Translations under genes and position numbers: made by a program
Notes under the pieces: model-generated
Databases searched by the model: none
Told to the model about the DNA's origin: nothing
The model's input: only the letters and a program-made list of their open reading frames with translations
Virus record (IMG/VR): IMGVR_UViG_3300033553_000597
Span: 1 to 34,080 of that record
Source: a virus
DNA: 34,080 bases
Direction: 5' to 3' (one strand)
Part shown: piece by piece, positions 1 to 34,080 of the stretch
Position numbering within the stretch: the first letter of the stretch is position 1
How the letters are laid out: every line of letters starts with the position of its first letter

Positions 1-1518
1 GACCGCCACCCCGGAGACGGCGCTGAAATAGCGGTAGGAGCCCGAGGAATTCTGGGTAAAGGGCAGATTGCCGCCGTAAATGACCTCCTCCGGCGTCCCG
101 GCATCCTCGGCCGTGGTATGGGTATGCTCCGGATTATAGGTGGAGACCGCCGTATTGACGATGGATTGGACGTTGGGCTGGGTGAAATTATGGACATGTT
201 CGCCGCCGATGGCATGGCTGTGACCATGGTCGAGATCGACATCAGCGACCAGATCAATCTGATCGGCTGGGTTGGGCCGTGACAACCAGCCGATAGCGCC
301 GAGGCCGGAAACGGAGACCTGGACCCGGTCGCTGGTGAAATTGCCGGATTCCCAATGCTCGACGGCCAGATAGGCCTTCATGATCTGGCCGCGGTCGGGG
401 TTGACTGTGTACTGGCCCAGGGCCAGCACGTTGTTGCCCTGTTTGATCACGGCAGCGGTGGCCAGATCAGCGGCATCATAGGCCATGGCCGGCTGCAGGG
501 CGGTGTTGCCGGTGACGACGCCGTCAAACTGCATCTGCAGAAAGCGGGTGGCCTCGCCGTATTTTTTGACCCAGGGCGCTTCCGAGAAAATAATGCGGGC
601 CGGATCAAGATCAGGCCGCACCGTATAGATACCGGCCGGGGCCGGATAGCCGGCGATTTTGGGCGGAGCTATAGCAGCTACCGGCCCGGCGCAGAGCAGG
701 AATGTATGATCGGTAATGACCTGGACGATGGCCCGCTGGTCGAGATGCTCGACGGCGGTACTCAGATAGCCGCGCTGGATGACGGTTAGAGTCGAGGCGG
801 TTCGGCCGGAGTAGCGGATCTTCTCCTCATCGATCAGCACCGTGCCGACCGAGGGCAAGGCCAGGGCATTCAGATCTTCATAGACGCTCAAGATCATGGT
901 CCCGGCTAGGATCGAGCCCTTGAGGGTCAAGGTCCGGCTGGTCTTGGCCTTGAGGCCGGGGATGGGTCCGGGCGAACCGAAGGCCAGGGGAATGCCGCGG
1001 CCGACCGCCTCATCAGCGGCATAAGGCCAGGCCTCACGGGTCAGCAGGTCACCACAGGGCTGGTCATAACGAATGGCCAGCGACACCAGATCGAGATTCA
1101 ACAGGCGGCTGGCCTCATCAAAGGCGATAGGATCGGACACTACGAAACGATCGAGCAGGACCTTGGCGCTATCAGCCAGGCCGATAAACCATTGGTATAG
1201 CTCGACCTCGACGTTTTCGGGATCCTCACTCAAAAAATAATCAGAGAAAGGGGCAGCCCCGCCGTTCCATAAAGTGATACTCATCTGCCGGATCTCGCCG
1301 GCATCAAGGGTGGCGGCATCACCGGCCGTATCGGCCAGCATGCCCCAGTCGACTACCAGCGGCTGGTAAGTCTGGGCCAGGCCGTCGGCTGGACCAAGGG
1401 CCTGATCGGAAAGGTAGACCGGCCCGGCCGTAGGAAATTTGAAGACCAGCAGCTGCCGCGGCCGCCGGAAAGCGGCGTCCTTAGCGGCGATAAAAGGGGC
1501 GGTCAGATCGGTTCTCAA
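1..1518 (-). CDS. Distal tail protein, 3' end beyond window
   Basis: Reading frame open for 506 codons without a stop and running off the window edge, so the C-terminus is missing. The likely start is TTG at 1518, overlapping the upstream stop as TTGA. A strong GGAGGTGAT site ends 3 bases before it, and the first ATG in frame lies far inside. The product begins RTDLTAPFIAAKDAAFRRPR and is rich in beta-type segments; near the end is a histidine-rich stretch (VDLDHGHSHAIGGEHVHNF). Position after the tape measure and a short distal tail protein suggests a tail hub, tip or fibre-base protein of a long non-contractile tail. I do not recognise a named domain with certainty; the role is inferred from gene order. 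Confidence 0.75.
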   Translation of the reverse strand, partial: MRTDLTAPFIAAKDAAFRRPRQLLVFKFPTAGPVYLSDQALGPADGLAQTYQPLVVDWGMLADTAGDAATLDAGEIRQMSITLWNGGAAPFSDYFLSEDPENVEVELYQWFIGLADSAKVLLDRFVVSDPIAFDEASRLLNLDLVSLAIRYDQPCGDLLTREAWPYAADEAVGRGIPLAFGSPGPIPGLKAKTSRTLTLKGSILAGTMILSVYEDLNALALPSVGTVLIDEEKIRYSGRTASTLTVIQRGYLSTAVEHLDQRAIVQVITDHTFLLCAGPVAAIAPPKIAGYPAPAGIYTVRPDLDPARIIFSEAPWVKKYGEATRFLQMQFDGVVTGNTALQPAMAYDAADLATAAVIKQGNNVLALGQYTVNPDRGQIMKAYLAVEHWESGNFTSDRVQVSVSGLGAIGWLSRPNPADQIDLVADVDLDHGHSHAIGGEHVHNFTQPNVQSIVNTAVSTYNPEHTHTTAEDAGTPEEVIYGGNLPFTQNSSGSYRYFSAVSGVAV

Positions 1519-1883
1519 CCGATCACCTCCAGGAGCAGCTCACCGCTAAAACGCTGATAAGAGGTCTGCAGGAAATTGAGCTTGGTAGTCAGCATTTTGA
1601 CAGTGTAGGCCGTGCCCTCTTCGTTATAATAAGTAAAATTGTTCTGGGCACCGTTGGCGATGCTATCATGCCAAGTGACTAGAGCCTGATAATCGGCCTG
1701 CGGCAGGGATTTAAAGACGATCGGGAAGCTGCGGACGGTGACGCCCAACTCCTCGACCTGCAGGGTGCCGGCGGCGGTGCGGTCGATGACCTGCATCTTT
1801 TCGATGGGCTTGGACACCGGATACTGGATGCCTTTGGCAAAGGTCAGGCTGTTAGCCCCTAATTCAAAGCGGATGGCTGGCAT
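1515..1883 (-). CDS. Distal minor tail protein, 122 aa
   Basis: Small beta-rich protein directly after the tape measure gene, whose stop it overlaps as TAATG. The middle (about residues 50-95) reads like the conserved part of small distal tail proteins, with a phrase FKSLPQADYQALVTWHDS followed by an aromatic-rich NNFTYYNEEGTAY turn. In long-tailed siphophages this slot holds the protein that joins the tape measure and tube to the tail tip. No catalytic motif is seen. The assignment rests on position and size, and the exact family (DUF2460-like or lambda gpM-like) is not settled. Confidence 0.7.
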   Translation of the reverse strand: MPAIRFELGANSLTFAKGIQYPVSKPIEKMQVIDRTAAGTLQVEELGVTVRSFPIVFKSLPQADYQALVTWHDSIANGAQNNFTYYNEEGTAYTVKMLTTKLNFLQTSYQRFSGELLLEVIG

Positions 1884-3832
1884 TATTTCCGGGCCTCCAG
1901 GCGTTTCTGCTCGCTGACGATAGCAATGACATCAGAGCGCGACAGCTGCTGATTGATGTTGTTATTGATGATTGTAGTGACCGTTTTGCCGCCGCTGCGC
2001 GATTTGGCGTTGCCGTCACGGCCGGTCTGGCTGTCGGCGGCGATCTGATAGCTGTCATACATGCCGCCGTCCCAGTCGACCGAGTCGGAAGGAGCACCAG
2101 CAGGTTTGCCCTGGTTGACCTGGGCATCAACCGTCGAGGCGGTAGTTGCCAGTTCCCGAAAGCGCTCAATTAAAGTGCCGATGGTGTTTTCAAAGCCGGA
2201 GCCGTCCAGGTTGGCATGAATGGTAAAGGAGCTGCCGTCAAGGCCTTTAATCTTAAGCCCGGTCTCGTCAAGAGCATCAGTGACCATAGTGTGTTGTTCG
2301 GTGATGTTTTCGACCAGGCTCCGGTAATTGCCCTGCATCCGGTCCATGGCGGCAGAGGCGGAAGTGGCCCCCCGGTCTGCGGCCTCGGCTTCCAGTTTGC
2401 CGATTTCGTCATAAAGCCAGTTCTCAATCCCGACGATTTCGCCGCCTGAGGCCTTCCAGCGCGCCGCCTTCTCCACCAGCTTTTGTGATTCGGCGGCATA
2501 ATGCTGATCCGCCATGGTGCCGGTCTCTTTAAACATCTCCTCCTGGGCGGCGGCGATCTTTTCAGCTTTGTCCTTCTCATCGGCGACGATCTTTTCCGCC
2601 AGCTTGGTCTGCTCCGCTGTCAGCTTGACACGGGCGGCCAGCTCTTTTTCTACTTCTTCATTGTGTTTTTTTTGGTCCTCCGTTAATCCGCCAATGCCAG
2701 CTTTTTCTTTCTGCATTTCGGCATTGATCCGCTTTTGAAATTCGAGCTGATCTTTCGCCTCCCGGTTAAGCTGGGCAAAGGATTGATTCTTTCCCTCGGC
2801 ATTATTTTTCTTCAGCCAGGCATTCGTTTCGGCGGCGGTCATATTCATGTAATCCCAAAATTCAAGATTACCTTCAGTTACCGCCTGCCAACCGGCCCAT
2901 TCTATGGCGATATCTTTGATTACTTCAACCAGCCCCGAAGCCCCTTCCGTTATGGAAGTAAAAAGATTGCCCAGAGTGTCTTTATTCTGGTCGAGGGTTG
3001 TCGCCATTTCGGCAATGGCCTGGGCTACGCCACTGGTGCCGTCGCTGGCCTTATTGGCCTCATTAATCACTTTACCAAAAGAATTTTCGACCATGGTCAT
3101 GGCCCGGCCGATGGTGATCGGCATTTTATCAAAGGCCTCATCGATCTCAGTGGCCATCTTTGGAAAAGCCGACCGCAGGACATCAGACGTCAGCTTGCCT
3201 TCTCTGGACATTGCGCGCAGCCCGGCGATATCGGTATCCAGGGCCTTGGCTAATTGGGATCCGAAATAGGAGTTAGACTCCATCATAGCCCGGAATTCTT
3301 CGCCCTGGAGAACCCCTGAGCCCATAGCCTGGGAAAATTGCAGCAGGAAGCTCGATTGCTCAGCAGTGGACGCCCCTGACACGATCAGCGATTTATTGAC
3401 CAGCTCATTGATGGCCAGCAGTTCTTCCGAGGAGGCATGGACCGATTCCATCGCCAGCCCCAGCTTGGCCACCACGGCGGCGTTGGTGCCGTAGGCCGTG
3501 CCGGTCTCCTGAGAGATCCGAAACAGCTCGCCCTGGACTGCGGCCAATTCGCCGGACGACTCAGTAATCAAACCCAGCCGGGAGTCAAGCAGGGTATAGC
3601 TGTCCGCCAGCATCAGCACATCTTTTACAGCCTGTACTGAGAAATAAGCGGAAATTGCCGGACCAAGGGCGGCAGCCATGCGCTGCCAGCCAGCCGTCAG
3701 GTTGGCAGCAGATCTGGTCCCGGCCTGCTCCACCCGTTTAAAGTTGGCCTCCGATTCCCCGGCAAACTGCTTGATGCGGGCGGTTCCCTTATCGTCCACA
3801 AACAGCTCGATGACTACCCTGTTATTGCTCAT
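1883..3832 (-). CDS. Tail tape measure protein, 649 aa
   Basis: Longest gene of the tail module. It sets tail length and is carried inside the tail tube. Residues about 60-260 match the conserved tape-measure N-terminal domain: an Ala/Ser-rich helical block with the phrase GVLQGEEFRAMMESN and a following GLRAMSREGKLTSDVL. Residues about 340-470 are charged, Lys/Glu/Ala-rich and likely coiled coil. It starts by ATGA overlap with the preceding chaperone gene and ends by TAATG overlap with the next tail gene, so it is translationally coupled on both sides. At 649 residues it is at the short end for tape measures, suggesting a modest tail length (inference). Confidence 0.92.
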   Translation of the reverse strand: MSNNRVVIELFVDDKGTARIKQFAGESEANFKRVEQAGTRSAANLTAGWQRMAAALGPAISAYFSVQAVKDVLMLADSYTLLDSRLGLITESSGELAAVQGELFRISQETGTAYGTNAAVVAKLGLAMESVHASSEELLAINELVNKSLIVSGASTAEQSSFLLQFSQAMGSGVLQGEEFRAMMESNSYFGSQLAKALDTDIAGLRAMSREGKLTSDVLRSAFPKMATEIDEAFDKMPITIGRAMTMVENSFGKVINEANKASDGTSGVAQAIAEMATTLDQNKDTLGNLFTSITEGASGLVEVIKDIAIEWAGWQAVTEGNLEFWDYMNMTAAETNAWLKKNNAEGKNQSFAQLNREAKDQLEFQKRINAEMQKEKAGIGGLTEDQKKHNEEVEKELAARVKLTAEQTKLAEKIVADEKDKAEKIAAAQEEMFKETGTMADQHYAAESQKLVEKAARWKASGGEIVGIENWLYDEIGKLEAEAADRGATSASAAMDRMQGNYRSLVENITEQHTMVTDALDETGLKIKGLDGSSFTIHANLDGSGFENTIGTLIERFRELATTASTVDAQVNQGKPAGAPSDSVDWDGGMYDSYQIAADSQTGRDGNAKSRSGGKTVTTIINNNINQQLSRSDVIAIVSEQKRLEARK

Positions 3833-4158
3833 ATGTCGGCGGGCCGCTGGTTCTTCTGGGTTTTTATTTCCCGATGGATGGCGGGCAGGACCCTGCGCAT
3901 CAGCCGGTGTTTGGTTTTGGGTATTTCCAGGTCGTTTAAAGCGGTTTTAACAGCTGTGTAATCAAGCTCGCCCCAGGAGCAGACCCTTTCATAAAGAGCC
4001 ATGGCCTGCTGCACGTCGCTATCCCAGTTAGCCACCGGGCAGGCCTCGGACCCTCCGGCCCCGGCACAATCCGGCTCGATCTCATCTGTTTTTAAATTAT
4101 CAGCGCACTGGCGGCAGTTGATGCCCGGAAAATCCAAGCAAAAACGAACCGCCGTCAT
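3829..4158 (-). CDS. Tail assembly chaperone, second frame (T-like), 109 aa
   Basis: Lies between the chaperone first-frame gene and the tape measure, the slot of lambda T. It has an ATG overlapping the upstream TAA (TAATG). The -1 frame entered from the slippery heptamer just upstream also leads directly into this frame, so it is probably made mainly as the C-terminal part of a fusion. The N-terminal part has four cysteines (C7, C15, C18, C31) followed by C40, in the pattern CxxxxxxxCxxC, which may bind a metal. The C-terminal part is helical and basic. Independent reinitiation at its ATG is the alternative. Confidence 0.75.
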   Translation of the reverse strand: MTAVRFCLDFPGINCRQCADNLKTDEIEPDCAGAGGSEACPVANWDSDVQQAMALYERVCSWGELDYTAVKTALNDLEIPKTKHRLMRRVLPAIHREIKTQKNQRPADI

Positions 4159-4652
4159 TACTTTTTTGCAGCTTCCGCCTCCCGTTCGGCATTAAAACGC
4201 TCAACATCGAGACAAACCCGGTTGGTCCAGATGGCAAAAGCCGGAGACCAGCGGGTCAGCAGCAGCTTGGCCTCATCGTCGCAGCCGATCTCCCCCTTAT
4301 ACTGCAGCAGCTGTTCGGTGATCTGCAGCAGCACCAGGCGGCGCAGGACTTCCACCGTCAGGCCGGACCAATCCACCACTACCCAGGGTAAAAACAGTTG
4401 CAGGTACCTTTCGTGGTTCAGGGTTTGGCGCTTGGTTATAGTGGCCAGATCCCAGCTTGGTTCAGTGGCGGCCTCTATAAATTCCGCCTGGCGTCGGCCT
4501 AAAGGCCGGACCAGGACCTTGAAGTTACCGGGTCCGGGATAGGCCACCCAGATCGCAGCCTGATCCTCACTGGTGTCTATGATGGCAGCGAGGGTTAAAG
4601 GCCCGTCTATTCCTGGCCGGTAAGGCGGGGCGTCAAATTTGCTGCTTACCAT
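4158..4652 (-). CDS. Tail assembly chaperone, first frame (G-like), 164 aa
   Basis: A protein of about 160 residues between the tail tube and tape measure genes, the position of lambda gpG. Such chaperones coat the tape measure during tail assembly and are absent from the virion. The last codons read GAA GCT GCA AAA AAG TAA, so the A AAA AAG slippery heptamer sits immediately before the stop. Residues about 20-60 form a beta-rich region (AAIWVAYPGPGNFKVLV) and residues about 80-150 are helical. No similarity to a named family is claimed; order, size and frameshift signal carry the call. Confidence 0.75.
   Translation of the reverse strand: MVSSKFDAPPYRPGIDGPLTLAAIIDTSEDQAAIWVAYPGPGNFKVLVRPLGRRQAEFIEAATEPSWDLATITKRQTLNHERYLQLFLPWVVVDWSGLTVEVLRRLVLLQITEQLLQYKGEIGCDDEAKLLLTRWSPAFAIWTNRVCLDVERFNAEREAEAAKK
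4161..4167 (-). promoter_or_regulatory. Programmed -1 frameshift site, A AAA AAG
   Basis: Read on the minus strand the zero frame is gcA AAA AAG followed at once by TAA. Slippage by one base gives next codons GTA ATG ACG GCG, exactly the frame of the downstream 109-residue protein. The product would be a 274-residue fusion of the 164-aa protein, one valine and the 109-aa protein. Tail chaperone pairs of siphophages commonly use such a signal. A AAA AAG is among the most efficient -1 heptamers known in Escherichia coli. Confidence 0.72.
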
Positions 4653-4657
4653 AGTGT

Positions 4658-4915
4658 TTACTCCGCAAGCGTAATATCAACGAAATATTCTTTACCTACG
4701 ATAAACTCTTTATCAGCATGCAGGCCTACCTTGAGCTCGCCGCAGGGGGTTGACAAAAAAAACTTTTTGTTTTCCTCGCTTTGACCAGTGACCACATTCA
4801 AAGAGGCTGTAAAAACCGGTTTCAAGCCGCTGGTGTTGGTCTCTGGGTCACGGACATACTGCAGTGTTTCGTTGATACCATTGCATAGGAATTTGCATCT
4901 AATTGTTTTGGGCAT
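4658..4915 (-). CDS. Small phage tail-module protein, 85 aa
   Basis: Unrecognised small protein between the tail tube gene and the chaperone pair. It starts at ATG with an AAGGAAAA site about 6 bases upstream and ends 5 bases before the next gene. The sequence alternates polar and hydrophobic residues (TASLNVVTGQSEENKKFFLST, then ELKVGLHADKEFIVGKEYFVDITLAE). This suggests a small all-beta fold such as an OB-like or Ig-like domain. A role in tail tube or terminator assembly is possible from context only. Confidence 0.7.
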   Translation of the reverse strand: MPKTIRCKFLCNGINETLQYVRDPETNTSGLKPVFTASLNVVTGQSEENKKFFLSTPCGELKVGLHADKEFIVGKEYFVDITLAE

Positions 4916-4953
4916 AGTTATTTTTCCTTTACAGGTTGCAGTTGAGCCTAAAA

Positions 4954-6000
4954 TCAGGCGAGCGGATCAGTGGTTCTTTTGTTGACCACGTCGATCTTCA
5001 TTGGCGTAGTCAGGGCAGCCATGCCCAGGGGTGCGGCAGAGGCGCCATAAAAGCGGCATTGCATCGACATTGGAATTTTACCGGGCCCGGACATCGGGGC
5101 ATCTGGAGCGACTACTTTCACGTGCGGCGCTGAAACCCTAAACAAATAGCGGTTAGTTGCTTCAATAGTCGCACCCAGAAAGGTCATATCAAATTTTTTG
5201 GGGGTGAATGCTTCCCAGTCGCTAAAAAAAGCGTTGTTAGCGGCATTGTAGCGCGGGAACTTGAGCATCAGGCCAGCGAGTGGAAAGCCATTGTCAGCTG
5301 GTTCAGCTCTACCATCCTGGCCGGCTACCGCCTCGGTATCCATCGGCCGGGAAAAGGTCAGCTCAAAAGCGGATGGATAAATTTTATCCGCATCACTTAG
5401 AGCAATCGCGGACTGATCGTTCATCCTGAATACAGAATCTTTGTTCATGATGATTCTATTTTTGGTGTCCGGGATCGTCACCGTTGCCATAGTTGTTACG
5501 TCATTGACCTCTGAATCCCGGTCCAGTTTATCGCAGATAAGCCCGAATGAGATTTTGAGAGGTTTATTCATTTCGCCGCTGATCTTAAACTCGTGAATTT
5601 TTACACTCGGATATTCCCAAATAGCGGAGGTTAATTTTTTGATAGCCGCAGTGGCAAACAGGCCATCAACTTTAGATGCCAGCGTATAGCTATTGGCGTA
5701 CGCGGCAGTCAAAGCCACCCTGGTTGGTGCTCCAGCCACGCCCATTAGCAAAGCCAAGACCAGGTCAAATCCTTCATAGCGCATATAGGCATCCCACGGC
5801 CCGTCCGCGGTCTGCTCTCCGGCATCAGAATCATGGATAAAGGCTTGACCAGCTGAGTCGTCATCTTCGGGTTTAATGTCAGTTTTGATGCCGTCGGTCA
5901 GGATCAGCAATCCGTCACCAGGCCCACACTCCACCGGCGTATGCCAGGTTTCGCCCTTGGCGAGGGCGACGATAATTTCTCTGCCGGTGATTTCATCCAT
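4954..6000 (-). CDS. Major tail tube protein, 348 aa
   Basis: The only large structural gene between the head-tail connectors (gp36/gp37) and the tape-measure chaperones, so it is the best candidate for the tail tube subunit. Residues about 70-330 are beta-rich with a repeated style of segments (YPSVKIHEFKISGEMNKPLKISF; YPSAFELTFSRPMDT), fitting the tube fold shared by siphophage tube proteins. Myoviral Mu would have a sheath gene followed by a separate tube gene; neither arrangement is present. The upstream GAGGAAATAAATC gives a clear ribosome site for the ATG. There is a single tube gene and no duplicate. Confidence 0.75.
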   Translation of the reverse strand: MDEITGREIIVALAKGETWHTPVECGPGDGLLILTDGIKTDIKPEDDDSAGQAFIHDSDAGEQTADGPWDAYMRYEGFDLVLALLMGVAGAPTRVALTAAYANSYTLASKVDGLFATAAIKKLTSAIWEYPSVKIHEFKISGEMNKPLKISFGLICDKLDRDSEVNDVTTMATVTIPDTKNRIIMNKDSVFRMNDQSAIALSDADKIYPSAFELTFSRPMDTEAVAGQDGRAEPADNGFPLAGLMLKFPRYNAANNAFFSDWEAFTPKKFDMTFLGATIEATNRYLFRVSAPHVKVVAPDAPMSGPGKIPMSMQCRFYGASAAPLGMAALTTPMKIDVVNKRTTDPLA

Positions 6001-6003
6001 GAT

Positions 6004-6150
6004 TTATTTCCTCGTTTTAGTTTGGGTGTTAGATGGACCAGCCACGTCGGAACCAGCCCGAAAAGGACCGGCTGTTTCCGAAAGCGCGGCATAAGGGGCT
6101 GTAATTAAAACAGCCGCTTCTCCTGGCTGTTTTAAACAGTCCCTAATCAA
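6004..6150 (-). CDS. Possible 48-aa protein between gp37 and tail tube
   Basis: A frame of 49 codons fills the otherwise empty 142 bases between the gp37-like gene and the tail tube gene. It would start at TTG overlapping the upstream stop region and end at TAA just before the tube gene start. The peptide is alanine-, threonine- and serine-rich (LITAPYAALSETAGPFRAG). No ribosome site precedes the TTG, so it may be untranslated spacer. If made, translational coupling to the upstream gene is the likely route. Confidence 0.3.
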   Translation of the reverse strand: MIRDCLKQPGEAAVLITAPYAALSETAGPFRAGSDVAGPSNTQTKTRK

Positions 6151-6577
6151 ATTTTTCATAACGCATGACCACCGGCACCATGGTGATCACCAGGGTGCCG
6201 TCGGTCAGTAGTTCCGATTCGCCCTGGGAGATCGGCCGGGCAGTATCAGCCAGGCCGCCCAGGGTATTGTTGCGCAGTAGGGCTCTGATCGCCGCGGCCA
6301 CATCTAGAACCCCAGCCTTAAGGCCGTCACCCATGATCCCGGCTTCCGGCTTGAGCAGCTGGACATAAGCGGCCAGAGTAATGGTCTGCTCGACTTCATC
6401 CTGGTCATCGGCCTCAACACCGAAATTGCTCCGGCCGTCCTTGATGCCGATGGCCGGATAACCACCAGCGGACCGGATCAGCCGGATATCCTCGGTCACA
6501 TAGATATCCCGTTTGATAATGCCGCTGATATTAGCGGCCTGCAGCAGGAGCTTGATGGCGGCAATTTTCGCTTTCAT
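6143..6577 (-). CDS. Mu gp37-like head-tail protein (DUF1834), 144 aa
   Basis: Follows the gp36-like gene with an ATGA-type overlap, the same order as in Mu and FluMu. The sequence has an N-terminal helix (KAKIAAIKLLLQAA), a variable middle and a beta strand pair near the end (LTDGTLVITMVPVVMRYEKFD), which fits small tail-completion or tail-terminator proteins of the DUF1834 family. It probably closes the head-proximal end of the tail or joins it to the connector. The assignment is by family resemblance and synteny. Confidence 0.75.
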   Translation of the reverse strand: MKAKIAAIKLLLQAANISGIIKRDIYVTEDIRLIRSAGGYPAIGIKDGRSNFGVEADDQDEVEQTITLAAYVQLLKPEAGIMGDGLKAGVLDVAAAIRALLRNNTLGGLADTARPISQGESELLTDGTLVITMVPVVMRYEKFD

Positions 6578-6996
6578 AACCCGCTCATTTTCGCCCTAGT
6601 GAACAGTCGATCGCCGGTTACCACCATGCTGCTGCCCGTGGCGACGGCTGCAGCGGCGCTGTCATTGCCCAAGCTGATTTTGCCATCGGCAATACGCTCC
6701 AGGAAGCGGATGGTGTTATTGTACCGCAGCTGCCAATGCTCAGGCGGACCCTGCCGACGGGCATAGAGATTATAAATAGCGATATCAACCGCTTGCTTGG
6801 CGATTATGGCCGGTACCGGCGCGGCCAAGGGCAGGTCGTAGCGCGCCCCCAGATAGCCATCAATCTCAACATCAGCGGTTTCCAACGCCGCATCGGTGAC
6901 AGCGGTGTCGATTACACCGGCACCGCCGTCATCGGTGAGCTGGACCAGCAGATCAGTCGGCAACTGCTTTTTGAGATCGTCCAGGGTGGCGTACAT
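6574..6996 (-). CDS. Mu gp36-like protein (DUF1320), head-tail adaptor, 140 aa
   Basis: Opens with MYATLDDLKKQLP, typical of DUF1320 adaptor proteins, followed by an aspartate-rich region and a motif AALETADVEIDGYLGARYDLPL. That motif is the well-conserved heart of this family. Helical bundles of this kind attach below the portal as the first head-tail connector. The gene overlaps the upstream gp35-like stop and the downstream gp37-like start, keeping the Mu order 35-36-37. Confidence 0.9.
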   Translation of the reverse strand: MYATLDDLKKQLPTDLLVQLTDDGGAGVIDTAVTDAALETADVEIDGYLGARYDLPLAAPVPAIIAKQAVDIAIYNLYARRQGPPEHWQLRYNNTIRFLERIADGKISLGNDSAAAAVATGSSMVVTGDRLFTRAKMSGL

Positions 6997-7301
6997 TATT
7001 CAGCGGACTCCAGCTCTTTGCGTCGGGCCGCCATGGCCGCCAGCACTGTTTTACGGGTCTCGCCCTCGGCCATCTTGACCAGTTCAGCAAAGCCGGAGGT
7101 CTTGACCAGGGCGATGGTATCAGCGCTGTTTAGTGCCGGTTCGGCCGCTTTAACGATGTGTACCACCAGTTTCGGCTCAGCCCTCAGTTCGATCAGCTCA
7201 GCCTCAGTGAAATGATCATCAGGATATTCCGTGGGAGTGACGCTATGGGCAATGCCGCAGCGCCTGAAGTTTGCCTGTCTGGCTATAATTCTAATCGGCA
7301 T
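6996..7301 (-). CDS. Mu gp35-like / HI1506-like small protein, 101 aa
   Basis: Small protein between major head T and gp36, as in Mu and FluMu. N-terminus is basic with IIARQANFRRCGIAHSVTPTEYPDDHFTEAEL; the last 40 residues are Ala/Glu/Lys-rich (GFAELVKMAEGETRKTV). The FTEAELIELRAEPKLVV phrase is characteristic of the small gp35/HI1506 family. Function in the family is not established; a head-completion role follows from position. A clear AAGGAAAAAAATC precedes the ATG. Confidence 0.75.
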   Translation of the reverse strand: MPIRIIARQANFRRCGIAHSVTPTEYPDDHFTEAELIELRAEPKLVVHIVKAAEPALNSADTIALVKTSGFAELVKMAEGETRKTVLAAMAARRKELESAE

Positions 7302-7331
7302 GATTTTTTTCCTTATGTATCAGTAATTAAC

Positions 7332-7390
7332 GTCCCTCCGGAGAGGGACCTAAAAGCGGCCGTCCTCCCTCCCCACGTCGGGGGAGGGAG
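7332..7390 (-). terminator. Two perfect hairpins after the major head gene
   Basis: The gap between T and the gp35-like gene holds two perfect inverted repeats. One is 7365-7374 with 7381-7390 (ten GC-rich pairs, 6-base loop). The other is 7332-7338 with 7343-7349 (seven pairs, CGGA-type tetraloop). Neither is followed by a long U run on the minus strand. They more likely act as mRNA 3'-end stabilisers or partial terminators that keep capsid mRNA in excess than as full stops. Confidence 0.55.
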
Positions 7391-7402
7391 CAGGTCCGTG
7401 GT

Positions 7403-8323
7403 TTATGCCAGGCCGGTGCTGCCGTAAGACAGCTGCCACAGGGCATAGCCCCCGGCATACCGGGCCTCAGCCCCGAATTTAAACTTGCGGCTCATAAAGA
7501 CGGCCTCTGATTCCGCGGTCACCTGCTGAACAAATACCGGCTTCTTGCGCTCCTGGAGAATGAACGGCTTGATCGGCATATTGGTGCAGTGTAGGAACCA
7601 GGCTGTGGAGCTGGTCAGCCGGGGATTGACCAATAAAGTAGCCGTGCCCTTGAAAGGGTTGGGCGAATTATCGTTGAGTTTGTCAGCGGTCAGCAGCAGA
7701 TTGCCCATGGCTTCGAGCGCCGGTGGCACTTCCAAGACATTCGGCACCATGCCCAGCGGTCGGCCTTCGTCATCTTTAAAGCTCATAATGGCAGTCCGGG
7801 CCGCACCGTAAGAGGCCTGAGCTGCGACCAGCGTGGCGTTGGATAAAGCCTTGGTGCCCTTGTTGGACACGCTGACGCTACCTCCGTCGCCATCGCCCAC
7901 GGCATGATCAGTGTCATAAAAATACTGGCCGTCGTAACAGAGGCCGGTAAAGGCGCCGTTCTTGATATCGGCCATGATCTCATCCGGCAGCTGCTTGGCT
8001 GAAAAGCCGGCTGATTCCGCCTGCGGTCCGTAGATGCCTAGATTGTCATCTTCGATATCGTTGCGATCCACTTCGACCGTTGCTTCCCAGTCGTCATTGA
8101 CAATTGAATACTTAAAAGCGGCCAGGGCCTTGATCACCTTGTCGCCCATCCACTTCCGCATTTTGGGAAATGAGGACAGCCAGGCATAATCGTTTTGTTT
8201 ACTGGTAGACTGCACCAGCATGGCGGTCTGCTGCCACTGGGCGGGCGCGGCATCAAACGCCCGGTGGAACGTGGTTTTGATATTGGTAAAAACTGCGGCC
8301 AGGGTGGCTCCGTTGACTAACAT
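7403..8323 (-). CDS. T: Major capsid protein, Mu gpT family, 306 aa
   Basis: Major head subunit. Strong resemblance to Mu gpT along the whole length: the N-terminal AMLVQSTSKQNDYAWLSSFP, the central DRNDIEDDNLGIYGP followed by CYDGQYFYDTDH, and near the end IKPFILQERKKP and FKFGAEARYAGGYALWQ. The length matches the family (about 305). It forms the icosahedral shell around the I/Z scaffold. The gene is flanked by a decoration protein upstream and by hairpins downstream. Confidence 0.96.
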   Translation of the reverse strand: MLVNGATLAAVFTNIKTTFHRAFDAAPAQWQQTAMLVQSTSKQNDYAWLSSFPKMRKWMGDKVIKALAAFKYSIVNDDWEATVEVDRNDIEDDNLGIYGPQAESAGFSAKQLPDEIMADIKNGAFTGLCYDGQYFYDTDHAVGDGDGGSVSVSNKGTKALSNATLVAAQASYGAARTAIMSFKDDEGRPLGMVPNVLEVPPALEAMGNLLLTADKLNDNSPNPFKGTATLLVNPRLTSSTAWFLHCTNMPIKPFILQERKKPVFVQQVTAESEAVFMSRKFKFGAEARYAGGYALWQLSYGSTGLA

Positions 8324-8384
8324 ATTTCCCTCTCTATTTAATGGTTATGGTTAAACTGCCCTGCGTTATCCGGCCGTTCTTTAC

Positions 8385-9257
8385 TTAAACAGTCGAAACA
8401 GCACAAGTGTCGTTGGCAGTGACGCGCCAGGCCAAAGCCGCACCCACCTGGACCGCTGTCAAGGTGACGACATCGCCAGCATCCTGCATGGTAATCGTAT
8501 TGTTGCCGGCCTGATTGATAGCAGAGGCAACGGTAATTACCGCATTGCCGGCATCAACAGCCAGCGCCAGGGTCAGCACCAGACCGGCTGCTGATGGAAT
8601 GGCCAGGGTTCGGGTATCATCGACGCCGGTAGTAGTCAAAGCTACGGTACCGGACCGGGTAACAGGGATAGCGCCGCCGTCACCGGGATCAGCGATCGCC
8701 ACCGGTATTTTAGGATAGATCTCGGCGATCGCCGCTTCCACGGTAGTGGCGGCAGTAAATGCCCCGGCATCGGCCAGACTGATGGCAGCAGCCGCATGAG
8801 CTCCGGAATTGTCGGCGATATGGGTAGCAACATCGGCCTGCTTAATGGCGGGCTCAATATCGATCCAGGCGGCAGTGGTCGAATGGTAACCGGCGATGAT
8901 GCCGCAAAAGATCTTGTTAGCGACATTGGCGGTCAGATCCACGGTTTGGTCATCAACCAGAAAAACATTATCGCCAACATTGGCGATGGTGATGGGAGTC
9001 GCCAGGGCAAAAAGAAACAACCCCCGGCGCCGGGCAATAACATTAATTGCGCCATTTGCCCCGCTTGAGTTATCGGCGCGGGCATCAGCAATACCATGGA
9101 AAATCAGACCGGCGGTATCGCTGCCCGGCAAGGCGTAGCCCGCGGCATTAATCGCCACCAGGCTGCCGCCGTAAATACAATCATTCTGGATAACCGGCGT
9201 CGGGACTAAGACCCCGTCCTTGCGCTCGGTGTTGCGATCTACTGTCAGTGCTGTCAT
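8385..9257 (-). CDS. Capsid decoration (cement) protein with extra C-terminal domain, 290 aa
   Basis: Residues about 1-140 resemble small capsid-stabilising proteins found just before the major head gene: TVDRNTERKDGVLVPTP opening, then alternating strands with GLIFHGIADARADNSS and FLVDDQTVDLTANV. Residues about 145-180 form a short linker with a repeated Ala/Asp/His pattern (ATHIADNSGAHAAAA). Residues about 195-290 are Ala/Thr/Val-rich beta sequence that may be a surface-exposed Ig-like or pectin-lyase-like add-on. It lies between scaffold and T. Cement function is inferred; the C-terminal domain could face outwards on the capsid. Confidence 0.7.
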   Translation of the reverse strand: MTALTVDRNTERKDGVLVPTPVIQNDCIYGGSLVAINAAGYALPGSDTAGLIFHGIADARADNSSGANGAINVIARRRGLFLFALATPITIANVGDNVFLVDDQTVDLTANVANKIFCGIIAGYHSTTAAWIDIEPAIKQADVATHIADNSGAHAAAAISLADAGAFTAATTVEAAIAEIYPKIPVAIADPGDGGAIPVTRSGTVALTTTGVDDTRTLAIPSAAGLVLTLALAVDAGNAVITVASAINQAGNNTITMQDAGDVVTLTAVQVGAALAWRVTANDTCAVSTV

Positions 9258-9327
9258 ATATTACCTCTCATTGTTTTGTCGTTAGTTTTCAGCGGTTCAG
9301 CGCCCTTCTTTATGCTGCCTGTTCGGC

Positions 9328-9828
9328 TCAGCGCCCTGCGTACTTCGTTATATCTTCTACACTGTTGCCAAACATTCCGGCTATCTGCGCCTCTTCAGCA
9401 TTTAAGGCCTTGCCGTTTTTATCTGGATCTTTGCCGTCAAGGTCAGAATCGCCACCCATGGCCGGTACTGCCGCGGCATAGGCCTTGAAGCGCTCCAAAC
9501 CGCCTTGCTGCTGACACTGAGCCTCGTGATAAGCCCTGGTTGCCGGGGTGATCTTCCCTGCCTTCAGGGCCAGATCAAGCTCGCTGTTGATGGCGGTTTC
9601 CAGAGCGCTTTTCTGCTGATCGGCCAATACGGTCTCGGCATTGGTGGCCCGAGACAGGGCGGCATCATAATCGCCGCGCGGGACAAACTTGGCCAGATCC
9701 GTAGCTGCCAGCATGCTGTTGGCAGCGCTGGCCAGATCGGCCTTAAATTTTTGGATGGCATTCAGGGCCTCGGTCTCAGTTGCGTTTTCTGCCAGCCCCA
9801 TGGCTGCCAGGATTTTTTTAATATCCAT
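9328..9828 (-). CDS. Z: Internal in-frame scaffold protein (Mu gpZ-like), 166 aa
   Basis: Same frame and stop as the protease gene. It starts at an internal ATG (MDIKKILAAMGL) preceded by AAGGAGATAACG, the best ribosome site in this part of the operon. In Mu the protease I and scaffold Z share their C-terminus in exactly this way. The predicted protein is helical throughout, with LAKFVPRGDYDAALSRATNAE in the middle, fitting a scaffold that is removed during head maturation. Confidence 0.85.
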   Translation of the reverse strand: MDIKKILAAMGLAENATETEALNAIQKFKADLASAANSMLAATDLAKFVPRGDYDAALSRATNAETVLADQQKSALETAINSELDLALKAGKITPATRAYHEAQCQQQGGLERFKAYAAAVPAMGGDSDLDGKDPDKNGKALNAEEAQIAGMFGNSVEDITKYAGR

Positions 9829-10401
9829 CGTTATCTCCTTGGGGTCTGGCCCCGTTGTTGGGGATGATTCCCCTTGTTGCTGATTCAGCGCCTGCAGGTG
9901 CAGATTTGGGCGGTTGGTTAATCCCGCCGTATTCAACCCGGCAATATCTCGGGTTACCTTGTGATATAAAATAACAGGACTGATGTAGCGGTAATGTTTG
10001 CCGCCAACCAGCTCCCGGCCCATGGTATTCCATTCCACCCGGCCCCAGATGGCACCTTCCCGGTTTACCAATTCCTTAATCCAGCCGGCTGCCGGCGCCG
10101 GTTCCCCAAGTGGCGCTTTTTTTTCGGAGGAATGTTCAATATCCACCGGCAAATCCCGCCCGGAATCAAGGAAACGAGCTATTATCGATTGTGGATCGGA
10201 GTTTTGCCAGCTGCGTCCGTCACGGCCTTGGACCGTGCCAGCCGGAATTAGTTCTATCCATTCTGGCACGGCTGATTCGTTATTTTGTCCGGAGCCGGGC
10301 TCCACTATCGCCAAAGGTAGCTCAATGCCATTAAGAGCGATCTGATCATTGTTTTGCTGGTTGTTCAGGGCGACTTGATACTTGTTTTGCTGGTTTTTCA
10401 T
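9328..10401 (-). CDS. I: Mu gpI-type head maturation protease with scaffold domain, 357 aa
   Basis: Prohead protease upstream of the major head gene, as Mu gp32. The N-terminal half (about 20-175) contains WIELIPAGTVQGRDGRSW, DLPVDIEHSSEKKAPLGEPAPAAGWI and the HYRYISPVI phrase, typical of the Mu I protease family. The C-terminal part (from residue 192) is a helical, charged scaffold. A strong internal start gives the scaffold alone. The first 25 residues are Asn/Gln-rich (NNQQNNDQ) and contain a repeated QNxxQxALN unit, which looks like recent small tandem duplication. Confidence 0.9.
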   Translation of the reverse strand: MKNQQNKYQVALNNQQNNDQIALNGIELPLAIVEPGSGQNNESAVPEWIELIPAGTVQGRDGRSWQNSDPQSIIARFLDSGRDLPVDIEHSSEKKAPLGEPAPAAGWIKELVNREGAIWGRVEWNTMGRELVGGKHYRYISPVILYHKVTRDIAGLNTAGLTNRPNLHLQALNQQQGESSPTTGPDPKEITMDIKKILAAMGLAENATETEALNAIQKFKADLASAANSMLAATDLAKFVPRGDYDAALSRATNAETVLADQQKSALETAINSELDLALKAGKITPATRAYHEAQCQQQGGLERFKAYAAAVPAMGGDSDLDGKDPDKNGKALNAEEAQIAGMFGNSVEDITKYAGR

Positions 10402-10508
10402 TTTTGCTCCTTACCCATTATCGAAAACACCGTTTAAACCCCGTTTAAATTTTCCACTGTCAAACGAACACCCTCGGCCGCGTGAATGTGTACGGAAAAA
10501 GCCGAAAA

Positions 10509-10556
10509 GATCAAACAGGGGCATTTAAAGGCTTTTTCAAAATTGCCCGTTTGATC
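10509..10556 (-). repeat. Imperfect inverted repeat in the G-I gap
   Basis: Arms GATCAAAC and GTTTGATC enclose about 32 bases, with further pairing of GGG(G)CA and TGCCC inside. The repeat straddles the end of the G-like gene. The gap to the protease gene (10402-10536) also holds two CGTTTAAA copies near 10437-10450 and no coding frame I can support. It may form an mRNA stem-loop between head genes. Nothing else is seen in the gap. Confidence 0.45.
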
Positions 10557-11127
10557 TCTGCGACCAGTTAGTAATTGTGGATGATCCACCTCTATCGGTG
10601 GCCAGATGCGCCCTGACAATCTCCAAAGTCCTTCTCCGGTCCTTCTCAGCCATCTCCAGGCCCGTGCCTCGATTTAAGGCCAGCCAGGGCCGCGCCGGGA
10701 TATTGATCCGCAATCCCCGCCCAGCCGGACCGCCTAATTGATGAATCGCCGCATAAGGGATTGAGCCGCTGGAGCCGATGGTGACGCTGTTCCTGGTCGC
10801 CTGAAAATGGACCGACTCCATCAGGTCGCCTTTTTCATAAAGGATGCGCTTGCCCTGGATGTAGTTCTTGCCTTTGGTGGTCAGGCCGCCTTTCTTGCCG
10901 ATCCTCCCCTTTTTACCCAGGCCCATCATCATCGTTGTCAGTGACAGCTTGGCCCACGGCGTGCCGTCCGGGGAAGACTGAGCCTTGAAGTTCTCCAGGA
11001 CCGAACGCTCGTAAAAAGCACCGATCTGGCCCATGGGCACCGACATATCAGCACAGCGCCGCTGCAGCTGCACCAGCAGCGCCTGCACCTGCTTATCATC
11101 AACCTTGATCGAGATATCAGGGCACAT
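10537..11127 (-). CDS. G: Mu gpG-like virion morphogenesis protein, 196 aa
   Basis: Matches the phage virion morphogenesis family (Mu gpG, gp31). Features are a basic GKKGRIGKKGGLTTKGK loop, then RILYEKGDLMESVHFQATRNS, then the diagnostic IPYAAIHQLGGPAGRG and NIPARPWLAL. Members act in head-tail joining or tail completion. It overlaps the end of the F-like gene by 11 bases. The N-terminal Met-Cys-Pro start has only a weak ribosome site, so coupling to F is likely. Confidence 0.92.
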   Translation of the reverse strand: MCPDISIKVDDKQVQALLVQLQRRCADMSVPMGQIGAFYERSVLENFKAQSSPDGTPWAKLSLTTMMMGLGKKGRIGKKGGLTTKGKNYIQGKRILYEKGDLMESVHFQATRNSVTIGSSGSIPYAAIHQLGGPAGRGLRINIPARPWLALNRGTGLEMAEKDRRRTLEIVRAHLATDRGGSSTITNWSQRSNGQF

Positions 11128-11902
11128 CGTCAGGCTCCACTGTCAAGATCGGGTATTCATCAGCCGCCTGCGCCACCAGCCCGGCCACGGCGGGATCACT
11201 GACCAGTTTCCGGCGCAGCTCGTTGGCGATATCCACCGGCAGGTTTTCCAGCTTGGCCGCCAGGGTGCTCAGGCCGCGATCGGCTTCCAGCCCGACATTG
11301 TAGTCCCAGCCCGGATCGGCTTTCAGCTCCCAGCCTTCGGGCCTCACATTGTCGCCCTCGTTAAATTCCTGTTCAGTGGCTGCTACCGCCCGGCACCGGC
11401 AGCCGAAACCCTGGGGCGGATAGTTGCGGGTCCAGAACGGATCGGTCCGGGGCAGGATCTTGCCGTCCAGGGCCACATGATGCGGCCGGGGATGGAGCAC
11501 CGAATCATTGTGGACGTAGAGCAAATATTCAATCTGTGAGTCTTCAAACTGCTGCCAGCGCCCAGCTGCATTGGCCGTTGCAATATTGGTCCGCCAGATC
11601 AGCTCAGACCGCCAGGCCGGACCGCCGCCCTTGAGCTGCCAGCCGTAGCGTTCCACCAAGGGCAAAAATTGCTTGCGAAACTCCCTGATATCCATGCCCC
11701 CGGCAATGGCCTTGTCGGTCATCTTCCGCAGATCAGCGAGCAGATCGGCCTGATAAGCACCGGCGCTCATAAAGCCTCGGGCATGCGCCGCCCCGGACAA
11801 TTCATCCCAGGCCATGGTCGGGATGTTTAATTTGTCTTTAAAGAAGCGTTCAGCCTCGGTAAAAGGCAGGTTGAACGTCTTTTTAAAATCGTCAGTTTTC
11901 AC
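11117..11902 (-). CDS. F: Mu gpF / SPP1 gp7-type head morphogenesis protein, 261 aa
   Basis: Minor head protein placed before G as in Mu (gp30). The conserved core is HNDSVLHPRPHHVALDGKI, then DPFWTRNYPPQGFGCRCRA, the signature of the SPP1 gp7 / Mu F domain with its paired cysteines (CRC) and histidines. The N-terminal 100 residues carry the usual helical region with DELSGAAHARGFMSAG. Length is short compared with Mu gp30, which has a long C-terminal extension. It starts by ATGA overlap with the signal-peptide protein upstream. Confidence 0.92.
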   Translation of the reverse strand: MKTDDFKKTFNLPFTEAERFFKDKLNIPTMAWDELSGAAHARGFMSAGAYQADLLADLRKMTDKAIAGGMDIREFRKQFLPLVERYGWQLKGGGPAWRSELIWRTNIATANAAGRWQQFEDSQIEYLLYVHNDSVLHPRPHHVALDGKILPRTDPFWTRNYPPQGFGCRCRAVAATEQEFNEGDNVRPEGWELKADPGWDYNVGLEADRGLSTLAAKLENLPVDIANELRRKLVSDPAVAGLVAQAADEYPILTVEPDDVP

Positions 11903-12375
11903 TTGTTGCCCTTGATCATGGTCCGGCCTCTGCCAGCCGCTGCTGCTGTCTTCTCCGTTGTGATATAGGTCTCGATTCTTTCCTGCAGGGCTGTATCGTG
12001 TTTTTCGATAACTGCATCAAACCAGTCAATTTGCTTGCGGTTGGCATAGTCCGGGCAGCTTTCCGGATTGGTTATTGCTGCCGGATCTTCACAAAAAGGA
12101 TCGTTTTTAATCCTTTCCGGATAGACTGCCGGCGTTACCTGGTCCGGACCGTAGTACGCGGCGCATTCGGCAACATAAACGGGATCAAAAATCTGCGGCT
12201 CGTATCTAAACTCTTTGCACAGGGCCTGCTGCAGCACAACCACCTGAGAGGCGCTTTCCACCTGATAAGTGAAAGCATCGAAGAAAACGGGATCAGCCGC
12301 CTGGACCCGAACAGCCGCCTGGGCCAACAAAACAACATAGGCAACAACTGCAATAATTTTTATAGCTCTATTCAT
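11899..12375 (-). CDS. Exported Cys-containing protein, 158 aa
   Basis: Residues 1-27 form a clear Sec signal peptide: basic MNRAIK, hydrophobic IIAVVAYVVLLAQAAV and an AxA cleavage site around VQA-AD. The mature part has four cysteines (CKEF, AECA, FCED, SCPD) that could make two disulphides, and a helical charged C-terminus ending in a Lys/Arg tail. It sits between the HNH gene and head gene F, where Mu has nothing. A periplasmic role (host surface change, lysis, or fibre maturation) is only inferred. No family is recognised. Confidence 0.75.
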   Translation of the reverse strand: MNRAIKIIAVVAYVVLLAQAAVRVQAADPVFFDAFTYQVESASQVVVLQQALCKEFRYEPQIFDPVYVAECAAYYGPDQVTPAVYPERIKNDPFCEDPAAITNPESCPDYANRKQIDWFDAVIEKHDTALQERIETYITTEKTAAAAGRGRTMIKGNK

Positions 12376-12386
12376 TTTCAGCTCCT

Positions 12387-12977
12387 TTATTGTCTTCTCG
12401 TCAGCTCGAAGATTCTGACAGCCACTTTGGCAATATTCACCGCTACTTTGGTCAGGTCTTTATCTGGTTGGATGAGTGCTTTCCGGTTGAGAAAGAACAG
12501 CTCTGGCCGTTTAACTGCAACCAGGTTATCCGGTTCAAAATTTTGTTTATCACCATCGGCAAAGATGACACACGAGCCCTCCGGTACCGGGCCGTGCACT
12601 TTTTCCCAAACCATGACATGCTTACTTTTCCAGATATTAGGACTGGCAACCTTCACTTTGGTATAGCCGTCTGCTTCAAGTATCTCAGTACCCACCGGCT
12701 GGCAGTTGGGTGGTACTCGGCCGGTTTTAAAGCTGGTGGAGCTGCCAGACGTTAAACCTTTAGTCCCTTTGTTATGAGGGACACAGCCAGGTGTACAGCA
12801 ACCAGAGCGGCCCGTTTTTAGCCCTAAGCGGGTACAGGTTGATGTAACCTGCTCAATGGACAGCGCGGTACCAAATTGACTATTAAAAAAGGCGGTAAGC
12901 GTCCTTCTGGCCGTAGTTTTGTGCCGCCTGAGGTAGTTCCGCTGCGCAACTGTGTAGCTATGGGGCGACACTTTCAC
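12387..12977 (-). CDS. HNH endonuclease, 196 aa
   Basis: The C-terminal half has the HNH_3 type signature: KSKHVMVWEKVHGPVPEGS, then VIFADGDKQNFEPDNLVAV, where H of KHVMVWE and the Asn of FEPDNL are the expected catalytic and structural residues. The N-terminal third is basic and helix-turn-helix-like (QRNYLRRH; SIEQVTSTCTRLGL), which would bind DNA. The start is GTG at 12977, or GTG at 12971 with GGAGG 9 bases before it. Freestanding HNH genes of this type are often mobile. A packaging role cannot be excluded. Confidence 0.85.
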   Translation of the reverse strand: MKVSPHSYTVAQRNYLRRHKTTARRTLTAFFNSQFGTALSIEQVTSTCTRLGLKTGRSGCCTPGCVPHNKGTKGLTSGSSTSFKTGRVPPNCQPVGTEILEADGYTKVKVASPNIWKSKHVMVWEKVHGPVPEGSCVIFADGDKQNFEPDNLVAVKRPELFFLNRKALIQPDKDLTKVAVNIAKVAVRIFELTRRQ

Positions 12978-13206
12978 CGCCCTCCAACATTTTAGGGGAC
13001 TCCCGCTCTAAGATCCGGTCCGCCATCTGCACTTTTGCCCGGAGGACCAGACTACCATTGGAGATAATCTGACAAGCAACAGCATTAACTGCCTGGGCTC
13101 TGGTAATTTCGCAGGCGAGCTCATCTCCTTTTAGGTCTTCATTACCTAATCTTTCCAGCTGGGCAAAGAGATGATCGTTTAAGTCGCCAAGTGTATTTTT
13201 TTTCAT
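12958..13206 (-). CDS. Small helical phage protein upstream of HNH gene, 82 aa
   Basis: Short all-helical protein (LNDHLFAQLERLGNEDLKG, then EITRAQAVNAVACQIISNG) of a type often found next to phage HNH or regulatory genes. It overlaps the HNH start by 20 bases, so the two are probably co-translated. It lies directly after the signal-peptide fibre gene with an AAGGAAGAACACT site upstream. No known catalytic motif. Its function is unknown; regulation of, or travel with, the HNH gene is possible. Confidence 0.7.
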   Translation of the reverse strand: MKKNTLGDLNDHLFAQLERLGNEDLKGDELACEITRAQAVNAVACQIISNGSLVLRAKVQMADRILERESPKMLEGGESVAP

Positions 13207-13218
13207 AGTGTTCTTCCT

Positions 13219-14928
13219 TTACTGGATAATCAGGGCGCCGGTGATCACCGCCTCGCCGGTTGTTTCATCCACTTCAACAATCGGATTGAGTTCCGTGCCG
13301 ACAATCACCGAGCCCTTCGTGGCATTGATCGTGGAACCAAGCACCAAATTCTCACTAGCTGCCGTACCGCCATATACATCCTGGCCGCCGGCATGACCCA
13401 GCCGGGCCACCCCGCCCGAATCGTAAGCTCCAACCGATATGGTCAGGGTGGTACCGGATACCGAAGTCACCACTCCCGCGCCGCCGACGATATTGATCGT
13501 GCTGATCTGGCCGCTGGCAACGGCGCTGCCACTATCACCAGCCACGGTCTTAATTATATCCAGGCCGAAATTGGCCGGATTAACATCGATCGTCAAGCCA
13601 GCGCCGATCACCGCGTTAGTCGGGGTACCGCCGATTGTTACTTTGTCGCTGCCGGCCGTGACGTTACCTTTGTTCAAGGTTGGCTCAATGCCGGTATGGC
13701 CAGACTCAGCAAGGCCCAACTTGGTCAGCGTATCATGCGCCACCACTGAGCCCGAGGCCCCAGCGGTGCCATAGCCGAACACCCGGTCAAGCATGGGCCG
13801 AACATCGTGGATGCGGGCTGCAATCGTGCTATCATTTTTTTGGGCGACAATTAGGGCGCAGAAAATAACATCTTCAGTTATCTCGTTGGGGATGGTGGGT
13901 ATAGCCGCGTCTTTCGCCGCCTGTTCAGTGGCATACTCAGCTTGGCCGAACACATAATAGACATGGCCGTTGGTCAAGCGCAGCACCAGGTCTTTTTTCC
14001 AGTAACCGGCGGTCATCGTGGTTAGAGCGCCGGCCTGATTCTGGCTGGTGTTGTTCCATTGGCTGACGTTGACCATGTTCAGGCTGGCGCTATCAACCAC
14101 CCAGCCGTTATCCATGGTGTTGTAGATTTTATTAAAGGTGGTGGCAGTGTCGGTGGTATAAGTGCCCAGGCGTGCGGCGATGGAGCCGGAGTTAATGGAT
14201 AGCATCAGCTCGTTGGGCGTGGCCTGCTCGCTGACCGCGTTGCCGCTGATGACCAGGGCGCCGATACTCTGTGATACAAAGTCCTGGACCCGGCCAGTAA
14301 AGTGACCGGCATATTCCGGGACCGAAAACACTTCGATGATCTGGGAATTGGTCAGGTCGGTATAGACATGGCCCAGATAGATATAGTGCTGCATATCCGG
14401 CTTGGCGCTGAAAGCATGGACTGCGCCGTATTGGTCGATGGCAATATAGCTGCTGCCCGGGTTGCTGGCGGCCACACTCAGATTGTCCCACACGACCTTG
14501 GTTTTAATGGTGCCGTCGTGGCTGGTGATATAGCCGCTGCCCGCCGCCACATTAACCGTGATGCCGCTGCCTGCCGTCAAGGTTCCGCCGCTGATCACGC
14601 CGGAACAATCACGATCGACATAAGCCTCATCCAGAAAGGCGATATCCGTCAGCATGGTGGTTAAATCCTGATCGCCGGTATTAATCCCCGATACAGCGCT
14701 CAAGTAGGTATGATTGCTATGAAGGATAGAATGATCAAAGTCTTCGAGATGAATCGCACCGTGGTCATCCACTATGTCGGTCACGGCATTAAAAATACCC
14801 TGGCCGATCACCGGACCCCTGGCATCAAGGGTGCCTTCAACCTCAATGTCGCCAACTGTTTCTGCTGCCGCTGATACGGCAAGGAGCAAGAGGGCAAACA
14901 TTAAGCTGATTAAGTTAATTTTCTTCAT
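13219..14928 (-). CDS. Fibre-like protein with N-terminal signal peptide, 569 aa
   Basis: The first 22 residues are a textbook signal peptide (MKKINLISLMFALLLLAVSAAA-E). The rest looks like a phage fibre or structural adhesin: a repeat-poor beta region with NHTYLSAVSGINTGDQDLTTM and AGSGITVNVAAGSGYI, and a Gly/Ala/Val/Thr-rich C-terminal third (VTAGSDKVTIGGTPTNAV; ASENLVLGSTINATKG). Virion proteins normally lack signal peptides because they assemble in the cytoplasm, so an exported or lipid-anchored surface product is possible. It neighbours the collagen-like gene. The exact role is not known. Confidence 0.75.
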   Translation of the reverse strand: MKKINLISLMFALLLLAVSAAAETVGDIEVEGTLDARGPVIGQGIFNAVTDIVDDHGAIHLEDFDHSILHSNHTYLSAVSGINTGDQDLTTMLTDIAFLDEAYVDRDCSGVISGGTLTAGSGITVNVAAGSGYITSHDGTIKTKVVWDNLSVAASNPGSSYIAIDQYGAVHAFSAKPDMQHYIYLGHVYTDLTNSQIIEVFSVPEYAGHFTGRVQDFVSQSIGALVISGNAVSEQATPNELMLSINSGSIAARLGTYTTDTATTFNKIYNTMDNGWVVDSASLNMVNVSQWNNTSQNQAGALTTMTAGYWKKDLVLRLTNGHVYYVFGQAEYATEQAAKDAAIPTIPNEITEDVIFCALIVAQKNDSTIAARIHDVRPMLDRVFGYGTAGASGSVVAHDTLTKLGLAESGHTGIEPTLNKGNVTAGSDKVTIGGTPTNAVIGAGLTIDVNPANFGLDIIKTVAGDSGSAVASGQISTINIVGGAGVVTSVSGTTLTISVGAYDSGGVARLGHAGGQDVYGGTAASENLVLGSTINATKGSVIVGTELNPIVEVDETTGEAVITGALIIQ

Positions 14929-14937
14929 AGTTCCTCT

Positions 14938-15681
14938 TTATGAAACTTTATGGTGCCAGGTGCCGATGATCGTAAACACTGCCAGATCAACCGTAAGAGT
15001 AGCGTTGTCCACTGCAATAACCCGGCTGGGGCGGATCCGTTCTCCGCTGTCATCCCATATCACCACATCAACAAACCGCTCACCCAGGCCGTGATTGATG
15101 GTGAGGATCCCCGCCGTCAAGTCTCCGGCCACAAAAGATGTTATAACGCCGGCTGCTCCGTCAGCCCCTGCAGGGCCTGCTGGGCCAATAGGACCTTGCG
15201 GGCCTATTGCGCCGTCAAAACCAGCCTGACCAGCTGCCCCATCTATTCCAGGTGCACCATCAGCCCCGGCAGGGCCAGTCAAACCAATAGGTCCTTGCGG
15301 GCCAATCGCGCCATCAGCTCCAGCCGGGCCAGCTGCCCCATCTACTCCAATAATACCATCAGCTCCGGCCGGACCTGCCGGGCCAATTGGCCCAGGAGGC
15401 CCCGGCTCGCCCTGGGCGCCATCAGCTCCGTCATGGCCTTGCCTGACGATCGCCGTTATCTGCCTGGGGACCGTGGCCACCGCAACCGATATTACCCGTT
15501 GATCAATGACCGCCGTTATTTGCCTTGTGGTTCTGGCCACCGTGACGGATACTTCCCGTTGATCGATGGACGCTGTTATCTGCCTTATGGTTCTTGCTAC
15601 CGCAACCGAGACCACCCGTTGAGCTACAACCGCCGTGATTTCGCGGCGGGGGATGGTGACGTTAACGGCAATATCAGCCAT
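14938..15681 (-). CDS. Collagen-like fibre protein, 247 aa
   Basis: Three parts. Residues 13-81 are three and a half copies of a 20-residue repeat ([20 protein letters not shown] type), predicted beta. Residues 82-178 are an uninterrupted Gly-X-Y collagen triple helix with many [10 protein letters not shown] units. Residues 180-247 form a compact beta domain with [21 protein letters not shown], the sort of head seen on phage fibres. The architecture suggests a trimeric rod tipped with a receptor-contact or anchor domain. It overlaps the upstream gene by 8 bases. The gene would be part of the adsorption apparatus despite its place next to the portal gene. Confidence 0.85.
15439..15645 (-). repeat. 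Three and a half 60-bp tandem repeats in the collagen-like gene
   Basis: Each 60-bp unit codes for R-Q/E-I-T-A-x-I/V-x-Q-R-x-V/I-S-V-x-V-A-R/T-T-x. Units at residues 13-32, 33-52, 53-72 and a partial at 73-81 differ by a few substitutions each. They are followed directly by the Gly-X-Y repeats at 15148-15438. Such repeats change number by slippage or recombination and could alter fibre length. Confidence 0.85.
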
Positions 15682-16051
15682 GGGAAATGTCTGGAGTTAC
15701 CGTAACTTCACCAGCCAGCCAGGTATCCGGCAAGCCGGTGGCATCTGCAGTTTCAAAAGTTTCAAAATCCCACTCCCAGACCCCGACATCTAACGGCAAT
15801 GCTTGCTCAGGTACCGAAAAGGCATAGGTGTCCGCGTCGTCAATGATGATGCTGCCCTGGCCCGCCGTTGGTTGGGACGACAACTCATAGCCCAGCGTCC
15901 CCACCCCCTTGAGCCGAAACTGCAGCCGGCAGAACAGGCAGGGCGCACCCACTACGCCGCCCAGATCGTCGCTCATGCCGCCAATATTCCAGGCCGGCCA
16001 TTTATCGCCGCGCCGATGGTTGCCTAGCTCAATTATTGCCGGATCCATCAT
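15674..16051 (-). CDS. Phage structural accessory protein, 125 aa
   Basis: Beta-rich protein starting [21 protein letters not shown], with [25 protein letters not shown] near the C-terminus. Short proteins with a GDxW motif near the start and a YxWDF-like strand late on are common next to phage fibre genes and may be fibre-base or immunoglobulin-like adaptors. It begins in the ATGATG overlap with the portal stop and overlaps the collagen-like gene. The function is inferred only from neighbours. Confidence 0.7.
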
Positions 16052-17601
16052 TTACCCCCTGTTTCATCAAGCACAGTTACCCGGCCGCTCATATTACCCA
16101 GCATCTCCAGGCGGGCCATGACCTCAGCCAGGCGCTCAGGATCACTGGCGGCATAAAGATCAATCAGCTCATCACGAAACTGCTCCAGGGAATCCACCTT
16201 GTTCAGCAGGGCCTCAGCGGCATCAATCAAGCTGGATGCGGGATCAGCGGTCTGCTGCCTGGCCCACTCCAGGAGGATCTGCTCCTCGGTCGGCGGCAGC
16301 TGCTCCGAATTGGCAGCCTTACCGATTGCCGGTTGCCCCGGTTCCTTCCCGGCCGGTTTCGGCTGGGAAGGTCCCAGACAGTCAGCCCCTGCAGCCGGAT
16401 CCGGCAGGCCCAGCTTATCACACACCACGCTCTGCTCTACTCGCAGCCCCATCGGTACCAGCTTTTCCAGGGCCGTGGTCAACATAGTGAGATCATCCTT
16501 TTCCACTGCCCGCAAGATCAGTTCCGGATAGTTCTCCTGGACGCCGAAGTTCAGATCAATAAACGGCCTGACAAGATCACGGTTAATGGTCTCGGCCAGC
16601 TGCAGGGCGTCATCATCGCGGATATCCTCCCGTACTTCCGCCTGGGCCTCTTCGTTGCCCAGTTTGCCGGGGGTGCCGGAGGTAGTGGCAGACTGCCCCA
16701 GAATGCAGCGACTGACCTGGGTGTCCAGCCAATCAGCCAGCTTGTTATACAGTTCATGGCCGCCGGTGCCCTTCGAGCTCTCGACAAACTCAATCAGCAT
16801 CGATTCGGGGATCACCGCGGCCGCATCGCTGCCCAGGTTGGCTACAGCCGACTTTAAAATATCGATATCGCTCGAATCAGCGCCCGGCGCATACTTGCCC
16901 ACTCGCAGCGGCATGCCGAACACCTCAGCATAGGCCAGCCAGTCTTTGACCGTGTAGTTTTTGCATAGATAGGCCCAGGCTGCGACGCGGGCAATACCGC
17001 CTCTGATCGGCAGGCCGGTCTTAAGGTGGGGCACATGGCAGATGAATTTATAAGGGGCCAGTTCGACGCCCTCCATCATATCGGCCTCATCCAATAGCCG
17101 GACTTGCCGTCTGGACACCCGGTCAAAGACGAAGAAGCGGGGATCCCGCCACTCATAGCGACTCGGCAGCCATTTGGCCCCCCGGTCCCAGATGATCTCG
17201 GATACCGCATACCCTTTGCCAATGGAGTCGAGCTGGTCTTTAAGCAGACCCCGGAAACCCGGCCTTCTTACCAGCAGCCGGATTTCTTCGGCCAGCATGA
17301 CATCGTGGGCTGCATCGCTGGCCGCCTCAACTGTCACGGGCAGCGCCGCCACAGCCAGTTTACGTTTGCCGATCTCGCAGCGGTAATGAAGATCGCGTTC
17401 CTCTATCTCCTCGGCCAGGGTCAGAAAATCGTTGGCATCGCCGGAAGCTGCGCCCTGAAGCAGGCTGGCCAGTTTAAACGGCGTCAAGCCCCCGGCCACG
17501 GTGGCATCCCAGACGGTGCGGATGCCGGTCAGCGACGGGGCGGACAGCTCTTTGGTCAGTTGCCGGGATTGCACCGGCCGTCCTCTATGGTCTAGTATCA
17601 T
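16048..17601 (-). CDS. Portal protein, Mu gp29 family (DUF935), 517 aa
   Basis: Portal subunit forming the dodecameric ring through which DNA enters the head. Hallmarks of DUF935 run in order: LTGIRTVWDATVAGGLTPFKLA near the N-terminus; LRRIxxxxxR-like DLHYRCEIGKRKLAV; GKGYAVSEIIWDRG; DPRFFVFD; GGIARVAAWAYLCKNYTVKDW; EVFGMPLRVGKY; and ILGQSATTSGTPGKLG near residue 300. The length is close to Mu gp29. It directly follows the terminase large subunit with no gap. Confidence 0.95.
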   Translation of the reverse strand: MILDHRGRPVQSRQLTKELSAPSLTGIRTVWDATVAGGLTPFKLASLLQGAASGDANDFLTLAEEIEERDLHYRCEIGKRKLAVAALPVTVEAASDAAHDVMLAEEIRLLVRRPGFRGLLKDQLDSIGKGYAVSEIIWDRGAKWLPSRYEWRDPRFFVFDRVSRRQVRLLDEADMMEGVELAPYKFICHVPHLKTGLPIRGGIARVAAWAYLCKNYTVKDWLAYAEVFGMPLRVGKYAPGADSSDIDILKSAVANLGSDAAAVIPESMLIEFVESSKGTGGHELYNKLADWLDTQVSRCILGQSATTSGTPGKLGNEEAQAEVREDIRDDDALQLAETINRDLVRPFIDLNFGVQENYPELILRAVEKDDLTMLTTALEKLVPMGLRVEQSVVCDKLGLPDPAAGADCLGPSQPKPAGKEPGQPAIGKAANSEQLPPTEEQILLEWARQQTADPASSLIDAAEALLNKVDSLEQFRDELIDLYAASDPERLAEVMARLEMLGNMSGRVTVLDETGGK

Positions 17602-19113
17602 TTACATGGCCCCCTCTATGGATCCGAAACCGGCTGTCGTCCTGATCCGGTGGCTGTCATTTCTGTCGTGTTCGCGTTTGCGGACCGGATGATAAGCGTA
17701 TTCGCGCTCGCCTTCCTGCCTGGTGGCGTATATCGCCATAGCCCCGGCCACACCGGCGTCACCATGGCGCTGCCCGCGGGTTGATTCGGTTTTACCTTCG
17801 GGCAATTTGGCCACGCCCTTGACCATCTTAAAGGCCCGGTTATCCTCAAGCCAGTCGGCATCAAGGGGCAGCAGGATTGTTTCGTCCTCGAATGCCGCCT
17901 TGTAGCGCGGCATATTCTCCCGGTACCAGGTTTCGGTGAGCATCACCTGACTGATCCTGGTCTGGCCGTACTTCTGGGCAGCGACCTCGGCCAGGTATTG
18001 GCCGTTGCCTCTGGCATCAAAGGCACCATGGGTAAAGCGCGGCAGCCTGTTTATAATGTAAAAGACCACCTGGCGCTGGGTCTCAAAGGGCACATTTTTC
18101 AGCTCCAGGCCAAAGGGTGCGGCAAAGGTGGTGTTCTGCTGCTCCTGGATTGGCAGGTAGATACTCAGATCGCCGGTCCGGGCAAAGTCCTCGCCGAAGT
18201 AGCTGCGGCGATTTGGCTGCAGTTTTGCCAGCAACGGGGCCAGATGGTCCTCGCACCAGGCCTCCGTCTCACTGATCCGCTGGTGTTCGGGCAAGAAGGT
18301 AAATTCGCTTGGAAGCTCCAGCCGCAGAACGGGGATCTTGGCCGACATACAGCGCTCGACCAGGGCCCGCGTCAGGAAGGTGCCGGTCCCTTGCGCCGGC
18401 ACGCAAAACAGCTCCTCGTCGGCGGAATCCCGGTAAAAGTCTATGATCCCCTGCCGCCAGACGGCCTCGGCCTCCGGGCTCCAGATGGCCCCGGTCTTCA
18501 GACAGATGCGCTGATAGAGCCCCTGGGCCAGGGCATCATCAAAGGTGACCCGGTGCAAGCTGTAGTTGACGCGGCCGGAGCGGATATCCTTGACCAGCAC
18601 GTTAAAAGGGTTGGCCTCGCCGTCATGGGTCGAGATCACCCGCACTTCGCCGCCCCAGATCAGCAGCGCCATGGCCGCTTTCAGCAGTTCGGCCAGGTCG
18701 TCATGAAACGCCGCTTCATCGATCACCACCCGCCCTTGCTTGCCGCGCAGGTTCGAAGGCCGGGAGGATAAGGCCACAATTTTATGACCGGAGGCAAAGC
18801 GGATCCGGAAGGTGAGGATGTCTTTGTCTTCATCAACAAAAACCTCTTCCTCCACCTGGCCGGCGGCCAGATCGTACTGCCGGGCCCAGAAGGCACAATC
18901 GTTAATGAATTCCTCGGCCATGTCCTTGTTGTAGCCGATATACCAGACATCATCGCCGGTCTCGGAAGCAGCATAGAGGGTATCATCAGCGGCCTCCGAC
19001 CAGGACAGCCCTATCCGCCGTGATTTCTCTATGACCTTAACCTTGGCCGGATCAGCGGCCCAGTCCTGCTGATAAGCCAGCAGCACGTAAGGAGTGGAAT
19101 AGGTCTTTGTCAT
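17602..19113 (-). CDS. Terminase large subunit, Mu gp28 family, 503 aa
   Basis: DNA packaging motor with ATPase and nuclease domains. Residues 30-38 (KSRRIGLSW) form the Walker A-like loop typical of Mu-type terminases. RVVIDEAAF at 128-136 is Walker B with catalytic Glu, and STHDGEANPF at 161-170 is the coupling motif. The C-terminal nuclease region has aspartates at THGAFDARGNGQYLAE, as in RNase H-like terminase nucleases. The gene overlaps the small subunit by ATGA. Mu-like phages package headful from integrated copies, carrying flanking host DNA. Confidence 0.95.
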   Translation of the reverse strand: MTKTYSTPYVLLAYQQDWAADPAKVKVIEKSRRIGLSWSEAADDTLYAASETGDDVWYIGYNKDMAEEFINDCAFWARQYDLAAGQVEEEVFVDEDKDILTFRIRFASGHKIVALSSRPSNLRGKQGRVVIDEAAFHDDLAELLKAAMALLIWGGEVRVISTHDGEANPFNVLVKDIRSGRVNYSLHRVTFDDALAQGLYQRICLKTGAIWSPEAEAVWRQGIIDFYRDSADEELFCVPAQGTGTFLTRALVERCMSAKIPVLRLELPSEFTFLPEHQRISETEAWCEDHLAPLLAKLQPNRRSYFGEDFARTGDLSIYLPIQEQQNTTFAAPFGLELKNVPFETQRQVVFYIINRLPRFTHGAFDARGNGQYLAEVAAQKYGQTRISQVMLTETWYRENMPRYKAAFEDETILLPLDADWLEDNRAFKMVKGVAKLPEGKTESTRGQRHGDAGVAGAMAIYATRQEGEREYAYHPVRKREHDRNDSHRIRTTAGFGSIEGAM

Positions 19114-19547
19114 GAATTGATCCCGAGGATCTGCCGTCTGATATCGGCAGCGGTCTCATTGGTCAGCCCGGCTTTCTTCACCTGGGCAACAACTTCTTCC
19201 GCCACCCGCGTGGCCTTCTCCAGCTTATCCCAGCGCTCCAGCAGATCGCCCAGCTGCTTCAAGGTGGCCAGCATCTGGGTGGAGCGCTTGCGGACCGGCT
19301 CGGTCTCCACAAAAATAAGCTGATCCTCCAGGAGATCACGCAGGCGCTGCAGATGGGTGCGTTTCTGGGTACGGGCCCGGTCCCATTCGTCCATGCTCTG
19401 GCCGGGATCCTTGGTCTCCGCCTTCCAGCGGGCCAGGGAGGTCACACTGACATCAAGCAGCTCGCCGATGGCCGTCAGACTCTGACCGTCGGCATAGAGC
19501 CGTTGCGCCTGCGGGGCGAGAGCCGCCTTATCGCCTTTAGCGGCCAA
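19110..19547 (-). CDS. Terminase small subunit-like, DUF1804 / Mu gp27, 145 aa
   Basis: N-terminal helix-turn-helix (QAQRLYADGQSLTAIGELLDVSVTSLARWK, about residues 12-42), then a charged coiled-coil (THLQRLRDLLEDQLIFVE). It lies just before the terminase large subunit and has the pattern of phage small terminases that recognise pac DNA. The start is TTG at 19547 with GGAG 7 bases upstream; no ATG near it fits. It overlaps the previous gene by 11 bases. Confidence 0.85.
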   Translation of the reverse strand: MAAKGDKAALAPQAQRLYADGQSLTAIGELLDVSVTSLARWKAETKDPGQSMDEWDRARTQKRTHLQRLRDLLEDQLIFVETEPVRKRSTQMLATLKQLGDLLERWDKLEKATRVAEEVVAQVKKAGLTNETAADIRRQILGINS

Positions 19548-19782
19548 GGGCTTTCTCCAGTTCCCGGATATGGCTGCGCGCCGTGATCAGCTCGGCTTGG
19601 ACCATGACCAGCTCATCCATCTGCTGGGCGGCCAGGGCGATTTCCATCTCTTCTATTTCCGCCAAAACCGGATTAAGCGCCGGCACAATCGCCCGGCATA
19701 AGCCTTTGCCCTTCATCTGCAGGGAGAAGGCCTTTTGCTTTTGCTCGGCCAGCTTGCCTTCCATCAACAATCGCTCGTTCAT
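19537..19782 (-). CDS. Mu gp26-like small coiled-coil protein, 81 aa
   Basis: Helical, charged small protein (EQKQKAFSLQMKGKGLCRAIVPALNPVLAEIEEMEIALAAQQMDEL) with a leucine-rich heptad look. It sits between the gp25-like membrane protein and the small terminase, as gp26 does in Mu. The function is not known in Mu. It overlaps its neighbours on both sides. Confidence 0.7.
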   Translation of the reverse strand: MNERLLMEGKLAEQKQKAFSLQMKGKGLCRAIVPALNPVLAEIEEMEIALAAQQMDELVMVQAELITARSHIRELEKALGR

Positions 19783-20138
19783 CCTAAAATGTCCTTTGGC
19801 TGTGAGTTGCGGCGGATAATCGGGCAGTGCATATTGGTCAGCACCGCCTGCTTGACTTCGGTTACTTCCTGCGTTGTCCAGGTCACCAGCTCCCGATAGC
19901 CCTTGGCCATCTCCGAGAAGCCATCGGCCAGCTTGGCGACGGTCTCGGTCTGGATGAAATTATTCTCATACATCTTGACCACGGCCTCAAAGCGCCGGTT
20001 CTGGTAGATGGTGACGACGCCCAGCACCAGCCACGGAGCCAGCAGCACAATGACGATCAGCGTACCGACCGGGGCCGTGGACAGCTGCTCCATAATCGAG
20101 GTAAAGGCCGCCAGGGTAGCGCGCTCAGCAGGGGTCAT
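19779..20138 (-). CDS. Mu gp25-like membrane protein (DUF2730 type), 119 aa
   Basis: One clear transmembrane helix near residues 24-45 (GTLIVIVLLAPWLVLGVVTIYQ) followed by an amphipathic, coiled-coil-like domain with VKMYENNFIQTETVAKLADGFSEMAKG. This is the layout of DUF2730 (Mu gp25). It lies close to the hydrolase gene, so a holin or spanin-like contribution to lysis is possible, but no family evidence for that is visible. Start ATG has a CGGAGAGGATGAT site. Confidence 0.75.
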   Translation of the reverse strand: MTPAERATLAAFTSIMEQLSTAPVGTLIVIVLLAPWLVLGVVTIYQNRRFEAVVKMYENNFIQTETVAKLADGFSEMAKGYRELVTWTTQEVTEVKQAVLTNMHCPIIRRNSQPKDILG

Positions 20139-20365
20139 ATCATCCTCTCCGGGAATCGTTCTTTTATGGTTTTACACTGCACACACAGGCTGCAGCCGGG
20201 CTGCTTCAGCCGCCTGGCTGCGGGGATCTCTTCTTTACACCAGCTGCAGATACCGCTGATATTGACGTCCTGGGCTTCTTGGGCCTGCCGCCGTTGGTGA
20301 TCAGCAAGCGATGCTTTATTAAATCGGGCCTGATAATCCTGGCCGTAGTCGCCTTCATCCGGCAT
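20135..20365 (-). CDS. DksA/TraR-type C4 zinc-finger protein, 76 aa
   Basis: A C-x2-C...C-x2-C zinc finger (ICSWCKEEIPAARR then CSLCVQCKTIKERF), the arrangement of TraR/DksA proteins that bind RNA polymerase through its secondary channel. The N-terminus (DYGQDYQARFNKASLADHQR) is the short helical arm of the phage subfamily. In phages these proteins modulate transcription during lytic growth. It lies at the start of the late operon, overlapping the gp25-like gene by ATGA. Confidence 0.9.
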   Translation of the reverse strand: MPDEGDYGQDYQARFNKASLADHQRRQAQEAQDVNISGICSWCKEEIPAARRLKQPGCSLCVQCKTIKERFPERMI

Positions 20366-20389
20366 ATGACACCTATCTTAAATTAAAGT

Positions 20390-20815
20390 TCACGGCGCAT
20401 ATGCGACCGGGCGGTTTCGTGAAGCGTAAACGCCGCCCCAAGCCTTGATTCCGATATAAACCCACCAGGCGCGCAGGGCTGACATGCCGTCCTCCCGGCA
20501 GATCGTCCGCAGCAGCTGGTCAGCCTCTTCCCGGTGGCCAATGTCCAGACCGTGCTCACCCATGAGCTGGTACAGGGCATCATGGACCAGCGAGCCCCGG
20601 ATAAAGTTCTTGGTGTCCAAAGCCGGACCGGACGGGCCGTCCCAGGCATAGCCGCGCTTGATCGACAAGACGCCGACCAGCGACAGGGTGAGATACTCAC
20701 TGCGGATGGCGGCGGCCGGGTAGACCGGGGTCACCAGGCAGTAATCCTGCTGCAGCTGATATTTATAGTCTTTCTTGTAAGCGATCCGGAGACCCGGGTT
20801 CGGTATCTTTATCAT
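20390..20815 (-). CDS. DUF1353 phage protein, 141 aa
   Basis: The pattern YAWDGPSGPALDTKNFIRGSLVHDALYQLM with invariant Asp/His is diagnostic of DUF1353. These are small phage proteins often found in lysis or tail modules and thought to have a metal or hydrolase-like core; the biochemical role is not established. It starts right after the hydrolase gene with AAGGGAAGGATAATAA upstream. Synteny with a cell-wall hydrolase is common for this family. Confidence 0.88.
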   Translation of the reverse strand: MIKIPNPGLRIAYKKDYKYQLQQDYCLVTPVYPAAAIRSEYLTLSLVGVLSIKRGYAWDGPSGPALDTKNFIRGSLVHDALYQLMGEHGLDIGHREEADQLLRTICREDGMSALRAWWVYIGIKAWGGVYASRNRPVAYAP

Positions 20816-20818
20816 TTA

Positions 20819-21217
20819 TTATCCTTCCCTTAAGAAGCGGTGATGGCCGATATCAACGACAAAGGCCATACTGGCGGCCCAGTAGGGCGGCTTGTGGTCA
20901 ACCATGCCCTGCAGGGCGTAATAATGGGTAGCGCCGTGCAGCGTATCACCGGCCAGCCATTCCTCTTGGCCGGCCTTGACGTTCTCCATAACCCGCATAA
21001 AAGCCTCAAGATCCTTGATCCACACCGAATGGTCTTTCAGCCCGGCATTGAAGCAGGAGAACTGTTTGCGGGCGGTTACCACCGGGCCCACGTCCCAGCC
21101 CTTAGCCTCAGCGCGGTTTAGGATCACCTTGACCACGGCCCGCTGGCCGGGATCGCTTTCGCCCCTGGCCTCGTGGTAGACGGTGAGGGCCAACCAGAAC
21201 AAAGTTTTGATGATCAT
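20819..21217 (-). CDS. SleB-type cell wall hydrolase (endolysin), 132 aa
   Basis: Peptidoglycan hydrolase for lysis. The motif TVYHEARGESDPGQRAVVKVILNR near residues 12-35 is that of the SleB/CwlJ family, with Glu16 as catalytic candidate. A later conserved WLAGDTLHGATHYYA is also visible. Start ATG at 21217 has GGGGTG 7 bases upstream; a GTG at 21226 is possible but lacks a site. It is the first gene of the late operon, before DUF1353. It shows no clear signal peptide, so access to the cell wall needs a holin. Confidence 0.88.
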   Translation of the reverse strand: MIIKTLFWLALTVYHEARGESDPGQRAVVKVILNRAEAKGWDVGPVVTARKQFSCFNAGLKDHSVWIKDLEAFMRVMENVKAGQEEWLAGDTLHGATHYYALQGMVDHKPPYWAASMAFVVDIGHHRFLREG

Positions 21218-21394
21218 CGGCAACACCCCGCTAAGTTGGTTTAATATCCATCGTTGGTGTATTCTTTATATACGGTCTACTACAGGCGGTGTATGTGATG
21301 GACTTCAGGAGATAAGGGCAGGGAAGGATAAGGCCGGGGCTGGTGATTGTGGTTGACGGCGGTTGGTTTTTCTGACTAAGTTGCGGGTGGTTTT
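21218..21394 (-). promoter_or_regulatory. Probable Mor-dependent late promoter region
   Basis: A long spacer upstream of the first late gene. On the minus strand a TATAAA-like -10 lies at 21265-21270 with no recognisable -35, which fits a promoter needing an activator such as Mor. The octamer CTAAGTTG (plus-strand reading) occurs at 21231-21238 and 21376-21383. I cannot point to the Mor dyad with confidence. No coding frame is seen here. Confidence 0.4.
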
Positions 21395-21420
21395 TTGACA
21401 GCGATCTTCCGTATTTTAAT
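21395..21420 (+). promoter_or_regulatory. Candidate promoter of the PH-domain moron
   Basis: Consensus -35 TTGACA at 21395-21400 and a TTTAAT -10-like element at 21415-21420, spaced 14 bases (short). A shifted choice, TTAATA, gives 15. It lies about 20 bases upstream of the likely ATG at 21440. The gene runs against the operon, so it needs its own promoter. Confidence 0.4.
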
Positions 21421-21439
21421 AGGAAAATGGAGCACTAAC

Positions 21440-22030
21440 ATGGCAAGTTATATCGAGGAATCTCTTACGAAGGGCGAGAAGGTCATCTATGACGGTAAAA
21501 TCAGCTTATGGTCGCTGGTTCCCTACATCTTCTTTGGCTTGATAACATTAATGATACCCAACCTGTATGGCATGGGCCTCATCCTTTTTTGGGCGCTTGC
21601 TATTATTCGCTATACCACCACTGAGCTTACCGTCACCAATAAGCGGATCGTCGCCAAGTCCGGCTTTATCAGTCGGCAAACCATGGAACTTAACCTCAGC
21701 AGGGCAGAGAGTATTCAGGTTAAGCAGGATGTTCTTGGCCGTATTTTCAATTATGGCTCTTTGATTATTTCCGGGGCAGGCAATCCGCAAGCCCCTATCG
21801 CCGGTATATCCAACCCGATGGCTTTCAGGCGGATGGTCTTGGAAGCTCAAGAGCAAATGACCGAGTCCAAGAGTATGAAGGTGGCGGAAAAGGTCCGGGA
21901 TATCAGCCGGGATCCACAGGCTGTCGAGACCAAGAAGTGTTCTTCCTGTGCGGAAACGATCAAGCAGGAAGCTAAGATCTGCCGGTTCTGCGGCAATGAG
22001 CAGCCAGCCCAGCGTTATGTTATTAGTTAA
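21440..22030 (+). CDS. Membrane PH-domain protein with C-terminal zinc ribbon, 196 aa
   Basis: Two membrane helices (about 22-40 and 43-58) are followed by a bacterial PH domain (about 60-140) with the diagnostic TELTVTNKRIVAKSGFIS and the VLGRIFNYGSLIISG core. A zinc ribbon follows at 167-184 (KCSSCAETIKQEAKICRFC). Start ATG has GGAGCACTAAC upstream. The gene runs against the late and middle operon and has its own terminator, so it is an independent cargo (moron) that could be expressed in the lysogen. Similar proteins occur in bacterial genomes with unknown roles at the inner membrane. Its function for the phage, such as host alteration or exclusion, is inferred. Confidence 0.88.
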   Translation: MASYIEESLTKGEKVIYDGKISLWSLVPYIFFGLITLMIPNLYGMGLILFWALAIIRYTTTELTVTNKRIVAKSGFISRQTMELNLSRAESIQVKQDVLGRIFNYGSLIISGAGNPQAPIAGISNPMAFRRMVLEAQEQMTESKSMKVAEKVRDISRDPQAVETKKCSSCAETIKQEAKICRFCGNEQPAQRYVIS

Positions 22031-22039
22031 GAAAAAAGG

Positions 22040-22069
22040 AATGTCTCCGACATCGATGTCGGAGACATT
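22040..22069. repeat. Perfect 30-bp palindrome after the PH-domain gene
   Basis: A perfect inverted repeat with no loop, centred at 22054/22055 on ATCGAT. Each arm holds CTCCGACAT (or ATGTCGGAG), which shares nine bases with the copy at 31919-31927 in the repressor operator cluster. It could be a binding site of the phage repressor or simply a transcript hairpin before the terminator. Confidence 0.8.
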
Positions 22070-22076
22070 AATTGAC

Positions 22077-22112
22077 AAAGCCCTTCTCCTGGAGAAGGGC
22101 TTTCTGTTTTTA
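22077..22112 (+). terminator. Rho-independent terminator for PH-domain gene
   Basis: Arms AAAGCCCTTCTCC (22077-22089) and GGAGAAGGGCTTT (22091-22103) pair perfectly across a one-base centre, followed by CTGTTTTT. This is a strong plus-strand terminator. On the minus strand there is no U run, so leftward operon transcripts would pass through. Confidence 0.88.
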
Positions 22113-22131
22113 GATGCGGGTTAACGCCTCG

Positions 22132-22404
22132 TTAGGTGTTTAAATTCATTTCTTTAACGAAATCAGGCCACAACAAACGAGACTTCACCATTCTTCGCAC
22201 TTTGGCCGGCTCTGCAATCAGGCCAGGTGTCCCTTCAACAATACCTCTAAAATCTTCAACATCAACAACGCCGCGGGCACAACATTGGGCTATACGTTTT
22301 TTTGCGTCCTCTGTCGCCCGGTGCTCTTTACAGGCATGGTCAATAGCAGTGGCAACCTGCAAATTTTGTCCACAAGCTACCAAAGCATTAATTAAATCAA
22401 ACAT
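22132..22404 (-). CDS. Small hypothetical protein, 90 aa
   Basis: Helical protein of unknown function with five cysteines, including a CC pair (KRIAQCCARGVVDVEDF). Start ATG at 22404 is chosen because AAGGGGG lies 6 bases upstream; an in-frame TTG five codons earlier overlaps that ribosome site. It is the last gene of the early/middle block before the counter-oriented moron. No family is recognised. Confidence 0.6.
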   Translation of the reverse strand: MFDLINALVACGQNLQVATAIDHACKEHRATEDAKKRIAQCCARGVVDVEDFRGIVEGTPGLIAEPAKVRRMVKSRLLWPDFVKEMNLNT

Positions 22405-22542
22405 TTTATCCCCCTTCAAATCCTGGTTAAAGCCTCGTTAATAGTAGATTCTACGGCTAGTAAAATCAAGCAGAAACCGTTGGCACGAGGAAGGCTAAGA
22501 CCTGCTCTGCAAGGGCCAAACGCTGGTCTTGTCAATATTATT

Positions 22543-22917
22543 TCAGTTAACAGCACCATCGCCGATTGCCCAGGTATCAATAGGCAATTTAAAATGCTCA
22601 ATAGTGCTGTTAAGTCGGATCCAGTATTTGCGATCGCCTTTCTTCTCCAGGATAAGAACCACTCCGGCTTTTTTCCCGGTTTGCAGGGCGTAATAAAGAG
22701 ACTGGCCAATGGCTTCAGCCCATTTTGAACCAAAATCAAGCTCTACCGCATTGGCACCGGTCAGGCAATCACACCTTGTCTTGTCTGACAAAATAACCTC
22801 AACCTGTCCACGATCCTTGCACCATTGCTCTTGATACGATTTTTCAGGCCTCAAACGCTTAGCATCCGCTATCGCCGGCAGAGAGAGACAGAGCAACGTG
22901 ATTATTATTATTTTCAT
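22543..22917 (-). CDS. Exported protein with a nuclease-like core, 124 aa
   Basis: The N-terminus MKIIIITLLCLSLPAIADA is a signal peptide with an AxA cut. The mature part holds two cysteines around 49-51 (RCDCL), then NAVELDFGSKWAEAIGQSL and YYALQTGKKAGVVLILE. The order D50...E59-x-D61...K65...Q72 and the helix-strand pattern resemble the PD-(D/E)xK nuclease fold. That is an inference, and the spacing of the acidic residues is not canonical. The second ATG at 22917 is chosen: AAGGATGGCG fits it, while the ATG at 22923 is too close to any site. Export of such a domain would suggest action on DNA outside the cytoplasm. Confidence 0.75.
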   Translation of the reverse strand: MKIIIITLLCLSLPAIADAKRLRPEKSYQEQWCKDRGQVEVILSDKTRCDCLTGANAVELDFGSKWAEAIGQSLYYALQTGKKAGVVLILEKKGDRKYWIRLNSTIEHFKLPIDTWAIGDGAVN

Positions 22918-22971
22918 CGCCATCCTTTTATTAGATTTTTACCCTAAGTGCGCTCAACAAGAGCTCTTCTT

Positions 22972-23106
22972 TTACTGCGCCTGGCTGTGTTCTACAATCT
23001 CAAACCCTTCATTTTGCGGATAAGTATGGGCCATCTCTAAACTCTGACCCACCGCTGCCTTTAGCGATAACGTCAGACAAAGGATGGCGACTATGGTCTT
23101 TTTCAT
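22972..23106 (-). CDS. 44-aa exported peptide coupled to mor
   Basis: The start ATG overlaps the mor stop (TAATG). The first 20 residues are a signal peptide: KKTIVAILCLTLSLKAAVG. The short mature part is polar and acidic (SLEMAHTYPQNEGFEIVEHS). It is followed, after a 54-base gap, by the exported nuclease-like protein. The pair may form one secreted unit. No family is recognised. Confidence 0.6.
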   Translation of the reverse strand: MKKTIVAILCLTLSLKAAVGQSLEMAHTYPQNEGFEIVEHSQAQ

Positions 23107-23444
23107 TAAAATAACCTGCCTTGGCGGTCATCAACCGGCTCCGTGCCCAGGATCTCCCACACTCGGCGCTCTGACAATTTGATCATCCGGGCCAGCTCCG
23201 GCACCCGGTGCCCACGGTCGAACTTCTCGCGGACCCAGCGGTCACGGGCCTTGCGAAAAATAGCGTCAACATTATGGCAATAGATAGTAGTGCCCCGGAA
23301 CTCTTCTGCGATCAGCATGGTGATTGTGACCCCCTGGCCCGGCGCCGCCTTCTCGATGATAGCGGCCAGCTGGCCGAGATCTCCGGGCAGCTCGCTGATG
23401 GTCGGATACAGATCAGCCGGCAGCTGCGTCAATTCATCATTCAT
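23106..23444 (-). CDS. mor: Mor-family transcription activator, 112 aa
   Basis: Activator of middle/late phage transcription. The C-terminal half carries the family signature: IYCHNVDAIFRKARDRWVREKFDRGHRVPELARMIKLSERRVWEIL, with a helix-turn-helix at about residues 78-100. The N-terminal dimerisation part begins LPADLYPTISELPGDLGQLA. It follows gemA as in Mu. Start ATG at 23444 has AGGGGG about 9 bases upstream; a TTG one codon earlier is the alternative. No second C-type activator is present, so this protein probably serves the late promoter too. Confidence 0.93.
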   Translation of the reverse strand: MNDELTQLPADLYPTISELPGDLGQLAAIIEKAAPGQGVTITMLIAEEFRGTTIYCHNVDAIFRKARDRWVREKFDRGHRVPELARMIKLSERRVWEILGTEPVDDRQGRLF

Positions 23445-23874
23445 CAAGTGTTACCCCCTCGCGTTTGGCCCATTTTTTCAGAGCCTCGATCAGTTTAAAC
23501 AGCTGGCTGTCATCGCACCAGGCCAGATTAGCCACGCCGGTCATCCGTTTAACATAGGCCTGCAGGGCCGCATCCGAGCTATAACGGATGGTTCCGGCCA
23601 GGGCCATATTGATCCACAGGGCCACGATCTTGCGGGCCATCGGCTTGTCATAAGTGGGACTGGAGCTCGATGCCTTGCCGCCTGCCTTGCGCTTGACCTT
23701 GAAACCCTGTTTCTTGAAGTGGGCGACCAGATCCTCAGCCTGAAAACGGTTCAACTTAGCCGCAGAATCCTTCTTATAACGGCTCTGCAGGATATCGCGG
23801 TAGAGCTCATCACTTAAGCCCAGTTCCTTTTTAGCAATATGGATTTTGGCAAGGATAGCGCGCTCGACACTCAT
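23437..23874 (-). CDS. gemA: GemA / Mu gp16-like regulatory protein, 145 aa
   Basis: The N-terminus ILAKIHIAKKELGLSDELYRDIL is the hallmark of the gp16 (DUF1018) family. A central AEDLVAHFKKQGFKVK and a C-terminal RMTGVANLAWCDDSQLFKLIEALKKWA complete the match. Mu GemA affects gyrase expression and host gene modulation. The start at 23874 is set by ATGA overlap with the preceding gene. Order gemA-mor is the classic Mu order. Confidence 0.93.
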   Translation of the reverse strand: MSVERAILAKIHIAKKELGLSDELYRDILQSRYKKDSAAKLNRFQAEDLVAHFKKQGFKVKRKAGGKASSSSPTYDKPMARKIVALWINMALAGTIRYSSDAALQAYVKRMTGVANLAWCDDSQLFKLIEALKKWAKREGVTLDE

Positions 23875-24479
23875 AGCAGCCGCCCCCTGGACCATTCCTT
23901 AAGTTCGTCCTCAGACGGTTTGTCATCCCGCTGGCCTTGGATATAGGCGTCCAGGGGATTCATCGTCAAGTTAGGCAGGGTAATGACTTGGCTGATCTGG
24001 CCGCTATCATGGTTATCGCCCCCTAGCCGGGCGCCGGGCTGACGGCAGCGGGTGGCACCAGAGGCCTCCTGCTGACGGCGGCTGCTTTCGCCCTGGGCGT
24101 CGGCCTCGTCGGCTAGCTGCCAGGCTACCTGTTTCAGATAATTATGATTGGGCAGCGGGCGGCGAATGGCATCCCGGCGCTCGACCATCTGCTCCATGGC
24201 GGCAGCAAAGAGCCGGGGCGGACAGGGGCGGGCGACCTTGCCCTGCACCTGGACATGACCGGGACCAATGAGCTTGGTCAGATCAGCCACGATCTTACCC
24301 GCCTTATTCCATGACAAAGCCCGCTTCTCCGGCCGGAACAGCCCGAGATAAGGCAGGATGACCTTAGGCAACGGCGGCGGCAGAGTGGCCACCGCCAGCA
24401 GCAGACTACGGGCGGCAGCATCATTTAGCCAGGCCTCAGCGGATGCGGTCAGGCCGCAGGAAGGGCAGACAAGTTTCAT
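23871..24479 (-). CDS. Zinc-ribbon early phage protein, 202 aa
   Basis: The start MKLVCPSCGLTASAEAWLNDAAAR has a C-x2-C pair and a leading helix. Residues 45-60 (YLGLFRPEKRALSWNKA) form a conserved-looking segment. The C-terminal third is Gln/Arg-rich and low complexity (SSRRQQEASGATRCRQPG). Similar proteins occur in early blocks of Mu-like phages and could be DNA-binding accessory proteins in replication. It overlaps the preceding gene by ATGA and gemA by ATGA. Confidence 0.75.
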   Translation of the reverse strand: MKLVCPSCGLTASAEAWLNDAAARSLLLAVATLPPPLPKVILPYLGLFRPEKRALSWNKAGKIVADLTKLIGPGHVQVQGKVARPCPPRLFAAAMEQMVERRDAIRRPLPNHNYLKQVAWQLADEADAQGESSRRQQEASGATRCRQPGARLGGDNHDSGQISQVITLPNLTMNPLDAYIQGQRDDKPSEDELKEWSRGRLL

Positions 24480-24892
24480 GGATGGGCTACCCCGTTGACT
24501 TTGGTCAGTTTGATGGCGGTAAAGGTCTTTTGATAATAGCGACGAATAGCCGCACCACTGGGCCAGATAGGGTCTAACTGGACTATTTTCTTATCCGGAT
24601 CCCAATCGTATTTTGTCAAAAATCTCTTGCCCATTTTTTTCATCTCATTGCGTTGTTTTGGGGTATGTAGATAGCGACTTCTGGACTGCAGGTATTTTGA
24701 TTCGGCATGACCTCTGCCAGCCAAAAGCCAGACCCCATTGAACTTACCATCAACATAAGTCATGCATCCCAGGCGGTTTTTAGTTATTAAACACCGCTCA
24801 AACGACACCCTGCGGCCATCCACCTCCAGCTCAACCGAGCCAAAGACGCCGCTGAGGGCCTTCTCCAGTAGGGCCCATTCTTCTTTTGTCAT
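24476..24892 (-). CDS. Phage early protein of unknown function, 138 aa
   Basis: Reads as an alpha/beta domain with EKALSGVFGSVELEVDGRRVSFE and, later, a basic segment (KYLQSRSRYLHTPKQRNEMKKMGKRFL) that could bind nucleic acid, then YYQKTFTAIKLT near the end. The ATG at 24892 overlaps the ASCH stop as ATGA and is preferred. A longer frame from 24925 would overlap the ASCH gene by 37 bases. No family assignment can be made from the sequence alone. Confidence 0.65.
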   Translation of the reverse strand: MTKEEWALLEKALSGVFGSVELEVDGRRVSFERCLITKNRLGCMTYVDGKFNGVWLLAGRGHAESKYLQSRSRYLHTPKQRNEMKKMGKRFLTKYDWDPDKKIVQLDPIWPSGAAIRRYYQKTFTAIKLTKVNGVAHP

Positions 24893-25260
24893 AATATTTT
24901 TATTCCTCTCAAAATCTTCACCCATATAACAGCCCCTTGCGGGTGTTTGTATGGAATCGGATCTGTATATTCCTCAGCATTGGCAAGTACCCAGGCCACA
25001 TCATATTTTTGCAAAAATTCATGATCCTTGTTTGCATAATCAATGCAATGCTCTTCTTTATACATAGCAAGAACATCACGGTTCTGGTTGAAATCAAGGA
25101 CCTCCACAATATCAACCGCACCGACTATCAAACCGGAACCTTTGCGAATAAGAGCAATACGGCCACGAATTGAGGTAGATCTGGAGCGCATCTCCCAAGT
25201 TTTTTCTCCGGAAAGGATCTTGCTTATCCAGGGCTCATCTACGATCAATGCGTGGTCCAT
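24889..25260 (-). CDS. ASCH-domain protein, 123 aa
   Basis: A compact ASCH (PUA-like) domain: IVDEPWISKILSGEKTWEMR near the start, then GRIALIRKGSGLIVGAVDI, a WVLANAEEYTDPIPYKHPQGA region and a final strand (VIWVKIL). The EPW-x-I-x-G-x-K-x-xE-x-R order is the family signature. ASCH proteins bind RNA or modified nucleosides; some are N4-acetylcytidine amidohydrolases (EcYqfB). A phage version could act on modified bases or host RNA. Start has GAGGAATAAAAC upstream. Confidence 0.88.
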   Translation of the reverse strand: MDHALIVDEPWISKILSGEKTWEMRSRSTSIRGRIALIRKGSGLIVGAVDIVEVLDFNQNRDVLAMYKEEHCIDYANKDHEFLQKYDVAWVLANAEEYTDPIPYKHPQGAVIWVKILRGIKIL

Positions 25261-25299
25261 GTTTTATTCCTCTTAGTATTTCGTAGCTGGCATCATCAG

Positions 25300-25342
25300 G
25301 CCGGAGGCGCAACCCTCCGGCGATCCCGGCACCTGCCGGGAT
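25300..25342. repeat. Two perfect GC-rich hairpins in tandem
   Basis: GCCGGAGG (25300-25307) pairs with CCTCCGGC (25314-25321) across 6 bases. ATCCCGGCA (25323-25331) pairs with TGCCGGGAT (25334-25342) across 2. They fill most of the 25261-25355 gap. No poly-U follows on either strand. They may be an mRNA processing or stabilising element, or a remnant of a REP-like repeat. Confidence 0.75.
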
Positions 25343-25355
25343 TTCGCCTTTAATC

Positions 25356-25550
25356 TCAACAGCTCTGGGGTTCCGGCCTGCTGCACCGGGCAAACTTGCC
25401 CCGTTCGTCTTCGTGGAGCCCTTCGTAAAAACCGCAGGTGACCGGCCGGGGACTGATCCGCCGGTCGCGGGTCACACAGCTGCCACCACCAAGCGGGCAT
25501 TCCGCTATCACCCCGTCATCCCTGTTCACTGCCCGCCGTAGTTTGGTCAT
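25356..25550 (-). CDS. Small Cys-rich protein, 64 aa
   Basis: Five cysteines (C18, C25, C39, C56, C64) and many basic residues in a short protein (MTKLRRAVNRDDG start). It begins one base after the stop of the neighbouring Cys-rich gene. The ATG has AGG close upstream and a GGGG run further off. It may bind zinc or iron-sulphur. Another frame over the same stretch (25273-25500) is a shadow with poor residue make-up. Confidence 0.55.
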   Translation of the reverse strand: MTKLRRAVNRDDGVIAECPLGGGSCVTRDRRISPRPVTCGFYEGLHEDERGKFARCSRPEPQSC

Positions 25551-25551
25551 C

Positions 25552-25803
25552 CTATAGTTCCCCTTTCAAGCGCTTCAGCCCTTCCGTGTTGTCATAGGCA
25601 TCGCAGATATATTGCGGGTTTATGCGGTAAGCCCTGCCGGCATCAAAGCCGAAAAACTTACAACGGGGCTGTTTGCCAAGGTCTTGGCCGGCGATCCCTG
25701 TGATCGGCACCGTCTTGAAATTATCGCAGATCCCGCAGTACCGGCTGGCGTAGCCATGGCGGTAATTCTGTGTTTTTTTGATTCTGAGTTGTGGTGTTCC
25801 CAT
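25552..25803 (-). CDS. Cys-rich small protein, 83 aa
   Basis: Four cysteines C23, C26, C48 and C67 (C-x2-C-x21-C-x18-C) between basic and aromatic residues (YRHGYASRYCGICDNFK; PQYICDAYD). This would fit one metal site. The ATG at 25803 follows the DUF3164 stop by one base (TGAAATG) and has GTGGGGTG 5 bases upstream; an in-frame GTG at 25815 is less likely. It and the next gene form a pair of Cys-rich products. Confidence 0.65.
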   Translation of the reverse strand: MGTPQLRIKKTQNYRHGYASRYCGICDNFKTVPITGIAGQDLGKQPRCKFFGFDAGRAYRINPQYICDAYDNTEGLKRLKGEL

Positions 25804-25804
25804 T

Positions 25805-26452
25805 TCACACCCCACTTAAGTCTAAAGGCAACTGCCGCCACTGATCCGTCCCTGCCACTTTTTCATAAACCCGCAGATAGATGCTGCTCGACTCCACGGT
25901 CAGGCTGTCATTAATCGCCGACATGGCCTTCTGCCAGCGGGCATCCTCAATATTGAACTTGCGCAGGCTCAGGATGCGCTTGCTGTTGACCATGCCCTTG
26001 CGGTCCACCTGGAAGGCGTCATTGATCAGTACCAGCAGCTCCGGCCGGCTGCCGCCGCTCCACTCGTGGATACACTCGTCAATCAATTCCTTGGCCACCT
26101 GCAGGCGCTCGTCAAAGGCCAGATTCTCAGCGATGGCCCGGCAGACCTTAAAGCGGCCGTCATAGCTGACCAGGGTAATATTGCCCTTGGCCCCGCCCAG
26201 TGAGCGGTCATATTCCTGGGCCGACAGCTCGCAGAAGGCGGTAATCTCGGAGAAGGCATCCTCCTTGAAGATCCTGAGCGTCCGGCTGGCCTCTTCCGCG
26301 CGGCGCACCACTTTGCGCACCAGCTCATCCCGCAGTTTGTCTATTTCCTTGACCATTGACACCGGGACCAGACGCCCCTGGGCATCTGTCATATAGGCGG
26401 TCATGGGAGTGGCCGAGGTGGCCGGTCCGGCTGTAATTTCAGGTGTAGTCAT
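25805..26452 (-). CDS. DUF3164 phage protein, 215 aa
   Basis: Known family of Mu-like early regions. The diagnostic part runs from YMTDAQGRLVPVSMVKE through DELVRKVVRRAEE to ALKxFK-like TLRIFKEDAFSEITAFCE, then GGAKGNITLVSYDGRFKV. The C-terminal part has FNIEDARWQKAMSAINDSL and ends in a beta strand. The function is not settled; some are suggested to help replication or transposition. The start is coupled by TAATG to the upstream gene, with GGAGAACAATA before it. Confidence 0.88.
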   Translation of the reverse strand: MTTPEITAGPATSATPMTAYMTDAQGRLVPVSMVKEIDKLRDELVRKVVRRAEEASRTLRIFKEDAFSEITAFCELSAQEYDRSLGGAKGNITLVSYDGRFKVCRAIAENLAFDERLQVAKELIDECIHEWSGGSRPELLVLINDAFQVDRKGMVNSKRILSLRKFNIEDARWQKAMSAINDSLTVESSSIYLRVYEKVAGTDQWRQLPLDLSGV

Positions 26453-26814
26453 TATTGTTCTCCGTCTTTTAAAATGCTCTTGTTGATATAGGCATAGCCC
26501 CGTTTGGCTACCATCTCTGCCGTGCGGATGATGGTGATAAGCTCTTCATCGCTGACATCCGCCCGCATTTCCCGAAAGGCGCGCTCGATAACTACGCCCA
26601 GGGTTTCAACCCCGTTCAGCAGGTCCTCCCGGTAACCGGCCAGCGGGTTTACTGCCGGCCGTTCCATCTGGATAATACAGGCGGCTTTCTTCTGGATCTT
26701 GACCACACTCTCGACCAGATCATAGCGGCCGGCCAGGGCCAAGGCGCCGTGAATATCGCTGGCGTTCTCCAGGATCTGCCGGGCGGCTTCGTGTACTTGA
26801 TTGGGCATTGCCAT
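26452..26814 (-). CDS. Small helical early protein, 120 aa
   Basis: Helical throughout, with EAARQILENASDIHGALALAGRYDLVESVVKIQKKA and YINKSILKD near the end. AAGGAG lies 6 bases before the ATG at 26814, which is why that start is preferred; an ATG at 26829 directly follows the upstream stop but lacks a ribosome site. The function is unknown. Confidence 0.7.
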   Translation of the reverse strand: MAMPNQVHEAARQILENASDIHGALALAGRYDLVESVVKIQKKAACIIQMERPAVNPLAGYREDLLNGVETLGVVIERAFREMRADVSDEELITIIRTAEMVAKRGYAYINKSILKDGEQ

Positions 26815-26829
26815 CATTTTCTCCTTCAT

Positions 26830-27159
26830 TTAATGAGTATTTGAATCGGTATTAAACCGGCAGGCCTTGCAGGCCCGATACATCCGCACCCGATGCGGGT
26901 TAGCGGTCGAAAATTCCCGCCGTCGCTCAGCCACACAGCGGGGAAACTGGATAGTGCCCAGGATCGGACACTCTATCTCCTGAGTGCCGTAGACCTCTTC
27001 CACCGCAGCCAGCAGGGCATCCAGCGACCCGCCGTAAGTCCCGCTCAGCGCCTGGCTGATGGTGGTAGAGGAATAGCCCAACCGCTGGGCCACCTTGGCC
27101 TGACTGCCTTCCCGCGCCACAGCCTCCCGCAGCATGGTCAATCTGTCAGTGGCTGTCAT
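26830..27159 (-). CDS. HTH regulator with four cysteines, 109 aa
   Basis: An N-terminal lambda-type HTH (GSQAKVAQRLGYSSTTISQALSG, about residues 18-40) is followed by C64, C75, C97 and C100 (ECPILGTIQFPRC; MYRACKACRF), which probably hold a metal. The start at 27159 overlaps the upstream stop (ATGA) with AAGGAGG before it. A longer frame reaches into the upstream gene and is not supported. It may be a secondary regulator, possibly metal- or redox-sensitive. Confidence 0.78.
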   Translation of the reverse strand: MTATDRLTMLREAVAREGSQAKVAQRLGYSSTTISQALSGTYGGSLDALLAAVEEVYGTQEIECPILGTIQFPRCVAERRREFSTANPHRVRMYRACKACRFNTDSNTH

Positions 27160-27791
27160 TGGGCCTCCTTCTGGGGCGCTGCCGCCTCGGGGGTGAGCCC
27201 TGGGGCCTCGCTCCACATCACTTTTTTCAGGTTCTGATCCCAGACCCGCTTGACCCGCTGAATCATCGGCGGTTTAGGCCCGGTATGCATGCTCGGTTTA
27301 AAACGGTAGTTGCCTTTGATCTTGAGCAGATAACCGGCCTGCGCCAGATGGTTGGCATAGCTGCGGGCCGTGTCCTCGCTGATCACACAGCTCTCGGTTG
27401 AGGCCGACACCGCCAGCTCACGGGCGGAAAAGCTGCCGAGGATGCGCATGGTCCGCCACATATTGACGGTGCCCTGGCCCTGGGTAACGGGGGTGCCGTC
27501 TTTGCGGACCCTGGGGGCGTCAACACCGACATCCTTGATCAGCAGGTAAATAGCGGCCGTTCTACTCACGCCCGCGCCGCCTGGGACAGTTTTTGAATGA
27601 GGACTTTTTGCCAGATAACCGGCCGTTTCCAGCCCGGTCACATATTCACGCACGCTATCCTGCTCCAGGGTGGTACGCTCAGACAGCTCCCGCACCGTAA
27701 AGCTCTGAATCTTCCTGATTTCCACCCATAGCGCCTCCCGGCTGTCAAAACCGTTGAGCTTATCCATGGGCTTGCGCTTGACTTTGGCCAT
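27156..27791 (-). CDS. Double winged-helix early protein, 211 aa
   Basis: Two similar winged-helix units. The first (about 18-65) runs WVEIRKIQSFTVRELSERT then VREYVTGLETAGYLAKSP. The second (about 120-165) runs WRTMRILGSFSARELAVSAS then ARSYANHLAQAGYLLKIKG. The repeat suggests an internal duplication. The start overlaps the B stop as TAATG, with GGAGG upstream; a longer frame would overlap B. It lies directly after A and B, so a role in transposition or early control is likely. Confidence 0.85.
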   Translation of the reverse strand: MAKVKRKPMDKLNGFDSREALWVEIRKIQSFTVRELSERTTLEQDSVREYVTGLETAGYLAKSPHSKTVPGGAGVSRTAAIYLLIKDVGVDAPRVRKDGTPVTQGQGTVNMWRTMRILGSFSARELAVSASTESCVISEDTARSYANHLAQAGYLLKIKGNYRFKPSMHTGPKPPMIQRVKRVWDQNLKKVMWSEAPGLTPEAAAPQKEAQ

Positions 27792-28558
27792 TATCCAACC
27801 CTCCGCACCGGAGCCTCGCCGGTGAAGAATTCGCGCTTGCCCCAATCTTTGAGGCAGATGCTGTCCAGGCCGACATCACGGGCCTCATCCTGCACCCGCT
27901 CCAGGTTAACGGCGATTCGGCGGGCTGAGCCCTTGCTGGCCGCATGCACCGCCCGCAGCAGATCCTCCTCAATGGCGACATCACAATAGAGATGAGCCAG
28001 GTGGCGGCAATCGTCCATATCGGCCGGTTGCGCCGGGATCCAGTCCAGGACCCGACCATGAAAGCGCTCCCAGCGTTTCAATTTCTCCGGCAGGCGCTCT
28101 TCACCGATCAGCAGGATGGCCGCGCCTGAGCCTTCGTAGATATCGCGGATCATCTCGACCGCGCCTTTAGTAACCAGGTGATCCAGCTCATCGATAATCA
28201 ATGGTTTGAGGCTCATGGCCAACTGCTCACAGACCTGATCGACCATTTCAAACAGGGTTTTGGCCGGAGAAATACCCATATCTTTGAGGATGGCCATCAG
28301 CACCGCTTTGCGGGTCCAGCTCGATTTACACTCGATATAATAGGCGCCCTGGGAGTTGGCGGCATAGGCGGCGGCAGTCGATTTACCCCAGCCGGATGGG
28401 CCGTAAAAGCAGACGAAGCCCGGCAGATGCGCCGGCCGGTCTACCGCCCGCATCAGGGCCTTGCTGCACAGGCTCACATTGGTGAGCGGGGCCGTAGTTG
28501 ACAAGTGCAGCACCGAGCCTCCCGGCTCAGCATTGCGGATTTGTTTCAGTTGTGGCAT
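27791..28558 (-). CDS. B: Transposition target-capture ATPase, Mu B-like, 255 aa
   Basis: AAA+ ATPase that binds target DNA and activates the transposase. Walker A GPSGWGKST is at 53-61, Walker B PLIIDELDHL around 119-128, sensor-type LLIGEERLP near 149, and an arginine-rich C-terminal part (KGSARRIAVNLERVQD). Start MPQLKQIRN at 28558 is chosen because AGGAGAG sits 5 bases upstream; the longer frame from 28639 crosses a hairpin. It lies after A with a membrane peptide between. Confidence 0.92.
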   Translation of the reverse strand: MPQLKQIRNAEPGGSVLHLSTTAPLTNVSLCSKALMRAVDRPAHLPGFVCFYGPSGWGKSTAAAYAANSQGAYYIECKSSWTRKAVLMAILKDMGISPAKTLFEMVDQVCEQLAMSLKPLIIDELDHLVTKGAVEMIRDIYEGSGAAILLIGEERLPEKLKRWERFHGRVLDWIPAQPADMDDCRHLAHLYCDVAIEEDLLRAVHAASKGSARRIAVNLERVQDEARDVGLDSICLKDWGKREFFTGEAPVRRVG

Positions 28559-28603
28559 AATCTCTCCTGTAGATGGTCTGTAAATGGCTCTGGTGAGCCT
28601 GTT

Positions 28604-28629
28604 AAAGCCGTGGCGGCAACCACGGCTTT
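28604..28629. repeat. Perfect 10-bp hairpin upstream of B
   Basis: AAAGCCGTGG (28604-28613) and CCACGGCTTT (28620-28629) enclose a 6-base loop. It lies in the gap between the 27-aa peptide gene and B, about 45 bases before the B ribosome site. No long U run follows on the minus strand, so it may be an attenuator or mRNA stability element that lowers B relative to A. Confidence 0.75.
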
Positions 28630-28674
28630 CTCTCTTCAAAAATTATTTAATTTAATTACCGGCCAGCACTGGCC

Positions 28675-28758
28675 TCAGATCAAATTCCCCAGTGCCACCC
28701 GCAAAACGATGATTGCGGCTAGGACGGCCAGGATCATCACCCAGTCAATCCGCGTCAT
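28675..28758 (-). CDS. 27-aa single-helix membrane peptide
   Basis: A complete small frame too short for ordinary gene calling. The ATG overlaps the A stop as ATGA and has GAGGTGGGG upstream. Almost all of it is one hydrophobic helix (WVMILAVLAAIIVL) with a charged start (MTRID). The overlap and ribosome site are good; no family is recognised. A regulatory or membrane-perturbing peptide is possible. Confidence 0.55.
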   Translation of the reverse strand: MTRIDWVMILAVLAAIIVLRVALGNLI

Positions 28759-30878
28759 TTCCCCACCTCGCTAAACTGCTCTTCCGTGGCCCGGAAAGCC
28801 TTATAAGTAATGCCGTTGCAAAACGAGTTGTAAAACCGCAGTTCTTTGCCCTCCAGGGTTTCCCCCTGGTTGACCTTCACATCCAACGCCTTCCAGAACC
28901 CATATTTACCCTTATCATCGGCGGGGATCTCCACCAACGGCGCTGCCGCCATTTCAGCCTGCAGCTGGGCGCGGTCGGCCCGGATCTTTGGAGATGATGC
29001 CTGGTAATCAATCATCTTGACCACCGGTGCTGCCTCAATCAGGCCGCGTTCTTCAGCATCGATCTCGCTGATCTTGTCCAGATTGATCTGCCGCCGCCGC
29101 TGGGCCCGCTTCCTGCTGGCCTCCTCGACCTGGGCCTGCGGGAAGTAGCTCGTCCGGTTTTTCTCAAAAATGGCATAACAGAGCATCTGGCCGTCAGCAT
29201 TCCAGATCTGCACCTTTTCGCCGTCATGGATGTCGTAACCAACCTGCACCGTCTCGCCCTCGTAATGCTCAAGAATCTTGTGGCAGTAGGTGTTTGAGAA
29301 AATCCCCACGCTGGCCCGCCGTACCACCCTTGTTTCGCGGGGCAGGAACAACAGGTCAAGATCGGTCTGCGCCAACCGGCATTCCTCGGGATTCCAGCCG
29401 TTCATCATATGCCAGGCCAGCAGCTCCAGAGGAGCCATATGGCGCCGGGCGCCGGTCTCGGGATCATTAAACTTAGGCAGGGAAGAATGCGGCCGGCGAT
29501 TATAGGCCTCTACCGACTGCTGACAGTGCTCCATAAACTGCGGCCAGGAAGGCAAGTGGTGCGAGACCCCGTTCTGCTTGATCTGCCGGTTGACCAGCAG
29601 GTACATATTGCGGCTGGTCAGGCTATCCATCTGCTTCCCCATATAGGTCGGCAGCTCTTTGGCCGAGCGGATCCACAACGATGAATTCAGGCGCTCAATC
29701 AGGCCGCGTCCCTGGGCGTTACCGGGAATACCGGTCCGATGGGTGGAGCCGATGCGGGCGAAGATGCCGGTCAGTTCGTCATCATTGACCCCGGCCATAT
29801 TACCGGCGCCGTTATCGGTGTAAAAGATGGCAAAAACGCCGCCGTATTGCTTGTTTTCATTTATGGTGGCGGCATGGCGCACCGCGCCGGCCACTGTCAG
29901 GGCCGATTCCGCCAGGCCTACCGACCAGCCCATAATCATCTTGGTGGCTGCATCGATTACCGAGCAGATCTCCGGTTTGAACGGGTTGCCGGTAATGGGA
30001 TGGGCCACTTTGGCCTTAAATGAATGACCGTCGCAGACCCCGACCTGAAAAGGCAGCAGCTCGCTGGTATCGCGTTTGCGGTAACCCTGTAAGGCCCGGA
30101 ATTCAGAGCCGGTTTTACGGCCGCGTTCCCGATCCAGGCGGCTGCGTTTTGTATGGAACCGGTAGACCTGGTGATAAGTAGGCATCACCATGCCCTCCGG
30201 TAAAATCTTGGCCATGGCCTCCATAGCCTCAGTCAGGCTGGGGTTCTGGGGCTGGCCGTAGCAACTGATGAATAAAGGCGCCCAGGTGGCGATCCGCCGT
30301 TCTCGGACAGGTCGGGGGGCCAGACCCATTTCGCCATGCTTTTTCACGCGGCGATCCCAACCAAGTATCATTGATTTCGACAGGTGGCGGTCCTCACCGC
30401 GCCGGGCGTTGGCCTGCGCCACCATCGGCTGCAGATGGGCTGGCAGAGTAGAGGTCCGGGCCATAATCACCAGTTTTTCCACCGCCTTGCAGGTGCCGTG
30501 CAGGGTCTGCAATTGCTTGAATTCATTATACAGCGACAGCCGGGCCAGATAGATCTCCCGCTGCCAGTCTTTCAGCTCAGTGATGGCCTGCGGGCTGACT
30601 ATTTCCTGAAGCGCCACTTCTTTAGAGACTGCTGGGCGGATAATTTTCTTACTGACGGCCGGTACCAGCGCCTGACCGGCCGCTTCCATGGCCAACCGGT
30701 GCAGATGGTCTTTGGTGGCCTCCGGTAACGACGCGATCGCATATTCACGACCGCCGCCGCGCCCGGCTTTAGCTCGAAAAGGCCACTGCTCCCGGTCAGC
30801 CTTACGCTGTACACTTCGCTCCGTTCCTGGCAACCCGGTCAGGCCAGCCAATTCTTTTGCTGTATAATGGCTTTTCAT
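28755..30878 (-). CDS. A: DDE transposase, Mu A-like, 707 aa
   Basis: The transposase that cuts the phage ends and joins them to target DNA. The N-terminal Mu DNA-binding winged helix is at 4-58 (HYTAKELAGLTGLPGTERSV). The middle HTH region is at about 100-250. The RNase H-like catalytic core has D283 (VCDGHSF), D355 (FYTDNGAGN) and E395 (RGLIERLNSS). The Mu-type C-terminal beta-barrel is at about 500-575 and a basic tail near 585-600 (RKRAQRRRQ). Length is close to Mu A (663). It starts by ATGA overlap with the gene before. All three acidic residues are intact. Confidence 0.97.
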   Translation of the reverse strand: MKSHYTAKELAGLTGLPGTERSVQRKADREQWPFRAKAGRGGGREYAIASLPEATKDHLHRLAMEAAGQALVPAVSKKIIRPAVSKEVALQEIVSPQAITELKDWQREIYLARLSLYNEFKQLQTLHGTCKAVEKLVIMARTSTLPAHLQPMVAQANARRGEDRHLSKSMILGWDRRVKKHGEMGLAPRPVRERRIATWAPLFISCYGQPQNPSLTEAMEAMAKILPEGMVMPTYHQVYRFHTKRSRLDRERGRKTGSEFRALQGYRKRDTSELLPFQVGVCDGHSFKAKVAHPITGNPFKPEICSVIDAATKMIMGWSVGLAESALTVAGAVRHAATINENKQYGGVFAIFYTDNGAGNMAGVNDDELTGIFARIGSTHRTGIPGNAQGRGLIERLNSSLWIRSAKELPTYMGKQMDSLTSRNMYLLVNRQIKQNGVSHHLPSWPQFMEHCQQSVEAYNRRPHSSLPKFNDPETGARRHMAPLELLAWHMMNGWNPEECRLAQTDLDLLFLPRETRVVRRASVGIFSNTYCHKILEHYEGETVQVGYDIHDGEKVQIWNADGQMLCYAIFEKNRTSYFPQAQVEEASRKRAQRRRQINLDKISEIDAEERGLIEAAPVVKMIDYQASSPKIRADRAQLQAEMAAAPLVEIPADDKGKYGFWKALDVKVNQGETLEGKELRFYNSFCNGITYKAFRATEEQFSEVGK

Positions 30879-31351
30879 TTCTCCATTTCCTTCAAGAAAA
30901 GCTCGCGTTTACGCCGTTCCTGATTGATGCGCCGGGAATCCTCTTCTAGCTTCCTAATCTCGCAGCGCAGTGCATCCGGGCCCGGCAAAGCAAACAATCC
31001 GGCCGTCTCAGCCAACATCTGCAAAGGGCCGTTATCGCCGGTCACCTGGCAGAAGGCCGGCAGATACTCAGCCGGCAGCCGGTGTCCATCTTTGCTTTCC
31101 GCCGTCCACGCATCCAAGGAATATTTACTTATCTCCTGGCCCAGCAGGTGGCTCATCTTCCCGGCAATCTCCCAGCGCGACCAGGGGCACTGTTTGATTG
31201 CCGCGCACATGGCCAGCCGCAGCCTCTCCCGCACATTAGCCGCCCCTTCGTCAGCCGGGTCCTGTTTAACCTCATCCTGGAGTTGCGTCAGGAGATCAAA
31301 CAGGCTCATTTGGCTGTTTTTCGTGTCTATTTTCTTCTTTGCTTTAGTCAT
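30875..31351 (-). CDS. Early phage protein with DNA-binding look, 158 aa
   Basis: Sits between the Ner-like gene and A. Residues about 45-95 (LAMCAAIKQCPWSRWEIAGKMSHLLGQEISKYSLDAWTAES) resemble an HTH of the phage CII/regulatory type. A central LPAEYLPAFCQVTGD and a charged C-terminal coiled coil (IRKLEEDSRRINQERRKREL) follow. Start ATG has AGGAAGGCAGTCA upstream. A role in early regulation or as a transposase partner is inferred. Confidence 0.75.
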   Translation of the reverse strand: MTKAKKKIDTKNSQMSLFDLLTQLQDEVKQDPADEGAANVRERLRLAMCAAIKQCPWSRWEIAGKMSHLLGQEISKYSLDAWTAESKDGHRLPAEYLPAFCQVTGDNGPLQMLAETAGLFALPGPDALRCEIRKLEEDSRRINQERRKRELFLKEMEK

Positions 31352-31656
31352 TGACTGCCTTCCTTAGTCTTGCTACTATGACCATCAAATAACTGCGCCT
31401 TCAGCTTGTTTTCATATTCGCCGCGGCGTTTTTTGATCTCTTGGGCAATCAGCTGGCGTAAAAGAGAGGCGGACCGCGTCCCAAAGCACTCATCTACGGT
31501 CAGCCCCAGAAAACCGGCCACCGCCTCTCTGATATGCGGCGTCTGCCTAGTCCCTTTGACCGTCTTCTGCACCGAGTGCATATCCTGCCCGAGCTGCTCG
31601 GCCAGATTCCGCATGGAGATTTTGCGGGCTTTAAAGAGTCGTTGCAGGTTGTTCAT
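31348..31656 (-). CDS. Ner/Cro-like HTH regulator, 102 aa
   Basis: First gene of the early operon, opposite to the repressor. HTH residues about 14-50: ISMRNLAEQLGQDMHSVQKTVKGTRQTPHIREAV, of the lambda-Cro type, with a basic C-terminus (KKRRGEYENKLKAQL). In Mu the ner gene has this place and turns down early transcription. The sequence differs from Mu Ner itself, so it is called Ner-like by position. The ribosome site is weak (GGA 10 bases upstream). Confidence 0.8.
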   Translation of the reverse strand: MNNLQRLFKARKISMRNLAEQLGQDMHSVQKTVKGTRQTPHIREAVAGFLGLTVDECFGTRSASLLRQLIAQEIKKRRGEYENKLKAQLFDGHSSKTKEGSQ

Positions 31657-31753
31657 ATTTTATAATTCCATTTATGGTGGCGTTTAAATCTGGATTAATT
31701 TTAAACGCGTTTTTTTAATCTTTTGTATGTCTGTACTTGCGTCTTTATTAGAC

Positions 31754-31782
31754 AACATATTTCTATTTTTAACGCACGTCAA
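31754..31782 (-). promoter_or_regulatory. Leftward early promoter
   Basis: -35 TTGACG (plus-strand 31777-31782) and -10 TATGTT (31754-31759) with the ideal 17-base spacer. It reads into the Ner-like gene, which starts about 95 bases further on. Just upstream of the -35 lies an operator-like repeat (31793-31805), so repressor bound there could block or bend the promoter. Confidence 0.72.
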
Positions 31783-31792
31783 GTCAAAAATT

Positions 31793-31805
31793 ACGCGTCG
31801 GAGTT
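31793..31805 (+). promoter_or_regulatory. Operator-like copy R1, ACGCGTCGGAGTT
   Basis: One of the three full 13-base copies of ACGCGTCGGAGTT in the switch region. It is 10 bases upstream (outside) of the leftward early promoter -35. Other copies lie at 31883-31895 and, inverted, 31929-31941. A shared recognition sequence for the adjacent repressor is the obvious reading. Confidence 0.65.
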
Positions 31806-31812
31806 TAATATT

Positions 31813-31917
31813 ATGAAAAAAACTCATATTGTTACAATTAAAACGCAAAAACAATACATTATAAAACTACGACACAAAAAAAACGCGTCGGAGTTCACGT
31901 CGGAGTTAGGCAAATGA
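31813..31917 (+). CDS. Possible 34-aa leader peptide overlapping the repressor
   Basis: Frame from ATG 31813 to TGA, ending in ATGA overlap with the repressor start. GGAG of operator copy R1 is about 9 bases upstream. It is Lys-rich (MKKTHIVTIKTQKQYIIKLR), and its last residues (NASEFTSELG) are spelled out by the operator repeats. It may be a leader whose translation opens the hairpin over the repressor start, or it may be chance. A longer frame from TTG 31723 crosses the early promoter and is unlikely. Confidence 0.3.
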   Translation: MKKTHIVTIKTQKQYIIKLRHKKNASEFTSELGK

Positions 31918-31942
31918 ACTCCGACATAAACTCCGACGCGTT
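31882..31942 (+). promoter_or_regulatory. Nested dyad / hairpin over the repressor start codon
   Basis: The outer arms 31882-31895 and 31929-31942 pair perfectly over 14 bases. After a CAC/ATA internal loop, the inner arms GTCGGAGTT (31899-31907) and AACTCCGAC (31917-31925) pair over 9 bases. The loop AGGCAAATG (31908-31916) holds the repressor ATG. The GGAG ribosome site (31902-31905) is inside the inner stem. The same bases are the repeated operator cores, so the element can act as DNA (operators) and as RNA (hidden start). Confidence 0.85.
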
Positions 31943-32705
31943 CTGGGATAGATTAAAAGCGGCTATTGGGCGGCGATCGAATAGATCTGTAGCTGATCAA
32001 TGTGGTCTTTCTGAAGGGACAATTCGTCGTTATTTACGCAAAGAGACCTATCCCTCCTTAGATAAAATACGCGACATTGCCAAAGTCACAGAGGTTAACA
32101 CTGATTGGCTGCTTACTGGTGAAGGCCCAATGCGCCAAGGCGAAACAGCTTTAGCCATTCCTAGCCAACAACCACAACTACTCTTAAAAGAAGAGGACGC
32201 GCCAGAATTTATCAGCTACGAAGACGCGACCGAACAGACCCAGCAGCATATAGATATTCCTCAGTGGCCCCATCCGGATGCCGACGCCTTTCATTATGTG
32301 CCTATGGCCAAGGCTAAGCTCTGTGCTGGCGGGGGGATGTTTGTTTTGTCAGAGGATGTCTCAGATTATTATGCCTTCCGAAAAACCTGGCTGAAAAGAA
32401 TATCAACCAGCCCTAAGAGCGTTGTCTTAATGGAAGTACAAGGCAATTCCATGGCCCCGACTATCCTTGATAAGGATACTGTCATGATCGATACAGGACG
32501 CCTGGAAATTATAGAAGGAATGATCTACGCCATTCGCCTAGATCAAACAATAATGATAAAACGCCTAACCCACCGTCCAGGCGGTATAATCAACGTAATA
32601 TCAGACAACAAAGAAGAATTTGAGCCCTACCAAGCCCACCGTAAAGACGTCCATATCATCGGCCAAATAATCTATTTCAGCCGCGACCTTATCAGCGGAT
32701 ATTGA
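31914..32705 (+). CDS. CI/LexA-type phage repressor, HTH plus S24 peptidase, 263 aa
   Basis: N-terminal HTH at about 23-50 (NRSVADQCGLSEGTIRRYL). Linker. The S24 autoprotease has a likely self-cleavage pair A138-G139 (KLCAGGGMF), nucleophile Ser179 in QGNSMAPT and general base Lys216 in IMIKRL. Cleavage would be RecA-dependent, so the prophage may be induced by DNA damage, unlike the small Mu c repressor. The start codon lies in the loop of a nested hairpin whose arms encode the repeated NSD near the N-terminus (MNSDINSDAF). Divergent from the early operon; low GC compared with the late genes. Confidence 0.94.
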   Translation: MNSDINSDAFWDRLKAAIGRRSNRSVADQCGLSEGTIRRYLRKETYPSLDKIRDIAKVTEVNTDWLLTGEGPMRQGETALAIPSQQPQLLLKEEDAPEFISYEDATEQTQQHIDIPQWPHPDADAFHYVPMAKAKLCAGGGMFVLSEDVSDYYAFRKTWLKRISTSPKSVVLMEVQGNSMAPTILDKDTVMIDTGRLEIIEGMIYAIRLDQTIMIKRLTHRPGGIINVISDNKEEFEPYQAHRKDVHIIGQIIYFSRDLISGY

Positions 32706-32731
32706 CAAAAAAAAATATAATTTTTTTTAAT
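32702..32731 (+). promoter_or_regulatory. Promoter of the AT-rich membrane-protein gene
   Basis: TTGACA at 32702-32707 (overlapping the repressor stop) and TTTAAT at 32726-32731, spacer 18. This is near consensus. It should express the following gene in the lysogen independently of the repressor transcript. Confidence 0.65.
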
Positions 32732-32753
32732 TTAGGAATATAGGAAATACAAA

Positions 32754-33758
32754 TTGTCAAAAAAAATAAGTTCCTACGCTGAATTACTTGATTATGCAGA
32801 AGGATGTTTTCGTGGTACAAATAAAATTGATTCATTGGAAATAGGAGACTCTCTTGACTATAAGATCAAGATAACAGGAGGTACTTGGGACGGTTCAGTT
32901 GATTACCGGCTTGCTCAGTATATAATTGATACCCAAAATGCCTTGGACAAACTTTTTAAAGAATTAGGAATAGAACTCAAAGAACACGAAAGGCCTATAA
33001 TAAAGTTTAGAGTCGAATCTGGCTGCACTGAACTTTATATTAAAATCTCTGAAGCAGTTAAAACATTATTTGAAAACATGCCAAGCGGACAGAAAACATT
33101 TATTGCAGCCCTTATGCTTCTCTCAATAGTAGGCGCTTTTACTGCCTACGGTTTTATGCAATACAAAACCCAACAAGAACAGCATCTTTATGAACTTGAA
33201 AAACAGAAAATTCAGAATGAAAAAGAACTAAAACATCAAGAAATTTTAGTTAAAACTATAGATTCCTTGGCTGACAAAATTTCTACATACGAAACACCAA
33301 ACAGAAAACTTGCTAAAAATTTATACGAAGGAGATAAATTTGAAAACTCCACCAACCCTGAAGAGCTAACCAAGGAAGAGCTTAAACAACAATATCGTGG
33401 TAAGAGTAAATCTAAGGCTGAAACTGTTTATATAGATAATAAATACTTAATAACAGCTATAAAATTAAAAGCTGGGAAAATTACCATTGAACACGCTGGA
33501 CATCGATATGATTGCCAATCATCTCTTAATTTAGAAGAACTTGAAGATCTTTTAAATAGAGTAAAGGCCGGAATTGTGGAAGGAAAAGGCTTTGAACTTG
33601 ATCTAAAAATAAATGCAGAATATTACAAAGAAACCAAAAAACTTAAAAATCTTATTATTTATGAAATTGGCACCTCAAGAAAAAATGCTAAATCTATTGA
33701 TGATTTAATTAATATAAAACAAGAGGCATCACCAAATAGACAATATCCACTTTTTTAA
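32754..33758 (+). CDS. AT-rich membrane protein of unknown function (moron), 334 aa
   Basis: An N-terminal cytoplasmic-type domain (1-110) contains VDYRLAQYIIDTQNALDKLF and PIIKFRVESGCTELYIKI. One transmembrane helix lies at about 114-134 (FIAALMLLSIVGAFTAYGF), then a coiled coil at about 138-175 (QQEQHLYELEKQKIQNEKEL). The C-terminal domain (about 225-310) is beta-rich (YIDNKYLITAIKLKAGKITIEHAG). Start is TTG at 32754 with AGGAAA about 6 bases upstream. Composition is much more AT-rich than the phage core, a sign of separate acquisition. Position beside the repressor and its own promoter suggest expression in the lysogen, for example in exclusion or defence (inference). Confidence 0.82.
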   Translation: MSKKISSYAELLDYAEGCFRGTNKIDSLEIGDSLDYKIKITGGTWDGSVDYRLAQYIIDTQNALDKLFKELGIELKEHERPIIKFRVESGCTELYIKISEAVKTLFENMPSGQKTFIAALMLLSIVGAFTAYGFMQYKTQQEQHLYELEKQKIQNEKELKHQEILVKTIDSLADKISTYETPNRKLAKNLYEGDKFENSTNPEELTKEELKQQYRGKSKSKAETVYIDNKYLITAIKLKAGKITIEHAGHRYDCQSSLNLEELEDLLNRVKAGIVEGKGFELDLKINAEYYKETKKLKNLIIYEIGTSRKNAKSIDDLINIKQEASPNRQYPLF

Positions 33759-33775
33759 TTACCCTCTTAAAATTA

Positions 33776-33922
33776 GTTTTAAATCATGTGTAAATTTTTA
33801 TCATTTTTCCTTATTTAACTTTACATCTGCTTTAAAACCATTTCTCACATTAAAATCCTTTTTTTATAACAATTCTAAAACCTTTTAACTTTTCTTTCCT
33901 TTATCTATAAGGTTTTAAATCA
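33776..33922. repeat. GTTTTAAA-type repeats, possible transposase end sites
   Basis: Within the non-coding stretch 33759-34080, GTTTTAAATCA occurs at 33776-33786 and 33912-33922. Inverted relatives are TTTAAAACCA at 33831-33840 and CTAAAACC near 33875. The stretch is very AT-rich to about 33925, then mixed. In Mu-like phages the end next to the repressor carries several transposase-binding sites, so these are candidates. The phage boundary is not visible, and no gene is seen here. Confidence 0.35.
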
Positions 33923-34080
33923 ATCCCTCCCTAACACAGCTTACCCGCCTGAGCAGAACCTGATTAAGTGCCAGCAGTACCAACTTTCTTAATTTAAACA
34001 GCAGTAAATCTCCATCCCGCCCTTTTTTCTTCTCCTGTTCTGCCATGCCCGCTACTCGCCAAAATCAACACCCCCGCTTA

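Follow-up and report, generated by a model that had tools for sequence, protein, structure and literature searches.

A half-site array of constant spacing across the repressor start of Mu-like phages is a candidate Mu-type transposition enhancer

Introduction

What is a nested dyad doing across the start codon of a phage repressor gene? The window analysed here, the whole 34,080-nt virus record IMGVR_UViG_3300033553_000597, is a Mu-like phage in which the genes for a MuA-type transposase, a MuB-type ATPase and a Ner-like regulator are oriented leftward, and the gene for a CI-type repressor with an S24 domain is oriented rightward. An original prediction made from the letters of the window proposed that the dyad serves both as operator DNA and as a translational lock on the repressor, and that a third use, as a transposition enhancer, was conceivable. 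The transposition enhancer is a defining regulatory element of phage Mu. According to a 2021 paper on transposable and Leptospira prophages, the enhancer-binding domain ‘so far appears specific to Mu’ (PMC8705779), and a search of the open-access literature turned up no published operator or enhancer array for phages like D3112. Within that search, a widespread enhancer-like array in Mu-like phages would be new.

Materials and methods

Single-sequence searches with the window’s repressor or transposase found no close relatives. Alignment-based searches did find relatives, which were gathered through transposase and repressor alignments. An array template of ~10-bp half-sites, at 0 (+), 69 (−), 80 or 91 (+), 103 (+) and 121 (−), was scanned across 128 phage repressor loci. 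Correlations between half-site words and protein segments were computed over 50 loci; the MuA proteins of L211, L215 and L244 lay outside this set and were checked afterwards.

Results

The dyad is the end of a half-site array

The window’s transposase and repressor differ in the kind of DNA-binding domain that they carry. Residues 6–57 of the transposase match the I-alpha structure PDB 1tns (E 1.4e-4), whereas the repressor matches HTH_3/Phage_CI_repr and S24 and has no match to PF02316 in Pfam. On the 3′ side of the repressor gene is a 334-aa protein (32754–33758, +) with an apparent membrane segment, whose only confident match is PHROG 6191, a family of unknown function. The remaining genes and control elements are collected in Table 1.

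Folding and comparison of the dyad arms bore out the geometry of the original prediction. The two 26-nt arms (31882–31907 and 31917–31942) are 92% complementary and separated by 9 nt. As RNA they are predicted to form a 14-bp outer stem (31882–31895 with 31929–31942), a 3 × 3 internal loop and a 9-bp inner stem (31899–31907 with 31917–31925) that holds GGAG at 31902–31905 and is closed by the 9-nt loop AGGCAAATG carrying the repressor ATG (31914–31916). The folding energy of 31850–31970, −39.5 kcal/mol (z −6.7), was equalled by 0/200 shuffles, placing the structure far beyond chance. The minus strand folds better still (−49.4, z −9.7), as is expected for any DNA dyad. Two further sequence claims also stood: the cores of the arms recur near the likely early promoter, at 31793–31805 (ACGCGTCGGAGTT), and the N-terminal NSD..NSD of the repressor is dictated by the repeats, since both 3′ arms code NSD.

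A search for the half-site GTCGGAGTT returned exactly five perfect copies in the window, all inside 31797–31937, plus a one-mismatch copy at 31865. The resulting array (31793–31937) sits between the Ner-like gene and the repressor gene, i.e. in the early promoter/repressor interval, and over the whole window the template scored 12.5 at the array and at most 3 anywhere else. The original prediction had overlooked that site spacing is constant and that the region also holds the one-mismatch copy, an IHF-like site (31849–31861) and a 34-aa open reading frame (31813–31917). Nesting of the dyad, and with it the second NSD, arises because one extra site lies 12 bp past the usual last site; this extra site (31929–31937) is absent from the compared relatives that share the window’s half-site. 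The distance between GTCAA, in the −35 element of the probable early promoter, and the distal site is the same in most relatives. TTAnnAA, at the possible −10 element of the repressor promoter, also recurs in close relatives, but its overlap with the IHF consensus makes the two hard to tell apart, so we regard a conserved repressor −10 (TGT-TAnnAA) as no more than possible.

Table 1. Positions of genes, promoters and array sites in the window
Feature	Position	Strand	Basis or remarks
MuB-type ATPase	27791..28639	−	Domain/PHROG matches
MuA-type transposase	28755..30878	−	Residues 8–100 match Mu DNA-binding domain (PF02316); recognition segment TERSVQRKADRE
158-aa regulator (PHROG 2345), between Ner-like gene and MuA	30875–31351	−	
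Ner-like HTH regulator	31348..31656	−	Domain/PHROG matches
Probable early promoter PE (leftward, ner/A/B)	31754..31782	−	−35 TTGACG 31782–31777, 17-bp spacer, −10 TATGTT 31759–31754; consensus scan
Distal site (site 0), ACGCGTCGGAGTT	31793..31805	+	Half-site search; next to likely early promoter
IHF-consensus-like site, AAACAATACATTA	31849..31861	+	Site 0 + 53; 8 of 9 specified positions
Possible repressor −10 TATAAA, uncertain	31860..31865	+	Overlaps end of IHF-like site; read from sequence
Array site ~+69, AACTACGAC, one mismatch	31865..31873	−	Half-site search, relatives, template
Nested dyad, entire	31882..31942	.	Folding and arm comparison
Array site ~+91, GTCGGAGTT, 5′ arm of outer stem	31887..31895	+	Half-site search, relatives, template
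Array site ~+103, GTCGGAGTT, 5′ arm of inner stem, contains GGAG	31899..31907	+	Folding, half-site search, relatives, template
Array site ~+121, AACTCCGAC, 3′ arm of inner stem, codes NSD	31917..31925	−	Folding, half-site search, relatives, template
Extra site, 12 bp further; 3′ arm of outer stem, second NSD	31929..31937	−	Half-site search
Repressor	31914..32705	+	263 aa; Cro/CI helix-turn-helix and S24 (LexA-type) peptidase domain; Pfam PF07022, PF01381, PF00717; PHROG 4

Array geometry is shared by phages with different half-site words

With a template derived from the window’s own group, 53/128 loci scored above any of 512 dinucleotide shuffles (0/512); a sign-flipped control template passed at 1 locus and shifted templates at 0–10. 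When the window’s group was left out, 24/110 loci passed in the first version of the template, compared with 1–9 for control templates. Cultured phages that have the array include D3112, DMS3, MP22 and Vibrio phage vB-Vv-ZX4290; Mu itself, B3 and RcapMu gave no match to the array template.

Among phages with the same half-site, the positions of the sites relative to the repressor start codon are nearly constant (distal site at −116 to −119, then ~−50, ~−27 or −38, −15 and +3). The distal site keeps its place in 10/10 phages of the GTCNGAGTT group, with one mismatch in one phage and a variant word in L222. L211 and L215, with repressor HTHs unlike the window’s, have the same distances apart from missing inner sites. 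A de novo word search recovered the same spacing built from wholly different words, such as GGTAAAAGTT in L018, CTTCCAAGTT in L217 and TGTCGCACTT in L041. This fixed array across relatives supports the proposal that the repeats act as DNA control sites. An IHF-like consensus falls, at the sequence level, in the interval separating the distal site from the array site that follows it: + strand matches to WATCAANNNNTTR at no fewer than 8/9 positions and at an offset of 53–55 were found in 25/53 arrays, where shuffles gave an expectation of 0.31.

The pattern GTCGGAGTT-N3-GTCGGAGTT alone was discarded as an array marker, as it is unspecific and mostly matches long same-strand repeat stretches in unrelated contigs. 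L098, L132, L162, L164 and other contigs carry long one-strand series of GTCNGAGTT with spacings mostly divisible by 3 (12, 18, 30, 36), and these are probably coding repeats unrelated to the array. In L028 (~7332–7460 of the reverse strand), almost the entire array lies in the repressor frame and codes an N-terminal extension.

The half-site word tracks the N-terminus of MuA

Presence of the array was tied to the kind of transposase, with the array found in 53/93 loci with an I-alpha-type domain (40/93 were below the array threshold) versus 0/35 loci without one (p = 1e-10, threshold 70). In Mu, I-alpha binds the enhancer at O1–O2 (PMC3562280, PMC3362531). Across the 50 loci, the half-site word correlated with the MuA N-terminal segment at r = 0.435, or 0.380 after controlling for the MuA body (0/2000 permutations), and at r = 0.346 given both the repressor helix and the body (0/1000); the MuA body given the N-terminus reached r = 0.03. 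The corresponding values for the repressor were r = 0.25 and, for its helix given the MuA N-terminus, r = 0.15. All of these values are subject to phylogenetic dependence, fragmentary records, predicted start codons and co-inheritance of the immunity cassette: phages share history, and the immunity region and MuA N-terminus may move as one unit, which can inflate correlations. By these comparisons, the link between the word and the predicted I-alpha domain of MuA does not depend on the remainder of the protein and is stronger than that between the word and the repressor.

The most predictive MuA residues were 25, 24 and 21, in the segment aligned to the I-alpha structure 1tns/1tnt, and words paired with residues there as GTCGG/TERSVQR, GTCAG/TES.VIR, TTTCG/RAIQ, CATCCG/ARNVKA, GTTCCG/RGV.KLAERE and TTTCAAGTT/VQGI. 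GTCAGAGTT is the array word of L216-type phages (MuA TESAVIR), and GTCGGAGTT that of the window (TERSVQR). The three MuA proteins outside the correlation set followed the same pairing: L215, with the GTCGG word, has TERSVQR as in the window and L220, while L211 and L244, with GTCAG, have TES[GA]VIR like L216, L219, L214 and L225. The MuA code still fits L211 and L215 although their repressor HTHs are unrelated, and L028 and L217 have the word and a TERAIRD motif in common, though again with unlike repressor HTHs. P. aeruginosa phages with near-identical MuA bodies differ sharply in residues 1–47, the I-alpha-type domain, and the words of D3112 and MP22/DMS3 differ. The MuA N-termini of the Pseudomonas loci L004, L064, L065, L081, L086 and L307 are of no fewer than five types, and the switch from the near-identical body is abrupt, near residue 47–52.

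Could the array be a repressor operator and nothing else? The CI/S24 repressor alone would then bind the half-sites to repress its own gene as well as the early promoter, and the link to MuA would reflect co-inheritance. Such an operator would suit the position of the array, which lies between early promoter and repressor gene, and similar recognition helices frequently have the same word. The weaker repressor–word link that remains after removing the MuA N-terminus speaks for an operator and against an enhancer. The report that D3112 and MP22, whose words differ, are not cross-immune (PMC4378225) also suits an operator. However, words are common to phages with unrelated repressor HTHs and matching MuA I-alpha segments (L211, L215 and the pair L217/L028), the array is missing from all 35 CI-repressor loci that lack an I-alpha-type domain, and MuA predicts the word better than the repressor does. 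We consider a pure operator unlikely.

We instead think it likely that a Mu-type transposition enhancer (internal activation sequence), read by the I-alpha domain of MuA, has its proximal end in the dyad. The array, the IHF offset and the word–I-alpha link now make this third use the best supported of those originally proposed. In this mechanism, the half-sites would form an enhancer of fixed geometry in which IHF bends the DNA separating the distal site from the proximal cluster, and the N-terminal winged-helix (I-alpha) domain of MuA would read the array and so help transpososome assembly. The array also overlaps the early-promoter control region and the first repressor codons, and it probably doubles as the repressor operator. 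Repressor binding to the repeats is plausible. A repressor occupying this DNA, or DNA that overlaps it, would silence both the early promoter and the repressor gene and keep the enhancer from acting, as happens in Mu. MuA binding, enhancer activity and repressor binding are all roles that we infer from sequence patterns. More tentatively, one array may be read by two unrelated folds, MuA I-alpha and a CI-type repressor, whose specificity has repeatedly changed with the word, with a code of ~10 MuA residues across dozens of phages.

The repressor start codon moves relative to the array

The proposed translational lock, in which the mRNA hairpin would hide the ribosome site and start codon and provide a second level of autoregulation, went unsupported. 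The hairpin is very stable, and the cost of opening the start region exceeds the control 95th percentile in 6/10 phages of the window’s group, the window included. However, several homologues keep the DNA repeats but break the pairing, the outcome that the original prediction had named as its refutation. L218 and L220 retain the half-sites with an uncompensated mismatch; L225 also retains them, but its arms contain mismatches and are shifted. In L222, a more diverged phage, the word has diverged and one arm is weakened. Opening costs in these four phages (10–13 kcal/mol) are ordinary (control genes, median 9.2, 95th percentile 17.2), and repressors as a class show no excess over other genes (median 9.0 vs 9.2, p = 0.65). 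The compensatory changes that had been suggested as a check do occur, at position 4 of the inner stem, but several breaks are uncompensated, and the same position-4 base change appears in the unpaired distal site, ~100 nt upstream, in 8/9 aligned phages. Since the covarying base also changes where nothing is paired, the specificity of a DNA-binding protein explains the compensatory change.

Across arrays, the start codon lies anywhere from site 0 + 16 to + 159. It falls within the last dyad in the window’s group and just past the dyad in others; in D3112-like phages it precedes the dyad, and the terminal site pair is tens of bases into the repressor coding sequence. On all three counts, the pairing, the cost of opening and the place of the start codon, the relatives led us to reject a conserved RNA lock; an operator combined with a lock is very improbable, and we take the strong hairpin in the mRNA to be, most likely, a side effect. 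Leader-peptide coupling, in which the 34-aa ORF MKKTHIV...SELGK (+ strand) would open the hairpin and deliver ribosomes to the repressor, was rejected as barely credible, since the ORF does overlap the repressor ATG with its TGA (ATGA) and has similar open frames with ATG starts in L219 and L225, but is not conserved among relatives (no such ORF in L216, L214, L220 or L222), has no family match, and would have an untranscribed start if the repressor promoter is near 31860.

Discussion

Like the Mu enhancer/operator (E, IAS, O1–O2), the array lies in the repressor–early promoter control region near one end, presumably the phage’s left end, and consists of several sites interrupted by an IHF site; for Mu, an IHF site between the operators is indicated by references cited in PMC3820752. 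As in Mu, the window’s transposase has an I-alpha-type N-terminal domain, here with a recognition segment that tracks the site word. The window differs from Mu in that its repressor is of the CI/S24 type and not a homologue of MuA I-alpha, as the Mu repressor is, and in having five half-sites with the IHF-like site at +53–55 and words that vary widely among phages, an arrangement whose template the Mu region does not match. The immunity regions of D3112, MP22 and DMS3 (Casadabanvirus) are the same in array geometry and IHF consensus offset, with the words GTTCCGCCTT; TTTTCAAGTT, but their repressor starts at site 0 + 50 to + 74, leaving the terminal sites within its coding sequence. Lambda-type CI operators resemble the window in combining an HTH and S24 repressor beside divergent promoters with inverted half-sites; unlike them, the window also has single, tandem and tail-to-tail half-sites in a fixed long array, and these track the transposase better than the repressor. 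The window’s mRNA can form a hairpin over the start codon, as in RBS-hiding hairpins, yet the structure is not conserved in homologues that keep the DNA sites.

If the enhancer reading is true, enhancer-like arrays would be common in Mu-like phages and recognisable by geometry without sequence similarity, with an IHF site in a fixed place and a testable protein–DNA recognition code, and immunity or transposition groups would be predictable from sequence. The phages would also offer dozens of natural variants for studying joint change of transposase, repressor and DNA. A separate observation concerns the repressors of L217 and L032/L216, which are 88% identical over matched residues 60–230, yet their N-terminal HTHs are unlike and their operator words differ, which suggests that a domain was exchanged at the immunity region.
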